Source: Fodinicola acaciae
GTDB taxonomy: Bacteria; Actinomycetota; Actinomycetes; Mycobacteriales; HKI-0501
DNA: 64,000 nt
Assembly (NCBI RefSeq): GCF_010993745.1
Contig: NZ_WOTN01000002.1
Location: 124,001 to 188,000 of the forward strand
Reading direction: 5' to 3'
Below are positions 1 to 64,000 of this stretch, piece after piece. Positions within the stretch are counted from its first letter, which is position 1. Every line of letters starts with the position of its first letter. Below the pieces are notes generated by a model that saw nothing but the letters and a program-made list of their open reading frames with translations, did not search any database and had not been told where the DNA came from. Made by a program: the position numbers and the translations under genes.

Positions 1-173
1 CTCGCTCTTCGCATGGCGACGCGTTCGCTCCGGCTTCATCTAGATACATTGCCTATTGACTACCATCTCGATGTATCAGCCGATCGCTTTCTGGTGGGCC
101 TTACGTTTATGTTCGCACGGCAGCGCTATGACTGCGCGGATTCCATGATTGGGGCTGGGTTGGGGGGACGGTC

Positions 174-1712
174 ATGGGATCGATGGCACGGAGTCTATTC
201 GTGGACGGTCTGCGTTGGCTATGGATCGGCGAACAACCTGAACGGAGTCGCGCCTTGCTTGGAAACCTCCTCCAGGAGCGAAACCGTATCTGTGTCCTCC
301 TCGAGGAGGCTGATGCAAGCTGCCCGATCCTCAATCGTTGGCTGATGCCATTGCCTGACCTCGCGGACTTGACTGGCCAATCGATGAGTTGGCTCGACGT
401 TGCGCCAATACCGGATGAGAATGAGCTGTTAGAAGATTTTCTCCAAGGGAGTCCATCCGATGAATCATTAGTGTGGCCAGGGCGCCCACAAGAACCGCTG
501 CTTCGGCGAGTTCGGATGCTGCTTGATGTGCCGGGCTTACGCGGCGCCGTGATGGTTCTCGCACACGCTGGTCATGGAAATTACCTCGGTTTGCAGAGCA
601 GCCTCACCGCCGACGGCACGCCAGGCCATGACCTGCGGCCCGACCATGAGGCACTATTCATGCATGTCTCGGCGATTGGTGTCATAGCAACCTTGCTAGG
701 AACTGTGACTGTGGCGCCGGAGCAGTGGCCAGCGGACGTACCGAAGGAGACCTTCTTGCAAACGGCCATCGACTGTACCGAGGAAGTCGCCTCGGTCGCA
801 ACTCGGATACACCGGCTAAATCCGTCCAAGCGGACGCAAGGACAAGCTAGAAAGAGTCGAGTTCCCGTCACGCGACCTCTAGGGATCATCCGTGGTGCGG
901 CTATCGTCGCTCAAGAAGACATATTGCCAGACGTAAATACAGCCGACGACGTAGCATCAGCTGCGGAGGCGTACTTTTCATTGGCGCGAAGCATGCCTAT
1001 CAGACCGCACGACTATGGCGAGCCATCGCTTCATGCAATCCTCGCCTTCGGGGGCGCACATTCCAGTCTTCAGACGGTGATGTCGACCTATAATAGGCCC
1101 GGCTCTGCCGTGATTGCGGTCTTTGCTGCAAGAATGCTCTTGGAAGAAGCAGCTCGCCTCGTGTGGCGGATCTCAATTCCCAATGAGGCGGCATTCGAAG
1201 CCCGGGCCAAACAGTTCTTCGATGAGTATCGTGCTCGAAGAAAGAGGACAGTCAACACTCTGGTGGGGAGCGGGATTAGGAGGGCTGATGCCGAAAACAT
1301 TCTGGCGCTACCTGAGAACGTCAAAATTGTGACGCCCACCGACGAGATCGCGAAGAACAGGACGCCGTTGCCGTCCATATCCAGCATGCTACGGGCGATG
1401 GGAGCCCCGTACCCTGAGCCCGGGTGGCTGCAAGTGGCGTACACACTGCTAAGTCAGACGACACACAGCACTCCGGTCGGGCTCTTGCACGCCGTGCGAG
1501 TACGTGGAGGGCTCTTGGAGGGCAACGAACTCAGCGTTGAGATGCTCGGCCTTACTCTCGACGTTGCATGCCTGGGCAGCGCCGTTCTTATCGGTCACGC
1601 CGCGGTTTTGATCACTGACGTCAGTGATCAGGCGCTTCAGTTTCGCAAGCGGTTGCTCGGTGAGGCCGCGAAGGTCCACAACGAAGCACGCTTGGTCCAC
1701 GGTCTAGATTAG
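174..1712 (+). CDS. Unrecognised 512-residue protein
   Basis: I do not recognise the family with confidence. The product is soluble, with no signal peptide or clear membrane segment. The last 200 residues (LLEEAARLVW, then a basic FFDEYRARRKR stretch, then LLSQTTHSTP) resemble the helical DUF5677-type domain with a conserved Ser/His near the end, but this is only an impression. Base composition is lower in GC than most of the window, which suggests acquired DNA. ATG 174 is used; ATG 183 is an alternative. A perfect 22-bp palindrome lies in the last quarter of the gene, at LITDVSDQ. No operon partner is visible; the next gene on this strand begins about 1 kb downstream. Confidence 0.6.
   Translation: MGSMARSLFVDGLRWLWIGEQPERSRALLGNLLQERNRICVLLEEADASCPILNRWLMPLPDLADLTGQSMSWLDVAPIPDENELLEDFLQGSPSDESLVWPGRPQEPLLRRVRMLLDVPGLRGAVMVLAHAGHGNYLGLQSSLTADGTPGHDLRPDHEALFMHVSAIGVIATLLGTVTVAPEQWPADVPKETFLQTAIDCTEEVASVATRIHRLNPSKRTQGQARKSRVPVTRPLGIIRGAAIVAQEDILPDVNTADDVASAAEAYFSLARSMPIRPHDYGEPSLHAILAFGGAHSSLQTVMSTYNRPGSAVIAVFAARMLLEEAARLVWRISIPNEAAFEARAKQFFDEYRARRKRTVNTLVGSGIRRADAENILALPENVKIVTPTDEIAKNRTPLPSISSMLRAMGAPYPEPGWLQVAYTLLSQTTHSTPVGLLHAVRVRGGLLEGNELSVEMLGLTLDVACLGSAVLIGHAAVLITDVSDQALQFRKRLLGEAAKVHNEARLVHGLD
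1609..1630. repeat. Perfect 22-bp palindrome inside a coding region
   Basis: TGATCACTGAC is followed immediately by its exact reverse complement, centred between 1620 and 1621 on an ACGT core. It encodes part of LITDVSDQ in the unknown gene. A dyad without spacer at this length is unlikely by chance in GC-rich DNA and looks like a dimeric protein-binding site. Confidence 0.6.
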
Positions 1713-2783
1713 GGCCGCACGTCAGACCTGCATCAGTTGGACGGTGTTGCTGCGAGACATGCGACGCTGACCGGAGATCACGACGCCGTGATCGACGGAC
1801 GGGCAGGTCGTGATAGATCGAAGATCCGGCAGCCGTAGTGATCATTGAATGGGTGGCTAATCCCCAACAGTCAGAGCAGATGACTGGCGCCAAGGTTCGA
1901 CCTTAAGGGTCGCGGCAGGCGGTGGTGGAAAGCGCGTGTGTGTCGAATCCGCGCCGGAGCAATGCGAGGTTGCCTTGTTGGCGATCGCCGACGATAATTT
2001 ACTCCGAGTCGGAGGCATAGAGGTGTTGAGGGTCTGGACTAAGTAGTCGGTCCGCTAATGTGGACCATATCGCACCGATAAGCTTCGGATTGGCGTGAGA
2101 AGCTTCGACAATTCCAAGGACTCATTGAGCGATTTCCCGCTAGAGTCATAGAGCGGGCTACCCGATAGCCTATTGCATAACGCCTTAGTCCGTTACTGTT
2201 GATGGTGGCGACCGGGATGACTTTGATGATGGCCGGCGTCCTCGGTGGGATCGGCGTCGCGCTGATCGCATCGAGCCTGTGGGGGAGCTGGCGGCGACAT
2301 GGCTTGTACCGCCCGCGCCAGTCGCGGACGAGACGTGCGTCCATTTGGTGACCTGTACGGGCGGCTGGTGTCATAACGTCCAGCTATCGGCGCCTCCGGT
2401 GCGGGTGCGTCGAGCCAGTGCCCGTCAACGACGACCCAGCAGAGGCTGTTCCGGGCGCCGACGACGGCCAGCCGTCGCAAGATCGCTCCGGCCACGGCCA
2501 GGCGGTCGCCGCCGCGCTCAGGCCCGACAGTATCGGCCGGCGTCCCGCTCGGCTCAAGGCCGCGCCTAGCCCCTCACCGTCCGCCGCGTCTGTCGACGCT
2601 GACTCCCGCATCCCATCGGTCGGCGCGAACGGGGTGAAAGGCGGCCGGGTGACAGGCGGCGCATGGAAGGCATACGCACCCTTTCCCAACTCGACCGTCG
2701 CGGCCATCCATGAGGCGAGAGCCGGTGTCATAGGGTTCGCGTCAATGAGTTGCCTGACATGTGTCTTCGATCGGGGGATCGGC
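1713..2783. other. Intergenic stretch with no supported gene
   Basis: About 1.07 kb with several short overlapping open frames on both strands, none with recognisable protein features or convincing codon bias. GC is moderate. It may hold decayed coding DNA, but I see no supportable gene, RNA or terminator. An upstream extension of the pentapeptide gene (to 2418) is open but low in complexity and unlike family members, so it is not annotated. Confidence 0.5.
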
Positions 2784-3776
2784 ATGAGTCGTCGTACGGC
2801 CGTCATCGCTATCGCCGTTGCGTGCCTGCTCGGAGTGGTCGTCATTGTCTGCCTCGCTGTCCTGCCTGGATGGCTCTACCCCTCCCTAACCACGGCAGAG
2901 CTGCATGCTGTTACGGGGGCGTCTGATCGTATCCAGCTCCAGCAGACGCAGGCGCAACTGCAAAACGGCGTCCGCGCCAGTCTCCTTCAGACTTTCGCGG
3001 GTCTGTTGGTGGTGATCGGCGCCGCTGCTACCTGGTGGCAGGTACGGGTGAACAGGGAAGGGCAGATCACCGAACGTTTCACCCGGGCCATCGAACACGT
3101 TGGCAGCGACAACATGGATATCAGAATTGGCGGCATTTACGCGCTAGAGCGCATCGCCCGGAATTCGTCCAATGATCGCCGCACGGTCCAATTCATCCTG
3201 GGCGCGTTTATTCGCAATCATGCGCCATGGCACGTCGGCATGGTGAACGGCCCTGTCCATCCCACTGTCGAGGTAGATGAGCGTCCTTGGTTGCAGTTTC
3301 GAGCGGCTGACCTGCAGGCCGCGGCGATCGTGCTGGCTCGAGCGATGTTCGCGGTCAATCGCATGTCGACGGCGGAGCCGGGAGGTGCCGAACTGTACCT
3401 GTCACGCGTCGATCTACGTGGGCTCCAGGTCAGCCACGGCCACTTCACTGATGTCCATTTCCGATACGCGAATCTGGCCCGATCCTGGCTACGTGGCTGC
3501 CGGTTCGACCGAAGCGACTTTACCCGGGCCGATCTGCGCAGGACCTGGCTGGAAGGCGCTTCGTTCGCGAAAGCCGATCTGACCGGCGCCTACCTTGCGG
3601 GAGCGAACCTGCGAAACGCCGATCTTCGTGCGGCGACAGTGTGCGGCACCGACTTCAGTGGCTGCGATCTGACCGGAGCCGAGCTGATCGACGCCCACGC
3701 CGATGCGGCAACGCGCTGGCCCACCGAGTTCGACGCGGAGCGACTCGCGGCGGCAGGAGTCCATGTCCGAAGCTGA
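2784..3776 (+). CDS. Membrane-anchored pentapeptide-repeat protein
   Basis: The product has 330 residues. Two hydrophobic segments (about 5-28 and 68-84) enclose a polar loop. A conserved actinobacterial linker follows (ITERFTRAIEHVGSDNMDIR, then GGIYALERIARNS, about 95-128). From about 205 onward run A(D/N)LxX pentapeptide repeats such as ADLRRTW, ADLTGAY, ANLRNAD, CDLTGAE, which fold as a right-handed beta-helix. Family members have two N-terminal helices and a cytoplasmic helix; the function of this subgroup is unknown. The frame is open upstream to 2418, but ATG 2784 gives the usual family N terminus (MSRRTAV). Confidence 0.75.
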   Translation: MSRRTAVIAIAVACLLGVVVIVCLAVLPGWLYPSLTTAELHAVTGASDRIQLQQTQAQLQNGVRASLLQTFAGLLVVIGAAATWWQVRVNREGQITERFTRAIEHVGSDNMDIRIGGIYALERIARNSSNDRRTVQFILGAFIRNHAPWHVGMVNGPVHPTVEVDERPWLQFRAADLQAAAIVLARAMFAVNRMSTAEPGGAELYLSRVDLRGLQVSHGHFTDVHFRYANLARSWLRGCRFDRSDFTRADLRRTWLEGASFAKADLTGAYLAGANLRNADLRAATVCGTDFSGCDLTGAELIDAHADAATRWPTEFDAERLAAAGVHVRS

Positions 3777-3797
3777 CCCTGCTCCCGGGCGCTTCCT

Positions 3798-4469
3798 GTG
3801 AGGTTACGACGCAACAGTCAATCGACGGGGCGGCTGTACAAGCTGCGCGCCTTCCTGTCCTGGGCCCGTCGCCACGGCCACCTGCCGAAACTAACCATCA
3901 CCCACCAACGCGCCGCCCGCGCGACTGCGAGCAACACCGTGTCCGACGACCAACGGTGGACGCTGGCCCGCGACCTGCTGCACGGGGACGGCCACCAGGT
4001 CGACGATCGCGTCGCTGGTCTCCTGGTGCTGCTGTTTGGTCAACGACCGCACCAGATCACCCGGTTAACCGTGGACCACCTGACCCTGGGCCAGCCGGCC
4101 ACGCTCACCCTCGGCGCGAGTCCGATCGAGATCCCCGAACCGTTCGCCGGCCACCTGCGCCGGCTCGTCGACCAACGGCACAACCGCACCACCGCTGGCG
4201 GCACCGACCCCGGGCCGTGGCTGTTCCCCGGCGTCTGGCCCGGACGCCCGATCCTGCCCCTGACGATGACCACGCGTCTGCAACGTCTGGGGATCCAGCC
4301 GTCCGACTATCGCGCCTCCGCCCTGTTGCACCTGGCCGGAACACTCCCGCCAGCGGTGACCGCCGACCTGCTGGGGTTGACGCCTCTCACAGCGCACCGA
4401 TGGTCGGTCCTGGCCGGCCGACCCTGGGCGACGTACGTCGCCGACCGTCTCGACCAGCAGCACAACTGA
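3798..4469 (+). pseudogene. Truncated tyrosine recombinase/integrase-like fragment
   Basis: The 223 residues match the C-terminal part of an actinobacterial site-specific recombinase-like family: LRAFLSWARRHGHLPKL, then a QRW/ARDLLHGD helix, DRVAGLLVLLFGQRPHQITRL and a late LLGLTPLTAHRW segment. The N-terminal core-binding half is missing, and a complete Arg-His-Arg-Tyr catalytic set cannot be traced. A GTG at 3798 opens the frame 21 bases after the pentapeptide gene, but this is probably only the surviving part of a longer gene. It is evidence of past integrative-element activity. Confidence 0.55.
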
Positions 4470-4497
4470 ACCGGCGGGACCGGCGGTGGAGTGATGG

Positions 4498-4956
4498 TCA
4501 GGTCGTCGCGTTGAGGGACGCCTGCACACGGGTAGTGAGGTCGGTCTTGTCGAGGATGAAGCTGGCCTCGTACACGGTTTCCTGGGCGGCCTCGTCGGGA
4601 TCGGGATCCAGCGCGTAGAAGGCGAGGATGTAGGCGCGGGCCGTGTTGCGCCACTGCCGCCGCTGCGCATCGAGCGGAGCGGTGTCTTGACCATATAGTT
4701 GCGCTTGTTGAAGGTCTTCCTCAGCGGCGAGACGTTCGCTGTCGGCTTGATCGCCTTGGGACTCCAGCCAGTGCCGCAGGGGCGAATCGCCGTACTGCGC
4801 GGCCCGCAGCGCATCCAGCGTTTCCTGAGCGCCGGCGATCGGAACGACGCTCAGCACGTGGGCTGCCAGGTCGTCGGCGACCTGGCGCTGAGCGGCGGGA
4901 CCGGCGGCGGTGATCCGGTCGGCCAACGCGCGATCGCCCATCCGCAATCGACTCAC
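4498..4956 (-). CDS. Hypothetical protein, translationally coupled second gene
   Basis: I do not recognise the family. The product (about 152 residues) is acidic and helix-rich, with TAAGPAAQRQVADDLAAHV near the start and RARAYILAFYALDPDPDEA-like sequence near residue 110. I chose GTG 4956 because it forms a GTGA overlap with the TGA stop of the upstream gene (4953-4955) and has an AGAGGA ribosome site 11-14 bases ahead. The frame is open further upstream, but that part overlaps the neighbour. The two genes form one transcript. Confidence 0.55.
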   Translation of the reverse strand: MSRLRMGDRALADRITAAGPAAQRQVADDLAAHVLSVVPIAGAQETLDALRAAQYGDSPLRHWLESQGDQADSERLAAEEDLQQAQLYGQDTAPLDAQRRQWRNTARAYILAFYALDPDPDEAAQETVYEASFILDKTDLTTRVQASLNATT

Positions 4957-5567
4957 CACGACGGACCCATTCCTCTCTTCTGCGCCGGGAACACCGCAGG
5001 ATAGCCCGGCGGCGGTGACGCCACCGCGCTGGCCGGCCGCACGCCGGCCTGACGCATCGCCAATTGGCACTGGTAACAAATCTTGAATCCGGCGGCAATC
5101 GACTCCAGCCGGTACCCGCGGAGCGGGTGTTGCTCGTCCTCACCGGCCGGCGGCGGAAGCTTCGCCAGATCGGTGAAGGCGATCATCCGCCGCTCAGCGT
5201 CCAACGAGACGTCATCCGGCAGCGTAGCCCGGACCTCGCTGGTCAAATACTTCTTTATCTGCCGCGGAATGTAACCGTCTCCAGACATCGACACGACCTC
5301 CAACCGCGGCGGCCGATCCCCGCCAGGGCGGAACGATTCCCGGTTCGCCGCAATGTCCACCGCAATGTCCACCGCCACCCCGAACGCGACACACGGCCGC
5401 GACGGCCACCGGCCCGACCGGGTCGGGCCCGGCTGCGGCATCAAGTCCTCAAACCAGGCCGCCTTCCGCTCCAGATAGGCCGCCCACTGCCGGCCTAACT
5501 CCTCGAGCCCGTCGGACCCATCACCACCCCCGTCCACACCAGCAGCATGCCAGCAGATTGCCCGCAT
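4953..5567 (-). CDS. Hypothetical protein with a CxxC motif
   Basis: The product is about 204 residues with no recognised family. It contains YIPRQIKKYLTSEVRATLPDD in its middle and FKICYQCQLAMRQAG near the C terminus; the CYQC pair could bind metal. A 12-base tandem duplication encodes VDIAVDIA at about residues 67-74. The start is uncertain: ATG 5567 is the most upstream and a GTG about 30 bases further in is possible. Its stop overlaps the start of the following gene, so they are likely co-translated. Confidence 0.5.
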   Translation of the reverse strand: MRAICWHAAGVDGGGDGSDGLEELGRQWAAYLERKAAWFEDLMPQPGPTRSGRWPSRPCVAFGVAVDIAVDIAANRESFRPGGDRPPRLEVVSMSGDGYIPRQIKKYLTSEVRATLPDDVSLDAERRMIAFTDLAKLPPPAGEDEQHPLRGYRLESIAAGFKICYQCQLAMRQAGVRPASAVASPPPGYPAVFPAQKRGMGPSW

Positions 5568-5611
5568 AGCTGCCCGTTGGACACCGCAAGAAGGGTTAGT
5601 GGGGACTCGCG

Positions 5612-6346
5612 CTATTTGGCGGCCGGGTATATGGCCCGGATCGTCGCGACGGCGACAGCGGTGCCGACGAGCTGCGCGAGAACGTAGGCCGGCGCGGAGG
5701 TTGGCGCGATGCCCGCGAAGGTGTCGCTGAAGATGCGGCCGACAGTGATGGCGGGGTTAGCGAAGCTCGTGGAGCTGGTGAAGAAGTACGCGGCACCGAT
5801 GTAGGCGCCGACCGCAGCCGGAGCGTACTGGCCGCGGCCGGTACGGGTGAGGGAAAAGATCACCAGGAGCAGGCCGGCGGTGGCGACGACTTCGGAGATG
5901 CCGTGCGGCAAAGTGGCCCGGCTGGTGATGCTGATGCTGACCGGTCTACCGCCGAACATGACGTTGGCCAGCACCGCGCCGGTGAAACATCCCAAGACCT
6001 GGGCGGGGAAGTACGCGGCTGCGTAGCGCCAGGACAGCTGACCGAGCAGGGCGGCGGCGAGCGAGACGGCTGGGTTGAAATGCGCGCCGCTGATCGGCGC
6101 GAACATCAGGATCAGCGCGTACAGGCCGGCGCCGGTGGCGGCGGCGTTTTCGGCCAACTGCAACCCGATGTCGTTCGGGGAGAGGTGTTGGGCGGCGATG
6201 CCGGAGCCGACCACGACGGCGGTGAGCAGCAGGCTGCCGAGGAATTCGGCCGCGACCGCCCGCGCCATCGGTCGCCGGGTCGAACCGGCTGGGGGTCGGA
6301 TCGCCCCGGCGGGCAGGTCGGTGACGGCCATGACTGGGTCGGTCAT
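5612..6346 (-). CDS. aqpS: Aquaporin/glycerol-facilitator family channel of an arsenic operon (AqpS-like)
   Basis: The 244-residue product has six hydrophobic segments and two half-helix signatures: HFNPAVSLAAAL (about residue 92) and FANPAITVGRIF (about 195), the canonical NPA boxes of the MIP superfamily. Such channels in ars operons let arsenite, made by the adjacent ArsC, leave down its gradient, replacing an ArsB or Acr3 pump; neither pump occurs here. The start overlaps the arsC stop by four bases (ATGA), so the genes are translationally coupled. An ordinary water or glycerol channel is the alternative, but the context favours arsenic. Confidence 0.85.
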   Translation of the reverse strand: MTDPVMAVTDLPAGAIRPPAGSTRRPMARAVAAEFLGSLLLTAVVVGSGIAAQHLSPNDIGLQLAENAAATGAGLYALILMFAPISGAHFNPAVSLAAALLGQLSWRYAAAYFPAQVLGCFTGAVLANVMFGGRPVSISITSRATLPHGISEVVATAGLLLVIFSLTRTGRGQYAPAAVGAYIGAAYFFTSSTSFANPAITVGRIFSDTFAGIAPTSAPAYVLAQLVGTAVAVATIRAIYPAAK

Positions 6347-7002
6347 GACCGGACCGGGACGTCCAGGTCGGCCAGCAGACTGCGGACGCGGCGCTCGATC
6401 TCATCGCAGATCGGCCGTACATCCTCGATGCCCTGGCCGGCCGGATCATCCAGCTCCCAGTCCAGATAGCGTTTGCCCGGAAACACCGGACAGGCATCGC
6501 CACAGCCCATCGTGACCACCACGTCGGCGGCCCGGACGATTTCGTCGGTCCAGGGTTTCGGGAATTCGGCGGTGATATCGATGCCGCGTTCGCGCATCGC
6601 CTCGACGGCGACCGGATTGATCTGCTGGCCGGGTTCGGAACCACCCGACCAAGCGACGGCGCCCTCGCCGGCGTAATGAGTGAAAAAGCCGAGCGCCATT
6701 TGGCTACGGCCAGCGTTGTGGACGCACAAGAACAACACGACCGGCCGCCCGTCGGTGGTTCGCTGCTCGACGCGGGCCAGGGCATGCAGGCGTTGCCGGG
6801 CAAAACGTTCCGCCAGCAGCGGCAGAAAATTCGGGACCGTGGTACGGGTGGCGAACTGGTCGTAGCTGGTGCACAGGAACCGTTCGATGGTCTCGGCGGC
6901 GAAGGTGCCGGCAAACTCCTCGCCAAGCCGACGCGCGGCGGTACGCAGTGCGAGATTTTGGTCGATGCTCAGATCACCGCGATCGAAGGTATGACTCATC
7001 AT
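6343..7002 (-). CDS. arsC: Arsenate reductase ArsC, low-molecular-weight phosphatase fold with N-terminal helical domain
   Basis: Reduces arsenate to arsenite. Residues 1-80 form an all-helical N-terminal domain (three-helix-bundle type in actinobacterial ArsC). Residues 86 onward carry the phosphatase loop LFLCVHNAGRSQ with Cys93 and Arg99 of CX5R. MGCGDACP gives Cys167 and Cys171, the shuttle cysteines of thioredoxin-coupled enzymes, and DDPAGQ holds the Asp-Pro general acid. ATG 7002 overlaps the upstream stop (ATGA); ATG 6999 has better spacing (6 bases) from AGGAG and may be the true start. It is coupled to the regulator fusion before it and the aquaporin after it. Confidence 0.88.
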   Translation of the reverse strand: MMSHTFDRGDLSIDQNLALRTAARRLGEEFAGTFAAETIERFLCTSYDQFATRTTVPNFLPLLAERFARQRLHALARVEQRTTDGRPVVLFLCVHNAGRSQMALGFFTHYAGEGAVAWSGGSEPGQQINPVAVEAMRERGIDITAEFPKPWTDEIVRAADVVVTMGCGDACPVFPGKRYLDWELDDPAGQGIEDVRPICDEIERRVRSLLADLDVPVRS

Positions 7003-7703
7003 GGGCTCCTGGGTAGTTGGACGACGGGCACCAGCCGATCGATCCGGGCGGTGAGATCACTCAGCGCCAACTCGAACGCGTCCTGAGTGCCGGCGCCGGC
7101 GGGATCTGGAACCGACCAGTGCAGCCGATCGCTGGGTACGGCCAGGAGCGAGTCAAGCTGTTCATGCGCCGCGTCGCAGACCGCGACCACCAAATCATCG
7201 GCGCGGACGACCGCGCCGACGTGCCGGGTACGTACGGTCAGGGACAGTCCATGTGCGGCAGCCACGTCCAGCGCCCGCGGATCCACCCGCTCAGCCGGGT
7301 CGATGCCCGCCGAGGCGACCGGCACCCGACTGCGGCCCTTCCACAGCGCCGCCGCCAACGGTGAGCGAGCGGAGTTGCGGGTGCATACGAACACCACCCG
7401 CGGCGCCGTCCGCCCTCCAGTCGGGCCGAACGCGCCCAGGTTGATCAGGGTGTCCAAGTTCAGCCGCAGGTAGGTACGCCGCTGGTCGCCTTCGGAGCGG
7501 CACCGGGCCACGAGACCGGCCTGCTCGAGCAACTTGAGATGGTGCGCCAGCAGGTTGCTTGGCAACTCCAGGGCGCGGCTGATCTCGGTCGGCGACGCGT
7601 CCCCGACCAGCAGCCGGTCGACGATCGCCAGCCGGGCCGGCTCGCCCAGCGCCGCGTGCGCCCGCGCCCGCTCCACCACCGTCTGAGACCACTCAATAGA
7701 CAT
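6999..7703 (-). CDS. ArsR-family HTH fused to a low-molecular-weight phosphatase/ArsC-like domain
   Basis: The 234-residue protein begins with a winged helix (residues 8-85; EPARLAIVDRLLVGDASPTE, LLAHHLKLLEQAGLV). It continues into a phosphatase fold at about 100 (VVFVCTRNSARS, Cys107 and Arg113 of CX5R), with a late DPAGAG general-acid motif. The classical ELCVCDL metal box of ArsR is absent from the recognition-helix region, so arsenic sensing could use other cysteines or the phosphatase loop. ATG 7703 was chosen because it lies just below a palindrome; the frame is open to 7895. The stop overlaps arsC, so the gene probably autoregulates the arsRC-aqpS transcript. Confidence 0.82.
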   Translation of the reverse strand: MSIEWSQTVVERARAHAALGEPARLAIVDRLLVGDASPTEISRALELPSNLLAHHLKLLEQAGLVARCRSEGDQRRTYLRLNLDTLINLGAFGPTGGRTAPRVVFVCTRNSARSPLAAALWKGRSRVPVASAGIDPAERVDPRALDVAAAHGLSLTVRTRHVGAVVRADDLVVAVCDAAHEQLDSLLAVPSDRLHWSVPDPAGAGTQDAFELALSDLTARIDRLVPVVQLPRSP

Positions 7704-7706
7704 TGA

Positions 7707-7722
7707 CTCAATAATCATTGAG
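7707..7722. promoter_or_regulatory. Putative ArsR operator
   Basis: CTCAAT and ATTGAG are perfect inverted arms around AATC. The site ends four bases before the ATG of the ArsR fusion. A further ACTCAAT half-site lies at 7691-7697, inside the first codons. The position and AT-rich dyad fit an autoregulatory ArsR-type operator overlapping the promoter. Confidence 0.6.
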
Positions 7723-7786
7723 GTGATGTCCCGCGTCAATGGTTCTATCTGGTCGAGTTGCTTGGCACGAGGGGTTGGTGGGTCGG

Positions 7787-8308
7787 TCAGCGCGTCGGGC
7801 TGAGGGTGAGCTGCTCGTGGTGGAAGTCGAAGTGCTGGACACCGAAGCGGTAGAGGTCGGCGGTGGTCATGTAGTCGCGGAAGAACGGATCCCACCGGGT
7901 GGGGTAATGCATGCCTCGGGCCAGATCCTCCGCGGTTTCGCGGTCCAGGCGGCGGTGGGACGCGCGGATCGTACGGTCGAACAGGCCGGTCATCCAGCGC
8001 CGGGGCAGGATGCTACCGGCCAGCCAGGAGCCGGCGAAGTTCACCGCGTCGAACGGAACCGTGCCGGCGTCCAGCAGCCACGCGAACCGGCGACTGACGC
8101 GGTCCGGGAACCGGCTGAAGACCTGGATAAGCATCAGCAGGGCGGGCAGGATCAGGAAGCCGAGCAGCATGTGGAACAACAGCTGCCGGTTGGTCCACCG
8201 AGTGCCGTCCGACCGGCGGCGCAGCTCATCGCGACCGGCGCCGTCCGTCAGCCGGTGGAACGTCGCGCATGCCCGATCCATCTCAGCGTGAACGCTGATC
8301 CTGTCCAC
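7787..8308 (-). CDS. DinB-like four-helix protein
   Basis: The 173-residue product resembles the DinB/YfiT superfamily of four-helix metal-binding proteins. Helix 1 has EMDRACATFHRLTD, a WTNRQLLFHMLLGF helix follows, and the C terminus FDFHHEQLTL carries the last conserved His pair. Helix 2 is long and hydrophobic (LGFLILPALLMLIQVF) and may touch the membrane. Some relatives are thiol-dependent transferases; the substrate here is unknown. GTG 8308 lies three bases after the arsM remnant stop, so it probably belonged to the same transcript and is inferred to be arsenic-associated by location only. Confidence 0.6.
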   Translation of the reverse strand: MDRISVHAEMDRACATFHRLTDGAGRDELRRRSDGTRWTNRQLLFHMLLGFLILPALLMLIQVFSRFPDRVSRRFAWLLDAGTVPFDAVNFAGSWLAGSILPRRWMTGLFDRTIRASHRRLDRETAEDLARGMHYPTRWDPFFRDYMTTADLYRFGVQHFDFHHEQLTLSPTR

Positions 8309-8311
8309 CCT

Positions 8312-9176
8312 TTACAGTTTCGGCCGCTGACGCGATGCGCACCAGACCACGCCCTGACAGCAGCCGGTCGTGGAGCTGGTCGGGATGGTCGCGCCCACGA
8401 TCGCCGCGCCGTCCGGAGTGGTGGCAGGTTTGGTCGCTCGGATGATGGCCGAATGCATCCTGTCGGCGACCTGGTGGGTCGGGGTGATCTCGATATCGGT
8501 GAAGCCGGCGTCGGCCAAGCCGCGGCGATACTCGTCGAAAGTCAGTGCGCCGGCGATACAGCCGACGTAGGAGTCGCGGGTCGCCCGTTCCTGGGCTGAC
8601 AGCGTGTTCTCGGCGACCACGTCAGCGACACCGTCCGGCCGCCGGATACAAGGACCCGGAAGGTTTCGGCGAACACGGCGGGCTTGTCCACGGACAGGTT
8701 GATCACGCAGTTGGAGATCACCACGTCGATGGTGTGCGCCGGCAGCGGGATCGCCTCGATCGTGCCCTTCAGGAACTCCACGTTGCTCGCCCCGGCTCTC
8801 GCCGCGTTCGCCACCGCCAGGGCCAGCATCTCGTCGGTCATGTCCAACCCGTACGCCTTGCCGGTCGGCCCGACCCGGCGCGCCGACAAGAGCACGTCGA
8901 TCCCGCCGCCAGAGCCCAGGTCCAGCACCCGCTCACCCTCGCGCAGTTCGGCCACGGCGGTCGGGTTCCCGCAGCCCAGCGACGCGGCCACCGCCTCGGC
9001 GGGCAACGCGTCCCGGTCACCGGCTCCGTACGACGAGGCGCCGAAGTTCTCCTCCACCTGCGCCGGCTACGGGCCACAACACCCACCACCTCCGGCGTTG
9101 CCATCGGCGCTGGCCTCGGTATTGGCAACGGTGTTGGCCGCGGTGACGGCGGTCGCGGCGGCGGCGGCAAGCTGGG
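8312..9176 (-). pseudogene. arsM: Broken arsenite S-adenosylmethionine methyltransferase
   Basis: The sequence is clearly ArsM: a CCGP motif, [13 protein letters not shown], the SAM motif [48 protein letters not shown] and [16 protein letters not shown]. Three lesions are visible. The start is missing and the frame continues from a truncated istB at about 9180. A TAG stop (9067-9069) sits between CCGP and PAQVEENF. A single base is missing near 8633, in the GGRTG-VADVV segment, splitting the last 100 residues into another frame. The remaining catalytic cysteines are present, but the gene cannot make a full product without reinitiation at GTG 9057 and frameshifting. Confidence 0.85.
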
Positions 9177-9179
9177 TCG

Positions 9180-9614
9180 CCAGGGTGTACTTGACCCGGT
9201 AGCCGGTCATGGCGGCCTCGGTGCCGAGTGCGATCAGCAGATGGGACTTGCCGGTGCCGGAGTCCCCGATCAGACACAGCGGCTGTGCCCTCTGGACCCA
9301 TTCGCACTCGGCGAGGGTGTGGATCACGGCGGGATCGACGTTGGGGTTGGCGTCGAAGTCGAAGGCCGCAGGGACTTCTCGCGAGGGAAACTTGGCGGCC
9401 TTGATCCGGCGTTCGGACCGGCGTCGGGCGCGATCGTCGCACTCGGCAAGCAATAGTTCGGCGAGGAACCCGCGGTAGACATCTGCTCACGCCCTGCCCG
9501 GTCGGCGTAGTCGGTGAAGGAGTTGCGGATGGTGGGCATTCGCGGCATCCGGCACGCTTGGTCGATCGTGGCGTCGGCTGCTTCTTCGGTCATTCCACGG
9601 CGCTTGGTGGTCAC
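9180..9614 (-). pseudogene. istB: IstB-like ATP-binding helper, frameshifted and truncated
   Basis: Starts at GTG 9614 (MTTKRRGMTEEAADATIDQA, PTIRNSFTDYADRAGREQ). The frame changes near 9480, and the ATPase core continues as LAECDDRARRRSERRIKAAKF and then LCLIGDSGTGKSHLL (Walker A). It stops matching after VKYTLATQL, where the residues of arsM (AAAAATAVTAANT) begin in the same frame. About the last 90 residues expected of IstB are absent. Confidence 0.8.
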
Positions 9615-9736
9615 GGTGCGGTTCCTTCGTTCGGGGTGTCACGTCGGCTGGCCAACAGCTGGTCGTACTTCTCCACGCTCGGCAGCGGCCGAGTGTCGGC
9701 CGGGATGTGGGCGCGGAGTCGGCGCTCGGTCAGCGA

Positions 9737-11172
9737 TCACACGGCAGGATCTCGCCTTCTCCGCGTGCCCGGTCGCCGCTCATCAGGGACTGGTGGTCCG
9801 CTGACGTGGTCGTGTGGAAGGTGCCGGTGCAGCATCAGGACCTCAATGAGGGCACGGGTGCCGTGGGCGTCACCGTCGCCTTGCAGGCCGCGGCCCACCA
9901 GGCGTCGTGAACGGGCGTGAACCGCTCGGACGCCCTGGCCTGCTCCAGCGCTTTCGCGCCGGGTAGCGCGCCCGGTTTGCGGAGGAGGACCTCGAGATAG
10001 TGGTCCAGGTCGACCTGGGTCGAGCCCTTGGTCATGAGCCGTTCGTGGCGGGCGATCTCGGTCCTGCCGTCGAACACGACCAGGTTGCTGGCGTTCAGGA
10101 GCACCCGGGCTTGACGGCCGACCATGCGCGCGGGCACGGAGTGCTTGTTCATCCGGACCGTGACCTGGGCGTATCGGTCCACGCGCGGGGTGAACCAGCG
10201 GCCGGTCTCGAACGGCTCGGTCGGAAGGGCGCGAGGAGTGGCTGCTCGGTGGCGAAGTGTTCCCGACCGTGCGGGCGCGGGACCCGATCCGCCGGGCATC
10301 GTCGGCTTCGTCCCAGGCGTCAACCATAGCGTTGAGCTCGTCCAGGGAGTCGACCTCGGGGATAGGGACGAGGTGGTTGCGTCGGAACCAGCCGACCTGC
10401 CCCTCGACGCTGCCCGTCTCGTGCGCACCTTGGATTCCGGGCTGGCAATAGAAGGCTTCGATGCCGTAATGGGAACGGACGGCGGTCCACCTGTCGGCCT
10501 CGACCCGCTGGCGGGAGAACCCGATCACGCTCGCGACGGCGGCCTTGAGGTTGTCGTAGCGGATCTTCCCGGTCGGCACCCCGCCGAGCACGTTGAAGGC
10601 GTGGACGTGACCCTCGAAGAAGGCTTCCTGCCCAGCCGAGGCGCTGACCCTGTGCACGGCCTTGCCCGAGTAGGAGAACCGAAGGCTGAATAGCGCGCAG
10701 GTTACGAGCTCGCCGCGCAGGTGGATGGCGACGTCGCCGAAGTCAACCTCGTCCTCGCGGCCCGGGAGGTGCTCTTGTGGGATGAACGCGTTGGCAGGTT
10801 CCCGTCCGACCTCGACGCGAATCTCACGGCGTCGGGTGGCGACGTACTCGCGGACCATCCAGTACGACACCACCCCGGCCCGTCATGTTCGTCAAGCAGT
10901 CGATCGAAGATCCGCTTCGCCGTGTGTCGCTGCTTCCGCGGCGCGTCGAGGTCCGAGCGCAGCCGGTCGTCGATCACCATTCGGTACGCGTCAAGCCGTG
11001 AGTCGCGTTTGGGCGGTTGCTTTCTCTCCCTCGGCCATGCAGATTCCAGCGCCGCTGTCACGGTTCGGAAGCCGACGCCGTGCTTGCGCTGCAGCGCGCG
11101 GTTGGACATCCCAGATCGGGCATCCCGTCGGATCGCCGCGTACAGGTCGACCCGGGAACGCGGCTGCGTCAT
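9737..11172 (-). pseudogene. istA: IstA-like IS21 transposase, multiply frameshifted
   Basis: From ATG 11172 the N-terminal HTH region reads MTQPRSRVDLYAAIRRDARSG. The DDE core then continues in a second frame (YWMVREYVATRRREI, EVDFGDVAIHLRGELV, VEGQVGWFRRNHLVPIPEV). A third frame gives FETGRWFTPRVDRYAQVTVR and GSTQVDLDHYLEVLLRKPGAL, and the tail returns to the second frame (ALIEVLMLHRHLPHDHV). At least three frame changes make it non-functional. Confidence 0.85.
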
Positions 11173-11467
11173 CGGTGGCACTCCTGACATGAGCACGCCG
11201 TGGGCACGACTTTCGGCACCGGGCCACCGCCGGGGAACGGTGACCGCATGCGACCACAGCCCGGAATCACTGGCCCTACCGAGGTGCCTGATCATGTGCC
11301 GCGCAGGGGGTGACGAAGACGTTGGTGACGAGCACGCCCAGGATGAGGCCTGTGATGCCGCCGACGACATCAACCTCGACACCACCTGTCCGCCCCGTGT
11401 CCCTGGCGCGACGAAGATCTGCTTGCGCGGTGCCTAATCGGTCTTCCCGCAGCACCTCGCGGGCCCC
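11173..11467. other. Intergenic stretch beyond the IS21 remnant
   Basis: About 295 bases. A short minus-strand reading at about 11310-11400 (VDVVGGITGLILGVLVTNVF) looks like part of a membrane protein, but it has no start or context and may be a decayed gene end. Nothing else is supported. Confidence 0.3.
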
Positions 11468-12301
11468 TCAGTGTTCGCTGCTGAAGAACCGTAGCAACAA
11501 CGGGCCGACGGTCTGTGGGTCGACGACGTGATCCGGCCCCTCGAGGGTCTCCCGTTGAGCGTGGGGTAGTAGGTCTGCGAGCTCGTCGGCCGCGCGGTCG
11601 AAGAAGTCCGAGGGCAGGCCTGCCATGTAGGGGACCGTGATCGGTCCTCCGGTGGTGACCAGGACCGGTTGGGTGACCGTTGCCAGTCGATCGGCCGGCA
11701 ATTGGTAGCGGTTGAGGAAGACGCTGTCGTGGACCAGCGTGGGCGCGAGGGCGACCGAATCCGCCCAATGCGCCGTCTGCTTGCCTGCCGTTTTCCTGGC
11801 CGCGATGTTGTCGTCGGAGGCGCCGGTCATGCGCATGAACAGTTCGAGAACCTCCTCGTCTCGCCCGGCGTCGAAGGCGCGTCGGGTGTCTGCGATGTAC
11901 TCCTCGAATCGCGGGCGTATGTCGTCCCCGACCGCGTAGGGCACCTCCCACACGGCGATCGTGTCGATGGCTGACCCTGCCGCGGCGGCTTCCAGCGCCA
12001 GCGCGCCACCTGAGGACGCCCCGAACAGGTGTGCCGAGCCGCCCGCCTCCGCGATCAACGCATCCAGGTCTTCGATCTCCCTTTCCACGGCGTAGGGCTC
12101 GGTGAAGCCGCTCGCGCCGCGTCCCCGACGGGCATAGTTGTAAACCGTGAAGTGCTCGGCGAGAGCAGGTACCAAGCGAGCGTTCTCGGCTCCGTCGTCC
12201 AGTCCGCCGCCTACCAGGACGACAGCCGGGCCGCTTCCCTTCCGGTCGTAGGCGATGGTGGTGCCATCGTTTGATGTCACGCGAAAGGCCATCTCGTTCA
12301 T
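11468..12301 (-). CDS. Alpha/beta-fold hydrolase
   Basis: The 277-residue product has the alpha/beta hydrolase layout: VVLVGGGLDDG oxyanion region, NYARRGRGASG, nucleophile elbow HLFGASSGGALAL (Ser at about 95) and a late GPDHVVD with the catalytic His. The substrate cannot be told; it resembles the small esterases and peroxidase-like hydrolases near DoxX genes in actinomycetes. It is the last gene of the padR-drrA-drrB-doxX-hydrolase series on this strand, 27 bases after doxX. Confidence 0.8.
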   Translation of the reverse strand: MNEMAFRVTSNDGTTIAYDRKGSGPAVVLVGGGLDDGAENARLVPALAEHFTVYNYARRGRGASGFTEPYAVEREIEDLDALIAEAGGSAHLFGASSGGALALEAAAAGSAIDTIAVWEVPYAVGDDIRPRFEEYIADTRRAFDAGRDEEVLELFMRMTGASDDNIAARKTAGKQTAHWADSVALAPTLVHDSVFLNRYQLPADRLATVTQPVLVTTGGPITVPYMAGLPSDFFDRAADELADLLPHAQRETLEGPDHVVDPQTVGPLLLRFFSSEH

Positions 12302-12328
12302 TTCACATCTCCGTTCGAGAGGTTTGTC

Positions 12329-12751
12329 TCAGTGCCTGAGCAGCGTGCCGACGACGGCCTCGGTGCGCGACCACCGCGCCCTTGCGATCACGGCCGCCAC
12401 GACGAGACAGGCGAGCGGCAGCCAAGGGCTCTGCTCGAGCACGAACTGATCAGTGATGACAGCACCGGTCAGCAATGCCGCCAACCCGAGACTGGCCAGG
12501 CCCGCCAGAGCCGGGATCAGAAGTCCAACCCCTCCCGCGACCTCCAGCGCTCCGACCAGGTATCGCAGCCACTGGCCAGCCCCGATGTCGGCGAACATGT
12601 CCACCATGACCGGGTCGCCGGCGAGCTTCGAGATTCCGCCGCCGGCGATTGTCGCCGCCAGCACGACTTGCAGAATCCAGACGCCGATGCTGCTCGCCCG
12701 CACGGGCGTGTGCGCAACGGATTCCGAGTTGTTCTTGGGGATGGTGCTCAT
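12329..12751 (-). CDS. DoxX-family membrane protein
   Basis: About 140 residues with four hydrophobic segments: VWILQVVLAATIAGGGISKL, LVGALEVAGGVGLLIPALAG, LGLAALLTGAVITDQFVL and LACLVVAAVIARARW. The GISKLAG and ALEVAGGVGLL motifs are typical of DoxX proteins, which associate with respiratory or redox complexes. ATG 12751 is preferred because AAGGAGAG lies 6-8 bases ahead; the frame is open to 12835. It sits between the drr exporter and the hydrolase, likely in one operon. Confidence 0.82.
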   Translation of the reverse strand: MSTIPKNNSESVAHTPVRASSIGVWILQVVLAATIAGGGISKLAGDPVMVDMFADIGAGQWLRYLVGALEVAGGVGLLIPALAGLASLGLAALLTGAVITDQFVLEQSPWLPLACLVVAAVIARARWSRTEAVVGTLLRH

Positions 12752-12854
12752 GCGTCTCTCCTTGTCGTGTCCGGGCCTGGTACCGGTGATGGCGTTGGCC
12801 GAGTGGGCCGGGTTGTCGGAGTTGATGTCGACCAAGTGCTCGCGGCAGCGGGAT

Positions 12855-13700
12855 CTATTTCTTCTTGCGGTAGAGGACCATGGTGATGGGACCGAAGACC
12901 GCGACGAGAAGTACGGACCACACGAGCACCCAGCCGATTTCCCCGGCGGGCACCGAGCCGTTCATCAGGCCGCGTACCACGGTCGCCAGGCGGGTGATCG
13001 GGTTGACCTCGACGACCGCCTGCATCCACCCGGGCATCGTCTTCGGGTCCACGAAGATGTTGCTCACGAACGTCAGTGGGAACATCACCATCATGCTGAT
13101 CCCCGCCACCGAGTTCGGCGTGCGCAGGATCAGGCTGAGCATCGTCCACAGCCACGACAGGCAGAACGAGAACACCAGCAGCAGCACCACCGAGAGCACC
13201 ACGCCGACGGCGCCACCCTCCGGCCGGAACCCTAGGACCAGGCCGAGCATGATGACGATCGCCGACCCGATCGAGTAGCGCACCAGATCGCCGAGCAGGG
13301 CGCCGACCAGCGGGGACGGTCGCCACACCGGGAGCGACCTGAACCTGTCGAAAACGCCTTTCTGAATGTCGGTGTTCAGCGTAATGCCAGTGTTCATGGT
13401 GATCATGACGTTCGCCTGCACCAGGATGCCCGGCAATAGGAACTGCAGGTATTCCCGCGTCGACCCGGCGAGCGCGCCGCCGAACAGGTAGGTGAACATC
13501 AACGTGAACATGATCGGGAACATGGTCACGTCGACGAGTTGCTCGGGCACGTGCTTGATCTTCAGGAGGGCGCGCCAGCCGAACGTCAACGAGGTGCTCA
13601 CCGGACCGGGTCGGGGCGGGCGCTCACCGGCCACGAGCACACCGCGCAGCGCGTCCTCGGTGACCGGCGCGGACGCCTGCTCCGCGGACGTGGCACTCAT
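12855..13700 (-). CDS. drrB: ABC-2 type exporter permease, DrrB-like
   Basis: The product (281 residues) is the membrane subunit of a DrrAB-type drug or lipid exporter. A cytoplasmic N terminus of about 60 residues is followed by six hydrophobic segments (from [17 protein letters not shown] to [18 protein letters not shown]). The conserved ABC-2 segments [19 protein letters not shown]-like and [20 protein letters not shown] are present. ATG 13700 overlaps the drrA stop (ATGA), so the two subunits are coupled. The substrate is unknown; PadR control suggests an aromatic or antibiotic-like inducer. Confidence 0.88.
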
Positions 13701-14662
13701 GCGGCATCCTCCTCGGGTGTCTCCTCGGCGGCGTGACCGGTCAGGGCGAGAAACACCTCGTCCAGGCTCGGCTGACCGAGTGCGAACTCGGTGACGTCGA
13801 TGCCGCCGCGGGATAGCTCGGCCAGGGCGCGGGCGACCCGCTCGGGGTCGGAGATCCGCGCGGACAGCGCGACCGGGTCGGCGGACGGCTCGGCCGGCAC
13901 CTCCAGCGCGGCGGCGAGGACCCGCTCTGCCTCGGCCCGCTGCTCGGGCGCACGTAGCCGTACGTGCAGCGAGCCGGCGCCAACCGATGCCTTGAGCTGG
14001 CCGCTGGAGCCCTCGGCGATGACCTTCCCGCGGTCGATCACCGCGATGCGGTCGGCCAGCTGGTCGGCCTCGTCGAGGTACTGCGTGGTCAACAACACGG
14101 TGGTGCCTTCGGCGACCAAACCCCTGACGATCTCCCACACCTGGTTCCTGCTGCGCGGGTCGAGCCCGGTGGTCGGCTCGTCGAGGAAGATCAGTTCCGG
14201 GGGGACGACCAGGCTCGCTGCGATGTCGATGCGCCGGCGCATCCCGCCGGAGTACTTCTTCACCTGCCGGTCGGCCGCCTCGGCAAGACCGAACGCGTCG
14301 AGCAGGTCGGCCGCTCGCCGCCTGCCCCGCGGGCGCGAGTAGCCGAGCAGCCTGGCGAGCAGCAACAGGTTCTCCACCCCGGTGAGATCCTCATCGACCG
14401 ACGCGAACTGCCCGGTAAGGCTCACCCGGGTCCGTACCGAACGCGCATCACGCACGACGTCGTAGCCGAGCACTTGCGCCTCTCCGGCGTCGGGGCGCAG
14501 GAGCGTGGCGAGCATGCGGATCGTGGTGGTCTTGCCCGCCCCGTTCGGGCCGAGCACGCCGTACACGCCACCGGCGCTCACGGCTAGATCCACACCGGCG
14601 ACCGCGTGGGTCTTGCCGAAGCTCTTCTTCAACCCTCTCGTCTCGATCGCGAACTTTCCCAT
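13697..14662 (-). CDS. drrA: ABC exporter ATP-binding subunit, DrrA-like
   Basis: The 321-residue ATPase has Walker [11 protein letters not shown], a Q-loop near [11 protein letters not shown], signature [12 protein letters not shown], Walker [21 protein letters not shown] and a late DrrA-type C-terminal extension ending in [12 protein letters not shown]. It powers the DrrB permease encoded four bases inside its stop. ATG 14662 was chosen because AAGGAA lies 9 bases ahead; the frame is open to 14713. Paired operator-like repeats lie between this gene and padR, marking an internal promoter. Confidence 0.9.
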
Positions 14663-14705
14663 AGGTTCGATTCCTTCTTTCGGTGTTGCGAACGGACTGG
14701 GTGAG

Positions 14706-14767
14706 CTAGTCAAGTTTGATTACTTAACCAGAATGCACGAGGAGGAACGTCTAGTCAAGTTTGATTA
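14706..14767. promoter_or_regulatory. Duplicated PadR-type operator
   Basis: CTAGTCAAGTTTGATTA occurs twice as an exact direct repeat (14706-14722 and 14751-14767), 45 bases apart. Each copy contains the dyad TCAA-GT-TTGA. The second copy overlaps the padR stop codon and the first lies about 45 bases upstream of drrA. The arrangement fits PadR repression of the exporter genes. Confidence 0.65.
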
Positions 14768-15358
14768 GAGGTGCATCTTGAGGGGATCGGGGACCGTTCG
14801 CCACGAACCCGGATCATCGGCCATGGTGTAAGCGCCCTCAGACAGTCGTTTGCTCAGGCTCTTCGCCCACTCCAGTTCGGTGCGTGCCTGTCCCGCCCAA
14901 AGTTCGGCCTGATCGCGGACGTGCTCGGGGGCGTCCCTATTGGGGTGCTCCCGCCACTTGGCCTGCTCTACGAGCTCCGCTTCCAGGCGCCCGACCCGCT
15001 CGTTAACCTGCGCGATGGCATCTGTCCTGGTCAGCATGGGCAACATGGCAATGGACGCGTTAAGCATGTCCGGGTCGTGGGTGCGCCGCAGACCGTCGCG
15101 GACCAGTTCGACCATCTCGTCACGTCCCCGAGCTGTCGCGCGGTACAGAACGCGCTCCGGCCCGGAGTTGCCCGGCTCGGCGTGCTCGGTGAGGAGGCCA
15201 TCGGCCGCCGCCTTCTTCAGCGCGTGATAAACCGAGCCGGGCTTGATCTTGGCCCAACTCTCCGCACCCCAGCTCTGCAGTTCGGACCGCACCTGGTAGC
15301 CATGCGCGCCGCCGGAGAGGTGCACGATACCGAGTACCAGGAGCTTCGTCGCCGACAT
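14765..15358 (-). CDS. PadR-family transcriptional regulator
   Basis: The 197-residue product has the PadR winged helix (residues 1-85: KLLVLGIVHLSGGAHGYQVR, WAKIKPGSVYHALKKAAADGLL) and a long C-terminal coiled dimerisation helix (EQAKWREHPNRDAPEHVRDQ). It is the group with the extended C-terminal Vir_act_alpha_C-like domain. ATG 15358 has GGAGG seven bases ahead. It lies directly upstream of drrAB and is the likely repressor of that exporter through the duplicated CTAGTCAAG sites. Confidence 0.88.
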   Translation of the reverse strand: MSATKLLVLGIVHLSGGAHGYQVRSELQSWGAESWAKIKPGSVYHALKKAAADGLLTEHAEPGNSGPERVLYRATARGRDEMVELVRDGLRRTHDPDMLNASIAMLPMLTRTDAIAQVNERVGRLEAELVEQAKWREHPNRDAPEHVRDQAELWAGQARTELEWAKSLSKRLSEGAYTMADDPGSWRTVPDPLKMHL

Positions 15359-15459
15359 GCGCCCACCTCCGCTCAATCTGCTCGGACTCGCTCCGCTTGC
15401 GCGCCCGCCAGGGTGGTGTCAACTCCCACCAACACTAGTGGTGCGTGTTTGAAGTTGTT

Positions 15460-16085
15460 TTACGGACAGCTTTCGCCAGGACTTGTCGGCGGTTTCGTCC
15501 ACACGAACGGCTCGGCTCGCGGGTTCCAGCCGTTGATGAAGGCCCGGCTCGTGGTTGTGAGTTCTTGGACGCTGTGGAACGTGTCGCGCCGGATGGCCGG
15601 GCGCTCGATGATGCCAAACCACACCTCCACCAGGTTCATCCACGAGGCCGAGGTCGGAGTGAAATGAACCTTGATCCTGGGGTTTTCGGTCAGCCAGTCA
15701 CGGACCTCCTGCTTCTTGTGAGTGGCGTAGTTGTCCATGACCAGGTGCAGTTGGCGGCCTGGGTAGGCGCGGGCCACATGCTTGAGAAACGCCAGGAACT
15801 CCTGGTGACGGTGCCGCGGCTTGCGCAGGCCGGTGACCTTGCCGGTCGCGATCTCCAATGCCGCAAACAGGGTTGTCGTGCCGTGGCGCACGTAGTCGTG
15901 GGTCTGCCGCTCGGGCATCCCGATCTGCATCGGCAGCGTGGGTGCGGTCCGGTCCAACGCCTGGATCTGCGACTTCTCATCAACGCAGAGCACGATCGCC
16001 TTCCGCGGCGGCTCCAGATACAGCCCGACGATGTCGGTGACCTTGGCGACCAGCTCGGGGTCGGTGGAGAACTTGAACGGCGCCG
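15460..16085 (-). pseudogene. IS630-family transposase, N-terminally truncated
   Basis: The C-terminal DDE domain is intact: KFSTDPELVAKVTDIVGLYL, VLCVDEKSQIQALDRT, QLHLVMDNYATHKK, FTPTSASWMNLVEVWFG. These contain the Asp, Asp and Glu of the catalytic triad. The N-terminal HTH half is missing; homology stops at about 16085 where PFKFSTDP begins. No start codon or inverted repeat is visible at that end, so this is a remnant left when other DNA was joined. It opposes the flanking ketopantoate-reductase-like gene. Confidence 0.85.
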
Positions 16086-16088
16086 ACT

Positions 16089-16149
16089 GCCTGGCTCGGC
16101 ATACCGGGATCGCGACCTGGAGACCATGGGTCGCGAAGCCGAGCCAGGC
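16089..16149. repeat. 61-nt nested stem-loop upstream of the ketopantoate-reductase-like gene
   Basis: GCCTGGCTCGGC (16089-16100) pairs perfectly with GCCGAGCCAGGC (16138-16149). Inside, CGCGACC (16111-16117) pairs with GGTCGCG (16129-16135). The structure sits between the truncated IS630 gene and the ribosome site of the next gene. It could be a transcript leader, a terminator without a U-tract, or the end of a mobile element. Confidence 0.6.
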
Positions 16150-16176
16150 TTTCCTGTGGACAAAGGAGTCCTGTCT

Positions 16177-17142
16177 ATGTCGACGATGGCCGTGATCGCG
16201 ACTGGCCCGATCGGTATGGCGTTGGTCGCGGCTGCCGAGGACGCGAATGTCGACGTGACGCTTTGTGGAGTCCGGCCGGCCGAGCGGCTGATGCTGGAGC
16301 TCGATGGTCGAGCGCGCAGGATCGAGTGCCGGGTGGTTCCGGATCCGGAATACGCGACGCCTGTCGACTGGGTGCTGCAGACGCAGCCGGCGGTGGATCG
16401 TCGGTGGATGAGCCGGTTGTGCCAGGACTCCACCGCGGTCGTCGGCATCGGCACCTGGGCCGGCCGGCGACGTCCGCGTCCCACCGGAAACGGCCATCGG
16501 TACGTTCCGGCGATCGCGCACATCGATGCCGAACAGATCGCTCCTGGCTACGTCGTGCACCGGTCGGGACGCGAGCTCGCGCTTCCGGCCGGCAGCGTGG
16601 CGCGGGACCTCGCCGCCGTGTTCGCGCCGTCCTGGCTCCAGGTGTGCGAGGAGGCTGACTTTCTCACCGCCTCCTGGAAAAACCTGCTCGACCGAGTCGC
16701 CAGCGAACCGATCTCGGCGATCGCCTGCCGGCGGATGGGGATCATGCGTGATCCGCACGTGCGTACGCTCGCGACGAGGCTGCTGACCGAGGCGGTCGCG
16801 GTCGGGATCGCCGAAGGCGCGCGGCTGACGACCGAGGACGTCGACGCCGCGCTCGCCGCGTTCGAGCACTTCCAGGAGTTCGACGGCACGACGATGTTGT
16901 CCGACCGGTTCGCCGGCCGTCCGCTGGATTTCGAGGCGGCCACCGGGATGATCGTCCGGCTCGGCCGCGTACACGGCATCCCCACGCAGGTCAACCAGGG
17001 AATCTACGCGCTGTTGGGCGCGATCAGCCCACAGCAAACCGACCACAGGCAGGAGGACGATGGTGATCGCGATACGAGCGAGGAGCTTTCCTACATTCCA
17101 CGCGCGTCCCGTCGACCGTGGGACGGAGCCGGCTCGACGTGA
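16177..17142 (+). CDS. 2-dehydropantoate 2-reductase-like oxidoreductase
   Basis: The 321-residue product has an N-terminal dinucleotide-binding motif (VIATGPIGMALVAAA) and the ApbA/PanE C-terminal domain from about residue 165 (WKNLLDRVASEPISAI, GTTMLSDRFAGRPLDFEAATG, VHGIPTQVNQGIYALLGA). The catalytic Lys (WKN) and Glu-type positions are recognisable. The true pathway role may not be pantothenate synthesis. ATG 16177 follows AAAGGAG by 8 bases. The last 30 residues (PQQTDHRQEDDGD onward) are unlike the family and suggest a late frameshift or lost stop. Confidence 0.75.
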   Translation: MSTMAVIATGPIGMALVAAAEDANVDVTLCGVRPAERLMLELDGRARRIECRVVPDPEYATPVDWVLQTQPAVDRRWMSRLCQDSTAVVGIGTWAGRRRPRPTGNGHRYVPAIAHIDAEQIAPGYVVHRSGRELALPAGSVARDLAAVFAPSWLQVCEEADFLTASWKNLLDRVASEPISAIACRRMGIMRDPHVRTLATRLLTEAVAVGIAEGARLTTEDVDAALAAFEHFQEFDGTTMLSDRFAGRPLDFEAATGMIVRLGRVHGIPTQVNQGIYALLGAISPQQTDHRQEDDGDRDTSEELSYIPRASRRPWDGAGST

Positions 17143-17332
17143 CCGGAGTAGTCGAGGGGCGGACCACCTGGGGCGAGGCCGCGTCGAGCCGGCACCTGCG
17201 TATCGGAACACCACGACGCCGGACGGCTTCGCGGTGCCGGCACGGCGATGACGGCGTTCCGACGCCGTCCAACGATAGTCGGACGGGCCTGACATCGCGC
17301 TGACAGCACGGATTCCTGGAGAGGTGAGGACT

Positions 17333-18138
17333 TTGACGGATCGACAGGACCTGAGCGGCCGCAGCGCACTGGTGACCGAAGGCGGACGTGGGGCCAGGTG
17401 GAGTGATCGCCGCGGCGTTGGCCCGGGCCGGTGCCGCGGTCATGGCTGGCGACATCGACGAGGACGTAGCGAAGGCGACAGCCGCGGCGATCGCCAACGC
17501 AGGCGGCAAAGCCGGCTATGCCGTACTGGACGTGACCGACAAGCAGGGTTGGCACGTGGCGGTCGCCGCCACGATCGCCGAGACGGGCGGCTTCGACATT
17601 CTGGTCAACAACGCCGGCGTCGAGGTCACTGGTTTGCTGGTGGACTTGGACCCCGCGGACCTACAAGCGATGTTCGACGTCAACGTGCTCGGCGAGGCTA
17701 GGCCTCAAGCATGCATTTCGTGCGATGCGGCCGGGTGGTCTGGTGGGTAACGGCGGCGTGGTGATCAATGTCGCCTCGGTGTCGGCGACTGTGGATTTTC
17801 CCGGCGTCGCCGCCTGCTCGGCAGCCAAAGCCGCGGTCGATCGGCTCACCCGGTCCGCCGCGCTGGAGTCGGGAAAGCTCGGCTACGGCGTACGAGTGAA
17901 CTGCGTCCACCCCGGATTCATCCCGACCACGGCATACCGGCGGTCCTCCGAGGATGCGATGGGGACCGGAGATTTCGCGAGCGTCTACGATGCCACGGGT
18001 AACGCCGCGGACAACGCGCCGACCGACAGCTTCGACGACACGTCCCAGATCGGCACGACCGTGGTCTACCTGGCTTCGGACGCGGCTCGCCTGGTGACCG
18101 GTGCGGTGCTGCCGGTCGACGGTGGCTTGCAGACCTGA
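17333..18138 (+). pseudogene. Short-chain dehydrogenase/reductase, frameshifted and catalytically altered
   Basis: A classical SDR split into three frames. TTG 17333 (with GAGGTGAGG ahead) reads LSGRSALVT, where the glycine-rich loop breaks near 17385. The next frame has GAAVMAGDIDED, GYAVLDVTDKQGW and FDILVNNAGVEVTGLLVDLD, then breaks near 17697. The last frame reads LKHAFRAMRPGG, VVINVASVSA and VNCVHPGFIPT, ending in LPVDGGLQT. In addition the YxxxK motif reads ACSAAKAAVD, with Cys in place of the catalytic Tyr. Two frame changes and a lost active-site residue indicate decay. Confidence 0.8.
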
Positions 18139-18183
18139 GCTGGGGTTGGCGGCGGCCAGGTGACCGGCCCCCGCGAACCTCCG

Positions 18184-19545
18184 TCATCCGATGGCGTCGT
18201 CCGGTCCTACCGGATAGCCGGCGATGTCGAGCAGCGACTTGAACAGAGTGTCGCCGAGAAACGCGGCGTTGCGTGGGTCGGTGAGCGTGGTCGGTACGGT
18301 CCTGATGTCGCAGCCGGGCGCGAGCGGGACGCCGTCGAACCGGTCCTTGAGCCAGACGGCCGCACCAGGCAGGCCGGCGATCGCCGCGAGGACGTGTTCG
18401 TTGCTGGCGCTGTCGCGCCGGTAGACGATCTGGTCACCTGCGGCGCATCGGCCGGCGACCAGGTCGTCGACCGGTGCGATCGGCAGGACCTCGTCACCGA
18501 CGGTGTGGAACAGGTAGGTCGGCGCGTCAGTCCTGATGTCGGACGGCATCGTGTTCAACGCGAGGTATTTCTGCGGGATCGGTTGGTGCAGCGGATCCGG
18601 CACGGTGAAATAGGTGTCGATGTTGGCGTACGGGTTTTGTATGACGTTGTTCTGCAGGCACTGGTTTTTGGTCTTGTCGAAAGCCGACTTGCCGGCGGCG
18701 GTGGTGTGTTGGTCGACGTACTGGTCCAGCTCCGGATAGGCCTGACGGAGGCCTTCGATGCCGGTGACCGCGATGCCGGCCCACACCGTCCTGTTGATCT
18801 TGTTGTAGACGGCCTGGATGTCCGGTGGCACGCCTCCTGCCGCGACGCCGACGATGTTGAGCTCGGGTGCGTAGCCGGACGACAGGGTCGAGGTCCATTC
18901 GGCGGCGTGTGCGCCGCCGGAATAGCCAAGCACGCCGACCTTCGTACGCGGACCGTTCAACCCCATGGCGCCAAAACTCTCGGTCGCGCGGATCGCGTCG
19001 AGAGTGGCCTGTCCCGACATCCGGCCGGCGAGATACTCACCGGTGGGGCCGAGATGGTCGGGGACGGTGACGGCCCATCCCTGCCGCAGTCCGGCGGCGA
19101 TCATGACGAGCTCGATCTGCACCGGCACGCCGCTCCAGTTGAGGTTCTGCTGCAGTTGGTATGACGGAGCGCAGGAGGCCGGGATGCTGTCCTCGAACGA
19201 GTCGTACGCCAACAGGGGACGGCTCGGATCCGGGCCGGCCTGATAGGGAAGCATCGCCGTGGTGATCGCCACGACAGGATTTCCGGTCGCGTCGTTGGTC
19301 CGGTAGCGCAGCTGCCATGCGGTGATCTTCACCGGGATCAGCGAGCCGGCGGCGATGGTCACCGGCCGCGCGTCCAACACCGTACCAGGCGCAAGCGCGG
19401 CAATGTCGTCCGGCGAGGTCACCGGCGCGGCGGTCGTCGGCGTTGCCGCGAACAGACCGCCGAGCATGAGGGTCAACCCGGCCGCGATCGTGCCGAAACG
19501 TTGTCGTTGAGGCGGTCGCGGCGGCTCGAGCTGTGGTCGTGTCAT
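18184..19545 (-). CDS. Secreted lipase (LIP family)
   Basis: The 453-residue protein has a signal peptide (residues 1-40: basic start, hydrophobic TIAAGLTLMLGGLFAATP, ATTAAPV-type cleavage region). The secretory-lipase domain follows: nucleophile elbow VGVLGYSGGAHAAEW (Ser at about 218), LAYDSFEDSIPASCAPSY and a late acid/His region with GDEVLPIAPVDDLV and NEHVLAAIAG. Cysteines that could pair (CAPSY, NQCLQNN, RCAAGD, GCDIRT) fit an exported enzyme. It acts outside the cell on acylglycerols or esters. The divergent TetR gene and the palindrome between them suggest local repression. Confidence 0.85.
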   Translation of the reverse strand: MTRPQLEPPRPPQRQRFGTIAAGLTLMLGGLFAATPTTAAPVTSPDDIAALAPGTVLDARPVTIAAGSLIPVKITAWQLRYRTNDATGNPVVAITTAMLPYQAGPDPSRPLLAYDSFEDSIPASCAPSYQLQQNLNWSGVPVQIELVMIAAGLRQGWAVTVPDHLGPTGEYLAGRMSGQATLDAIRATESFGAMGLNGPRTKVGVLGYSGGAHAAEWTSTLSSGYAPELNIVGVAAGGVPPDIQAVYNKINRTVWAGIAVTGIEGLRQAYPELDQYVDQHTTAAGKSAFDKTKNQCLQNNVIQNPYANIDTYFTVPDPLHQPIPQKYLALNTMPSDIRTDAPTYLFHTVGDEVLPIAPVDDLVAGRCAAGDQIVYRRDSASNEHVLAAIAGLPGAAVWLKDRFDGVPLAPGCDIRTVPTTLTDPRNAAFLGDTLFKSLLDIAGYPVGPDDAIG

Positions 19546-19596
19546 CGCTGACTCTCCTGACTTCCTCCGAAGGACGGCGGGGACGTTGGACGGAAT

Positions 19597-19620
19597 GAAC
19601 TAGTACATACGCACCAGTTC
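19597..19620. promoter_or_regulatory. Palindromic operator between lipase and tetR
   Basis: A 24-bp dyad with outer arms GAACT and AGTTC and further matching positions inside (18 of 24 bases symmetric). It lies between two divergent starts, 51 bases from the lipase and 40 from tetR. A shared TetR operator is the natural reading. Confidence 0.65.
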
Positions 19621-19660
19621 TGAAGTGGGACCAACGTACGACTCTCGATAAGGTGTGTCA

Positions 19661-20356
19661 ATGCCGTCAGCAGGGACCGACAACAACGCGGACACGGCCG
19701 TCCACGGCGACGCCAGCAGTGGGAGAGTGCCGACCCAGCGCCGCAGCGTGGAACGGCGGGAGGCGTTGTTGCGCGCCGCGCTGCTCCTGCTCGCCGAAGG
19801 GGGTCCGCGCGCCGTGACGCACCGCGCGGTCGCGGCGCGAGCGGGTCTGCCGCTGGCTGCGACGACGTACTATTTCGACTCCATCGCCGCGCTCACTGTC
19901 GAAGCGTTGCGGCTGCACAGCACCGAACGCGTCGCCGAGCTGCGCGCGCTGGCCGACGACGCCGCGCAACGCGCGACCAGCCGGCAGGATCTCGCCAGGC
20001 GGATCGTCGACTCGTTGCTCAGTCGGGACACGGTGGCGATCGTCGCGCAGTTCGAGGTCTACCTGGAGGCGGCCCGCAACCCGAAGCTGCGGCCGGCCGT
20101 CGCCGAGTCGTTGGAGGCATTCGAGGCACTGGCGGCGTCGTTGCTCGCCAGCGCCGGTGCGCGCGAGCCTGCCGACGCGGCGGCCGCGTTCGTGGCACTC
20201 GTCAATGGATTCGCATTGCACAGAGTGGCTCGCGATGCCACGCCGCGCGCCGACGCCGAGGCCCTCATGAACGCGATGCGCGCACTGTTGATCGCACAGC
20301 TGATGCCGGTCACTCAGCTCGACCGCTGGAACAGCGTTCTCGACAAACCGTTCTGA
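19661..20356 (+). CDS. TetR-family regulator
   Basis: The product (231 residues) has a disordered N terminus of about 25 residues. The TetR HTH follows (RREALLRAALLLLAEGGPRAVTHRAVAARAGLPLAATTYYF), then an all-helical ligand domain. The YYF-type end of the recognition helix places it in the AcrR/KstR-like group with TetR_C domains. ATG 19661 is preferred; GTG 19655 is in frame. It is divergent from the secreted lipase and probably controls it and itself through the dyad at 19597-19620. Confidence 0.85.
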   Translation: MPSAGTDNNADTAVHGDASSGRVPTQRRSVERREALLRAALLLLAEGGPRAVTHRAVAARAGLPLAATTYYFDSIAALTVEALRLHSTERVAELRALADDAAQRATSRQDLARRIVDSLLSRDTVAIVAQFEVYLEAARNPKLRPAVAESLEAFEALAASLLASAGAREPADAAAAFVALVNGFALHRVARDATPRADAEALMNAMRALLIAQLMPVTQLDRWNSVLDKPF

Positions 20357-20383
20357 CCGCTACGGAAACGCGTGACGCGAAAA

Positions 20384-20411
20384 TCCGGCGGCCGGTGGCC
20401 CGGCCGCCGGA
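20384..20411. terminator. GC-rich terminator hairpin
   Basis: TCCGGCGGCCGG and CCGGCCGCCGGA form a 12-bp perfect stem with a four-base loop, 28 bases after the tetR stop. There is no U-tract, as usual in high-GC actinobacteria. Confidence 0.65.
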
Positions 20412-20421
20412 CATCCTCATC

Positions 20422-20640
20422 TCAGGTGTGCCAGGCGCCGGACTCCGCGCAGTCGTCCGGCCAGTTGTTCACTTCGGTGCAGACCTTGACGAATATGTAC
20501 GGATGCGTGTTTCGTCGAAGTTGTATGTCTCCGGCGCGCCGGCATATCCGTTGTAGTTCCAGTGCTGGGGATGCCAGTCGCCGTTGGGGTAGCGCCACTG
20601 GAAAGTCGAGGTAGTAGAGGTTGGCCATCCGTTTTCCGGG
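20422..20640 (-). pseudogene. Fragment of a small secreted-type protein, frameshifted
   Basis: Two minus-strand frames together read WRYPNGDWHPQHWNYNGYAG, PETYNFDETR, then after a frame change near 20510, HPYIFVKVCTEVNNWPDDC and AESGAWHT before the stop. The aromatic and Cys-rich composition looks like the C terminus of an exported protein. No start or signal peptide remains; the sequence runs into the erythromycin-esterase fragment at about 20640. I do not recognise the family. Confidence 0.4.
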
Positions 20641-21825
20641 ATGTGTTCCGGAGGCGAGTCCGATCGCCAGCCGGGCCGGTTTTCCGCTGGCCGGCTGCCA
20701 GATCGACAGGGCTGGCTCGTCGACCGGTGGCTGCACGGCAGCGATGAGAGCACAGTCGATGCGGTATTGGCGAACGGCATGACCTCGCTCATGGGGTTGT
20801 GGACGGAAGTGCGTGCCCATCTGGAATGGATCCGCGACTACAACGGATCCGCAGCCAGGCCAGTCAGCTTCTATGGGATCGACCTGTCGGGCTCGAACAG
20901 CTCGCTGCTGCCGAGCCTGGATGCCGTGGCCGCGTTCCTCGCCGAGGCCGACCCGGAACGTGAGCTGGATCCGCTGATTCGGGAAACCGCCGCTCGCTTC
21001 GCAGCGGCCTCACCGTTTTCCATCGCCTCGGTCGCCACCTCGTACGGCAACCTCGCACCTGAACGTCAGGACGCGTTGACCGCGGCTCTGGCCAGGCTCA
21101 CCCACCGTCTGACCGGCCACCGGTTGGAATATGTGCGGCGGACTTCCGCGGAGGCGTACGAGCATGCGCTGCGCGCGATCCATCTGGCCGCGGTCCTGGA
21201 CGTCAATGCGCAGGCGATGCTTGGACAAGACCTCCAGGCGGTGCTCGCCAACCGCGACGCCGCCATCGCCGACAACGTCGAGTGGATCCTGCGTCGGCAG
21301 GACCGGATCCTGTTGGCCGCGCACAACGGCCACGTCCAGCGATGGCCGACCGTCGCGGCCCCCGGCAGGCCGCCGGCGAGCTCGATGGGAATGCACCTGG
21401 CCGACCGCTTGGGAAAGGATTACGTGGTTATCGGCATGACCACCGGAGGCGGCCTGACCTTCAATCTCGGACCGGGTTTCTTCAAGGGTGAACTGCTCGC
21501 CGAACAGGGTCCGCCGGAGCCCGACAGCCTCGACGCGCTCATGGACGCCAGCTGCGACCGACCGTTCGCCGTCGACCTCAGACAACTGTCACCAGAGGAC
21601 ACCGCGGCGGTCGGTGCCATCAGGCGCCACCGTCACGGCATCTACTATCCGGAGGTGGATCCTCTGGACGCTTTCGATCTGATCGTCCATTTTCCGGAGA
21701 CCACGGCTGCGCATCTCGACCACGGCGCGGTCGCCAGCTCACCGCCAGAGGTACGGAGGCCTTCGAACAGAGCATGTGAGTCTGGCCGGGCCGAACCTGA
21801 TGGGTCGTGCGGAAATGAGGAATAG
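20641..21825 (+). pseudogene. Erythromycin-esterase family protein, N-terminally truncated
   Basis: The frame matches the erythromycin esterase/succinoglycan-biosynthesis family from WLVDRWLHGSDESTVDAVLA onward: VSFYGIDLSGSNSSLLPSLD, MLGQDLQAVLANRDAAIADN, then LLAAHNGHVQRW with a conserved active-site His. The usual first 70 or so residues, including the GEPTHG-type segment with catalytic Glu and His, are missing; the preceding sequence belongs to an unrelated fragment. Hydrolysis of the macrolide ring is therefore unlikely. The last 40 residues are unrelated to the family and end two bases before the next small gene. Confidence 0.7.
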
Positions 21826-21827
21826 AG

Positions 21828-22151
21828 ATGTCCGTATTCGATTACATCCACAGATTGCTGTTGGGCCTGTTAGGACTGGTCGGAGGAGTCGGGTCGATTC
21901 CGTGGTTCGCGCTCAACCTGCTCAACGGCCTTTCCATCAACGCGTACCGACCGTCGCTCACTTGGCTCGCGTACCCGCTCGGCCTGGCCGTGCCGGCGGT
22001 CTGGATCGTACTGTTCGTACTCGCGCTACGGAAGCGGAAGGGCCCTCACCGGTGGGGATGGCTAGCCGCATGTTGGGCCGCGTTTGCTGTAGTGACCCTC
22101 TTGCTGGGATCCGTTGCGCTGTCCCTGGGGTCCGACCCCGCAGGTGCGTAG
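21828..22151 (+). CDS. Small integral membrane protein
   Basis: The product has 107 residues and three hydrophobic segments: LLLGLLGLVGGVGSIPWFAL, LGLAVPAVWIVLFVLAL and LAACWAAFAVVTLLLGSVAL. A positive loop (RKRKGPHR) lies between the second and third. The family is not recognised. A GGAA-type site lies 7 bases before ATG 21828. It follows the esterase fragment closely and may be co-transcribed. Confidence 0.65.
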   Translation: MSVFDYIHRLLLGLLGLVGGVGSIPWFALNLLNGLSINAYRPSLTWLAYPLGLAVPAVWIVLFVLALRKRKGPHRWGWLAACWAAFAVVTLLLGSVALSLGSDPAGA

Positions 22152-22253
22152 CAGGACTGACCCTCGTGGAGATCAACATCGCGCCTCACCAGGCCTGTTC
22201 AGCGCCCGGTGTCCAGCCGCACAGCCGCGAAGGCCGTTGTCGCGGCGCGGCAT

Positions 22254-22353
22254 TCACACCAGCAGCTCGCCTCGGATGGTGATCACCGCGTGGCCTCCGA
22301 CACGCACGCGATCGCCGTTCACGAGTACGTCCAGTTCGCCTGGCCGTATAACC
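22254..22353 (-). pseudogene. C-terminal tail of a PhzF-like epimerase
   Basis: About 32 residues ending at the TGA at 22254-22256 read RPGELDVLVNGDRVRVGGHA followed by VITIRGELLV. This resembles the end of PhzF-family isomerases (RPSxLxVxxxGxxVRVGGxAV). No upstream part exists; the neighbouring oxidoreductase begins just beyond. It is a gene relic. Confidence 0.4.
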
Positions 22354-22380
22354 TTCGATGTTCGGCATACGTGCGTGTCT

Positions 22381-23313
22381 TCAGGGGATCAGAACGACAC
22401 GTCCGCGTACGCCGCCTCGTTCCATTTGTGTGTGCGCTTGCGCGGCGTCGGCGAGGGGCAGGGTGTGGGCGACTCGTGGCGTGAGCGCCGCTGAGTCGAC
22501 CAGGGCCGACAGTTCGGCAAGTCTGGCACCGTCGGCCACTACCTCCTGGACCACCACACGAGTGCCGCGAATCGGGGGTGGCGCGAATGGTGCCACGAGG
22601 GCAACGAAAGTGCCGCCGCCACGAAGGGCGTCGTGTGCCCGGATACCGAGTACCGCGGCGTCGATGACGGCGTCGACGCCTCCGTGTGCCAGGCGGCGGA
22701 CCGCCAGGCCAAGCTGCTCGGTGGACGTGATCACGTCGCTGGCGCCAAGGGTTCGCACCAGATCTTCGTCACCAGGCCGTACGACCGCGATCGTCCGCAG
22801 GCCCTTGAGGGCGGCGAGCTCCAGTACGAAGCCACCGACACCGCCGGCGGCGCCGGTGACGAGCAGGGTTTGACCGCGCGACAATCCAGTCAGATTGACG
22901 GCGCGGTCTGCGGTTAGTCCATTCAAGGGCAGTGTCGCGGCTGCCGTGATCGAAACCGACTGTGGAGCAGCCGCGATTGCGGATTCGTCGAGCACCACGT
23001 GTTCAGCGTGCGAACCGGGTGCGAAGAGCAGATCGCGCAGTCCGACAACCGCGTCGCCTACGCAGAACCGGACAACCTCGGGCCCGGCAGCGTCGATGTG
23101 GCCGGCGACGTCCCATCCCATACCTATGCGTGGAGCCGGAGCCATCAATCCCGCCTCGGTAAGGCGGCCCGCGCGGGCGGACAAATCGATGGGATTGACC
23201 GACGATGCCGCCACCCGGATTCGGACCTGCCCCTGCGCAGGCTCCGGCACAGGAGTGTCAACAAGCTCAAGAACCTCCGGGCCACCGAACCGGTGGACAA
23301 TAATTGACCGCAT
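22381..23313 (-). CDS. NADP-dependent quinone-oxidoreductase-like dehydrogenase
   Basis: The 310-residue product is a zinc-free MDR. It has a GroES-like N domain (GPEVLELVDTPVPEPAQGQV, VNPIDLSARAG) and a Rossmann domain with LLVTGAAGGVGGFVLELAALKG, a long-type AxxGxxG motif. The zinc ligands of alcohol dehydrogenases are absent. It likely reduces quinones or enones with NADPH. It is divergent from an HxlR regulator 74 bases away with a palindrome between, a common redox-responsive pairing. Confidence 0.85.
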   Translation of the reverse strand: MRSIIVHRFGGPEVLELVDTPVPEPAQGQVRIRVAASSVNPIDLSARAGRLTEAGLMAPAPRIGMGWDVAGHIDAAGPEVVRFCVGDAVVGLRDLLFAPGSHAEHVVLDESAIAAAPQSVSITAAATLPLNGLTADRAVNLTGLSRGQTLLVTGAAGGVGGFVLELAALKGLRTIAVVRPGDEDLVRTLGASDVITSTEQLGLAVRRLAHGGVDAVIDAAVLGIRAHDALRGGGTFVALVAPFAPPPIRGTRVVVQEVVADGARLAELSALVDSAALTPRVAHTLPLADAAQAHTQMERGGVRGRVVLIP

Positions 23314-23350
23314 GGGCCGACGTTAGGAACTGCCGGCCTGCCCGACAAGA

Positions 23351-23368
23351 AGGCACTCGCAGGTGCCT
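23351..23368. promoter_or_regulatory. Putative HxlR operator
   Basis: AGGCAC and GTGCCT form perfect inverted arms around TCGCAG. The site lies 38 bases from the dehydrogenase start and 20 from hxlR, so one bound dimer could control both. Confidence 0.55.
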
Positions 23369-23387
23369 ATCGTACGCAGGAGAGCCG

Positions 23388-23786
23388 ATGGCAACCAACA
23401 CAGCAGCCGAGCGCCGCGATTCCGAACGCCGCGCATACAACGCGAACCTCGCCGATTGCCCCGGCCACGAACTGCTCGCGATCCTCAGTAACAAGTGGGT
23501 CACTCTGGCCTTGAGCGCACTTGCTGATGGGCCGCGCCGGCACAGTGAGCTGTCCCAGATCATTGCCGGAGCCAGCCAAAAGATGCTCTCCCAAACACTT
23601 CGACAGCTTGAGCGCGACGGACTCCTCACCCGGACGGTCACAGCCTCGGTACCGGCGCGCGTCGACTATGCCCTGACTCCGCTGGGGGAGAGTCTCTTGC
23701 CCATCCAACGCGCCATCAAAGCGTGGGCGGAAACGCATGTCGAAGACGTCCACAACGCGCGCATCAACTACGACGACCAGCGTTGA
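23388..23786 (+). CDS. HxlR-family transcriptional regulator
   Basis: The 132-residue product has the HxlR winged helix: LADCPGHELLAILSNKWVTL, HSELSQIIAGASQKMLSQTL, LERDGLLTRTV and the wing VDYALTPLGESLLP. One N-terminal Cys (ADCP) is at the position used by thiol-sensing relatives such as QorR and YodB. ATG 23388 has GGAGAG just ahead. It is divergent from the quinone oxidoreductase, which suggests control by quinones or electrophiles. Confidence 0.88.
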   Translation: MATNTAAERRDSERRAYNANLADCPGHELLAILSNKWVTLALSALADGPRRHSELSQIIAGASQKMLSQTLRQLERDGLLTRTVTASVPARVDYALTPLGESLLPIQRAIKAWAETHVEDVHNARINYDDQR

Positions 23787-23989
23787 CGGCGACTGCCACA
23801 TCAGCCTCGACAGCCCCTCATACCAGTCGCGTCCCTGCTGCCCGTGGGCGACCTGAATGACTACATGACCTCAAGTCGGAACGTCTTGTTAGGTCTGGCA
23901 CGTATGACGATGCCCGACTGCAGGCGCGGCATCGGACGCACCGACGAACGCGCGTGCGGTGGCTGTTGCGTGCCGTTGATAGTGATCGT

Positions 23990-24865
23990 TTACCCGGTGG
24001 CTTCAGTGGTTTGGCTTTCTGGCGCAGTCTCATAGTGTGTTTCGCCATGGGGTCGGTCGTGGTTGTAGTAGTCCTGCCATTCCTTGAGGCGGGCGTTGAA
24101 GATGTTGACGTCGTCGATGACGGCGCCGTCGAGCAGCCGATAGATTTCTCGCCGTCGATGCGGTGGTTGCGCTTGACTCTCCCGTTCAGCCGGGTGTGCG
24201 GGGATTGAAGTAACGGTGCTCGATGTCTTTGTCGAGCACGTGCCAGTGGAAGGCCGACTGGAATTCGGCATCGCTGTCGGTTTGGGTGGTCTGGACCGCG
24301 AAGGACAGCTGAGAGCTCACAGTCCAAGAGCTGGATCGCGGTTTTCTGATTGTTCTTGGGCAGGGTTCGACGAACTTGACGTCGATCTGGACGTGGCGGC
24401 TGGGGCGTTGCCTCTCGTAGCATCTCCATCGGCGGTCGTGGCGCTCGTAGCACTGAGAGGCAGCAGCCGTCCCATGTCCCGGCGGTGCAGGATGCGCGAG
24501 ACGCCGGATTTTGCAGATCGTGAGATCGTGGTAGCGCTGCAGATACATCACGATCTTGTCGGGGCCAAGTGGTGGTGCTTGCGCAGGTGGATGATCTTCT
24601 CCACCATCCCGTCGCGGGTGGGCGTTCGGGCAGGTCCGTGGCCTGCAGATCGGTTCCGCAAGCCATCGACACCCTCAGCCTGATGGAAGCGCAGCCAGTT
24701 GTAGTACGTCGGCCGACTAATCCCCGAAGCAACGGCAGGCCATCGCCACACTCCGGTCGCTTCCTCGGCATGACGAAGTACCGCCAGGCGCTGACGCGCG
24801 GATCGAACCAACAGTCCACCCGCGGCGCCCGCCAACACGGCCCGGCGCGTCAGTCCAGCACTCAT
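23990..24865 (-). pseudogene. Decayed IS481/IS3-type transposase
   Basis: Pieces in three minus-strand frames reproduce an integrase-core transposase. First comes the HTH part (RLAVLRHAEEATG, ISRPTYYNWLRFHQAEGVDG). Then YLQRYHDLTICK, HVQIDVKFVEPC (first Asp), QTDSDAEFQSAFHWHVLDKD (second Asp region) and EIYRLLDGAVIDDVNIFNAR, ending in LKEWQDYYNHDRPHG. Several frame changes and internal losses make it inactive. The flanks show no clear inverted repeats. Confidence 0.75.
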
Positions 24866-24913
24866 GCCCCTCCCGGTAGCACGGACCGCCTTCACGGCGC
24901 CCTCAGCTGACCG

Positions 24914-26146
24914 TCACCGGCTGATCCGCAACGTCGGGGCGGGCGAACCCTTCATCGGTGTGGGCTTTTGCCAATCGAAGCGCGCTCCCGGTGGGTAGTG
25001 AAGTGGTACGAACGCCGAGCCGTCGTCCGACACCGAGACGAAAGACGCCGCCGCCTTGAAGTCCGGCGGCGTGCCGTGCCCCTGGAAGCCGTCCGCTCTG
25101 AACTCCCCTGACGGTAGCCGGTCCAGCGCGAAAAACAGCTGCGTCGGAAATTGTGCGGTGAACGTTCGGCCCTGATCGGAGCTGCGCACCATCGGAGATC
25201 CGCTGATGCCGTTGGTCGAGGACAGAGCCAGCAGATCGCCGTTCGGGAGCAACTGGACCCAACCCAGGCTCTTCATCGACGGCGTACTCCACTGCTGCCA
25301 GAAGGCGCCTCCGTCAGCGGTGCGGTAGATCACCGTACGGCCGCTGCGTTGGTCAGTGAACACCGCATATCCGACGACTCCGTCGACGCTTGCCAACGAT
25401 GACCAGCCGGCGCCCTTTCCGGCCGGTGCGAAGTCCTTCCACGAGCGGCCTCGATCACGGCTGACAGCCGTGGTGCCTGGCGACCATCCGGGCGACAGCC
25501 AGAGCGACCCGTCGCCGGCTTCGGTCACGTGACCGTCGCCTGGCGCGAGCGGCTGGTGCGCGAGTGGATGCAATCGTCCGGTCGCCGGATCGATCGTGAC
25601 GAGCCGGTGGGCCGCTTCCTTGTACGTGTAGAAGGTCGCCGGCACCACGGCCCAGCCGGAGGGGACCGTCTCGATGGCGGTGTCCATCTGCTGGTTTACC
25701 GGCTGCCAGCTGCGACCGGCGTCTTGGGTGATGCACCCCGTTAGGACGACCGTGTCCGGGTCCAGCGCGATGTCCCCGCCGTACTCCTCCCGCACCTTTG
25801 CGAAGTCCGGCATTCGAGACGCGTCCCAGTGCCGCCCGTTGTCCCAGGTCCGCGCCAGCACCAGATCTTTGCTGTCGGTGCAGTTGCCGAGCACCAGGTA
25901 GCTGATCGCCTTGCTCACCGGCAACACCCTGCACACCTCGGTGGCGCCGAGCAGACCGACAGCCGGGGCCGTACCCAGTGGTACGACGACGATCGCGGCG
26001 AGAGCGGCTGCGACCGCGGCAGCCAGCGCGGCCAACCACCCGCGTACGCGCTTGCGGCGGCCCTGCGCGGCGATGACGGAGAAGTCAGGTTGCACCATCT
26101 GCTCATCGAGATAGTCGCGCGCGCCGGTGGCATCGAGCTGGTTCAC
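24914..26146 (-). CDS. Membrane-anchored beta-propeller (BNR/sialidase-like) protein paired with an ECF sigma factor
   Basis: The 410-residue product has a cytoplasmic N terminus (1-33), one transmembrane helix (WLAALAAAVAAALAAIVVVPLG, about 37-58) and an extracytoplasmic domain with repeated Asp-box motifs: TWDNGRHW, TQDAGRSW, SRDRGRSW, TADGGAFW, SSDQGRTF. Five such boxes suggest a five- to six-bladed propeller. Its start overlaps the sigma-factor stop (ATGA). An anti-sigma or sensor role is inferred from position; the short N-terminal segment has no recognised zinc anti-sigma motif. Confidence 0.75.
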   Translation of the reverse strand: MNQLDATGARDYLDEQMVQPDFSVIAAQGRRKRVRGWLAALAAAVAAALAAIVVVPLGTAPAVGLLGATEVCRVLPVSKAISYLVLGNCTDSKDLVLARTWDNGRHWDASRMPDFAKVREEYGGDIALDPDTVVLTGCITQDAGRSWQPVNQQMDTAIETVPSGWAVVPATFYTYKEAAHRLVTIDPATGRLHPLAHQPLAPGDGHVTEAGDGSLWLSPGWSPGTTAVSRDRGRSWKDFAPAGKGAGWSSLASVDGVVGYAVFTDQRSGRTVIYRTADGGAFWQQWSTPSMKSLGWVQLLPNGDLLALSSTNGISGSPMVRSSDQGRTFTAQFPTQLFFALDRLPSGEFRADGFQGHGTPPDFKAAASFVSVSDDGSAFVPLHYPPGARFDWQKPTPMKGSPAPTLRISR

Positions 26147-26670
26147 TTGTCGTCCTCCTTCACGCTAAGGATGTCCGCCAGTGCCGTACGGCCGCGGGAC
26201 AGCCGCGCTTTCACCGTGCCGACCGGGGCGCCGAGTGCCGCACTGATCTCGTCGATGGACAGATCAGCGAGATAGAACAGCCCGACGGCCTCCCGCAGGA
26301 CCGGCGACAGCTGTTTCATCGCGGCCAGCAGTGCGACCCGGTCGACATTGGGCGCACCCGCGGGATCCGGTCTGCTGCGTCTCAGGAAGCGGTCGAGCCA
26401 GGCCCGCCGGCGGTGCCGGGTGCGCGCCAGATTGAGCGCGGACGTACGCAGCCACGCCTCCGGATCATCGGCGGCCAGCACCTTGCGCGGCGCGGCGACG
26501 GCCTTCGCGAAGATCTCCTGGACGACGTCCTGCGCTTCTTCCAGGTCGCCGGTCAGGGCGTACGCGCTGCGGACCAGCCGCCGATAGCAGCCCTTGTAGA
26601 GCTCCGCGATCGCCGCCTCCGACCCGACGGCCGCGCTGCCGGTGTGCACCGGGCTCACCACAGCTCCCAT
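26143..26670 (-). CDS. ECF RNA polymerase sigma factor (SigE-like)
   Basis: The product (about 175 residues) contains sigma region 2 (AIAELYKGCYRRLVRSAYAL, EEAQDVVQEIFAKAV, DPEAWLRTSALNLARTRHRR) and region 4 (LLAAMKQLSPVLREAVGLFY, DLSIDEISAALGAPVGTVKA). It directs polymerase to a small set of promoters. ATG 26670 is preferred over 26700 because a possible ECF promoter ends very near 26700. The coupled downstream propeller protein is its likely partner or regulator. Confidence 0.85.
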   Translation of the reverse strand: MGAVVSPVHTGSAAVGSEAAIAELYKGCYRRLVRSAYALTGDLEEAQDVVQEIFAKAVAAPRKVLAADDPEAWLRTSALNLARTRHRRRAWLDRFLRRSRPDPAGAPNVDRVALLAAMKQLSPVLREAVGLFYLADLSIDEISAALGAPVGTVKARLSRGRTALADILSVKEDDK

Positions 26671-26707
26671 CCCCGTACCCGTTCTCTCGACCAGAACCAT
26701 GCCGGAC

Positions 26708-26734
26708 AGACAACTGTGCCGGGAGAAAGGTTGC
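26708..26734 (-). promoter_or_regulatory. Possible ECF-type promoter of the sigma operon
   Basis: Reading the minus strand, GCAACC (26734-26729) and TTGTCT (26713-26708) are separated by 15 bases, about 40 bases upstream of the sigma-factor start. AAC-rich -35 and GTC-containing -10 boxes are typical of actinobacterial ECF promoters, so autoregulation is plausible. Confidence 0.35.
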
Positions 26735-26804
26735 GTCAGACCTGCCGGCGGCACGCGGGCGCTCGACCTGGCGACGGCTCCTGACCCGGCTGCCGCACGC
26801 GGTC

Positions 26805-27149
26805 TTGGTGCGGATCCCAAGTAGGCTGGCTCGTGGCAGTAGGTTGGTCGGAGGTCAGTCCCTCAACGACCTTAGCGGGGCAGCAAAAGTGGTCGACCGG
26901 AACCGCCTCACAAAGACCGGCCGCGCACTAATGAAGCACGGTGACCGGAAAGGGAATGCGTTTCCGAGGTCGACCGGAAACACCGCGCGTCGAAACGAGC
27001 AGGGGCAGGCAGTCGTTGACTCTATTCTCAATGACCCAAACGGACGAACAGAGGTTCTCGATAAGGTGATCAATATCTACGACTCGACGGGACGTGGCGT
27101 CCGCTTCACTAGGGACGGCAAGTTCGTGGGATTCTTGAAGCCACGTTAA
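26805..27149 (+). pseudogene. Orphan C-terminal module of a polymorphic toxin (RHS/CdiA-type tip)
   Basis: Residues from about 35 on (RLTKTGRALMKHGDRKGNAF, STGNTARRNEQGQAVVDSIL, then GRGVRFTRDGKFVGFLKP) strongly resemble the small C-terminal domain found at the tips of RHS and filamentous-haemagglutinin toxins. The long carrier part (repeats, secretion signal) is absent and there is no clear start or ribosome site. The domain should be nuclease-like by family, but I cannot assign its activity. GC is lower than in flanking genes, consistent with transfer. No immunity gene is recognisable next to it. Confidence 0.6.
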
Positions 27150-27644
27150 TGGACGGTTGTAGTCTCATACTGCCGAGCGACGTATCCGAACGGGACGGTC
27201 TGGGCCTCGAACCTCTTTCGCCGACGAAGTGGCACTGTCGGACACGAGAGCGCCATCCGCGCGCCTGCGACTACTATTGGTGACGACGCCCAACGGGTTG
27301 ACATCGCGTACGCCACGTTTCGTGAGGTCAGCTCTTGCGCGATATCAACCGCGAAGCGCCGCACCTGGTTGCGACTTGTGTCGCCAACGCGGCCAACACA
27401 GACGGCGGCATGCCATTCGCGTGAGAGTCGTCTCGGTGCCATCGCCGGTAGCACTGCACCAACGGAGCGGTTGCCATGAAACCGCTGGGCACACTCTGGG
27501 CACACATCGCCTTGGAAATGCGAGACCAGCTCCTTATTCCACCGCCGCTGGGAATCTCTTCGACGCAATGAAACCGCAGGTCAACGGTCACATCTGCGAA
27601 ATGGGAAATAGCTGCGAATACCGGCGAAGCAACGCGGAGGCGGT
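27150..27644. other. Low-GC gap with no supported gene
   Basis: About 495 bases between the toxin module and the tRNA fragment. Overlapping open frames exist on both strands (for example minus 27146-27568), but none has recognisable features, ribosome sites or codon bias. A toxin-immunity gene would be expected here but I cannot identify one. Confidence 0.45.
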
Positions 27645-27686
27645 GCATTACGAGTGCGTCGCTCTGGCCGACTGAGCTAAGGCGGC
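27645..27686 (-). tRNA. 5' half of a tRNA-Thr(CGT) gene, truncated
   Basis: On the minus strand the sequence begins with the acceptor arm GCCGCCT and TA. The D-arm is GCTC-AGTCGGCCA-GAGC, then the anticodon stem-loop ACGCA-CTCGTAA-TGC with anticodon CGT. After TGC it no longer pairs (ACC instead of GT), and no variable loop, T-arm or 3' acceptor strand follows. It is therefore only the first 42 bases of a tRNA-Thr. Such halves are left where integrative elements or deletions broke a tRNA gene. Confidence 0.75.
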
Positions 27687-27699
27687 GAAGTACTGCTCC

Positions 27700-28705
27700 G
27701 TGTCAACGAGTCTAACTGAGTACCAGTTTGTCCAGGTGATCCAGGAAGGGAGCGCCGCCGACTGTACGAAACGTGCCATCGAGGTGTGGCAGACCAAGCC
27801 GGTCACCAAGACGCCGACCTGGCACACCCGTCCCGACGAGATACGCAAGCTGGACCAGATCCGCGACGCGTCCTACTGCCCGGGGACCATCACCTTCGAC
27901 GTGTCCGCGGCGATGGCGGCACAGGGCAGCGTGACGCTCGAGATTCGCGTGCCGGCCGATGTCGAGCGCGCCCCCGACTACGGACGCACGCTCGGTTGGA
28001 ACGGCCACAGCCTCTCCGTGAGCTATGACTCGCCACCATCGATTCTGCCGCAATACCAGTACAACGCCGGCTTTCCATGCGACACGGCGGCGCCGTACCG
28101 ACGAGTCGGCTACTTCTCCAGCTTGCTGCAGGCACGAGCGACCGACCCTGACGTGTACGACGCGCACATCCTCACGTATGAATTCGCCGTCTGGCCGCGC
28201 ACCGATCCTGGTTCGCGCCTGACATTGACCACCGACCACGGCTCGGTCGACCTCGCGAGCAGCGTCGACATCCCTGACGGCCACCTGGCCGATGAAGGCG
28301 CCTACTCGTGGCAGGTACGCGTCAACGACGGCGCGGAGACATCCGCCTGGTCACCGACCTGCTCGTTCGTTGTCGACACGACAAATCCGAGCCCACCCAT
28401 CGGCACGTACGACGCCGACAACCACTTCACCTTCGACGGCCACGGCGACCAGGACATCCGCGGCTTCGAGTACAGCTGGCGCGAGTTTGTCCGGATCCGG
28501 CTGCGAGTACAAGCAATACGCGATCCTCGTGTGCCCCGAACCGTTCAACGGCCCAAACAAAATCCTCGCGCCAACCCTGCCCCCGCCCGACACAGGCCTG
28601 CTTGTCCTCCTGGTCCGCGCCATAGACGAAGCAGGCAACACCTCATCCGACGTGCGCGTGGATCTCGACAGCCGACACTATGGTGAGCGTGAAGCGTCCA
28701 CATGA
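27700..28705 (+). pseudogene. Internal or C-terminal fragment of an extracellular domain protein, frameshifted
   Basis: The first 265 codons encode beta-rich, Cys-containing modules (FDVSAAMAAQGSVTLEIRV, YSWQVRVNDGAETSAWSPTC, SFVVDTTNPSPP, GFEYSW) typical of large secreted actinobacterial proteins with Ig/FN3-like repeats. Near 28490 the frame changes and continues as GCEYKQYAILVCPEPFNGPN and LVRAIDEAGNTSSDVRVDL to 28705. There is no signal peptide and the start is absent, so it is a fragment of a larger gene. It begins 14 bases beyond the broken tRNA. Confidence 0.6.
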
Positions 28706-29579
28706 GGTCGACTGGCCGCGGGTGCGCGCCTGGCGTTGGTACGCGGTCGGGTTTTCCTTTTTGTCGACCGGGATGTGGGGGCTCGCCGGCTGGCTCGCCC
28801 TGGCGTACACGCAGGGAGTCGCTGGCGCGACCGACAACGTACCCACGACCTATCCGTGGTATGTCGAGGCGGTCGGTGCGATCGCGGTCGCGGTCAGCGG
28901 CGTCGCGGCCTGGGCCTGGTTACGCGGCCGCGATCTGGTCAGGAAGCCGTCTCGGATGCTTCCGCTCGTCGGCTCGTACGCCTGGCGGATGGGCCTGGTC
29001 CTGTTGGCGTATCCCGTCGCGATCCTGCCGATGATCGGCTTGGTCGCGCTGGTCGGCGTGGCCTTTCCCGACTATGGCGGCGGGGTCGACGGCGACAGCC
29101 AGGGCGCGATCGTGCTGATGGGCTGGCTGGCAGCGCGGTTCGCGATCGCGGGCGGCGCCGGGGTTGCCGCGATGGTCGCCGGCACGGTCGTTCCCGTCAA
29201 CGTCGTGGCGGTCCGGGCGGCGATCACCCGGCAGAAGGACCTCATGCCGCAGAGCCTGCTGGCGATCTCGTTCGACATCGTCGCCTTGCTGGTGGCGGTG
29301 ATCGTCGTTCCTGATCTACTGCCGCGCGGCCTCCTGGACGGCCTCGTCACGCTTGCCCTGGTCCTCGTACTCGCGGCGGTGCTCGTCGGCGCGATGTGGC
29401 TGGGGCTGCGCGCCGGATCACGGCCGTGGTACGGCGACGCGAGACCAACGGGACGACCGATGGCGATGCCGCTCCGACAGGGATGGCCGATGCTCGCCGT
29501 ACGCCTGGTCGCGGCCGCGTTTTTCCTTGTCTTCATGGCGTTTCAGGTGCTTCAGGCCTTCGGTCTACGTGGTTTGTAG
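28680..29579 (+). CDS. Integral membrane protein
   Basis: The 299-residue product has about seven hydrophobic segments, beginning with VGFSFLSTGMWGLAGWLALAY and ending with LVAAAFFLVFMAFQVLQAF. The family is not recognised; no transporter or enzyme motif stands out. The start overlaps the end of the preceding surface-protein fragment by 26 bases, so the ATG 28680 assignment depends on that fragment being dead. The downstream tetR lies 86 bases away with its own operator. Confidence 0.65.
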   Translation: MVSVKRPHEVDWPRVRAWRWYAVGFSFLSTGMWGLAGWLALAYTQGVAGATDNVPTTYPWYVEAVGAIAVAVSGVAAWAWLRGRDLVRKPSRMLPLVGSYAWRMGLVLLAYPVAILPMIGLVALVGVAFPDYGGGVDGDSQGAIVLMGWLAARFAIAGGAGVAAMVAGTVVPVNVVAVRAAITRQKDLMPQSLLAISFDIVALLVAVIVVPDLLPRGLLDGLVTLALVLVLAAVLVGAMWLGLRAGSRPWYGDARPTGRPMAMPLRQGWPMLAVRLVAAAFFLVFMAFQVLQAFGLRGL

Positions 29580-29635
29580 TCCGGCACGGGCCTGACGATG
29601 TGCCGGCCACTGACCGTGTGATCGTCGTCATAATC

Positions 29636-29663
29636 GGAGATCGAAACGATCGATACCATCTCC
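29636..29663. promoter_or_regulatory. TetR operator immediately upstream of its gene
   Basis: A 28-bp dyad: outer arms GGAGAT and ATCTCC, centre CGATCG, with most of the remaining positions symmetric. It ends two bases before the tetR ATG. The regulator therefore probably blocks its own transcript, which may be leaderless or nearly so. Confidence 0.65.
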
Positions 29664-29665
29664 GT

Positions 29666-30262
29666 ATGCCGGTGCCGAAGGGGGCGTCTCTGGACCCCGC
29701 GCGTACGAGGGAGGCGATGCTGACGGCCGCGACCGCGTTGCTGTACGAGCGCGGCTTGGACGGCGTCGGCGTCGCCGACCTGTGTGCCGCGACCGGCGCG
29801 TCACGGGAGACGCTCTATCGGCATTTCGGGTCGAAGGATGGCCTGATCGAAGCCGTTCTGACCGCGCGAAGCGATCGGGTCATCCGGTGGTTGTGGTACG
29901 CGGCGGACGCTGCGTCCGACGACCCGGCGGCCCGGTTGGCCGCGATCTTCGACGCGCTCGGCCGCTGGTATGTCGAAGACGGCTTTCGCGGCTGCGCGAT
30001 TCTCAACGCCGCCACCCAGCATCATGAGGCTCCGGTCCGCAAGGTCGCGGCCCGCCATCTCGGGCGTTACCTGGAGTTGCTAACCGACCTCGCCGCACGC
30101 GCCGGGGTGGCCGATCCCGACGGTGTGGCGCTGCAGCTCCTGATGATCGTCGAAGGCGCGACGATCGTCGCCGATCACTACGACACGACCGGCGCCACCG
30201 CGGCCACCGCGAAGCGTGCGGCACTCACGCTGCTGGCGTCGGCGGACAGGACAAGCAAATGA
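29666..30262 (+). CDS. TetR-family regulator
   Basis: The 198-residue product has the HTH in its first 60 residues (REAMLTAATALLYERGLDGV, VADLCAATGASRETLYRHFG). The C domain resembles the YxaF/LmrA-type group (FRGCAILNAATQHHE). ATG 29666 follows directly after the palindrome. Its stop overlaps the beta-lactamase-fold hydrolase by four bases (ATGA), so it co-regulates that gene. Confidence 0.87.
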   Translation: MPVPKGASLDPARTREAMLTAATALLYERGLDGVGVADLCAATGASRETLYRHFGSKDGLIEAVLTARSDRVIRWLWYAADAASDDPAARLAAIFDALGRWYVEDGFRGCAILNAATQHHEAPVRKVAARHLGRYLELLTDLAARAGVADPDGVALQLLMIVEGATIVADHYDTTGATAATAKRAALTLLASADRTSK

Positions 30263-31383
30263 CACAGATCCACGGTTTCGTGGCGGCTGGATTCGATGGA
30301 GTGGCCGAGGCGTTCCGGCGTAACTTCGACGAACACGGCGAGGTCGGCGCGAGCATCGCGGCGTACTGGCGTGGACAGCAGGTCGTCGACCTGTGGGGTG
30401 GTCAGGCCGATCCGGATGCCGGGCTCGCCTGGCAGCAGGACACCCTGCAGCTGATTTTCTCAGGCACCAAAGGACTGCTCGCCGCCTGCGTCCTGCTGCT
30501 GGTGGAGCGCGGCCAGGTCGACCTCGCCGCGCCGCTGGCTCGCTATTGGCCGGAGTTCGGGAAGCCGGCGGTCACCGTCGGGGACGTATTGTCACATCAG
30601 AGCCGGCTCCCCGGCGTGCCCGGCGGCGTCACGACGAGCGACCTGCTCGACGGGTCGGCGATGGCCAAGCACCTGGCGGCACAGGAGCCGGAGACGGATC
30701 CGCGGGCCGGCTTCATGTACCACGCGCTGACGTACGGGTGGCTCGTCGGCGAGCTCATCCGCCGGGTCGACGGTCGTGACGCTGGCCGCTTCTTCGCCGA
30801 CGAGTTCGCGCGACCGCTGCGACTGGACATCTGGATCGGGTTGCCCGACGAACTGCACCACAGGTCATCGCGGACGATCGCCGGCCCAGGTGTGCTGGCG
30901 CCGCCGGAGCCGGACGACCCGCTGCACCGACTTGTCCGCAACCCGCTGCTGGCCGCCGACGCGCCCGACCTGTGGAACAGTGCCGCATTCCGGCGAGCCG
31001 GAATGCCGGCGGTCGGCGCGTACGCGACAGCTCGGGCGATGGCCCGGTTCTACGGCTGCCTCGCGGCCGGCGGCTCCTGCGACGGCATCCGCGTACTCGC
31101 CGAGTCCACGATCGCGCTCGGCCGCCAGGAAATCCGCCGCGGTGTCGAACCGACCTGGCGTGCACCTATGGCGTACGCGGCCGGGTTCGAGCTGTGGACT
31201 CCGGCGGCGCACCTTGGCCCACCGCGCGACGCCTTCGGCCATGCCGGTGCCGGTGGCTCAAGGCACGGCGCCTGGCCCGCGCTCGGCGTCGGCTTCTCGT
31301 ACGCCATGAACCAGCTGCGCGCCGACACTCCAGATCCGCGTCCACTGGTCCTGCTGGACGCACTGCACTCGGCCATATGCTAG
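30259..31383 (+). CDS. Beta-lactamase-fold serine hydrolase (class C/EstB-like)
   Basis: The 374-residue product belongs to the serine beta-lactamase-like esterase family. SxxK appears as FSGTKGLLA (Ser at about 74), and the Tyr motif as YHALTYGWLVGEL, the EstB form rather than YxN. A late GHAGAGGSR segment matches the third motif (HxG-like). There is no signal peptide, so it is probably a cytoplasmic esterase, not an antibiotic-resistance enzyme. It is translationally coupled to tetR. Its stop codon TAG lies at the edge of a miniature inverted-repeat element. Confidence 0.85.
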   Translation: MTQIHGFVAAGFDGVAEAFRRNFDEHGEVGASIAAYWRGQQVVDLWGGQADPDAGLAWQQDTLQLIFSGTKGLLAACVLLLVERGQVDLAAPLARYWPEFGKPAVTVGDVLSHQSRLPGVPGGVTTSDLLDGSAMAKHLAAQEPETDPRAGFMYHALTYGWLVGELIRRVDGRDAGRFFADEFARPLRLDIWIGLPDELHHRSSRTIAGPGVLAPPEPDDPLHRLVRNPLLAADAPDLWNSAAFRRAGMPAVGAYATARAMARFYGCLAAGGSCDGIRVLAESTIALGRQEIRRGVEPTWRAPMAYAAGFELWTPAAHLGPPRDAFGHAGAGGSRHGAWPALGVGFSYAMNQLRADTPDPRPLVLLDALHSAIC

Positions 31384-31491
31384 GCCTGTCTCCATATTCC
31401 GCGGGGCGATAGCCGAGCCGCTGTCACATCTTTCTCGGGCAGACGACGTTTGGATCTCGACTCTCATCCCCCCGGAATATGGAGACAGGCC
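31383..31491. mobile_element. 109-bp miniature inverted-repeat element
   Basis: Perfect 19-bp terminal inverted repeats (GGCCTGTCTCCATATTCCG at 31383-31401 and its complement at 31473-31491) flank a 71-bp core. CTA occurs on both outer sides (31380-31382 and 31492-31494), fitting a target duplication of IS5-like type. The core shares CCGAGCCGCTGTCACATC and ACGTTTGGATCTCGACTC with the larger element at 53.4-53.8 kb. It has no coding capacity and would need a transposase elsewhere. Confidence 0.8.
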
Positions 31492-31540
31492 CTAGGCCGG
31501 TCCGCCCGATCGACCGGCGATTCGCTCGGAAGCGGTGAAA

Positions 31541-31912
31541 TCAGAACGAGTCGCCGAAGGCCCAGTGTTCGATCAGCTGTCCGTCGCGTACTCGGACCAT
31601 GTCCATGGCGTTGATCCGAAACCGCCGGCCGGTCGGTGGCCGGCCGAAGAAGTCACCGGTGTGCGTGCCGCTGATCGTGTAGCGGTTGCACACCCATTCG
31701 CCGGTTTCGACGCTGTTCTCCAGGGTGATCTGCCAATCCGGGACGCCGGCGACGATGCGTTCCCATTTCGTCCGCCAGTCCTGCCGGGTGAATACCTCAC
31801 CCTGGTCGATCGAGGTCTCGGCGACGTACTGGAGCGAGGTGTCCAGGTCTCCTCGCGCCCGGCCGGCGATGATCGCGTCGACCACCTCGCCGGGAGTGAG
31901 AGGACTGCTCAT
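31541..31912 (-). CDS. SnoaL-like/NTF2-fold protein
   Basis: The 123-residue product has the SnoaL ester-cyclase layout: LTPGEVVDAIIAGRARGDLD, FTRQDWRTKWERIVAGVPDW, NRYTISGTHTGDFFGRPPTG and late MVRVRDGQLIEHWAFGD. Relatives are small barrel enzymes or binding proteins; the substrate is unknown. ATG 31912 has AGGAG seven bases ahead. It is divergent from a TetR gene with a double operator between, so it is the likely target. Confidence 0.82.
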   Translation of the reverse strand: MSSPLTPGEVVDAIIAGRARGDLDTSLQYVAETSIDQGEVFTRQDWRTKWERIVAGVPDWQITLENSVETGEWVCNRYTISGTHTGDFFGRPPTGRRFRINAMDMVRVRDGQLIEHWAFGDSF

Positions 31913-31934
31913 CTGGACTCTCCTTCGAATAAAT

Positions 31935-31983
31935 CGGGGACTGTCCCCGCTTTGGTTCGGGTAGCATACGGGGAGCATCCCCG
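31935..31983. promoter_or_regulatory. Tandem CGGGGA-N3-TCCCCG operators
   Basis: Two palindromes, CGGGGACTGTCCCCG (31935-31949) and CGGGGAGCATCCCCG (31969-31983), lie 34 bases apart. Each is followed by a similar YTTTGGYT tail, so the whole unit is duplicated. They fill the space between the SnoaL-like gene and tetR, one near each start. Confidence 0.75.
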
Positions 31984-32005
31984 TTTTGGCTAGAGGGGTG
32001 GTGTG

Positions 32006-32542
32006 ATGCCGCGTCGCGACGCGCAACGCAACTACGAACGGCTGCTGACCGAAGGGGAGGTCGCCTTTGACCGGGACGGTGTGGGTGCCTCGCTCGACGA
32101 CATCGCGAAAGCGGCGTCGGTCGGTAACGCGACCCTCTACCGGCACTTTCCCAGCCGAGCGGCCATCCTGGAGGCGATCTACGGCGAGCGGGTGAGAACC
32201 TTGCCCGCGGTGGCCGCGTCGCTGGTCACGGACGGCGACCCGGGCGCTGCCCTGGTGACCTGGTTGCGGACGGTCATCTCGCTCCTCAACGGCAGCCGCG
32301 GGCTCCGCGAGGCATTCGAAGCCGCGACGATGGCTGACTCCGAGCTTCGGCACATCGAATGGCCCCAGATCGTACGCGCCGCCGCCAAACCGCTGCTGGC
32401 CAACGCGCAGGCCGCCGGCGTCATCCGACCGGACCTGACCACAGCAGAACTGATCACGTTGCTCACCGCCATCGCCAAAGCCGCCACCCCCGCCGACGCC
32501 GAGCGCTGCCTCACCCTGCTGATCGACGGCCTCGGCGCCTAG
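32006..32542 (+). CDS. TetR-family regulator
   Basis: The 178-residue product has an N-terminal HTH (RNYERLLTEGEVAFDRDGVG, LDDIAKAASVGNATLYRHFP) and the SbtR-like C domain (LREAFEAATMADSELRHIEW). ATG 32006 is used; GTG 32003 is in frame. An AGAGGGG site lies 8 bases ahead. It presumably binds the two CGGGGA palindromes and represses the SnoaL-like gene and itself. Confidence 0.87.
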   Translation: MPRRDAQRNYERLLTEGEVAFDRDGVGASLDDIAKAASVGNATLYRHFPSRAAILEAIYGERVRTLPAVAASLVTDGDPGAALVTWLRTVISLLNGSRGLREAFEAATMADSELRHIEWPQIVRAAAKPLLANAQAAGVIRPDLTTAELITLLTAIAKAATPADAERCLTLLIDGLGA

Positions 32543-32621
32543 ATTCTGGCGCGAGTCCCCGGCCCGCGCACTCTCGCTGTTCGGACTGCACTCGCGTGGC
32601 AGACTTTGCCCGGCTTTGAAA

Positions 32622-33719
32622 CTAGGGAGAGGGCGGGGGCAGAGCCGCGGTCAATACCGCTGCGCGGCGCCGTGCATGACGGTGTCCGGCGGTCGCAGCG
32701 TACCGGTAGTACTTGAGAGCGATCGCTGGCTGTGTTTCTTCGATCCGTGCGGCGATACGAGCTGCTGCTCTGGTGTCGGCGGTAAACCGACCAGGCTGGT
32801 TTTCCCTTGCCAACGCCGTCAATAGTTGCCTGGAGAGTGCTTGTATTGTCGCGTTTTCTGCGAGTCGCTGGCTCACCTCCTCGGCAATGAGCTGATAGGC
32901 CCGACCTAACCGATGGACTGCGATCGCGAACAGTGCGAGGCTGAAGACGAGACCTAGCACAACGAGACCAATACGTTGCCAAGCCTCCGAAAACTCTCTT
33001 GCGGCGACAACGGTCAGGACGACGAGCGGCAGGCTGATAGCCGCCCGGACCGTCGCTTCTCCACGGAGGCGCTGGTAGGTGCGGAACGCGTCTGGAGTCT
33101 TGCAGAAGAGCAGTGGAAGCGTCATGGGGATCCCGGCTTGCACGACCGTTTCCACTATTGGTTCCAAGTTAATCAGACGAATGACGACTGTACGTCGCAT
33201 TCTTATCGGCACCTCCGGTCGCACCAATGCGTCCAGATTCGCGGCCGCCGAAGGCGGATCGGCAGCTCCAGGCTGCGGCGTCTGCGGCCCGGCTGTCGGC
33301 CGATGTGGTGCAGCGCTCGCCAATGCGCTGGCCAGGTACGTGCTAATCCGCGCCCTCAGAGTCCGGTGGCCAATGGATGAGAAAGACAGCAGCTCAAACG
33401 GCAACGTGCTGACAACTTGTCGGAGGCTGCGGGCGTGACCTGGCCGCGTGGCCATCCAAGACGCAAGAAGGACGGCAGAGGCGGAGGTAATGGCCTCAGA
33501 CATGATTCCGAGAAGGTAGGCACCCAGCAGGATAACGACGATAACGACCGGTTTCCCTGCCCAGTCACCCAGCCTGTACAAATCGGCGATCAAACCGCTG
33601 GCCGGTACGTAAGGCGGAAGGGCTCTGTGCCACAGTAACCACGCCGTAGTTAGCCAAATAGCCCCGGCCGGGAAGGGCGCTCGCGCACCTCGCAAGCCGG
33701 ACAGCAGTTGCTCCAACAT
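32622..33719 (-). CDS. Multi-pass membrane protein with C-terminal SEL1-like tail
   Basis: About 365 residues. Hydrophobic segments occur at about 18-30, 52-85 (PVVIVVILLGAYLLGIMSEA), 180-215 and 225-260 (SLPLVVLTVVAAREF, IGLVVLGLVFSLALFAIAV). A long polar region rich in Pro and Ala separates them. The C terminus (EETQPAIALKYYRYAATAGH) is like one SEL1/TPR-type helical repeat. The family is not recognised. ATG 33719 is preferred to TTG 33731. Confidence 0.6.
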   Translation of the reverse strand: MLEQLLSGLRGARAPFPAGAIWLTTAWLLWHRALPPYVPASGLIADLYRLGDWAGKPVVIVVILLGAYLLGIMSEAITSASAVLLASWMATRPGHARSLRQVVSTLPFELLSFSSIGHRTLRARISTYLASALASAAPHRPTAGPQTPQPGAADPPSAAANLDALVRPEVPIRMRRTVVIRLINLEPIVETVVQAGIPMTLPLLFCKTPDAFRTYQRLRGEATVRAAISLPLVVLTVVAAREFSEAWQRIGLVVLGLVFSLALFAIAVHRLGRAYQLIAEEVSQRLAENATIQALSRQLLTALARENQPGRFTADTRAAARIAARIEETQPAIALKYYRYAATAGHRHARRRAAVLTAALPPPSP

Positions 33720-34495
33720 GTGGAAATTCAACCAGGTTTGCGGTCGTTAGCCGATGTCCTGGACACATAACGGTGTCGTATCAGAGTCCAAGAGATCTAT
33801 AGTTCGATCCAATTTATCACTTTTGTTGACATCCGTCACCTATTTCGCCGACCTGCCACATCGACGCTGCTCATGGCAAGGTGCGACTGGCGAGCTGCAT
33901 CGCGTGCGATGTGCAATCCAGTCCACGGACGCGGAGACTGGCTCCTACCACATGTGGGACGGGCGCGAGCGACGGAAATTCCCGGTGTCCGGCGCCCGAT
34001 CGCCCGTCTGTGCAGCACCGGGATTGCAGCCGCTATCAGGATAACCGTCCGCTGAGTGTCGTCAAGTGATTTGGTTCTCGCCCTTTTCCGGAAATGAAGA
34101 GCAAGACATGCTCGTCTCCGGAAAACAGAAGCTACACCTCGTCACGCGCGCCGCGGGACGCTGCATCCGCGTTGGGGCGGCGGCGCCCTGGGACTTGTGA
34201 GTCAGAACGTGTTGGTGCGGCGGCGCGAAACGTCGTGCCCACCCGCGTCCGAAGCCCGCCTGCGCAAGATCTGCCGCGCTTTCTGCCGCAGGATCACCCG
34301 CCAGCCACCTCACCGCACCGGCATCGCCGGTGTTTCCCCACCTCAACTGAGTTTTCTGCCGCCGGCCGGTACGGCCAGGTTGGTGCAAGCCGGCGGTCAG
34401 CCGTTCTCGCGATCGTGATGGCGGAGCGAGTGTTCAACAGGGTCCGCGATCGCGCCGCTCCAGCGCGGAGCGGGTCGCGTCTCGTGAGGGGAGAC
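33720..34495. other. Long intergenic region before the cell-wall enzyme pair
   Basis: About 776 bases with lower GC in the first 350. No gene with recognisable features or a credible start is present on either strand. The frame of the lysozyme-like gene is open upstream to 34094, but that part lacks any family match and precedes the signal peptide. A promoter must lie here but I cannot place it securely. Confidence 0.5.
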
Positions 34496-35833
34496 ATGAA
34501 AGGTTTCGAGTGGTGCAGGAGTACGGGCACACTGTTGGCGACCGCGGCGGTGGCGATCGGATTCGCCAGTCCGGTGGCCGCCGCCGGCTACCAGGATCAG
34601 CTGCCGCCGTCGCCAGGCGCGTCGTGCCAGCCGCAGTCGACGCTGGGCGGTACGCACCTGACGGCGAGCCAGGTCGCGCGGTATGCGCTGAGCGCCGGAT
34701 TCGACAAATCGCACGCGGTGACCGCGGTCGCGGTCGCGCTGGCCGAGAGCGGCGGATGGACCAGGGCGGTGCTGCTGAACACCGACTGCACCCGCGACCG
34801 CGGGCTCTGGCAGATCAACAGCTACTGGCATCCGGAAGTCACCGACGCGATGGCGTTCGACCCGGCGAAAAACGCCGCCGCGGCATACCGGATATCCGGC
34901 CAAGGGTCGGCCTGGACGCAGTGGTCGACCTACAACAACGGAGCCTACAAGGCACATCTCGATGAGGCGCAGGCCGCAGTCTACGGCCAGACGACCAGGA
35001 AATTCGACCCGAAGGCGGTCCCGTCCGGGACGTTGTTGCGTGAACCGTCCGGTGCGATCGCGGTGTCGGTGGGTGGCGCTCCGGCGGTGTTCGCCAGCAA
35101 TGCCGAAATCAAGGCACTGGGATACGGCGGCGACACCGTCTACCCGGTTTCTCGCGGGTTCTTCGGAAAAATGCCGGGTACGCCGCGCGAAACGACACTG
35201 ATCCGGAACAGCGCGTACGCGACGGCGCTGGTCGTGGACGGGTGGAAGGTTCCGTTCGTCAGCAACGCCGAGATCGCCGCCTCCGGATACAAAGGCCGCC
35301 CGGTGATCGCCACGCCGGCGCGTTTCTTCAATGCGATTCACACCGGTCTTGCCAACGGCGCGCTGATCCGTAACTCGCGCAGTGTGGCGGCGGTTGTGGT
35401 CGGTACGGGCAAGGTCGTTTTCAACAGCAATGCCGAAATCGACGCGTCGGGTTACCGAGGCCGCCCGGTCGTACGGGTGCCGGACCGGGTTTTCGACTCA
35501 CATCGCTCGACGATCCCGGACGGTTCGCTGGTCAGCAATTCCCAGCACGCGGTCGCATTGGTGGTCGGCGGTGCGCGGGTGGTGTTCCTCAACAACGCGG
35601 AAATCGCGCACACCGGCTACAAGGGTCGCCCGATCGTACGCGTCCCTGACCGTGCCTTTGCCGGCCTCGCCCGGCCGATGCGCAACGGGACTCTGGTCAG
35701 GACACCGCCCAGCTCGCACGTCTGGGAAATCGTGAACGGCCACAAGGTGCTCGTCACCCGGCACAGCGGCCCCGTCTCCACCATCCCCACCCGCGTCCTC
35801 AACGGCATTCCTACCGAACAAGGAAAATCATGA
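34496..35833 (+). CDS. Secreted lysozyme/transglycosylase-like protein with 55-residue repeats
   Basis: The 445-residue protein has a signal peptide (residues 1-30, cleavage after PVAAA). A lysozyme-like domain follows (about 55-165): ALAESGG with likely catalytic Glu84, DRGLWQINSYWHPE and STYNNGAY. Four tandem repeats of exactly 55 residues start at 178, 233, 288 and 343, with a shortened fifth unit from 398. Each repeat has the core VV-G-VVF-SNAEI-ASGY-GRPV and then VPDRxF. The enzyme should cleave peptidoglycan glycan; the repeats probably bind wall or surface polymer. ATG 34496 has GAGGGGAG ahead. The stop overlaps the next gene (ATGA). Confidence 0.85.
   Translation: MKGFEWCRSTGTLLATAAVAIGFASPVAAAGYQDQLPPSPGASCQPQSTLGGTHLTASQVARYALSAGFDKSHAVTAVAVALAESGGWTRAVLLNTDCTRDRGLWQINSYWHPEVTDAMAFDPAKNAAAAYRISGQGSAWTQWSTYNNGAYKAHLDEAQAAVYGQTTRKFDPKAVPSGTLLREPSGAIAVSVGGAPAVFASNAEIKALGYGGDTVYPVSRGFFGKMPGTPRETTLIRNSAYATALVVDGWKVPFVSNAEIAASGYKGRPVIATPARFFNAIHTGLANGALIRNSRSVAAVVVGTGKVVFNSNAEIDASGYRGRPVVRVPDRVFDSHRSTIPDGSLVSNSQHAVALVVGGARVVFLNNAEIAHTGYKGRPIVRVPDRAFAGLARPMRNGTLVRTPPSSHVWEIVNGHKVLVTRHSGPVSTIPTRVLNGIPTEQGKS
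35027..35833 (+). repeat. 165-bp tandem coding repeats, array 1
   Basis: Four complete 165-bp units and a partial fifth encode the 55-residue modules. The first unit and its preceding linker (FDPKAVPSGTLLREPSG) are almost identical to the start of the array in the next gene, whereas units within one gene differ more. This indicates duplication of the whole array between genes after the repeats had diverged. Confidence 0.85.
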
Positions 35834-37344
35834 AGATCCAGAGTGGACTGATCGCGATAAGCGCGATGGCCGGGATCGGTTTGGCCGTTCCTGCCCAGGC
35901 CTTCAGCGCGCCGGCCATCGTACGACCGGCCAGCGCGGTCAATGGCAAGATCACCCGGTCCGAGGTGCTGACCCGCTCCAAGTCGTGGATCGACGAAAAG
36001 GTCCCGTACAGTCAGGACAACAACAGCCCGCACGTGAACAAGTACGGCTCCTACCGCCGCGACTGCTCCGGATTCGTCTCGATGTCCTGGCACCTGAGCT
36101 ATTCACGGACGACCGCCGACCTGCCCGACGTGATGCATCCGATCGCGCGCAAGGATCTCAAACCCGGCGACGCGCTTCTGCTTCCGCACACTCACATCGC
36201 ATTGTTCGTCGGCTGGGCCGACGGCGCGCACACCCAGCCGGTCGTACGTGAGGAATACGACTATGGTCACGTCGCCGAGCAACGGGTCTGGGCAGCCGCC
36301 AAGGCGGGCAACTACACGCCCGAGCGGTACGACAACATCGTCGACGATGCCGTCCGCACGTTTGATCCGAAGGCCGTTCCGTCCGGGACGCTGTTGCGGG
36401 AGCCCTCGGGTGCGATCGCGGTGTCGGTGGGCGGCGCTCCAGCCGTGTTCGCCAACAATGCGGAAATCACGGCGCTGGGATACGCCGGCAGTCCGATCTA
36501 CCCGGTGGCTCGCGGATTTTTCGCGAAAATGCCGAGTACGCCGCGCGAAACGACGTTGATGCGCAACAGCAGATACGCGACCGCGCTGGTCGTTGACGGT
36601 TGGAAAGTCCCGTTCGCCAGCAACGCCGAGATTGCCGCGTCCGGCTACAAAGGCCAACCGGTGATCGCCACTCCAGCCCGTTTCTTCGACACCGTTCACA
36701 CCGGTCTGCCGGACCGTGCGCTGATCCGCAATTCGGGTAATGTGGCGGCGGTCGTGGTCGGTACGGGCAAGGTCGTTTTCAACAGCAACGCCGAAATCGA
36801 CGCGTCCGGCTATCGGAGGCACCCCGTGGTACGCGTACCGGACCGGATTTTCGACTCTCACCCCACGAGCATCCCGAGTGGGTCGCTGGTCGGCAATTCC
36901 CACCATGCCGCGGCCGTGGTCATCGGGGCCGGCAAGTACGTCTTCGCCAGCAACGCCGACCTGGCCAGCGCCGGTTATCGGGGCCATACCGTGGTAGAAA
37001 TCCCGGACCGCTCGTTCACCAATCTCAGCACCGGAGTGCCGGACGGTTCGCTGGTACGCAATTCGGCGGGTGCCGTCGCGGTGGTGGTCGGTGGGGCTCG
37101 GGTGGTGTTCGAAAATCACGCCGAAATCGTGCACACGGGTTATTCGGCCAAGCCCATCATCCGTATTCCGGATCACGCTTTCGCCGCCCTGGCCCGGCCG
37201 ATGCGGGACGGCACGCTGGTGAAATCACCGGCGAACTCGACGATCTGGGAAATCGTACACGGCCACCGGGTCGCGGAAGCCGGAAAGCACGGGACGGTCT
37301 ACACCATCCCCACTCGCGTCCTCGACGGAATCCCACGCAAGTAA
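35830..37344 (+). CDS. Secreted NlpC/P60-like hydrolase with 55-residue repeats
   Basis: The 504-residue protein has a signal peptide (1-24, AQA cleavage). An NlpC/P60-type domain follows (about 40-175): YRRDCSGFVSMSWHLS with catalytic Cys79 and LLPHTHIALFVGW with His122; the KPGDAL motif precedes it. Five 55-residue repeats start at 186, 241, 296, 351 and 406, with a short sixth from 461. It should cut peptide stems or amide bonds in the wall. Its start overlaps the lysozyme-like gene by four bases, so glycan- and peptide-cleaving enzymes with the same targeting region are made together. Confidence 0.85.
   Translation: MKIQSGLIAISAMAGIGLAVPAQAFSAPAIVRPASAVNGKITRSEVLTRSKSWIDEKVPYSQDNNSPHVNKYGSYRRDCSGFVSMSWHLSYSRTTADLPDVMHPIARKDLKPGDALLLPHTHIALFVGWADGAHTQPVVREEYDYGHVAEQRVWAAAKAGNYTPERYDNIVDDAVRTFDPKAVPSGTLLREPSGAIAVSVGGAPAVFANNAEITALGYAGSPIYPVARGFFAKMPSTPRETTLMRNSRYATALVVDGWKVPFASNAEIAASGYKGQPVIATPARFFDTVHTGLPDRALIRNSGNVAAVVVGTGKVVFNSNAEIDASGYRRHPVVRVPDRIFDSHPTSIPSGSLVGNSHHAAAVVIGAGKYVFASNADLASAGYRGHTVVEIPDRSFTNLSTGVPDGSLVRNSAGAVAVVVGGARVVFENHAEIVHTGYSAKPIIRIPDHAFAALARPMRDGTLVKSPANSTIWEIVHGHRVAEAGKHGTVYTIPTRVLDGIPRK
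36385..37344 (+). repeat. 165-bp tandem coding repeats, array 2
   Basis: Five full units and one partial unit. Units 1-3 correspond one to one with units 1-3 of the upstream gene. Unit 4 (SNADLASAGYRGHTVVEIPD) has no close counterpart there, and unit 5 matches upstream unit 4. So the arrays differ by gain or loss of one internal unit. Confidence 0.85.
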
Positions 37345-37353
37345 CGGAAACCG

Positions 37354-37383
37354 ACAGGCGCGCCGCGACCGCGGCGCGCCTGT
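37354..37383. terminator. Bidirectional GC-rich terminator
   Basis: ACAGGCGCGCCGC and GCGGCGCGCCTGT form a perfect 13-bp stem around GACC. It lies between the convergent ends of the NlpC/P60-like gene and the secreted-protein gene, so it probably ends both transcripts. Confidence 0.8.
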
Positions 37384-37389
37384 GCCGTA

Positions 37390-37917
37390 TCAGGACAGGG
37401 ACCTGGTGCTCAGCCGGTTGTCGTGGCCTGGCCCGAGGTTCAACACGGTGGCCCACACATGCGCGGCGCCGTCGGCTGGTACGTCCAGCAGGGCATGGAA
37501 GCCGTGTGCGCTGCCGTACGCGGGGAACTCGCGCGCGACATCGGGCCGCTTGACGCTGGCGGTCACCCGGTAGACCTTGGCGCCGACGGTGATCCGCAGT
37601 GCGACCGGGCCGGTGGTGTCCGGGTCGATCGCCCATCCGGCGACCTCGACCTGCCGTGCGTGGTTCACCAGCACAGCAGACTCGAAGTTGCCGGTTGGGT
37701 CGAAGCCGCACGGATCGCCCGGCGCGACCGGGCGCTTCGCCGAAGGTGGAGGTGGGGCAAGGTCGCCGCCGCTCTCGATCTGCCACCCGCCCGGCTTGCC
37801 GGGCGGCTCGGAACAGGCATCGTGCGGCACGGCCGCCATTGCTGGCGTACCCGTCCCGATCGTCGCGGCAACCGCGACACAGGCCAAAAATCGTTTACCG
37901 ACGCCAGAAAGTCGCAT
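37390..37917 (-). CDS. Secreted protein of unknown function
   Basis: The 175-residue product has a signal peptide (residues 1-28, GTPAMAA cleavage) and a single Ig-like beta-domain. The sequence HARQVEVAGWAIDPDTTGPV then FPAYGSAHGFHALLDVPADG matches the module found in multiples in actinobacterial secreted and wall-associated proteins. Two Cys (DACSEP, DPCGFD) could form a disulphide. ATG 37917 has GGGGAGAGG 7 bases ahead. It may bind wall or act as a surface module; the function is not known. Confidence 0.7.
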   Translation of the reverse strand: MRLSGVGKRFLACVAVAATIGTGTPAMAAVPHDACSEPPGKPGGWQIESGGDLAPPPPSAKRPVAPGDPCGFDPTGNFESAVLVNHARQVEVAGWAIDPDTTGPVALRITVGAKVYRVTASVKRPDVAREFPAYGSAHGFHALLDVPADGAAHVWATVLNLGPGHDNRLSTRSLS

Positions 37918-38059
37918 TGGCAGGCCTCTCCCCAGGAATGCGTGCATACGGTACGGCATGCTGTCAACATGACGACCGACCACGCGACGCATGACACTCG
38001 CCGGACGGTCGAGTTCGCCACCAACACCGTCGTACGCCCGCACGAAACGGGGTGAGCCG

Positions 38060-41000
38060 GTGGCAGACGTGCCGTTCGCGACCTGGCTGCGGACCACCCG
38101 GCAGGCGGCCGGGCTGAGCCAGGCGCAGCTCGCCGACCGTTGCGGGCTGAGCGTCCGCGCGATCCGCGATCTTGAGCGCGGCCGGGTCCGTACGCCCCAG
38201 CAGGCGACCGAGAAGCGGTTGGTCGAGGCGCTGGAGGGCGAGCTGTCGATCACCATCGCCGGGCCGCTGGAGGTGCGCAAAGGCGACACGCCGATCGCCG
38301 TCACCTCGCCCCGCCGGCGCGCTCTGCTCGGCTATCTCTGCCTGTACGCCAACCAGACGGTGCCGGTGGACAAGCTGCTGGAGACGGTCTGGCCGGATCG
38401 CGACGTCCCGGCCGTCGAGCCGCTCCACCAGGAGATCTCCCGGCTGCGGCGGTTGCTGCGGGGCCAGCGGAGCGTCCGCATCGACCACACTCCAGGTGGA
38501 TATCGGCTGGTCGCCGAGCCGGAAGCGATCGACCTGCCGCGGTTGCGAGCGCGGCTGCGGGAAGCCGGTGCGCTGGCCGAGCAGCGGCACCTCACCAGGG
38601 CGTACGCGATCTGGGACGCCGTGTTCTGTCGCCCGCCCGGTCAGCTGCTCGCCGATCTGCCGCAGTTCGCCTCTGACCCGGCCGTCCAGGCGGTCGCAGC
38701 GGAGCTGGCGCGCGCGGCGATCGCGTTCGGCTCGACCGCGACCACGCTCGGGCGGGCCGACCGGGCCGTCGACCCGCTGCTCGCGGCGCTGCGTACGGAT
38801 CCGTTGGACGAAAGTGTCTGCGCGGCGGCGATGCGGACGCTTGCCGCCGCTGGACGGCCGGCAGCCGCGTTGGACCTCTACCGGCAGACCCGCCGCGGCC
38901 TGTCCGCCGAACTGGGCATCGAACCCAGCGCCGACCTGCAGCGGACCTACGAGGAGCTGCTGGCGGCGACCGGCGCGGAGCCGGCTCCGGGCACCGGTGC
39001 GCCGGCGCAGTTGCCGGCCGACGTGCCCGACTTCGTCGGCCGGGCCAGCGAAGTCGACCGGATCCGACAGCATCTCGCCGCGGCCGGCGGTGCGGCCCCG
39101 GCGCTCGCGGTCGTCACGGCGGCCGGCGGTTTCGGGAAGACGGCGCTGGCCGTACACGTGGCGCACCGGATCCGCGACCGCTATCCCGACGGGCAGCTGT
39201 TCATCCAGCTGCGCGGCGCGAGCGGCCAGCCGGTCGAGCCGGCCGACGCACTCGCCTCGCTGCTCTACTCGCTGGGTGCTCGCGACATCCCCACTGGCCT
39301 GGACGACCGCGTACGCCTCTTCCGCACGCTTCTCGACGGTCGTCAGATGCTGCTGGTCCTCGATGACGCCGGCGACACCGCGCAGGTGCGCCCGCTGGTC
39401 CCCGGCTCGCCGAGCTGCGCCGTTTTGGTCACCAGCCGGCGAAACCTGGCTGGCCTGCCGGGTGCCGAGTCGATCGGGCTGCGTCCGCTGGAGCCCACCG
39501 AGGCGGTCGACCTGCTCGCCCGCATCACCGGTGTCGGCCGGGTCGCCGTCGAGCCGGACGCGGCCACCTCGCTCGCGGCGGCTTGCGGCGGCCTGCCGCT
39601 GGCCGTACGGATAGCCGGTGGCCGCCTCGCCGCCCGGCCGAGCTGGCCGCTGGCCACCTTCGCCGGCCGGCTCGCCGACTCCAGCCGGCGGCTGGACGAG
39701 CTGCGCCTCGGTGACCTCGCCGTACGCGCGTCGCTGCAGCTCGGCTACGAAGCTCTGCCGGCGGACCAGGCGATGGCCTTCCGGGCCTTCGGGTCATGGC
39801 CGGACAACGACATTCCGCTCGAGTTCGCCGCCGCGCTGCTGGCGATGCCGGTCTCGCCGGCCGAGGATCTGCTCGAGGCGCTCGTCGATGTCCATCTGCT
39901 CGACTGCCCCGAGCCGGGCCGCTACCGGATCCACGATCTCCTGCACACGTACGCCGCCGAACGGCGCGCCGAAGACGACTCCGCCAGCGTGCGGGAAGAA
40001 GCCGTCGTGCGGGTGATGGCGTTCAGCAGCAGTACGGTCGAGCACGCCCTCGCGGTCATCTATCCGAACCGGACCCCGGAACGGCCGGAGGACCACCGCG
40101 ACAGCCCGCACCAGCTGAGGTTCGACGCCTACGCCGACGCTCGTGGCTGGCTGGATCGCAGCTTCGACACCCTCGTCCTGCTGGTTCGCCATCAGGCGGC
40201 CGAGCGTGGGCCGGGAGCCGACACCGCCGGGTTTCTGGCTCTGTTGCTCACCCGCTATTGCCAGCTGCGCGGCGACTGGCGCGCGTACGAGCAGATCGCC
40301 CGCCTCGGCCTGGCGCTGGCGACCTACACCGGCGACGAGCGCCTCGCCGCCCGCATCCGCATCGGGCTCGCCGGGTGCCTGGACAACCAGTACCGCAGCA
40401 CGGAGGCCGCACCTCTGCACCACAGCGCGCTCGCGTACTTTCGCGGCAGCGGCGATCGGCTGAGCGAGGCTCGCGTGCTGATCAACCTCGGCAGCTCGTA
40501 CGGGCGCCAGCAGCGCTACACCGAGGCGGAGGCGCACTTTTCCGCCTGCCTGCGGCTGGCGACCGAGCTGGGCGACCGGCAGCTGCGGATCCGCGTACTG
40601 ATCAACTTCGCCGAGACGCTGAACCACACCGGTGACTATCCGGCCGCCCGCCGGCACGCCGAGCTGGCTGTGGATCTCTGCGAGGAGTCCGACGAGCACG
40701 TCGGCCGGGCCAACGCCATGAGCACGCTGGGCGAGACGCTCACGCGACTGGGTGACCACACCGCGGCTGCCCGTACGCTAGCGCAGGCGCTGGAGCTCGC
40801 CAGGCAAACCGGCGACCGTGGTTGCGAAGCCGAGACCAGCACCCGGATGGCCGCGCTGTCCCGACAGCTCGGCGACTACCGCACGGCGATCGGGCACGCC
40901 CAATGGTCACTGGGCATCTACGACCAGAACGAAGACCTCTTCGGGCGGGCCGAAACGCTCAACGAACTCGGCCGGATTTTCCAGCAGGACGGCCAAACCG

Positions 41001-41107
41001 ACAACGCCGTACGGAACTGGCGGGCCGCCGCGGCGATTTTCGCCGACCTCGGCGCACCAGAGGCCGCCGCCGTCGCCGGACTCCTGGAGCCGCTGACCGC
41101 CCGATAG
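38060..41107 (+). CDS. AfsR/SARP-type regulator with N-terminal XRE HTH, BTAD, NB-ARC and TPR domains
   Basis: The 1015-residue product starts with an XRE helix-turn-helix (residues 5-60: LRTTRQAAGLSQAQLADRCG, LSVRAIRDLERGRV). It continues with a winged helix and BTAD domain (about 65-300: RRRALLGYLCLYANQTVPVD, DPLDESVCAAAMRTLAAAGR, LSAELGIEPSADLQRTYEEL). The NB-ARC ATPase has P-loop AAGGFGKTALAVHV (about 355) and MLLVLDDAGD. TPR repeats follow to the end (ARVLINLGSSYGRQQRYTEA, GRIFQQDGQTDNAV). Such STAND proteins switch on secondary-metabolite or differentiation genes. The usual SARP lacks the leading XRE domain. GTG 38060 is preceded by a GGGGTGAG site. Confidence 0.88.
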   Translation: MADVPFATWLRTTRQAAGLSQAQLADRCGLSVRAIRDLERGRVRTPQQATEKRLVEALEGELSITIAGPLEVRKGDTPIAVTSPRRRALLGYLCLYANQTVPVDKLLETVWPDRDVPAVEPLHQEISRLRRLLRGQRSVRIDHTPGGYRLVAEPEAIDLPRLRARLREAGALAEQRHLTRAYAIWDAVFCRPPGQLLADLPQFASDPAVQAVAAELARAAIAFGSTATTLGRADRAVDPLLAALRTDPLDESVCAAAMRTLAAAGRPAAALDLYRQTRRGLSAELGIEPSADLQRTYEELLAATGAEPAPGTGAPAQLPADVPDFVGRASEVDRIRQHLAAAGGAAPALAVVTAAGGFGKTALAVHVAHRIRDRYPDGQLFIQLRGASGQPVEPADALASLLYSLGARDIPTGLDDRVRLFRTLLDGRQMLLVLDDAGDTAQVRPLVPGSPSCAVLVTSRRNLAGLPGAESIGLRPLEPTEAVDLLARITGVGRVAVEPDAATSLAAACGGLPLAVRIAGGRLAARPSWPLATFAGRLADSSRRLDELRLGDLAVRASLQLGYEALPADQAMAFRAFGSWPDNDIPLEFAAALLAMPVSPAEDLLEALVDVHLLDCPEPGRYRIHDLLHTYAAERRAEDDSASVREEAVVRVMAFSSSTVEHALAVIYPNRTPERPEDHRDSPHQLRFDAYADARGWLDRSFDTLVLLVRHQAAERGPGADTAGFLALLLTRYCQLRGDWRAYEQIARLGLALATYTGDERLAARIRIGLAGCLDNQYRSTEAAPLHHSALAYFRGSGDRLSEARVLINLGSSYGRQQRYTEAEAHFSACLRLATELGDRQLRIRVLINFAETLNHTGDYPAARRHAELAVDLCEESDEHVGRANAMSTLGETLTRLGDHTAAARTLAQALELARQTGDRGCEAETSTRMAALSRQLGDYRTAIGHAQWSLGIYDQNEDLFGRAETLNELGRIFQQDGQTDNAVRNWRAAAAIFADLGAPEAAAVAGLLEPLTAR

Positions 41108-41293
41108 CGGCACCGCGACCGGCAGATCCGCGGAAAACTGCCGGATGCTCCAGGCATGGTCCTCATCCGTGCTGGTCAACGCCGGGGTGTCAAAGGCGGA
41201 CGGACGGCAATGCCGAGGCAAGTCGTCGTACGCCGCGTCGCCCCAAGGTGGACACCTAGGCCCTAGCCGGTCAGCTTGCTGTGGGAGATCGAG

Positions 41294-42124
41294 ATGAGCC
41301 TTCAACGCACTGAGCAACGCCGCCTCGGCTGCTGGACGCGCGGAAGCGTCAAAAGCGGCCTGTATTCCGTTCAGAAGACCGACACGTACCAGACTTACGC
41401 GATCACGCTGAGCCGGCCGGCGGAGGGCTCCGCGGTCGTCCAGGTCTCGTGCCCGAAGTGCCGCCGTCAGGTCGACGTTTCCGTTGCGTGCCAGCGGGAG
41501 ACGCGCGGTGGGCAACTCGGCAGGATGGCGGTCGGCGTCGCCGGGCTGATCATCTTCGGTCTGGCTCTCGCCACGAACATCTCCATCGGCTGGGACACTC
41601 CCAGCTGGACCCTCCCCGGCGTACCGCTCGGATTTCTGCTTGCGCTATGCGGATTCGGCTTCGGGGCGGCGTACGACGGCATATCTGTCGACAGGAAGAG
41701 TTTCCACAAGATCTTTCCGGCGAAGACCAGTCAGCCCAGGCAGAAGCAGCGCCCCGAGGTCCGCCGACTGACCGGTGCGCGTCGGGGGATCGGGCTCGTG
41801 ATGGCCTGCGTCGGGATCCTCGCACTGGTGGCGGTGATCCCGCTCCTGGTCCTCACGTTCATCGGTGTCGGCAATCCGACGCTGCTGAAACTGGCGCTGG
41901 GAGAAACGTTTTTGGCCTCGGTGCTGCTGATCGGCGGCGCTGGCGTCGACGGTCAAACGGCGTTTGCCGCGGTCGTCTGCGCGCTAGCCGTCCTCGTCGT
42001 CACCATCCCGCTTTTCCTTGTCGGCCTGACCGCCGTCGGCTGGGGCGGGATCCTGCTCGTACTGCTCCTGTTCGTCGTCGCGCAGACGTTGTCGGCGATT
42101 TCCCGGCGTCGACAGCAAGACTAA
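41294..42124 (+). CDS. Membrane protein with cytoplasmic zinc-ribbon-like pair
   Basis: The 276-residue product has a soluble N-terminal domain with VQVSCPKCRRQVDVSVACQR (CxxC plus a third Cys). Hydrophobic segments then occur at about 85-100, 112-128, 165-190, 205-225 and 230-268. No known transporter motif is seen. ATG 41294 has GGGAGATC ahead. Relatives are unknown to me. The preceding 187 bases contain CCTAGGCCCTAG at 41256-41267, resembling the ends of the miniature elements. Confidence 0.6.
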   Translation: MSLQRTEQRRLGCWTRGSVKSGLYSVQKTDTYQTYAITLSRPAEGSAVVQVSCPKCRRQVDVSVACQRETRGGQLGRMAVGVAGLIIFGLALATNISIGWDTPSWTLPGVPLGFLLALCGFGFGAAYDGISVDRKSFHKIFPAKTSQPRQKQRPEVRRLTGARRGIGLVMACVGILALVAVIPLLVLTFIGVGNPTLLKLALGETFLASVLLIGGAGVDGQTAFAAVVCALAVLVVTIPLFLVGLTAVGWGGILLVLLLFVVAQTLSAISRRRQQD

Positions 42125-42315
42125 AGCTTGAGTTTTAACCTCTGGGTTGGTGAGTGGTTCCGCGCCACTGGACGCCCGACGGCTGGCAACCTGAGGATCC
42201 CCGGCCGGCCTACCCTGCTCCGAGAGCCGCCATCCGGGTCATTGTCCGGCAGTGCAGCGACTGGGTGATGTCTTTCCAGCCATCGGCGGCGCGGACCGGC
42301 GCGGAAGGTGGCGAA

Positions 42316-42337
42316 GGGGTCCACTATATAGGACCCC
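42316..42337. repeat. Inverted repeat and element-like sequence upstream of the DUF3558 gene
   Basis: GGGGTCC and GGACCCC flank ACTATATA. Just after it, at about 42349-42374, TGTAACGTTAAATGTCTGTC parallels the left end of the element at 53.4 kb (TGTAACGCTAAATGCCCGTC). The rest of the 42125-42480 gap shows no gene. It looks like a left-end remnant of the same element family. Confidence 0.5.
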
Positions 42338-42480
42338 CACAGGCGCGTGTAACGTTAAATGTCTGTCTTGTGAGCCAAACAGGTGAAACTCAAGTAAAGC
42401 GTACGCATGAATCTGATCTTCATCGCGGAGCGAAAACCCGCGACCAGATGAACCAGCAGGTAAAGGAGTTTGAGCACCAG

Positions 42481-43095
42481 ATGCCGCACCGCACCATTCG
42501 ACTCGCCGCAGCTGTCGTCGCCACAATCAGCTTGTTCGCCGTCTCCGCCTGCGGCGGTAGGGCCGGCGGGGCCGGAGGGACTGCTCAGCCACCGGCCACC
42601 GCGGGCTCGAGCGCTCCGGCTGACAGCAGCGGCTCGGGACCCAGGGTTCCGTCCCCACTGCCGACCAAGGACTTGATCGCCAACCCGTGCAGCGTGCTCA
42701 ACGCCTCGGAGGCAGAACAGGTCGGCCTCAAGTATCCCGGCGAGAAGAGCACCGGCGTGCTGAACGGCTGCCGCTGGACGTCCTCCGGAAGCAACCTGAA
42801 CTTCGTCAACAACACGCCGATCGAGCAGAACAAGCACGGGATCAGCGACATCTACGACCAGAAGGCCCAGCAGGCCTACTTCGAACCCACCACGATCAAC
42901 GGCTACCCGGCCGTCTTCGCCGCCACCCGGGACAGCCGCTCGAACGGCATCTGCACCCTCTGGGTCGGCGTCACCGACCAGCTCGCCGTCTCGGTCCTCC
43001 CGAACATCAGCATTGGTTCGAACAAGAAGGACCCCTGCGGCATCGCGAAGAAGTTCGCCACCGCGATGATCGGACATCTCCAGGGAGCGTCGTGA
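42481..43095 (+). CDS. DUF3558-family lipoprotein
   Basis: The 204-residue product has a lipoprotein signal (ATISLFAVSACGG, lipobox VSAC with Cys at about 21) and a low-complexity linker rich in Ala, Ser and Pro. The DUF3558 domain follows: NPCSVLNASEAEQVGLKYPG, LNGCRWTSSGSNLNFVNNTP, NGICTLWVGVTDQLAVSV and a final DPCGIAKKFATAMIGHL. Conserved Cys pairs are present. These are surface lipoproteins of actinobacteria with unknown role. ATG 42481 is preferred; AAAGGAG lies 12 bases ahead and ATG 42448 is also in frame. Confidence 0.82.
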   Translation: MPHRTIRLAAAVVATISLFAVSACGGRAGGAGGTAQPPATAGSSAPADSSGSGPRVPSPLPTKDLIANPCSVLNASEAEQVGLKYPGEKSTGVLNGCRWTSSGSNLNFVNNTPIEQNKHGISDIYDQKAQQAYFEPTTINGYPAVFAATRDSRSNGICTLWVGVTDQLAVSVLPNISIGSNKKDPCGIAKKFATAMIGHLQGAS

Positions 43096-43317
43096 TCGTC
43101 ACTCGACCTGAGCCCGCGTGGACAGCGTGACGCTGGTTTCCAGCACGATAGCCGCTGAAAGCAACAGATAAGCAGCACGCCGCCGATGGTCGAGGCGGTG
43201 AGGTCTGTCCGCCGGCCGGTACGCGGTCAGACCTCGGTCCGGTTTGTGCCAGCTGCGGGCGGCTGAGCCAAGACAGCGTGGGGTCAACGGCTCCGGGTCG
43301 GTCGGGTCGGCGATGCT

Positions 43318-44163
43318 GTGAGCGTGGAGTATGTGTCCAGAGTGCCGCGGCCGCCGCTGGACGGGCTGATCGACGACCTCTACTACCTGGAGGGTGCGCC
43401 GCCGTACGACCGGCTGACGCTGCCCGCGATGCCGGCGGCGCTGCTCATCGTCAACCTCGGGGCGCCGCTTCGGATCCGTGCCGGCACCGACATCGAGACG
43501 GCCGCCTACGCCGATGGTTGCGTGATCTCCATGCCGACTCGGGCGTACGAATTTGGCTATCCGTCTCGGACCCGGTCCGTCGGCGTGCACTTCAAGCCGT
43601 GGGGGCTGGCGCCGTTCGTGGCGATGCCGGTGGCCGAGCTGTGTGACCGGCCGGTGACGGTGGAGCAGGTCTGGGGCCGGCCCACCGTCGCCGAGCTGCG
43701 TGACCGGCTGGCTGCGGCGGACGGGCCGTACGAGATGCTGACGCTGCTCGAGGCGGAGCTGATGCGACGGCTGAGCGAGACCACCGGCCTGGGGCTGGTC
43801 CGCCATACGAGCTGCGTCATCGCGGCGGCCGGCGGCGCGGTGCCGATCGGCGATCTGAGCGTGGCGGCCGGTGTCAGCAGCACTCATCTGGCGCGGCGGT
43901 TCAAGGAACTCATCGGCGTCACGCCCAAGCGGCTGGCCCGTACGCATCGTTTCACCGCCACCGTGTTCGCGATCGACCCGGCCGGACCGGTCGACTGGGC
44001 CGAGCTCGCCAGTCGCGCGGGCTATTTCGACCAGGCCCACTTCGGTCACGAGTTCCGTGCGTTCACCGGTCTCACGCCGACCCGGTATCTGGAAGTCCGG
44101 CGGCGGTTCCTGCGCGAACATCCCGGCCACGTGCTCGACAGCTGGCCACTGCCGGCCGATTGA
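43318..44163 (+). CDS. AraC-family transcriptional regulator
   Basis: The 281-residue product has an N-terminal ligand-like domain (LDGLIDDLYYLEGAPPYDRL) and two C-terminal HTH motifs (VPIGDLSVAAGVSSTHLARR, and VDWAELASRAGYFDQAHFGH followed by EFRAFTGLTPTRYLEVRR). GTG 43318 is used. It lies 67 bases upstream of the RibD-like gene and may regulate it. Confidence 0.87.
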   Translation: MSVEYVSRVPRPPLDGLIDDLYYLEGAPPYDRLTLPAMPAALLIVNLGAPLRIRAGTDIETAAYADGCVISMPTRAYEFGYPSRTRSVGVHFKPWGLAPFVAMPVAELCDRPVTVEQVWGRPTVAELRDRLAAADGPYEMLTLLEAELMRRLSETTGLGLVRHTSCVIAAAGGAVPIGDLSVAAGVSSTHLARRFKELIGVTPKRLARTHRFTATVFAIDPAGPVDWAELASRAGYFDQAHFGHEFRAFTGLTPTRYLEVRRRFLREHPGHVLDSWPLPAD

Positions 44164-44230
44164 TTTCTTACAAGAGCGGTAGCTCGCGACTGGCTAGTTT
44201 GGGGACATCCCAGAGCAGAGGAGAGTCGGC

Positions 44231-44812
44231 GTGGGCAAGGTCGTCATGTACAGCTCGGTGTCGGTGGACGGCTTCGTCGCGGACGACAAGGACCAGCCCG
44301 GGCCGCTGTTCGACTGGTTGACCAGCGGAGACGTGCCGCTGGATGAGGGTGGCGCGCTGAAGGTGTCGCAGACGTCGTTTGACTACGTCCGGCCGTACTG
44401 GGACCAGATCGGTGTGACGGTCGCCGGCCGCCACGTCTTCGACCTGACGGACGGCTGGGACGGGAAGCCGCCAAGCGGCATCGACCACGTGGTCGTCGTG
44501 ACGCACCGGCCGCCGCCCGAGGGCTGGGACTCCGGGGCGCCGTTTCACTTCCTCGATGGCGTCGAGGCGGCCATGGCCAAGGCGCAGGAGCTGGCGGGCG
44601 ATCGTGTGGTCGAGGTCGCCGCGGGCGACGTCGGCGGCCAGGTGCTTGCCGCGGGCCTGATCGACGAGGTGCGCATGGACGTCGTACCCGTCGTGTTCGG
44701 GTCCGGAAAGCGCTATTTCGGCTCGGTCGACGCGCAGCACCTTTTGGAGGATCCTGACGTGGTGGTTCACGGAAACCGGGTGCTTCACCTGCGCTATCGG
44801 GTACGCCGTTGA
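44231..44812 (+). CDS. Dihydrofolate-reductase/RibD C-terminal-like protein
   Basis: The 193-residue product has the RibD_C/DHFR-like fold: VVMYSSVSVDGFVADDKDQP, GVTVAGRHVFDLTDGW, GVEAAMAKAQELAGDRVVEV, AGDVGGQVLAAGLIDEVRMD, VPVVFGSGKRYF. It binds NADPH; the substrate is unknown and riboflavin synthesis is unlikely for this stand-alone group. GTG 44231 has a GAGGAGAG site ahead. Confidence 0.86.
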   Translation: MGKVVMYSSVSVDGFVADDKDQPGPLFDWLTSGDVPLDEGGALKVSQTSFDYVRPYWDQIGVTVAGRHVFDLTDGWDGKPPSGIDHVVVVTHRPPPEGWDSGAPFHFLDGVEAAMAKAQELAGDRVVEVAAGDVGGQVLAAGLIDEVRMDVVPVVFGSGKRYFGSVDAQHLLEDPDVVVHGNRVLHLRYRVRR

Positions 44813-44840
44813 CCGGCGCCCGCGTGCGTGAGGTAGGTCG

Positions 44841-45581
44841 ATGGTGACCATCCCCGTCGACAACCCGGTCGCGGCCGCGGCGACCGCGGCGATCCACGAT
44901 GGACGCGTCATCGATCTGCGGCGAATGCTGGCGGAGCATCCGTGGCTGGCCGGCGCTCGCGTCGGCTCGGACGCGCCTGGAGCGATGTCCCGGACGCTTT
45001 TGCACGTGGCCACCGACTGGCCTGGCCACTATCCCCGGGTCGGAGCCACGATCGCCGCACTGGTCCAGGCGGGCGCCGACGTCAACGCGCGCTTCCGCGG
45101 CCAACACGAGGAGACGCCGCTGCACTGGGCCGCCAGCTCCGACGATCTTGAGGCGCTGGACGCGCTGTTGGACGCCGGCGCCGACATCGATGCCTCTGGC
45201 GCGGTCCTCGGCGGTGGGACTCCACTGGCGGACGCGTGCGGATTTCGGCAGTGGACGGTGGCCCGGCGGCTTGTGGAGCGAGGAGCCAGGACGACCCTCC
45301 GTGATGCCGCGACCCTCGGCCTCGACGACCGGGTCGTCGCTTTCCTCGCCGCGAGACCTGGTCCGTCGGCCGAGGAGATCGACGTCGCGTTCTGGAGCGC
45401 CTGTCACGGCGGCCGCCGAGACGCCGCGGAGCTCCTCCTCGAAGCAGGCGCCGACGTGAACGTCGTCCCGGCCTGGTCAGATCAGACGCCACGAGACGCG
45501 GCCGCCGACGGTGGAGCGTACGAACTGGTCGCGTGGCTGACCGACCGAGGCGGTCGATCAGCCACCAAGCCCGGCGAATAA
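44841..45581 (+). CDS. Ankyrin-repeat protein
   Basis: The 246-residue protein has about four ankyrin repeats: ALVQAGADVNARFRGQHEET with PLHWAASSDDLEALDALLDA, GADIDASGAVLGGGTPLADA and AELLLEAGADVNVVPAWSDQ. It likely serves as a protein-interaction scaffold; the partner is unknown. ATG 44841 follows the DHFR-like gene by 28 bases. Confidence 0.85.
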   Translation: MVTIPVDNPVAAAATAAIHDGRVIDLRRMLAEHPWLAGARVGSDAPGAMSRTLLHVATDWPGHYPRVGATIAALVQAGADVNARFRGQHEETPLHWAASSDDLEALDALLDAGADIDASGAVLGGGTPLADACGFRQWTVARRLVERGARTTLRDAATLGLDDRVVAFLAARPGPSAEEIDVAFWSACHGGRRDAAELLLEAGADVNVVPAWSDQTPRDAAADGGAYELVAWLTDRGGRSATKPGE

Positions 45582-45592
45582 CCGGCTCGGGC

Positions 45593-45997
45593 CTACGCCG
45601 CCGTGTTCGGCGCGGGGGAGGCAGTCGTACGCGGCTCGACGGCCCAGCGCCCGAAACGCGCGACCGCCACCAGAGCGGCGAGGACGCCGAGAACGACGGT
45701 CACCACCGCGCTGGACGGCACGCCGACGACGAAGTTGGTGATCGTCGCGCCGACCATGGTCACGACCAGGCCGACCGCCGCCACCGGCGTCAGCACCGGC
45801 AGGATCCGCGTCGCCGCCGGCAATATCAGGCCGATCGCCCCCAACACCTCGGCGGCGCCGGCGAGTTTCAGCAGAGCGATCGGCACTCCCTGAGCCGACT
45901 GCTGGAGCTCGGCGGCGGGGGCGAGGAGTTTGCCTCCACCGACGGCGAGGAATGCTAAGGCCAGCAGAGCCGACACGACCCATACGACGATTTTCAT
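45593..45997 (-). CDS. DoxX-family membrane protein
   Basis: The 134-residue product has four hydrophobic segments: VVWVVSALLALAFLAVGGGK, LLKLAGAAEVLGAIGLILP, VLTPVAAVGLVVTMVGATIT and VVTVVLGVLAALVAVARFG. The GGGKLLAP and GAAEVLGAIGLILPA motifs are DoxX-like. It is convergent with the ankyrin gene, ending 12 bases from it. It is unrelated in sequence detail to the DoxX gene at 12.3 kb. Confidence 0.85.
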   Translation of the reverse strand: MKIVVWVVSALLALAFLAVGGGKLLAPAAELQQSAQGVPIALLKLAGAAEVLGAIGLILPAATRILPVLTPVAAVGLVVTMVGATITNFVVGVPSSAVVTVVLGVLAALVAVARFGRWAVEPRTTASPAPNTAA

Positions 45998-46095
45998 GGT
46001 GTTCTCCCGTCAGTAGCCATCACGCACACAGGTTCCCGGACGTCGGTGACGACCGTCGTCATCACGACTGGTGATTTCCAGGCCCGGCGTTGTGC

Positions 46096-46614
46096 CTAGC
46101 GCCGGAGCTCGAGTGCGTACACCGAGAGTTCCACCGGAGTGCCGTCCTCGTTGTATTCACCCGACGGCGCGCAGACCCCGATCTGGTCGAACCCGCTGCG
46201 CATGGCGACTCGTGCCGATGCGATATTTCGCGCGTCCGCGAGGATAATCGCACGCCGACCGATGCGCTCGGCGGTGATGTAGGCGCAGATGGCCGCGACC
46301 GCGGCCGTCGCGACGCCACGACCGCGAGCCCACGGGTGCACGGCGTACGCGATGTTCACGTCGCCGGGCGCTGGAGTGTGTTCGGAATCCGGGTCGCAGT
46401 CCACGTAGCCGGCGAGCCTGCCTTCCCACCAAATGCCGAAGCCTCGTTTGCCGGCTCCCCGGGCGGCGTTCTGAGCGAGGTGGGCGAAATGGTGCCGCGT
46501 CGACTCGACCGTCGCGGGTTCGCCGGAGAGCCAGCGGACCACGGCCTCGTCTTCGCCGGCATTGTGGCTGTCGATATCGGCCTCGCCCAGCGGACGCAGT
46601 TCAACGTCGGGCAC
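46096..46614 (-). CDS. GNAT-family N-acetyltransferase
   Basis: The 172-residue product has the GNAT fold: FGIWWEGRLAGYVDCDPDSE, then VNIAYAVHPWARGRGVATAA (acetyl-CoA loop RxxGxA: RGRGVA) and ARNIASARVAMRSGFDQIG. The RimJ/RimL-like layout with LRPLGEADID at the start suggests an acceptor on a protein or small amine. GTG 46614 is the start. Confidence 0.85.
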   Translation of the reverse strand: MPDVELRPLGEADIDSHNAGEDEAVVRWLSGEPATVESTRHHFAHLAQNAARGAGKRGFGIWWEGRLAGYVDCDPDSEHTPAPGDVNIAYAVHPWARGRGVATAAVAAICAYITAERIGRRAIILADARNIASARVAMRSGFDQIGVCAPSGEYNEDGTPVELSVYALELRR

Positions 46615-46729
46615 GCGGAAACTATAACGGCGGGGCTTTTGCGCATCACCTCCGTTTTTGTCGAGGAATCATCTGGAAAACCTCGGCAGCGCTGGAAAGC
46701 GGCTGCGGCGGGAAGTGGGGAATCCGGAG

Positions 46730-47116
46730 TCAGTCTTCGGGGCGGACGGCGATGACGTCGATTTCGACCAGGATGTCGCCGAGCTCGGAGCCGGCCGTTG
46801 TCCGTACGGGATATGGCTGGTCGAAGAACTCCGGGAAAACCTCGTCGAATCCGGCCCAGTCGCGGTCGGCGTTGGCGAGATGCGCGGTCACTTTGACGAC
46901 GTCGCGCATATCGCAGTTCGCGGCGGCCAGGGCGGCCGCGACGTTGCGCAGGGTCTGCCGCGTCTGTTCGCCGATCTCGTCGCCGACGATCGCGCGCGTC
47001 CGCGGATCCACCGGCCCGAAGCCGGCCGTCACGACCAGGTTGCCGGCCGAGACCACCTGTGAGTAGTTGCCGCGAGGATCCGGTGCCTCCGTGGTGGTGT
47101 ACGCGCGTCGGGTCAT
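46730..47116 (-). CDS. RidA-family reactive imine deaminase-like protein
   Basis: The 128-residue protein shows the YjgF/RidA fold: GNYSQVVSAGNLVVTAGFGP, IGEQTRQTLRNVAAALAAAN, DMRDVVKVTAHLANADRDWA, FFDQPYPVRTTAGSEL, ILVEIDVIAVRP. The catalytic Arg of RidA (PARSxxx) appears as PVRTTAG and the Glu is kept (VEIDVIA). It probably hydrolyses enamine or imine intermediates. It is divergent from the aldose epimerase gene. Confidence 0.88.
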   Translation of the reverse strand: MTRRAYTTTEAPDPRGNYSQVVSAGNLVVTAGFGPVDPRTRAIVGDEIGEQTRQTLRNVAAALAAANCDMRDVVKVTAHLANADRDWAGFDEVFPEFFDQPYPVRTTAGSELGDILVEIDVIAVRPED

Positions 47117-47229
47117 GTGTGGTTACTCCGCTCTTGTCGTCGCGACCGCGGGTCGCCTAGCCTGATCTTCCAAATAAGAATGCTATCTTCGATATACAGG
47201 AGAATAGCCTCATCGGGACGTGATGCCGC

Positions 47230-47991
47230 ATGGAGATCCGTGGCGCTGACTGTCGTGCGCGTTTCGTCCCGGCGGACGGCGCGCGGCTGGCCGAGCTGTC
47301 GCTCGGCGGTCACCAGCTGATGGTGTCCGACTGGGGTGGTGGCGAGCTGTTCCACGGTGCCTTCGTGATGGCCCCGTGGACGAGTACGTTGCCGGACGCG
47401 ACGTTCACCTTCGCCGGTGACCAGGTCCGGATGCCGGCGGACTATCCACCGAACGCCGAGCACGGCGTCGTACGCAAGAGCGGCTGGCGCCCGTCGGCCG
47501 GTGGCCTCGCGACCGACATCGCCGGTGGTTGGCCGTACGGCGGCACCGTGACGATGACGCCGACACCGCTGGCCGGCGGCCTCGACCTGAGCCTGACCGT
47601 CCGGGCCGGCACGCGGCCGATGCCGGCCGCGGTTGGCTGGCATCCGTGGTTTGTCCGGCACCTGCGCGGCCGTGAGGCGCAGGTGCGGATCCCGGCCGGC
47701 GCTCTGGAGCAGGAGCGCGACGACTCCGGACGTCCGACCGGCCGATGGCTCACCGCGTCGCCTCCACCGTGGAACGCCTGCCTGAGGACGGCCGGTCCGG
47801 TGGAGGTCGAGTGGCCCGGCGTCGGCACCTTGACCATCGCCTACAGCAGCGCGTACGTCACGTTGTTCACCTCGCACGAGCGTGGCGTCTGCGTCGAGCC
47901 GGTGACCTCGCCGGCCGAGACGATGGACCGGGTGCTGCTGCCCGGCGAGGATCTGCGGTTGGACATCTCGTTGCGGTGGACCGCGGCCTGA
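47230..47991 (+). CDS. Aldose 1-epimerase family protein
   Basis: The 253-residue product has the galactose-mutarotase fold: GGHQLMVSDWGGGELFHGAF, MAPWTSTLPDATFTFAG, NAEHGVVRKSGWRP (catalytic-type His) and VGWHPWFVRHL (second His), ending with GVCVEPVTSPAETMD and its conserved Glu. The sugar substrate is unknown; it is like the actinobacterial GalM-related group. ATG 47230 is preceded by a GGACGTG-rich region with a weak ribosome site. Confidence 0.85.
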   Translation: MEIRGADCRARFVPADGARLAELSLGGHQLMVSDWGGGELFHGAFVMAPWTSTLPDATFTFAGDQVRMPADYPPNAEHGVVRKSGWRPSAGGLATDIAGGWPYGGTVTMTPTPLAGGLDLSLTVRAGTRPMPAAVGWHPWFVRHLRGREAQVRIPAGALEQERDDSGRPTGRWLTASPPPWNACLRTAGPVEVEWPGVGTLTIAYSSAYVTLFTSHERGVCVEPVTSPAETMDRVLLPGEDLRLDISLRWTAA

Positions 47992-48004
47992 CCGCTGGTC
48001 AGGC
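47986..48004. terminator. Short hairpin overlapping the epimerase stop
   Basis: GCCTGACC and GGTCAGGC form an 8-bp stem around GCT, beginning at the stop codon. It is a possible terminator for the epimerase gene, on the border of the hydrolase pseudogene. Confidence 0.45.
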
Positions 48005-48540
48005 GTGGGCGCGGAGCAGCTCGCTCGACCGAGTCGGGTGGCACGTCGCCGTCCGTCTTTCCCCGCAGACCGAGGATCGGCAGCGTCAGGCGCGCGGCGG
48101 TGGTCGGTGCGTCCGGCAGGCCGCGACCGCCACCCCAGCGCGCGAGCGGACCCGACGGTGCCAGCAGCGCGTCGATGAATGCCGGCGCCGACAGCGGTGG
48201 CGAGCATGGCGGTCCATTCTTTGGCCCGCGTGCCACCGGCGGCCAGCCGGTCGCGCCGCAGGACGGCCGGAGTGATGACATCGCCTCGATCGAAATGCCG
48301 AAGGTAGGGAACGGCCACTCGGGTCACCTGGTCGAGAAGTCCGGCGCGCCACGGAACGTTGACCGCGCCCTGCAGGATGAGGCCGGCGAGCTCGGGATGC
48401 CGGGCCGCCACGTCCGCGGCGAGATTCGTGACCGGATGGTGCCGTCCTCGCCGGCGACGCTTTCGTCCAAATCGGTCGGACCGGTGCCGTGCACGAGTAC
48501 GACCACCGAAGCGTGGCGATCCGGCGCTGCGGTATCACAT
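47998..48540 (-). pseudogene. Alpha/beta-hydrolase remnant in several frames
   Basis: Minus-strand pieces reproduce a hydrolase in order: VVVLVHGTGPTDLDESVAGE, then AARHPELAGLILQGAVNVPW and VAVPYLRHFDRGDVITPAVL, then APAFIDALLAPSGPLARWGG, LTLPILGLRGKTDGDVPPDS and a final RPRLTSGQA. They lie in at least three frames. The nucleophile segment (GxSxG) between the first and second pieces is not readable. It is a decayed gene. Confidence 0.6.
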
Positions 48541-48548
48541 CGCAGGTA

Positions 48549-48794
48549 TCACGCGGCCTGGCGGCGCGGCGACTTCGGTGCCAGCTGGCGGCAGTCGGCG
48601 CAGCGGAAACGCGTCGGTACGTCGTGCCACTCCACCTGCGGTGTCGCGACCAGCGTCGGGTGGCCGCAGAGGCCGAGCGGCAGGCTGGCCACGACGAGAT
48701 GTGCGGTGGCAAGGCCGGTGTGGTTGGTCGCGCCGCGGCCTGGCAGGCGAAGGCCGTCCCAGGCAACCTGGTAGCAGAGGTCCTCGTCATCCAT
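48549..48794 (-). CDS. Small protein with possible zinc-binding Cys/His set
   Basis: About 81 residues: LCYQVAWDGLRLPGRGATNH, LATAHLVVASLPLGLCGHPT and WHDVPTRFRCADCRQLAPKS near the end. The CGH and CADC motifs could form a zinc site. The family is not recognised. AAGGA lies directly before ATG 48794, which is tight; TTG 48833 is an alternative start. It is adjacent to the hydrolase remnant, so it may itself be a relic. Confidence 0.4.
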   Translation of the reverse strand: MDDEDLCYQVAWDGLRLPGRGATNHTGLATAHLVVASLPLGLCGHPTLVATPQVEWHDVPTRFRCADCRQLAPKSPRRQAA

Positions 48795-48926
48795 TCCTTG
48801 ACGATGAGGCAGCAGCGGCGACTCGACCAGCAACCGTTCGGCCGAATCTGGTAACCGTTCGTAGCAGATATAGAACTGACCCGATAGCGGACGCCCCCTG
48901 ACCTACTTGGCTGTCAAGCTGTCGTC

Positions 48927-49490
48927 ATGCCAACCGACACGTACACCACCGAACACGCCGAGATCCTCGCCGAGCTGGCCGCCACGCGAGCCGTGCTGAT
49001 CAAGACCACTCGCGGGCTCACCGACGAGCAGGCCGCCGCAAGGCCGACGGCCAGCGCGTTGTGCCTCGGCGGCCTGATCAAGCACGTGGCGTCGACCGAG
49101 GACAGCTGGCTGCGCTTCGTGGTCGAAGGTCCGTCCGCGATGCGCAGCGACCTGCCGGACGATGTGACCTGGGCCGACATCGCCGCTGGTACGGCTCGCG
49201 AGTATCCGCGGTGGATGATCGACCACCAGAACGAGTTCCAGATGCGGACTGGCGAGACGCTGGCCGGCATTCTCGGCGACTACGAGCAGGTCGCCGCGCG
49301 TACGGCCGAGATCGTCGCCGGCGTCGCCGACCTGTCCGCGACGCACCCGCTGCCGGAGGCGCCGTGGTACGAGCCGGGTGCCAGCCGCAGCATCCGGCGC
49401 GTGCTGCTCCACGTCATCGCCGAGACCGCGCAGCACGCCGGCCACGCCGACATCCTGCGCGAGTCGATCGACGGTCAGACCTCGACCTGA
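48927..49490 (+). CDS. DinB-family (DUF664-like) protein
   Basis: The 187-residue product is a four-helix DinB-like protein: EHAEILAELAATRAVLIKTT, LGGLIKHVASTEDSWLRFVV (first His) and VLLHVIAETAQHAGHADILR (His pair near the end). The three His form the family's metal site. Relatives include thiol-dependent transferases. ATG 48927 is used. It converges with and overlaps the luciferase-like gene by 16 bases. Confidence 0.85.
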   Translation: MPTDTYTTEHAEILAELAATRAVLIKTTRGLTDEQAAARPTASALCLGGLIKHVASTEDSWLRFVVEGPSAMRSDLPDDVTWADIAAGTAREYPRWMIDHQNEFQMRTGETLAGILGDYEQVAARTAEIVAGVADLSATHPLPEAPWYEPGASRSIRRVLLHVIAETAQHAGHADILRESIDGQTST

Positions 49491-50344
49491 CCGATCAGCT
49501 CCTCGGTGACCCAGTGCGCGACTTTTTCCGGGTACGGGCTGGAAAGTCCGAGGACGATGTGCTGGATGCCGGTGTCGGTCGCGGCGCGGATGGCGGTCCG
49601 CGTCGCGGCTGGATCCTCGTACGACACCGGCAGGTGGATCGAGCGGACGATCGACGCCGGATCGCGGCCGATCTCGGCGCAATAGCGATCGAGCAGCGCG
49701 CCACGGCTCTTCACGTCCTCGATGTCACCACCGGGGATGTTCCAGATGTCTGCATGCTCGGCGACCACGCGCAGCGTCGCCGCCGCGCGGCCGCCGATCA
49801 TGATCGGCGGATGTGGGCGCTGCACCGGTTTGGGGTTGCCGAAGGCGCCGCGCAGTCGCACGTACGTCCCGTCGAAGTCGAAGGGCTCGGTCTCGGTCCA
49901 CAACCGCTTGATGGCGGTGCATGCCTCGGCGAGGCTGGCGACGGCGCGGTCGGTGTCGTGATACGGCAGGCCGTGCGCCTCGTACTCCCGCCGCGCGATC
50001 GGATGGCTCGGCCGCGAGCCGACGCCGATGCCGAAGTCGAGCCGGCCCCCGGAGACGATGTCGACGGTGGTGGCGATCTTGGCCAGCATCGCCGGCGGCC
50101 GGAAGCGGTTGCTGGTCACCAGCAGGCCGAGCCGCAGCCGCCGCGTCTGCGCGGCGAGCGCGGACAGCAGCGTCCAGCCTTCCAGGATTGGTCCGTCCAG
50201 GCTGCCGGCGATCGGCAGCAGGTGGTCGAACAGCCAGGCGTGCACGATCTCCGGGATCGCGTCGGCCTCGCGCCAAACCCGCAGGACGTCGGCATAGTCG
50301 ACCTGCATCGGCGCGGTCATGATGCCGAAGCGCGTGGATGTCAT
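49475..50344 (-). CDS. LLM-class flavin-dependent oxidoreductase
   Basis: The 289-residue product has a luciferase-like TIM barrel: FGIMTAPMQVDYADVLRVWR, HAWLFDHLLPIAGSLDGPIL, LGLLVTSNRFRPPAMLAKIA, DIVSGGRLDFGIGVGSRPSH, and RPHPPIMIGGRAAATLRVVA. It uses reduced F420 or FMN, typical of actinomycetes; F420 is possible but not proven. It is divergent from tetR with two GGAACC palindromes between. Confidence 0.88.
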   Translation of the reverse strand: MTSTRFGIMTAPMQVDYADVLRVWREADAIPEIVHAWLFDHLLPIAGSLDGPILEGWTLLSALAAQTRRLRLGLLVTSNRFRPPAMLAKIATTVDIVSGGRLDFGIGVGSRPSHPIARREYEAHGLPYHDTDRAVASLAEACTAIKRLWTETEPFDFDGTYVRLRGAFGNPKPVQRPHPPIMIGGRAAATLRVVAEHADIWNIPGGDIEDVKSRGALLDRYCAEIGRDPASIVRSIHLPVSYEDPAATRTAIRAATDTGIQHIVLGLSSPYPEKVAHWVTEELIGQVEV

Positions 50345-50363
50345 CGTGGTCCTTTCCTTAATC

Positions 50364-50400
50364 GGAACCTCGTTCCATTAACGATACGGAACCTGGTTCC
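50364..50400. promoter_or_regulatory. Paired GGAACC palindromic operators
   Basis: GGAACCTCGTTCC (50364-50376) and GGAACCTGGTTCC (50388-50400) are near-perfect 13-bp dyads 24 bases apart. They are each flanked by ATTA or TTAA-like steps. They lie between the divergent flavin oxidoreductase and tetR genes and are likely a cooperative TetR binding region. Confidence 0.72.
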
Positions 50401-50425
50401 GATTAGCTAGCCGTACGCTGGCGGA

Positions 50426-50983
50426 GTGGTGCAGAAGCGTGCCGACGCGCGGCGCAACGAGAAGGCGCTGCTCGACGCGGCGGCAGCCGTCTTCGTGACG
50501 GCCGGCGTGGAGGCGCCGGTACGCGACATCGCGGCACGTGCCGGCGTCGGCCTCGGCACCGTCTATCGCCACTTTCCAACGCGCGCGGATCTGGTCGTCG
50601 CCGTCTATCGGCACCAGATCGAGGCGTGCGTCGAGGCCGGTCCGGCCTATCTCGCGAGCGAGCCGACGCCGTACGCTGCGCTGGCCCGGTGGATCGACAG
50701 GTTCGTCGACCTGCTGGTCACCAAGCACGGCCTGGCCGCCGCGCTGCGGCCGGAGAGCGCCCAGTTCGAGGCTCTGCACGCGTACTTCCTGGAGCAGCTC
50801 CTGCCGGTGGCGACGCGGCTGCTGGAGGCCGCCGCCGGCGAGATCCGCGCCGGCGTGGACGCGTACGAGCTGATGCGCGGTGTCGGCAACCTCTGCATCG
50901 GCGCCGACAGCGACCGGCGCTATGACGCGCGCAGGCTCGTCGGTTTTCTCATCGCCGGCATCAGGCGGGCCACACCAGCGTGA
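50426..50983 (+). CDS. TetR-family regulator
   Basis: The 185-residue product has the N-terminal HTH (RRNEKALLDAAAAVFVTAGV, VRDIAARAGVGLGTVYRHFP) and an SbtR-like C domain (GLAAALRPESAQFEALHAYF). GTG 50426 is used. The gene probably represses itself and the flavin oxidoreductase through the GGAACC dyads. Its 3' end overlaps the convergent methyltransferase by 23 bases. Confidence 0.87.
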   Translation: MVQKRADARRNEKALLDAAAAVFVTAGVEAPVRDIAARAGVGLGTVYRHFPTRADLVVAVYRHQIEACVEAGPAYLASEPTPYAALARWIDRFVDLLVTKHGLAAALRPESAQFEALHAYFLEQLLPVATRLLEAAAGEIRAGVDAYELMRGVGNLCIGADSDRRYDARRLVGFLIAGIRRATPA

Positions 50984-51776
50984 CCAGGTCGTCGCCGGAC
51001 GAGCCGAGATCGGGCGGCGCGGACGGGTCGACACCGGTGCGGCGAAGGACCGCGTCGATCTCCGGCAGCGCGCCGACCGGCAGGCACAGCCGGCGTCGCG
51101 TGACCTCCAGCAGGTCCTGATAGCTCGCGTGCTCGGCCGTCGGCGGCCGCTTCCACCGCCTTACGCGCGGAGCGATGCCAAGCTCGGCGAGCGCGGCGAC
51201 GGCGTCGTCGGCGGTCGGTCCGGCCGGCCGCTCGATGCCGTGGAAATGCCGCCACAGCTCGTTCAACGCGGTCAGTGGATGCCGCTCGGCGGTCTCGACG
51301 ATGACCACGCGGCGCGCGGCAGCCGTCAGCGCGGTGACGAAAGGCGCCAGGTCGGAGACGTTGTAGATCACGTTTCCGGCGATCACGACGTCCGCGGGCT
51401 CGGTCGATGTGTCCGGCCACGCGCCGCGTACGCAGGTGGCGCGCACGCCCAGGCGCGCCGCTCGGGCCGCGAACTCGTCCAGCAGCTCGGGGTCCGTGTC
51501 GACAGCGGTGATCTCGGTGACCGGCGCGCGTCCGGCCAGCGACAGGCTGCTGGCACCGGCGGCGGCGCCGATGTCCAGGACGTTCCCAGGCCCGGCCAGC
51601 GCGCTGACCGCCTCGGCGTGGGTGGCGCCGATCGGGTCGGCGATCTGCCGGTCGGCACGCCGTACGAACACCGGCCGCGGCAGCACCCACGGCGACTCGG
51701 TCGTCGTCGCCAGGATCGGCGGCGGGATCCGCCAGCCGGCCAACTGGTCGGCCCACCTCGTCAAGGCGCTCATCAC
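50961..51776 (-). CDS. Class I SAM-dependent methyltransferase
   Basis: The 271-residue product has motif I as GNVLDIGAAAGASSLSLAG, an acidic loop ITAVDTDPELLDEFA and motif II/III as PADVVIAGNVIYNVSDLAPF. The substrate is not known. The start is ATG 51776 or the next ATG at 51773. It is convergent with the upstream-strand tetR and divergent from the glyoxalase gene. Confidence 0.85.
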   Translation of the reverse strand: MMSALTRWADQLAGWRIPPPILATTTESPWVLPRPVFVRRADRQIADPIGATHAEAVSALAGPGNVLDIGAAAGASSLSLAGRAPVTEITAVDTDPELLDEFAARAARLGVRATCVRGAWPDTSTEPADVVIAGNVIYNVSDLAPFVTALTAAARRVVIVETAERHPLTALNELWRHFHGIERPAGPTADDAVAALAELGIAPRVRRWKRPPTAEHASYQDLLEVTRRRLCLPVGALPEIDAVLRRTGVDPSAPPDLGSSGDDLVTLVWPA

Positions 51777-51823
51777 CAGCAGCGTATTCCGTTACGCTGC
51801 GGCGACCTCGACGGAAGGACGCC

Positions 51824-52240
51824 ATGAGAACCCTGCACTTCGGACTTCGCGTCAGCGACCTCGAGCGGTCGCTCGCCTTCTACACCGCGGTCGGCTATCG
51901 GGTGATCGGCACCGTGCCGGAGACCGCCTTCGGCAGCCTGACCATGATCCAGCTTCCCGGCGACGACTTCGTCACCATCGAGCTCGTACACGACCCGGCG
52001 AAAGGCGCGGTCGACCGCGGCGAGGTGCTCAACCACTTCGTCATCCAGGTCGACTCGCTGGTGCGTACGATCGCCGACCTGGCCGGCAAAGGAATCGAGG
52101 CCGAGCCGCCGACCTCGCCGAACGACTCCGACGACTTCCTCACCTCGTGGCTCACCGACCCCGACGGCAACCGCATCGAGCTGGTCCAATGGCCGGCCGG
52201 ACATGCCGACGGCATCACCGCCGACGACTGGAAAAGCTGA
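51824..52240 (+). CDS. VOC/glyoxalase-superfamily protein
   Basis: The 138-residue product is a lactoylglutathione-lyase-like VOC protein: LHFGLRVSDLERSLAFYTAV, MIQLPGDDFVTIELVHDP, HFVIQVDSLVRTIADLAGKG and WLTDPDGNRIELVQWPAGHA. Conserved His and Glu residues fit a metal site. ATG 51824 has GAAGGACG ahead. The substrate may be a glyoxal-thiol adduct; in this lineage mycothiol is likely. Confidence 0.88.
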   Translation: MRTLHFGLRVSDLERSLAFYTAVGYRVIGTVPETAFGSLTMIQLPGDDFVTIELVHDPAKGAVDRGEVLNHFVIQVDSLVRTIADLAGKGIEAEPPTSPNDSDDFLTSWLTDPDGNRIELVQWPAGHADGITADDWKS

Positions 52241-52247
52241 TCGCGCG

Positions 52248-52547
52248 TCACAGATCGATGAGCTCGACGGTGACGCTCACCGTGTCGCCGGCCTCCAGAT
52301 CCTCCGCCTTGCGGATGGCTCGTTTCACCGGCAGCACGTACGCGCCGCGCTTGCTGTCCGGAAAGATCGACGTGCGCCACTGCGAGCCACCGATGGTGAC
52401 GCGTACGCGCACCGACCCGAAGCCGCGCCGCGTGCCGCCGGCCATCTCCCGGATGTCGTCGGACGCGTCGGCCGGCAGGCTGACGAACGTCCAGCTGTCC
52501 GACCGCGCGTCCCACAGCCACAGCTCAGCGTCGAAGTCGATGATCAC
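52248..52547 (-). CDS. DUF1905-family protein
   Basis: The 99-residue product has the compact DUF1905 barrel: IIDFDAELWLWDARSDSWTF, FGSVRVRVTIGGSQWRTSIF, GAYVLPVKRAIRKAEDLEAG, DTVSVTVELIDL. Relatives occur alone or with YdeI-type domains; the function is unknown. GTG 52547 fits the family length; the frame is open further upstream but without similarity. It ends 7 bases from the convergent glyoxalase. Confidence 0.8.
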   Translation of the reverse strand: MIIDFDAELWLWDARSDSWTFVSLPADASDDIREMAGGTRRGFGSVRVRVTIGGSQWRTSIFPDSKRGAYVLPVKRAIRKAEDLEAGDTVSVTVELIDL

Positions 52548-52659
52548 GTCCTGAGTATCGTCCCGGACTGTCCCGGACGGTGTTTTGCCTTGTCGGACAG
52601 CAGGCGGCCGGATTGTGTTGGCGGCGGAGGCAGTCCCGCCTCTCCTGGAAGGAGACGAC

Positions 52660-53232
52660 ATGATCCACCGCAAACTGGTCGGTCTGCTGCTCGCGGCCGG
52701 CGTGCTTGGCGCCATGGCCGCGGCGACCGCGGCACCCGCCCAGGCCGCCGCACCGACGGCGACCCGGGTGACCGCCGTCGCCGCCGCGGCGAAGGAGACG
52801 CCGGCGCAGAAGGCCAACCGGCTCGCCAAGCACTGCCTCAAGAAAGGCGTCAGCGGCGCCGAGATCGTCTGCATCGCCAAGAGCCAGGTCGGCATGAAGG
52901 AGTGGGGAAGCAACTGCAACCCCTACACCTCGCGGTGCGAGGAATGGTGCGGCGACTTCGCGGCCTGGGTGATGAAGAAGGCCGGCGGCAAGGCCCCCAG
53001 CGGCTATCCGGCCGCCGCGGCGTGGCGCAAGTGGAAGAAGGTCGGCACGCCGAAGCCGGGTGACGTGGCCGTACGCTCCGACGGCAACCACGTCGAGGTC
53101 GTCGTCGGCGTCTCCCGGTCAGGCGGCAAGCTGGTCGTGGCCAGCATCGGCGGCAACTCCGGCAACAAGGTGACCTACCACTCCAACAACAGCTACGCCC
53201 GTTGGACCTACCACAACAACCCGTCCTTCTGA
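52660..53232 (+). CDS. Secreted CHAP-type cysteine amidase
   Basis: The 190-residue protein has a signal peptide (residues 1-29, APAQAAA) and a CHAP/NlpC-like domain. NPYTSRCEEWCGDFAAWVMK holds the catalytic Cys before GDFAAWV. KPGDVAVRSDGNHVEVVVGV provides the His, and VVASIGGNSGNKVTYHSN follows. An extra disulphide from HCLKKG and VCIAKS is likely. It should cleave peptidoglycan amide bonds. GGAAGGAG lies 7 bases before ATG 52660, and a strong terminator follows. Confidence 0.85.
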   Translation: MIHRKLVGLLLAAGVLGAMAAATAAPAQAAAPTATRVTAVAAAAKETPAQKANRLAKHCLKKGVSGAEIVCIAKSQVGMKEWGSNCNPYTSRCEEWCGDFAAWVMKKAGGKAPSGYPAAAAWRKWKKVGTPKPGDVAVRSDGNHVEVVVGVSRSGGKLVVASIGGNSGNKVTYHSNNSYARWTYHNNPSF

Positions 53233-53243
53233 GTCCTCACGAC

Positions 53244-53273
53244 GAAACCCCCGGCAGCGGCGCCGGGGGTTTC
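53244..53273. terminator. Strong intrinsic terminator
   Basis: GAAACCCCCGGC and GCCGGGGGTTTC form a perfect 12-bp stem around AGCGGC, 12 bases after the CHAP gene stop. It is well suited to end that transcript. Confidence 0.85.
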
Positions 53274-53428
53274 GCTAGATGATCTATTCCAAGGGTTGCA
53301 CCCGCCGGGTCGTCAGGAGGGCGTGCGTTGTTTCGCGTACGTCAAGTGCGTGACAGTCCCATGATCAACTCGGACAGGCCGTGGCATCCTGGCAGGTGGC
53401 GAGACGAACCAGTATGTGGGACCGATAA

Positions 53429-53787
53429 GGGTCTGTAACGCTAAATGCCCGTCTTGCGGTGTTCATGGTTGGCGCGAAGGCCGATTTACTAGCGCTGGAC
53501 GCAAGAAAAACGGCCTTCACTCCCACCTGACCGCCGCTCGCTGTGACTGGTGCGACTGTTGAGGCGGGCAATGCTGTTGTGACTTATGTGGGTTGGTTTG
53601 TTCGTTGCCCCTGGCTCGAGCTTTCCTCGACCGCGACGATAGCCGAGCCGCTGTCACATCTGTCTCGGGCCGCCTGACGGCATGGTGAAACCACCCACGT
53701 AGGGCTGCCACACCGGGCGGTCCCGCCGCACCGCCAGACGACGTTTGGATCTCGACTCTCATCCACGTGGGACTTCGAAACAGACCC
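53429..53787. mobile_element. Non-coding insertion-element derivative of about 360 bp
   Basis: Terminal inverted repeats GGGTCTGT (53429-53436) and ACAGACCC (53780-53787). The right part carries CCGAGCCGCTGTCACATC and ACGTTTGGATCTCGACTC, shared with the 109-bp element at 31.4 kb, which lacks the 56-60 bp between them. The left part matches the remnant at 42.35 kb. A second inverted pair, GAAGGCCG/CGGCCTTC, lies at 53476-53483 and 53511-53518. No intact transposase frame is present. The right end abuts the vapC stop codon. Confidence 0.65.
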
Positions 53788-54226
53788 TAGCTGTGGTCGT
53801 CGTACGGCAGGAGCGTGAAGTGCTTCGCGCCCCAGAGCGGTCGCATGGCGCGGAAATGACGCTGGTCCAAGCTGGCCAGTGTCGTCGTCCGATAGTGGTC
53901 GGCGAGTACGACGTTGGCTGCGTCCGTGATGCCGGCATAGTCGTTGCCTTCGCCATAGGCACTGGCGATGTTCAAGGCCGAAGCGTGATCGTCGGCGGTC
54001 CATTCGGCCAGGTCGTACGCGCCGGTGACGATGTCGAAGGAGAAGCGGCGAGCAGCCTCGGAACCGAGCCTGGTATGCAGCATGTAGTCCGCCTCGGCCA
54101 CGACGAACGACGAACGACCAGTGGTTTCGTGCTTTCTTCGAAGATGCGCGCGAGTGCCGCATGCTCGTCGTGGTCCTCATCGAGGAGCGCGAGAATCGCG
54201 CTCGTGTCGACAATGACTGCGCTCAC
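53787..54226 (-). pseudogene. vapC: VapC-type PIN-domain toxin with a frameshift
   Basis: From ATG 54226 the frame reads VIVDTSAILALLDEDHDEHA, including the first PIN aspartate. It breaks near 54110 in a short TCGTCGT tandem where one base is missing compared with an expected LVVSSFVVAEADYML. The rest continues in the other frame: AEADYMLHTRLGSEAARRF, SFDIVTGAYDL, YAGITDAANVVLADHY (second acidic cluster) and TLLPYDDHS. Without the shift it would be a complete 145-residue PIN ribonuclease. Its start overlaps the antitoxin stop (ATGA). Confidence 0.8.
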
Positions 54227-54435
54227 GCGCCAAATCCGTTGGCGAGCTGTTCATCGATTTCTTCGGCACTCAGCGGTCGACCACTGCGAAATCCGCCGAT
54301 ACTTGGTCGCGGTCGTGGCGCACGATCGGCAATGAGCTTCTCAATCTCCTGAGCGAGCGTGACCCCGTCGGCGGCGGCGAGGCGGTGAAGCCGGTCGCGC
54401 GTCGCCTTGGGCACCTTGATGGTGGTCATGGTCAT
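54223..54435 (-). CDS. vapB: VapB-type antitoxin
   Basis: The 70-residue product begins with a ribbon-helix-helix-type segment (TTIKVPKATRDRLHRLAAAD, VTLAQEIEKLIADRA) and has a C-terminal tail (GRPLSAEEIDEQLANGFGA) that would bind the toxin. ATG 54435 and ATG 54429 are both possible. It is intact, while the toxin partner seems frameshifted, a state often found in decaying toxin-antitoxin pairs. Confidence 0.82.
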   Translation of the reverse strand: MTMTTIKVPKATRDRLHRLAAADGVTLAQEIEKLIADRAPRPRPSIGGFRSGRPLSAEEIDEQLANGFGA

Positions 54436-54467
54436 ACCGACCAGTGAACCGACTTTCGCGAGCAGCC

Positions 54468-55733
54468 CTAGCCGAGGAGTTTTTCGGTGCCGACGAGGCG
54501 TACGCAGACGGCCAGGCCGGTGATGGCGGCCTCGATCTCCGGCAGCTCCGGGAAGGTCGGCGCGATCCGGATGACCCGGTCGTCGGGGTCGTCGCCGTAT
54601 GGGAAGGTGGCGCCGGCCGGGGTCAGCGCGATGCCGGCCTCCTTGGCCTTGGCGACGACCGCGCGGGCGCAGCCCTCCGGCACCTGCAGGCTGATGAAAT
54701 AGCCGCCGGTCGGGTTGGTCCAGCTGGCCAGGCCGGTGCCGCCGAGCTCGGCGGACAGGATCTTGTCGACCGCCTCGAACTTGGGCCGGATCAGCGCGGC
54801 GAGCTGGCGCATGTGCTCGCGCAGGCCACCGGCGTCGCGCAGGAACCGCGCGTGCCGCAGCTGGTTGATCTTGTCCGGTCCGATGCTGCGCTTGACGGTG
54901 TGGCTCAGCCACCACTCGACGTTGGCAGCCGACGAGCCGAAGAAGGCGACACCGGCGCCGGCGAAGGTGATCTTGGACGACGACCCGAAGACGAAGGCGC
55001 GGTCGGGGTTGCCGGCCTCGGCGCACAGCGCCAGCATGTCGGCGATCTCGGCCGGCTCGTCGGTGAGGTCGTGCACCGCGTACGCGTTGTCCCAGAAGAT
55101 CCGGAAGTCCGGCGCCGCGGTCGGCATCGCGGCCAGCCGGCGCGCGGTCTCGTCCGAGTACGTGACGCCGTCCGGGTTGCTGTGTTTGGGCACGCACCAG
55201 ATGCCCTTGACCCGCGGGTCGTCGGCCACCAGCCGCTCCACGGCGTCCATGTCCGGACCGGTCGGCGTCATCGCGACCGTCACCATCTTGATGCCATAGC
55301 GCTCGCAGATGCCGTAGTGCCGGTCATAGCCGGGCACCGGACAGATGAAGGTGACCTCGTCCTCGACCCAGCGGCGCTCGGCACCCGGCACCTTGCCGAG
55401 CAGCGCGAAGACGATCGCGTCGTGCATCAGCTCCAGGCTGGAGTTGCCGGCGGCCAGCAGCTGCTCGACCGGCACCTGCAGCGCCTCGCTGAAGATCGCG
55501 CGCAGTTCCGGCAGGCCGTGGAGACCGCCGTAGTTGCGCAGGTCGGTGCCTTTCGCGTCGACCGCGGCACCGTCGAAGTCGAGCATCGGGTTGGACAGGT
55601 CGAGCTGGCGGGCGGACGGCTTGCCACGGGTGAGATCCAGCTTCAGGCCGCGGGCCACCAGGTCCGCGTAGTCCTTGCGAGCCTTCTCGTGCTCGGCGGT
55701 CAGCTCTTGTGTGGTCCAGGTTGGAGCGGACAC
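54468..55733 (-). CDS. aspT: Aspartate aminotransferase, type Ic
   Basis: The 421-residue product is the class I aminotransferase group found in actinobacteria (like AspT of Corynebacterium): DLTRGKPSARQLDLSNPMLD, LRNYGGLHGLPELRAIFSEA, GNSSLELMHDAIVFALLG, WCVPKHSNPDGVTYSDETAR, IFWDNAYAVHDL and FGSSSKITFAGAGVAFFG with the PLP lysine. It interconverts aspartate and oxaloacetate. GTG 55733 has AAAGGGA ahead; the open frame to 55820 has no family match. Confidence 0.9.
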   Translation of the reverse strand: MSAPTWTTQELTAEHEKARKDYADLVARGLKLDLTRGKPSARQLDLSNPMLDFDGAAVDAKGTDLRNYGGLHGLPELRAIFSEALQVPVEQLLAAGNSSLELMHDAIVFALLGKVPGAERRWVEDEVTFICPVPGYDRHYGICERYGIKMVTVAMTPTGPDMDAVERLVADDPRVKGIWCVPKHSNPDGVTYSDETARRLAAMPTAAPDFRIFWDNAYAVHDLTDEPAEIADMLALCAEAGNPDRAFVFGSSSKITFAGAGVAFFGSSAANVEWWLSHTVKRSIGPDKINQLRHARFLRDAGGLREHMRQLAALIRPKFEAVDKILSAELGGTGLASWTNPTGGYFISLQVPEGCARAVVAKAKEAGIALTPAGATFPYGDDPDDRVIRIAPTFPELPEIEAAITGLAVCVRLVGTEKLLG

Positions 55734-55771
55734 CGGATTCCCTTTCTCCGTGGAACTAGCCGCCTCCCAGC

Positions 55772-56710
55772 CTAATGGTCGGCAAACCAGGCGAGTGCCT
55801 GGCCGTGCGGCAGCGTCCACGCCAGCGGCCGGCCGTCCAGCGCGAGCACGCTGTGCAACGCACCGCTCGGCGGCTCCGGAAGGCCTTCGTACGGCAGCAC
55901 GTGCGGATCCTCGTTGGCGATCCAGTGTCCCGGCAGCGCGCGTACGACCTCGGCGAACGCTCGCCGCCGTGGCTCCGGCACCTGATAGAGCACCGACGTG
56001 TGAAAGACGACCAGCGTCGCGTTCGGCGGAGTTTTCGCTGCCAGCGCTGGCAAATCGTCCACCAGGTCACCGCGTACGAGCCGCGGCGGATCGGCCGCCG
56101 CGATCGCCGCCGCGGCGTGCAACCGAGCGCGCCGGTGGTCGTTTTCCGGCCAGATCAACGCATCGAGCCAACCGAGGTCGGCCGGGTCGGTCACGTCGAG
56201 CGGATTGAGGTCGAGGCCGCCGCGCCACACGACGTCCGGCAGCCGCACCGGCGGCAGGCCGGACGCCGCGCATTCCAGGACCGGCGGACCGCCGCCGATG
56301 CGCTGGTCGCCGTATCGATAGCCATATCGGTCCGGATAAAGACACAGTCCGGCCGACGCGCCGACCTCCAACAACGCGAGCGGCTGCGGCAGCATGGAGA
56401 GCACCGGCAGCAGCACGGCACATCGTCCGCATTCGTTGGTCTGGGTCGCCCGTCTCCTGGCCTGCCGGTCGATCTCCGGCCAGTTTTCCGTGACGAAATC
56501 GCGAAAATCCGCCGGATCGTGGACCGGGCCGCGGAGAAACCGTACGACGCCGAAGAGCAGGTTGGGCTGCCGCTTGTCCACCGGCAGCGTCTCGATCAGC
56601 GCGAGCAGCTCGCGATCCCGCGACACCGCCTCGGACAACCGCTCGTACGTCGGTGACACACCACGCGCCTCACGGGCGGCGAATGCGGCGTACGTCTCCG
56701 CGACCGTCAT
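55772..56710 (-). CDS. DUF2332-family protein
   Basis: The 312-residue product matches DUF2332 of actinobacteria: EARGVSPTYERLSEAVSRDR, RQPNLLFGVVRFLRG, TNECGRCAVLLPVLSML, PLALLEVGASAGLCLYPDRY (a SAM-like glycine motif), VVWRGGLDLNPLDVTDPADL and TLVVFHTSVLYQV. The fold resembles a methyltransferase, but the activity is unknown. ATG 56710 is used. Confidence 0.86.
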   Translation of the reverse strand: MTVAETYAAFAAREARGVSPTYERLSEAVSRDRELLALIETLPVDKRQPNLLFGVVRFLRGPVHDPADFRDFVTENWPEIDRQARRRATQTNECGRCAVLLPVLSMLPQPLALLEVGASAGLCLYPDRYGYRYGDQRIGGGPPVLECAASGLPPVRLPDVVWRGGLDLNPLDVTDPADLGWLDALIWPENDHRRARLHAAAAIAAADPPRLVRGDLVDDLPALAAKTPPNATLVVFHTSVLYQVPEPRRRAFAEVVRALPGHWIANEDPHVLPYEGLPEPPSGALHSVLALDGRPLAWTLPHGQALAWFADH

Positions 56711-56751
56711 GGCCTGATCTCACCGCAGCGATGCGCCTTTGTCAGTGTCGG

Positions 56752-57621
56752 TCACCACAGCGCGTCCAGTTCGGCGACCGCGTCGGCCGGCAGGTGCAGG
56801 TCGGCGGCGGCGATGTTCTCGCGCAGATGCGTACGCGACGACGTACCAGGAATCAGCGCGATCGCCGGCGACCGCTGCAGAAGCCAGGCCAGCGCGACCT
56901 GTTGCGGGGACGCGTCCAGGTGCTTGGCGACCGCGTCCAGCCCGTCGGCCTGGAGCGGGTTGAAGCCGCCGAGCGGGAAGAACGGGACGTACACGATGCC
57001 CTCGCGCGCACACCGCTCGATGAGCGCGTCGTCCTGCCGGTTGGCGATGTTGTAGAAGTTCTGCACGGTGACGACCGGCGCGATCGCCTGCGCCTCGGTC
57101 AGCTGCGCCGCCGACGCCCCGCTCAGGCCGAGGTGCCGGATCAGGCCCTGTTGCCGCAGCTCGGCCAGCGTGCCGAACTCCTCGCCGATCGGCAGCTCGT
57201 TGGCGGTCAGGTGGTCCTCGTTCGGTACGCGCAGGTTGACCACGTCGAGCGTGTCGAGGCCGAGGTGGTCGAGGTTGTCGTGCACCGCGTCGATCAGCTC
57301 CTGGCGGCCGAGGGCCGGCAGCCAGGACGCGTCCTCGCCGCGCCGGGCGCCGACCTTGGTGACGATCCGCAGTGACTCCGGATAGGGATGCAGGGCCTCG
57401 CGGACCAGCTCGTTGACCACGGTCGGTCCGTAGAAGTCGCTGGTGTCGATGTGCGTGATGCCGAGCTCGACGGCCGTACGCAGCACCGCGATGGCCTCGT
57501 CGCGGTCGCGCGGCGGACCGAAGACCCCCGGTCCGGCCAGTTGCATCGCGCCGTAGCCCATCCGGCTGATCGTCAGGTCGTCGGCGAGCGTGAGTGTCCC
57601 GCCGGAAATCGTCGTTGTCAT
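56752..57621 (-). CDS. Aldo/keto reductase
   Basis: The 289-residue product has the AKR barrel: ISRMGYGAMQLAGPGVFG, ITHIDTSDFYGPTVVNELVR (catalytic Asp and Tyr), SLRIVTKVGARRGEDASWLP (catalytic Lys), VNLRVPNEDHLTANE and LAWLLQRSPAIALIPGTSS with NADPH-binding SRTHLREN. The catalytic His position appears as Arg-Val-Pro (LRVPN), which is common in this subgroup. ATG 57621 is chosen; the open frame extends to 57669. It is divergent from an MmyB-type regulator. Confidence 0.87.
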   Translation of the reverse strand: MTTTISGGTLTLADDLTISRMGYGAMQLAGPGVFGPPRDRDEAIAVLRTAVELGITHIDTSDFYGPTVVNELVREALHPYPESLRIVTKVGARRGEDASWLPALGRQELIDAVHDNLDHLGLDTLDVVNLRVPNEDHLTANELPIGEEFGTLAELRQQGLIRHLGLSGASAAQLTEAQAIAPVVTVQNFYNIANRQDDALIERCAREGIVYVPFFPLGGFNPLQADGLDAVAKHLDASPQQVALAWLLQRSPAIALIPGTSSRTHLRENIAAADLHLPADAVAELDALW

Positions 57622-57669
57622 GGCGTCAGTCTTCTGCGGTTCGTACGCGGCTGCGTAAGCCCTGCTCAT

Positions 57670-57690
57670 CCTGGTAGTCGCGGGACCAGG
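57670..57690. promoter_or_regulatory. Putative operator between the aldo/keto reductase and its regulator
   Basis: CCTGGT and ACCAGG are perfect inverted arms around a 9-base spacer, 33 bases before the regulator start. The position between divergent genes suggests control of both. Confidence 0.45.
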
Positions 57691-57722
57691 AAAAGCGCCG
57701 GTGGCGGTCCTACGCTGGATGG

Positions 57723-58526
57723 GTGACCAACGCTCTGGGTGACTATCTCCGCGCGCGTCGCGATCTGGTCCAGCCGGAGGACGTCGGGATCGTCGCGGGC
57801 GCGCGGCGGCGCGTGCCGGGCCTGCGCCGGGAGGAGCTGGCCATGCTCGCCGGCATCAGCTCCGACTACTACCTGCGGCTGGAGCAGGGCCGCGACCAGC
57901 ATCCGTCCGACCAGGTGCTCGACGCGCTCGCCGACGCGCTGCGGCTGGACGCGACCGCGACCGCTCATCTGCACTCACTGGCGCGGCCGCGTATGCGCCG
58001 GCGAGCCCGCAAGACCGAGCGCGTGCCGGCGGGCATCCTCGCGCTGCTCGAGCAGCTGCCGATGCCGGCGTACGTGACCGGTCGCGTGCTGGACGTACTC
58101 GCCGCCAACGGCACCGCGGTCGCGCTGTCGCCGATGTTGACGCCGGGTCGCAACGTGCTGCGCGAGCTGCTGCTCGATCCGGCCGCGCGCGCGATGCACG
58201 TGGACTGGGACACGGCGACCAGGAGCCTGGTCGGTCACCTGCCTGAGCGCGCCGACCCCGACGATCCGCAGCTGGCCGCGCTGGTCGGCGAGCTTTCGCT
58301 GCGCTCCGACCAATTCCGCAAGCTGTGGGCTCGCGCGGATGTCGGCCACCCCAGGTCGATCGTCCGCCACCTGCGTCATCCGCAGGTCGGCGATCTCCAT
58401 CTGCGGATGGAGAAGCTCAACGTCGACCACACCGACGGACAGCAGCTGGTGATCCAGCACGCCGAGCCTGGCTCCGAGTCGGCGCAGGCGCTGGCGCTGC
58501 TCGGATCCGTGTCGGTCACGCCTTAG
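57723..58526 (+). CDS. XRE-family regulator with MmyB-like ligand domain
   Basis: The 267-residue product has an N-terminal XRE HTH (YLRARRDLVQPEDVG, VPGLRREELAMLAGISSDYY) and a PAS-like MmyB C domain (LEQLPMPAYVTGRVLDVLAA, LSPMLTPGRNVLRELLLDPA, GELSLRSDQFRKLWARADV). The group binds long-chain fatty-acid-like ligands in one characterised case. GTG 57723 is used. It likely controls the divergent aldo/keto reductase, a pairing seen often in actinomycetes. Its end overlaps the convergent MFS gene by 11 bases. Confidence 0.88.
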   Translation: MTNALGDYLRARRDLVQPEDVGIVAGARRRVPGLRREELAMLAGISSDYYLRLEQGRDQHPSDQVLDALADALRLDATATAHLHSLARPRMRRRARKTERVPAGILALLEQLPMPAYVTGRVLDVLAANGTAVALSPMLTPGRNVLRELLLDPAARAMHVDWDTATRSLVGHLPERADPDDPQLAALVGELSLRSDQFRKLWARADVGHPRSIVRHLRHPQVGDLHLRMEKLNVDHTDGQQLVIQHAEPGSESAQALALLGSVSVTP

Positions 58527-59817
58527 CGGCCGCGCGCTCGCGTTGCGCGATCGCGTGCTCGTCCGTACGCGCGTCGTACGACCAGAAGTCGCGCAACCAG
58601 ACGGCCGTCGCGGCGACTCCGAGCACGCACAGCACGCCTCCGCTGACGATCGACGCGCGTACGCCGGCGCGGTCGGCGATGAAACCGGCGCGTGCCTCGC
58701 CACCGAGCGGACCGACCGAATACGACAGCACCTCGATGCCGGCGAGCCGGCCGCGTTTCTCGTCCGGGATGGTCTGGTGCCAGATGATCGCGCGGAACAT
58801 GCCGCTGACCATGTCGGCGCCGCCGGCCACCACGAACGCGGCCAGCGCGATCCAGATGTTGCCGGTCAGGCCGGCGACCGCGGTCGCGCCACCCCAGGTC
58901 GCCGCCGCGATCACCACCGCGCGGCCGTGGTGGTGCACGTGGGCCGACCAGCCGCTCGTCGCCGTCGCGACCAGGCCGCCGACCGTACCGGCCGAGTAGA
59001 GCAACCCGAGCATCGCCGGCTGGTGCAGCACTTCCGTTGCGAAGGCTGGGAAAAGCACCACCGGCGAGGCCATCAGCATGGCGATTGTGTCCACCGCGTA
59101 CGTGCCGAGCAGGTCCTTGCGGCCGGCCGCGTATTTGATGCCGTCCACAATGGACGCAAGCGATGGTGGCTGGCCGCCGTCGGTCACCGGATATGGCCGC
59201 AGCAAAGCGAAAAGTCCGGTCGCCACGACCAGTCCGGCGACATCGATCGCGTACGCCACCGGCACACCGGCCTGGGCGATCACGACACCGCCGAACGACG
59301 GTCCGACCAGCATCGACAGCTGGATGCCGATCGACCACAGCGCGACCGCCGCCGGAAGCTCGGCATGACCGACCACCCGCGGCAACAGCGCGTCGCGACT
59401 CGGCCGCTGCAGCGACGCCACCGCCGCGAGCAGCCCGCCGAGCGCGTAGATGACCCACACCTGCGGCTGCGGCAGCAGCGCGTTGACCAGCAGCGCGGCC
59501 GTGAGCACGATCTGGCCGGCGCCGGTCGCCACCAGCATGGTGCGCCGGTCGAGATGGTCGGCCAGCGCGCCGCCGTACAGTCCGCAGACGATCAGCGGCA
59601 GCAACTCGACCAGGCCGAGCGCGCCGACCGCGAAGTTGGAGCCGGTCAGGTGATAGAGCTGGTACGGCAGTGCCACGTACGACACCATGTAACCGAAATA
59701 GAAGACCGTGCCGGCGATCAGCAGCAGCCGATAGTCGCGGTGTCCGCGCATCGGCGTCAGGTCGACATGCAGCGCGGCCAGCCAGCCGGCCTTCTTGGGT
59801 TGATCGGGTTCGGTCAC
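58516..59817 (-). CDS. MFS transporter (enterobactin-exporter/EntS-like)
   Basis: The 433-residue product has 12 predicted transmembrane segments. The first is LLLIAGTVFYFGYMVSYVAL. The MFS loop motif appears as GLYGGALADHLDRRTMLVAT, and the second-half loop as IIWHQTIPDEKRGRLAGIEV. The EntS/MefA-type layout fits multidrug or siderophore export. GTG 59817 is the start. No regulator is adjacent except the MmyB-type one facing it. Confidence 0.87.
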   Translation of the reverse strand: MTEPDQPKKAGWLAALHVDLTPMRGHRDYRLLLIAGTVFYFGYMVSYVALPYQLYHLTGSNFAVGALGLVELLPLIVCGLYGGALADHLDRRTMLVATGAGQIVLTAALLVNALLPQPQVWVIYALGGLLAAVASLQRPSRDALLPRVVGHAELPAAVALWSIGIQLSMLVGPSFGGVVIAQAGVPVAYAIDVAGLVVATGLFALLRPYPVTDGGQPPSLASIVDGIKYAAGRKDLLGTYAVDTIAMLMASPVVLFPAFATEVLHQPAMLGLLYSAGTVGGLVATATSGWSAHVHHHGRAVVIAAATWGGATAVAGLTGNIWIALAAFVVAGGADMVSGMFRAIIWHQTIPDEKRGRLAGIEVLSYSVGPLGGEARAGFIADRAGVRASIVSGGVLCVLGVAATAVWLRDFWSYDARTDEHAIAQRERAAAKA

Positions 59818-59923
59818 AAACCGCCATAATCACCGACCCGCCTCCCCACGCCAACTGATTTTCGGCTCGGGCCTCGTCGGGCGACCTCCCGTTGGGTTGC
59901 CGGGCGACCCCAATTTCTCGCTG

Positions 59924-59942
59924 CTTGACAGAAAGTGTCAAG
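59924..59942. promoter_or_regulatory. Palindrome overlapping a possible -35 box
   Basis: CTTGACA and TGTCAAG are perfect 7-bp arms around GAAAG. The left arm contains TTGACA, and TAGGGT follows 19 bases later at 59950-59955. The dyad just ahead of the hydrolase gene looks like an operator overlapping its promoter. Confidence 0.55.
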
Positions 59943-59961
59943 TAGTGGATAGGGTGGCGAC

Positions 59962-60747
59962 ATGACTGATTTCATGGTGGACAGTGGCGAGATTCCCATC
60001 GCCGTACGGGACTACGGCGGCGACGGACCGGCGATGCTGTTGTTGCATGGCGGTGGCGGCACGATGGCCGGTTGGGATGTGGCGGGGCCGCTGCTGGCCG
60101 CCGACTTTCGGCCGGTGGCGGTGGATTTGCGCGGACATGGAAAATCCGGCGACGGACCGTGGTCGTGGGACGCGGTCGTCACCGATCTGGAAGCGGTCGT
60201 TTCCGAGCTGGGGCTGCGAAATCCGGCGGTCGTCGGCCACTCGCTCGGTGGCGGCATCGGTGCCTGGTGGGCCGTCAAGCATCCGGAGTGCCCGGCGCTG
60301 GTGAACCTCGACGGCCATCGCGCGCCGGTCACCGCGGAGGAGCATTACGACGCCGGAGCCGCCGGCATCAGCGATGCGGAGCTACGCGCCAAAATAGCGC
60401 AACTCAACGCGCAGTTCGACCAGATGGAAGCGGAGCTGGCCACGGCGCAGTCGCGGCCAGGTCCGGAGATCGCGAAGGCCATCAGGGCCGACATGAAAAC
60501 CGACAGCCTGCCGATGTTCGCGCAGGTGACCGTGCCGTTTTTGCTGGTGTTGGCAACGCGAAGCCTGCCTCAGCTGGCGCCGGAGCTGGAGCCGCTGATG
60601 GTCGCGTTCCGCGCCGGCCTGCGCCGCGACCTGGCCGCGCTGCCGAACGTGGAGATACGTGAGGTCGACGCCAGCCACGGCGTGCTTTTCGAGAAACCAG
60701 CGGAAGTCGCCGCGATCGCCACCGAGTTCGTCCGGAAAGCAAGCTGA
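59962..60747 (+). CDS. Alpha/beta-fold hydrolase
   Basis: The 261-residue product: MLLLHGGGGTMAGWDVAGPL, VAVDLRGHGKSGDGPWSWDA, VVGHSLGGGIGAWWAVKHP (nucleophile Ser at about 95) and EVDASHGVLFEKPAEV with the catalytic His. The substrate is unknown. It lies downstream of the CTTGACA palindrome, which may control it. A weak ribosome site GGGTGGCG precedes ATG 59962. Confidence 0.86.
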   Translation: MTDFMVDSGEIPIAVRDYGGDGPAMLLLHGGGGTMAGWDVAGPLLAADFRPVAVDLRGHGKSGDGPWSWDAVVTDLEAVVSELGLRNPAVVGHSLGGGIGAWWAVKHPECPALVNLDGHRAPVTAEEHYDAGAAGISDAELRAKIAQLNAQFDQMEAELATAQSRPGPEIAKAIRADMKTDSLPMFAQVTVPFLLVLATRSLPQLAPELEPLMVAFRAGLRRDLAALPNVEIREVDASHGVLFEKPAEVAAIATEFVRKAS

Positions 60748-60786
60748 TCGTGTAATCAGGCTTGCGAGCTTGAGGAACAACGACTG

Positions 60787-61053
60787 GTGCGGGCCGCGTT
60801 GCTCAGCAGCCTGCCGATCGCGGTGCTTTTCCTCGGTCTGGCGCGGTGGTCCGAGTGGCGCAGCGCCGGTGCCGTCCTCGGCCGCGTCGTCATCGTGCTG
60901 GTCGCGGCGGTGCCGGCGACGATGTTCGTGATCGGGGTCGGCACCATGGTCGGTCCGCCGCTGATGCAGGCCGCCGGTTACGCGTACGGTGCCGACGGCA
61001 TCCCGGTCGTGACCGGCGGTGTCGGGGACCGAAACGGCATGAGCGGGAGGAAA
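60787..61053 (+). CDS. Small membrane segment reading in frame into padR
   Basis: From GTG 60787 about 90 residues are hydrophobic in two parts: ALLSSLPIAVLFLGLARWSE and VVIVLVAAVPATMFVIGVGT. The frame has no stop before the padR ATG at 61057, so as written it would be fused to PadR. No family match is seen. Either it is the start of a true fusion, or a small membrane protein whose stop has been lost, or untranslated leader. Confidence 0.35.
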
Positions 61054-61056
61054 ACC

Positions 61057-61369
61057 ATGCGGATCACCACGTCGGTCGCGGCCGTCCTCGCGGCGTTTCC
61101 GCGCGACCAGGAAGAAGGGCATTACGGCCTGGAACTGATGCGAGCCACCGGCCTGCCCAGCGGCACGCTCTATCCGATCCTGGTACGCCTGCAGGACGCC
61201 GGCTGGGTCGAAACGCACTGGGAGGACGTCGACCCGGCCACCGCCGGCCGTCCGGCGCGCCGCTACTACCGGCTCACCCCCGGACGGCACCGCGTCGGCT
61301 CGCCAGGAAATCGCGGCGCCGCAACGAAAGCTCGGCGCGCTCGGTCAGTTGGTCGAAGGCAGCGCGTAG
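61057..61369 (+). pseudogene. PadR-family regulator with a one-base insertion near the end
   Basis: ATG 61057 has GGGAGG 6-8 bases ahead. The winged helix is clear: TTSVAAVLAAFPRDQEEGHY, MRATGLPSGTLYPILVRLQD, AGWVETHWEDVDPATAGRPA, RRYYRLTP. At about 61274 one extra G changes the frame; without it the protein continues as DGTASARQEIAAPQRKLGAL and ends at the TAG 61367-61369 (about 103 residues). As written the frame runs on to 61404 with an unrelated tail. The DNA-binding part is intact, so function may persist. Confidence 0.7.
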
Positions 61370-61371
61370 AC

Positions 61372-61402
61372 ACAATACAAATACAGCCCTGTGCTGTATT
61401 GT
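61372..61402. promoter_or_regulatory. Nested TetR operator
   Basis: ATACAGC and GCTGTAT (61381-61387 and 61393-61399) form a perfect dyad around CCTGT. A second, overlapping pair ACAATACA/TGTATTGT (61372-61379 and 61395-61402) extends it. The site ends 7 bases before the tetR start and just after padR. Confidence 0.72.
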
Positions 61403-61409
61403 AGAGGCC

Positions 61410-61994
61410 GTGGCGAGCGACGTATCGCGGCGACCGGGTCGTCCGCGCAGCCAGCAGGCCGACGCGGCGATCCTGGCCGCCGCGCTCGACCTGCTCGTCG
61501 AGTCGGGGGCCGGCCAGACCAGCATCGAGCAGGTGGCGCGGCGGGCCGGCGTCACCAGGGCCACCGTCTATCGGCGCTTCGCCGGCAAGACCGAGCTGCT
61601 CATCGAGGCGATCGAGGCCGGCAACGACCCCGACCGGCCGGCGCCGGACTGGCCGGATCTGCCGGCGATGATCGCCGACTGGTCCGGCTATCTGAGCCAG
61701 CCGCGCAACCGCCGGATGCTGCGCCGGCTGTACGGCGCGGTGGACGACTTTCCCGAGCTGCTTGAGACCTATCGAAACCTGTTCGGCGGCGCCCGCTCCG
61801 AGGCGGTTTTCGCCGTGTTACGCAAGGAAATCGCGGCCGGCCGGCTGCCGGCCGACAGCGATGTCGGGGTCATCCTGGCGCTGCTCAACGGCGCGATCCT
61901 GCACCACCTCGGCGGCTATGGCGACGACTGCGATGCCAGGGACCTGGAGAAATATCTGTTGGCGGCCGTGCGTCAGCTCGGCCTCCGATCCTGA
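61410..61994 (+). CDS. TetR-family regulator
   Basis: The 194-residue product has an HTH (DAAILAAALDLLVESGAGQT, IEQVARRAGVTRATVYRRFA) and a TetR_C_16-like C domain (YLSQPRNRRMLRRLYGAVDD). GTG 61410 follows a TAGAGG site. It probably represses its own transcript, which includes the methyltransferase 12 bases downstream, through the ATACAGC dyad. Confidence 0.87.
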   Translation: MASDVSRRPGRPRSQQADAAILAAALDLLVESGAGQTSIEQVARRAGVTRATVYRRFAGKTELLIEAIEAGNDPDRPAPDWPDLPAMIADWSGYLSQPRNRRMLRRLYGAVDDFPELLETYRNLFGGARSEAVFAVLRKEIAAGRLPADSDVGVILALLNGAILHHLGGYGDDCDARDLEKYLLAAVRQLGLRS

Positions 61995-62006
61995 GAAGAG
62001 ACACCA

Positions 62007-62822
62007 GTGGAACGCGAGAAAATCACCCTCACCGGCGCGCCGGAGACCATGCTGGCCACGCTTTACGCGCGCGCGTTGGACAGCGAGTCGGACCGGTCGA
62101 TCCTGCACGACGACGCGGCACGGAGTGCCGTTTCGCGGATCGACTACGACTTCGGCAAAACCGGGATCAGGAGCACGAGTGCCGCCGGGGTGGCCGTACG
62201 CGCCAAATATCTCGACGACTGGACGACGGAGTTTCTGGCCGCTCATCCCGAGGCGACGGTGTTGCACCTGGCCTGCGGGCTCGACACGCGCGTACAACGG
62301 CTGAAACCGGCCGCGTCGGTGCGTTGGCTGGATGTCGACTATCCGGACATCATCTCGCTGCGCGAGCGGCTTTTGCCCGCTCCACAAGGCGACTATCGAA
62401 TGGTCGCCGCGTCGGTGACCGACGACGGCTGGCTGGAGGAGGTGCCGGCCGACCGGCCGACCGTGGCCGTTTTCGAAGGCCTCACGATGTATCTCACCGA
62501 AGCCGACGGAAAGCGGCTGATCCAGCGGATCACCGACCGGTTTTCCAGCGGGCAGCTGCTTTTCGACTGCTATGGCACGGTCGGCATCAAGCTGCAGAAA
62601 ATGGTGCCGGCGGTGCGCCGGTCGGGCGCCACACTGCATTGGGGGATCGACGATCCGTACGCGCTGGAGTCGTTGCATCCCGGCATGACATGCCTCGACG
62701 CCATTCCGAGCATGAAAGCTGGCATCGATCGGATGCCGGCGCTGGCGCGGATGCAGCTGGGCCTGCTCGGTGCCATTCCGGCGCTGCGCAAGACCGGCCA
62801 GATCATGCGTTTTCGTTACTGA
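62007..62822 (+). CDS. Leucine-carboxyl-methyltransferase-like O-methyltransferase
   Basis: The 271-residue product belongs to the LCMT/PPM1 family used in actinomycetes for polyketide and other small-molecule methylation: ITLTGAPETMLATLYARALD, AKYLDDWTTEFLAAHPEATV, HLACGLDTRVQRLKP (SAM motif), RWLDVDYPDIISLRERLLPA and AVFEGLTMYLTEADGKRLIQ. The substrate is unknown. It is co-directional with tetR and overlaps the FAD monooxygenase end by 20 bases. Confidence 0.87.
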   Translation: MEREKITLTGAPETMLATLYARALDSESDRSILHDDAARSAVSRIDYDFGKTGIRSTSAAGVAVRAKYLDDWTTEFLAAHPEATVLHLACGLDTRVQRLKPAASVRWLDVDYPDIISLRERLLPAPQGDYRMVAASVTDDGWLEEVPADRPTVAVFEGLTMYLTEADGKRLIQRITDRFSSGQLLFDCYGTVGIKLQKMVPAVRRSGATLHWGIDDPYALESLHPGMTCLDAIPSMKAGIDRMPALARMQLGLLGAIPALRKTGQIMRFRY

Positions 62823-63957
62823 CCTGTGAATAGTAGGTGTGTTGGCCGGCCATCCAGGTCTCGAAGTCGGCGGCCGTCATGGATCCCCACGGCGGCTGGT
62901 CGAGGATCTGCGCCTGTCCGATCCGCTGGCCGAGCGCGACGATCGAGTTGTTGACCGGCAGCCTTTCCTTTTCGTACGCGGCAAGCGCCTCGTCCCACGA
63001 GGCCGCGGCCTGGCCGGCCTGTTGCAGCGCCATCGCGTCCTGCAGCGCCTTCACCGCACCGCCACCGGTGTGCGGACGTACGACCGTGCCGGCGTCGCCG
63101 ACGAGCACATAGCGGTCGCGGCTGTAGGCCGACAGCGTCGCGTCGTAGATCGGCTGCAGGAAAAGCTCACGCCGCTCGGTCCGCCGGACGAGATCGGCCC
63201 AGTACGGCGGAAGTTCGCCGGCGAGGCCATCGAGAAAGCACATCGCCTCGTCGGTGACAGCCGTGTCGCCGATGCTCCACGGCACGGCGTGGTAGATGGC
63301 CCAGTTGACCAACTTGCCGCCGTCGAAGCCGGGGATGACATAGGCGATCAGGTGCCCGCCGGGAAAACTCACCGTGATGGCGCCGCTTTCCAGCATGTCG
63401 GGCAGTTCGTCGAGGCGGTCGACCGGATAGCAGCCGCGCAACAACGTGTATCCGGCATAGCTCAGGCTCGCCGCCGGGTCCACCAGCCGGCGGACCGCTG
63501 AGCGATAGCCGTCCGCGCCGACCACCAGGTCACACTCCGCCGACCAGCCGTCGTCGGTGCGTACGACACCGTCGTCGACGGACACGACGGCTGTTTCGCC
63601 GCGATAGGCCGAGTCCGGCACCTTCGCCCGCAACGTCCGCCAGAGTATTCCCCAGTTGTTGGTGACCGCGACGAACGACTGCCGCCACACCTCGCGTCCC
63701 AGCGGCTGGTCGCCGTCGGGGACCAGCCAGATGCGTGTGGTGCCACCGCACACCGGCATGTCCGCGGTGAGAAAACCGGCCTCGATCAGGTGTTGCCGCA
63801 GCGGCACCGGAATGCCAATGCCGAAGCCACGATTGCGCAGGTCAGCGCTGCGTTCGAAGACCGTGGTGCGACAACCGAGCCGGCGTAAGGCGATTTCCGT
63901 TGCGCAGCCGGCGATCCCGCCACCGATGATCGCGACCCGACTCCCCGTGATGGCCAT
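62803..63957 (-). CDS. FAD-dependent monooxygenase (aromatic hydroxylase type)
   Basis: The 384-residue product has the GxGxxG fold at the start (VAIIGGGIAGCATEIALRRL), the DG motif CDLVVGADGYRSAVRRLVDP and the GD motif YVLVGDAGTVVRPHTGGGAV. This is the group A flavoprotein hydroxylase layout, using NAD(P)H and oxygen. The substrate could be an aromatic or a polyketide-like compound. It is convergent with the methyltransferase, overlapping by 20 bases. ATG 63957 is near the end of the window. Confidence 0.88.
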   Translation of the reverse strand: MAITGSRVAIIGGGIAGCATEIALRRLGCRTTVFERSADLRNRGFGIGIPVPLRQHLIEAGFLTADMPVCGGTTRIWLVPDGDQPLGREVWRQSFVAVTNNWGILWRTLRAKVPDSAYRGETAVVSVDDGVVRTDDGWSAECDLVVGADGYRSAVRRLVDPAASLSYAGYTLLRGCYPVDRLDELPDMLESGAITVSFPGGHLIAYVIPGFDGGKLVNWAIYHAVPWSIGDTAVTDEAMCFLDGLAGELPPYWADLVRRTERRELFLQPIYDATLSAYSRDRYVLVGDAGTVVRPHTGGGAVKALQDAMALQQAGQAAASWDEALAAYEKERLPVNNSIVALGQRIGQAQILDQPPWGSMTAADFETWMAGQHTYYSQVSNENA

Positions 63958-64000
63958 AAACCCGAGTCTAGGTCGGATCAGCGGAGTACGACTTCCAAAC

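What the first reader, a model, noticed from the sequence alone, without database searches (positions are those of the whole stretch)
34496..37344. Coupled lysozyme-like and NlpC/P60-like enzymes sharing exact 55-residue repeat arrays
Seen: two secreted enzymes in one ATGA-coupled pair, one with a glycan-cleaving and one with a peptide-cleaving fold. Both carry C-terminal arrays of 55-residue modules (4.9 and 5.8 units) with the core SNAEI-ASGY-GRPV and VPDRxF. Units 1-3 correspond between genes, and one internal unit was gained or lost. Inference: a two-enzyme wall-lysis set sharing a targeting domain that may bind a surface polymer, comparable to choline-binding repeats but with an unfamiliar motif. 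I know of no named family for this repeat. This is the best candidate for an undescribed system here.
Basis: partly seen in the sequence, partly recalled or inferred. Interest (0 to 1): 0.75.

Follow-up and report, generated by a model that had tools for sequence, protein, structure and literature searches.

The report
Paired wall-cutting enzymes with matched anchors
Two adjacent genes encode one enzyme likely to cut the sugar strands and one likely to cut the peptide links of the bacterial cell wall, both carrying the same chain of repeated modules; the module is related to a part of a bacterial secretion machine, and similar matched pairs, most with other modules, occur in related bacteria.

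Summary
Two ATGA-overlapping genes encode a lysozyme-like protein (Pfam SLT_3, E 3e-29) and a divergent NlpC/P60-like protein, both ending in arrays with exact 55-residue spacing (4 and 5 full units plus a short cap). The repeat matches no Pfam or NCBIfam model but is not without relatives: a two-unit AlphaFold model (pLDDT 90) superposes on repeat R4 of the type VII secretion protein EccB (1.5 Å over 50 residues), profile-profile comparison gives 95% (E 4e-8), and a genome search with the repeat profile finds EccB proteins unprompted. The next structural match is an endolysin wall-binding domain. Pairing recurs: of 55 SLT_3 frames examined, 5 carry a long tandem array and, by my reading, all 5 have a peptidase with a matching array within about 4 kb (three array types; NlpC-like, CHAP or M23). 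Nine others have the peptidase fused. A separate EccB-array pair joins CHAP to an Rpf-type transglycosylase. Best reading: a two-enzyme wall-lysis cassette in which a shared, exchangeable array sends a glycan cutter and a peptide cutter to the same wall site. Wall binding, activity and synergy are inferred.

The parts
34496..35833 (+). gene A: lysozyme-like (SLT_3) enzyme with C-terminal array, 445 aa, signal peptide by eye
34679..34930 (+). SLT_3 catalytic domain (residues 62-145); Glu84 at 34745-34747 aligns with a Glu of an animal lysozyme
   Evidence: that this Glu is the catalytic one is recalled
35027..35191 (+). gene A repeat unit 1 (55 aa)
35192..35356 (+). gene A repeat unit 2 (55 aa)
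35357..35521 (+). gene A repeat unit 3 (55 aa)
35522..35686 (+). gene A repeat unit 4 (55 aa), counterpart of gene B unit 5
35687..35830 (+). gene A terminal short unit (48 aa)
35830..35833 (+). ATGA stop/start overlap of the two genes
35830..37344 (+). gene B: NlpC/P60-like enzyme with C-terminal array, 504 aa, signal peptide by eye
35929..36348 (+). NlpC/P60-like domain; Cys79 at 36064-36066 and His122 at 36193-36195 invariant in the 10 aligned rows
36385..36549 (+). gene B repeat unit 1 (55 aa)
36550..36714 (+). gene B repeat unit 2 (55 aa)
36715..36879 (+). gene B repeat unit 3 (55 aa); with unit 4 the modelled pair
36880..37044 (+). gene B repeat unit 4 (55 aa), without counterpart in gene A
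37045..37209 (+). gene B repeat unit 5 (55 aa)
37210..37341 (+). gene B terminal short unit (44 aa)

Best explanation
The two genes form a translationally coupled wall-lysis cassette. Both proteins are secreted. The SLT_3 domain cuts the glycan strands of peptidoglycan and the NlpC/P60-like domain cuts the stem peptides or cross-links. The shared tandem array of EccB-R-like modules (four-stranded sheet, two helices) holds both enzymes at the same cell-wall site, so the two cuts fall close together and the mesh opens faster than with either enzyme alone. The array is the exchangeable part: related pairs carry FG-GAP or other propeller-type arrays in both genes while keeping the glycan-plus-peptide partnership. 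Shown: gene layout, domain families, active-site residues, the array match, its relation to EccB, and the recurrence. Inferred: secretion (signal peptides by eye), enzyme activity, wall binding by the array, and synergy.
For: Coupling and domains. Unit fold: AlphaFold model of two units, pLDDT 89.8, pTM 0.79. One unit superposes on EccB1 R4 at 1.5 Å over 50 residues, Z 6.3; rows 1-9 of 14 are EccB, row 10 is the LysIME-EF1 wall-binding domain (Z 4.2, 3.0 Å over 52), rows 11-14 are at Z 2.2 or below. Sequence: repeat profile on EccB R4 17.4 bits at best, against at most 2.8 in 20 shuffles of the same 18 proteins; hhalign with 12 EccB R4 segments 95%, E 4e-8, against at most 0.9% for 30 column shuffles and 0.3% for the reversed profile; a search of 364 genomes found this genome's own EccB and three other EccB proteins without being told. 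Recurrence: 5 SLT_3 proteins with long tandem arrays, each with a peptidase bearing a matching array; 9 others with the peptidase fused; an EccB-array CHAP plus Rpf-type pair in G405; an FG-GAP CHAP plus Rpf-type pair in Streptomyces sp. ADI95-16. Constraint: dN/dS about 0.19 between the window's arrays. Precedent for synergy of a transglycosylase and an endopeptidase: RpfB and RipA (PMC2262848, abstract).
Against: No ligand or activity data exist. Z 6.3 is middling by the tool's own note, and Foldseek with the two-unit model reached only E 0.017. The repeat profile scored R4 above the best shuffle in 8 of 18 EccB proteins, not in the other 10 (two of those 18 reads are visibly broken frames). 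EccB wall binding is itself only a suggestion in the literature (PMC4769845). NlpC-like and other repeat-bearing proteins often stand alone: no matched neighbour in 12 of 12 such loci examined. The class 'long tandem array' in the SLT_3 count was drawn by me after seeing the data: the self-comparison flagged internal repeats in 15 of 55, of which 5 have the matched partner, 8 have the peptidase fused, and 2 (L059, L063) have neither. Three of the five SLT_3 pairs come from one genus. In L103 the peptidase lies about 4 kb away on the other strand. The third catalytic residue of the NlpC-like domain is not clear.
Confidence: 0.62

Rival explanations
1. The arrays serve to join the two enzymes to each other (hetero-oligomer), as EccB repeat domains pack on each other, and wall binding is secondary or absent.
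For: In EccB1 the repeats R1/R4 and R2/R3 pack through their N-terminal helices (PMC4769845, passages). Matching arrays in both partners fit self-recognition. LysIME-EF1's domain forms a tetramer (PMC7098653, passages).
Against: The same module sits on trypsin-like and NlpC-like proteins without a matched partner nearby. Other pairs use other array types.
Confidence: 0.2
2. Ordinary duplication: one wall enzyme gene was duplicated beside itself and its catalytic domain replaced, and the shared array is a relic of that event without functional coupling.
For: Adjacent array-sharing genes can arise by tandem duplication. In the L025 pair, 120 consecutive codons are identical in DNA, a sign of recent copying or conversion.
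Against: The window's arrays have diverged a lot at silent sites (dS 0.70) but little in protein (dN 0.13), so selection keeps each of them intact. The same glycan-plus-peptidase combination recurs with different arrays and enzyme families, and fused forms exist.
Confidence: 0.13
3. The pair is a secreted weapon against other bacteria, not a tool for remodelling the producer's own wall. This concerns the purpose and can hold together with co-targeting.
For: Exchangeable arrays resemble endolysin wall-binding domains that set target range. In the library of viral protein models the two-unit model matches an uncharacterised Rhodococcus phage protein (E 1.5e-4), a Microbacterium phage M23 protein (E 1.8e-3) and, weakly (E 0.39 or worse), phage lysins.
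Against: No immunity-like gene was identified beside the pair, though only five neighbours were scanned; the same catalytic classes also remodel the own wall.
Confidence: 0.35

Closest known systems
EccB repeat domains R1-R4 of type VII secretion systems
   Same: Unit fold with four-stranded sheet and two helices, about 50-57 residues, shared sequence pattern around GY and a following proline-rich strand; significant profile match
   Different: In EccB four repeats flank a core domain in a membrane protein; here 5-6 units run in tandem on enzymes
LysIME-EF1 and PlyC endolysin wall-binding domains
   Same: Same general fold joined to wall-cutting enzymes; [quoted passage not shown]
   Different: There the domain is single and forms a ring of separate copies; here it is a covalent tandem array. 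PlyCB itself was not among the rows
Pneumococcal choline-binding enzymes (recalled)
   Same: Several wall enzymes share one repeat type that sends them to a wall polymer
   Different: Repeats are about 20 residues with another fold (recalled); here the ligand is unknown and the enzymes sit in one operon
RipA-RpfB pair of mycobacteria
   Same: A peptidoglycan endopeptidase and a lytic transglycosylase acting in synergy (PMC2262848, abstract)
   Different: They act through a direct interaction; a shared array is not mentioned in that abstract
SLT_3-NlpC/P60-TSP3 fusion proteins
   Same: Same two catalytic classes together
   Different: Both domains in one chain, most with TSP3 repeats

Membership tests
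SLT_3 lysozyme-like (PF18896) | score over the Pfam cut-off | tested here: met
   101.7 bits against 27
SLT_3 lysozyme-like (PF18896) | catalytic Glu | tested here: met
   Glu84 aligns with a Glu of lysozyme 3cb7 (E 0.006); its catalytic role there is recalled
SLT_3 lysozyme-like (PF18896) | glycan-cleaving activity | not testable with these tools
   needs assay
NlpC/P60 | score over the Pfam cut-off | tested here: not met
   14.4 bits against 23; filed as NlpC/P60-like only
NlpC/P60 | Cys in DCSG and His, aligned to solved members | tested here: met
   invariant in 10 rows; profile matches Spr E 4.6e-4 and MepS E 6.8e-4
NlpC/P60 | third polar catalytic residue | tested here: inconclusive
   no invariant candidate after the His except the C-terminal Arg-Tyr
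EccB repeat domain | sequence profile match to EccB repeats | tested here: met
   hhalign 95%, E 4.1e-8 (window units alone 80%, E 1.5e-5); 17.4 bits at best against at most 2.8 in shuffles, R4 above shuffles in 8 of 18 EccB
EccB repeat domain | fold | tested here: met
   1.5 Å over 50 residues, Z 6.3, from a predicted model
EccB repeat domain | part of a membrane-anchored EccB protein (PF05108) | tested here: not met
   no PF05108 match in either protein; the module, not the protein, is shared
PlyCB-type wall-binding domain | fold match to PlyCB | tested here: inconclusive
   PlyCB not in the rows; LysIME-EF1 domain Z 4.2; EccB-PlyCB link from PMC4769845
clostridial/choline-type cell-wall-binding repeats | sequence profile match | tested here: inconclusive
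   E 3.5e-5 with the narrow profile, 0.02 with the broad one, over about 20 residues
any named Pfam/NCBIfam repeat | match of the repeat to a library model over its cut-off | tested here: not met

The most novel reading that the evidence does not exclude
Actinobacteria use a general two-gene design: a glycan cutter and a peptide cutter carry the same exchangeable array, and arrays are replaced in both genes together. One such array type is made of EccB repeat domains, which would make those domains wall-binding modules that the type VII secretion system uses as its anchor in the cell wall.
Probability: 0.4. Interest if true: 0.75.

Novelty: new variant of a known kind. Interest (0 to 1): 0.58.

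Why it matters
It gives an unnamed repeat a fold and a family, links wall enzymes to a core part of the type VII secretion machine whose role in the wall is open (PMC4769845, PMC6986878), and offers small soluble arrays with which wall binding by EccB-type domains can be tested directly. The matched-array rule also predicts which hydrolases act together.

Tried and rejected
Beta-propeller reading of the 55-residue unit: suggested by the propeller-type arrays of paralogs, rejected because the model is a four-stranded sheet with two helices and an FG-GAP control profile does not match.

Choline-type or clostridial repeat homology: the narrow-profile hit faded with the broad profile. Not filed as a member.

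Phage origin: no match of gene B's array in 50,697 phage records, and no relative of P0001 confirmed in viral contigs (short peptide patterns, close relatives only). Riboswitch: no Rfam family in the window at gathering score and none at E 1 in 33700-34520. Plasmid relatives of gene B's array: none in 72,556 records. A search of viral contigs with the broad unit alignment could not be run. The full-length model was poor over the catalytic domain (pLDDT under 50 for residues 1-176), so the NlpC fold rests on sequence alone. The first run of the internal-repeat script found no self-repeat at all (a fault of the method) and was replaced.

Literature: searches (PubMed Central open library, no preprints; the listed papers were mostly seen as listings) showed no paper on EccB-like repeats on wall enzymes or on matched-array pairs; absence in print is claimed for these searches only. 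Read beyond the listing: PMC4769845 and PMC7098653 (passages), PMC6986878 (one passage), PMC2262848 (abstract and section list).

Counts and dropped rows: all 38 SLT_3 rows and 17 of the 60 further rows were examined; 43 rows, with open frames of 315 residues or less, were not fetched. One weak neighbour match (L085, 27% over 131 residues, E 7e-6) was not counted because the neighbour does not look like a peptidase (by eye). In the genome searches only part of the first-look candidates were scored (up to 16, 5 and 18 per genome). EccB R4 segments in A8 are 12 picked from 18. M23 domains in L044, L046 and L053, and the NlpC-like domains of L154 and L157, were read by eye; L154 and L157 gave no Pfam match.
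Full report
The finding is real. Gene A (34496-35833) and gene B (35830-37344) overlap by ATGA; an AAGGAA lies just before the start of gene B (by eye). Gene A carries an SLT_3 lysozyme-like domain well over Pfam's cut-off with Glu84 aligned to a Glu of an animal lysozyme. Gene B falls below Pfam's cut-off for NLPC_P60. A ten-row profile of its domain has an invariant Cys (DCSG) and His and matches solved NlpC/P60 enzymes; no third catalytic residue is clear. Both N-termini look like signal peptides by eye.

The arrays have exact 55-residue spacing: 4 full units and a 48-residue cap in A, 5 and a 44-residue cap in B. Units 1-3 correspond at 82-84% identity, A4 corresponds to B5 at 73%, and B4 has no counterpart. 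Between the arrays dN is 0.13 and dS 0.70, so the likeness is kept by selection, not by recent copying. No further copy was found in this genome with gene A's array at E 1e-3, and in 396 genomes of the phylum the narrow unit profile matched only this genome (up to 16 candidates scored per genome).

What the unit is. No Pfam or NCBIfam model matches the repeat over its cut-off. A search with the whole array in 397 genomes of the order (5 candidates scored per genome) found clear relatives: on trypsin-like proteases (L092 and L094 by Pfam; L095 by eye), on an NlpC-like enzyme (L093, aligned), and more weakly on M23-like proteins read by eye. AlphaFold of two units from five window rows gave pLDDT 89.8 and pTM 0.79, with the order beta-beta-beta-alpha-beta-alpha in the first unit. 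VIA-align placed one unit on EccB1 R4 at 1.5 Å over 50 residues (Z 6.3); rows 1-9 of 14 were EccB proteins, row 10 the wall-binding domain of endolysin LysIME-EF1, and rows 11-14 were at Z 2.2 or below. The full-length model gave the same leading families with lower quality. Foldseek with the two-unit model ranked EccB first but only at E 0.017.

By sequence, the profile of 20 units scores up to 17.4 bits on EccB R4 against at most 2.8 in 20 shuffles; 8 of 18 EccB proteins score above the shuffles at R4, the others do not. Hhalign against 12 EccB R4 segments gives 95% and E 4e-8 (window units alone 80% and E 1.5e-5), with controls at or below 0.9%. In 364 genomes of the class the profile matched 14 genomes at E 1e-3; hits include this genome's own EccB (E 9e-4; EccB located) and three further proteins that Pfam calls EccB. 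No EccB sequence was in the profile.

What EccB tells. In EccB1 each of the four repeat domains has a four-stranded sheet and two helices, R1 resembles PlyCB, and peptidoglycan binding is suggested without data (PMC4769845, passages). The ESX-3 paper repeats the PlyCB comparison (PMC6986878, one passage). In LysIME-EF1 the domain is a four-stranded sheet with a helix on each side, and R190 is needed for binding to host cells (PMC7098653, passages). So the fold points to wall binding, but the ligand is open.

The pairing recurs. All 38 SLT_3 rows of the order search (397 genomes) and 17 of 60 further rows of the class search (345 genomes) were examined with their neighbourhoods. Of these 55, fifteen have at least 240 residues after the SLT_3 domain. 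Five of the fifteen have a peptidase with a matching array nearby: the window (NlpC-like); L025 in the same genome (CHAP, FG-GAP arrays, 95% identical); L026 in the sister genome (NlpC-like, arrays that Pfam calls RCC1_2 or, weakly, DUF346, 85% over 178 residues, partner gene frame-interrupted); L058 in G650 (M23, FG-GAP arrays, 86%); and L103 in G405 (NlpC-like on the other strand about 4 kb away, arrays 69% identical, matched by Pfam's FG-GAP_3 though different in look; a GH43 protein with a more distant array follows the SLT_3 gene). Pfam confirms the CHAP, M23, SLT_3, FG-GAP and GH43 domains; the NlpC-like domains of L026 and L103 are rows of the alignment. Nine of the fifteen have the peptidase in the same chain (eight NlpC/P60, one M23). 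One (L111) has neither.

How the count depends on definition. A self-comparison flagged internal repeats in 15 of the 55 C-termini: the five pairs, eight of the fused proteins (TSP3 or other repeats), and L059 and L063, which have a short or low-complexity repeat and no matched neighbour. The class 'long tandem array' was thus drawn after seeing the data. Three of the five pairs come from one genus. Matched neighbours are not automatic: none was seen for 12 other loci with NlpC-like or repeat-bearing proteins, of which at least two have no array.

Two further pairs combine an Rpf-type transglycosylase with CHAP. In G405 both genes carry EccB-like arrays (78% amino-acid identity over 291 aligned codons). 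In Streptomyces sp. ADI95-16 both carry FG-GAP arrays (56%), and a third FG-GAP gene follows. These two were met while following other hits, not in a census. So the same array type serves different enzyme families, and the same enzyme logic uses different arrays. In L025, 120 consecutive codons of the two arrays are identical in DNA, consistent with conversion that keeps arrays matched.

Mechanism. The best-supported reading is co-targeting: the array brings a glycan cutter and a peptide cutter to one wall site. A transglycosylase and an endopeptidase are known to act in synergy in mycobacteria (RpfB and RipA, PMC2262848, abstract). Rivals are array-array association of the two enzymes, a neutral relic of duplication, and use against other bacteria; the last concerns the purpose and can hold together with co-targeting.

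Context. The nearest downstream ORFs are a minus-strand one without Pfam match and a BTAD/NB-ARC/TPR regulator. No riboswitch was found in the window. Promoter-like sites (1 found, 0.7 expected) and terminator-like sites (5 found, 2.8 expected) do not stand out.

Verdict. The enzymes are known kinds. The tandem EccB-like array on wall enzymes, and the rule that an array is shared within glycan-peptide pairs and differs between pairs, were not found described in the searches made. I file it as a new variant of a known kind.

Noticed in passing
L025 5178-8298 (G000:C2 about 1228.2-1231.3 kb): Second pair in the same genome, CHAP plus SLT_3 with FG-GAP arrays; 120 consecutive codons identical in DNA between the arrays, beside blocks of 78-97% identity, a sign of gene conversion.
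   Followed up: partly
L174 6368-9404 (G405:C2): CHAP and Rpf-type transglycosylase genes side by side, both with EccB-like arrays.
   Followed up: yes
L103 8779-10830 (G405:C14): A GH43 protein with a related array directly follows the SLT_3 gene, so the cassette may hold a third wall or polysaccharide enzyme.
   Followed up: partly
L026 6325-9388 (G001:C47): The NlpC-like partner gene appears frame-interrupted in this draft genome; could be assembly error or decay.
   Followed up: no
L095 7521-9050 (G643:C89): Trypsin-like protein (by eye) whose repeat units 2 and 3 are identical in protein sequence, a sign of recent unit duplication.
   Followed up: no
window 37991-41107: BTAD/NB-ARC/TPR regulator of SARP type begins about 650 bases downstream of the pair; any control of the pair is untested.
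   Followed up: partly
L026 9351-9479 and L025 2446-2533: FMN and glycine riboswitches lie near two of the pairs, on the opposite strand and so probably belonging to other genes.
   Followed up: no
L147, L148, L150, L151: Long proteins with many EccB-like units, in L147, L150 and L151 behind an N-terminal region that was not identified.
   Followed up: no
L120 8217-10238 (Streptomyces sp. ADI95-16 plasmid): Third FG-GAP gene after the Rpf-type and CHAP genes, with no enzyme domain found by Pfam and an array 65% identical to that of the Rpf-type gene.
   Followed up: no
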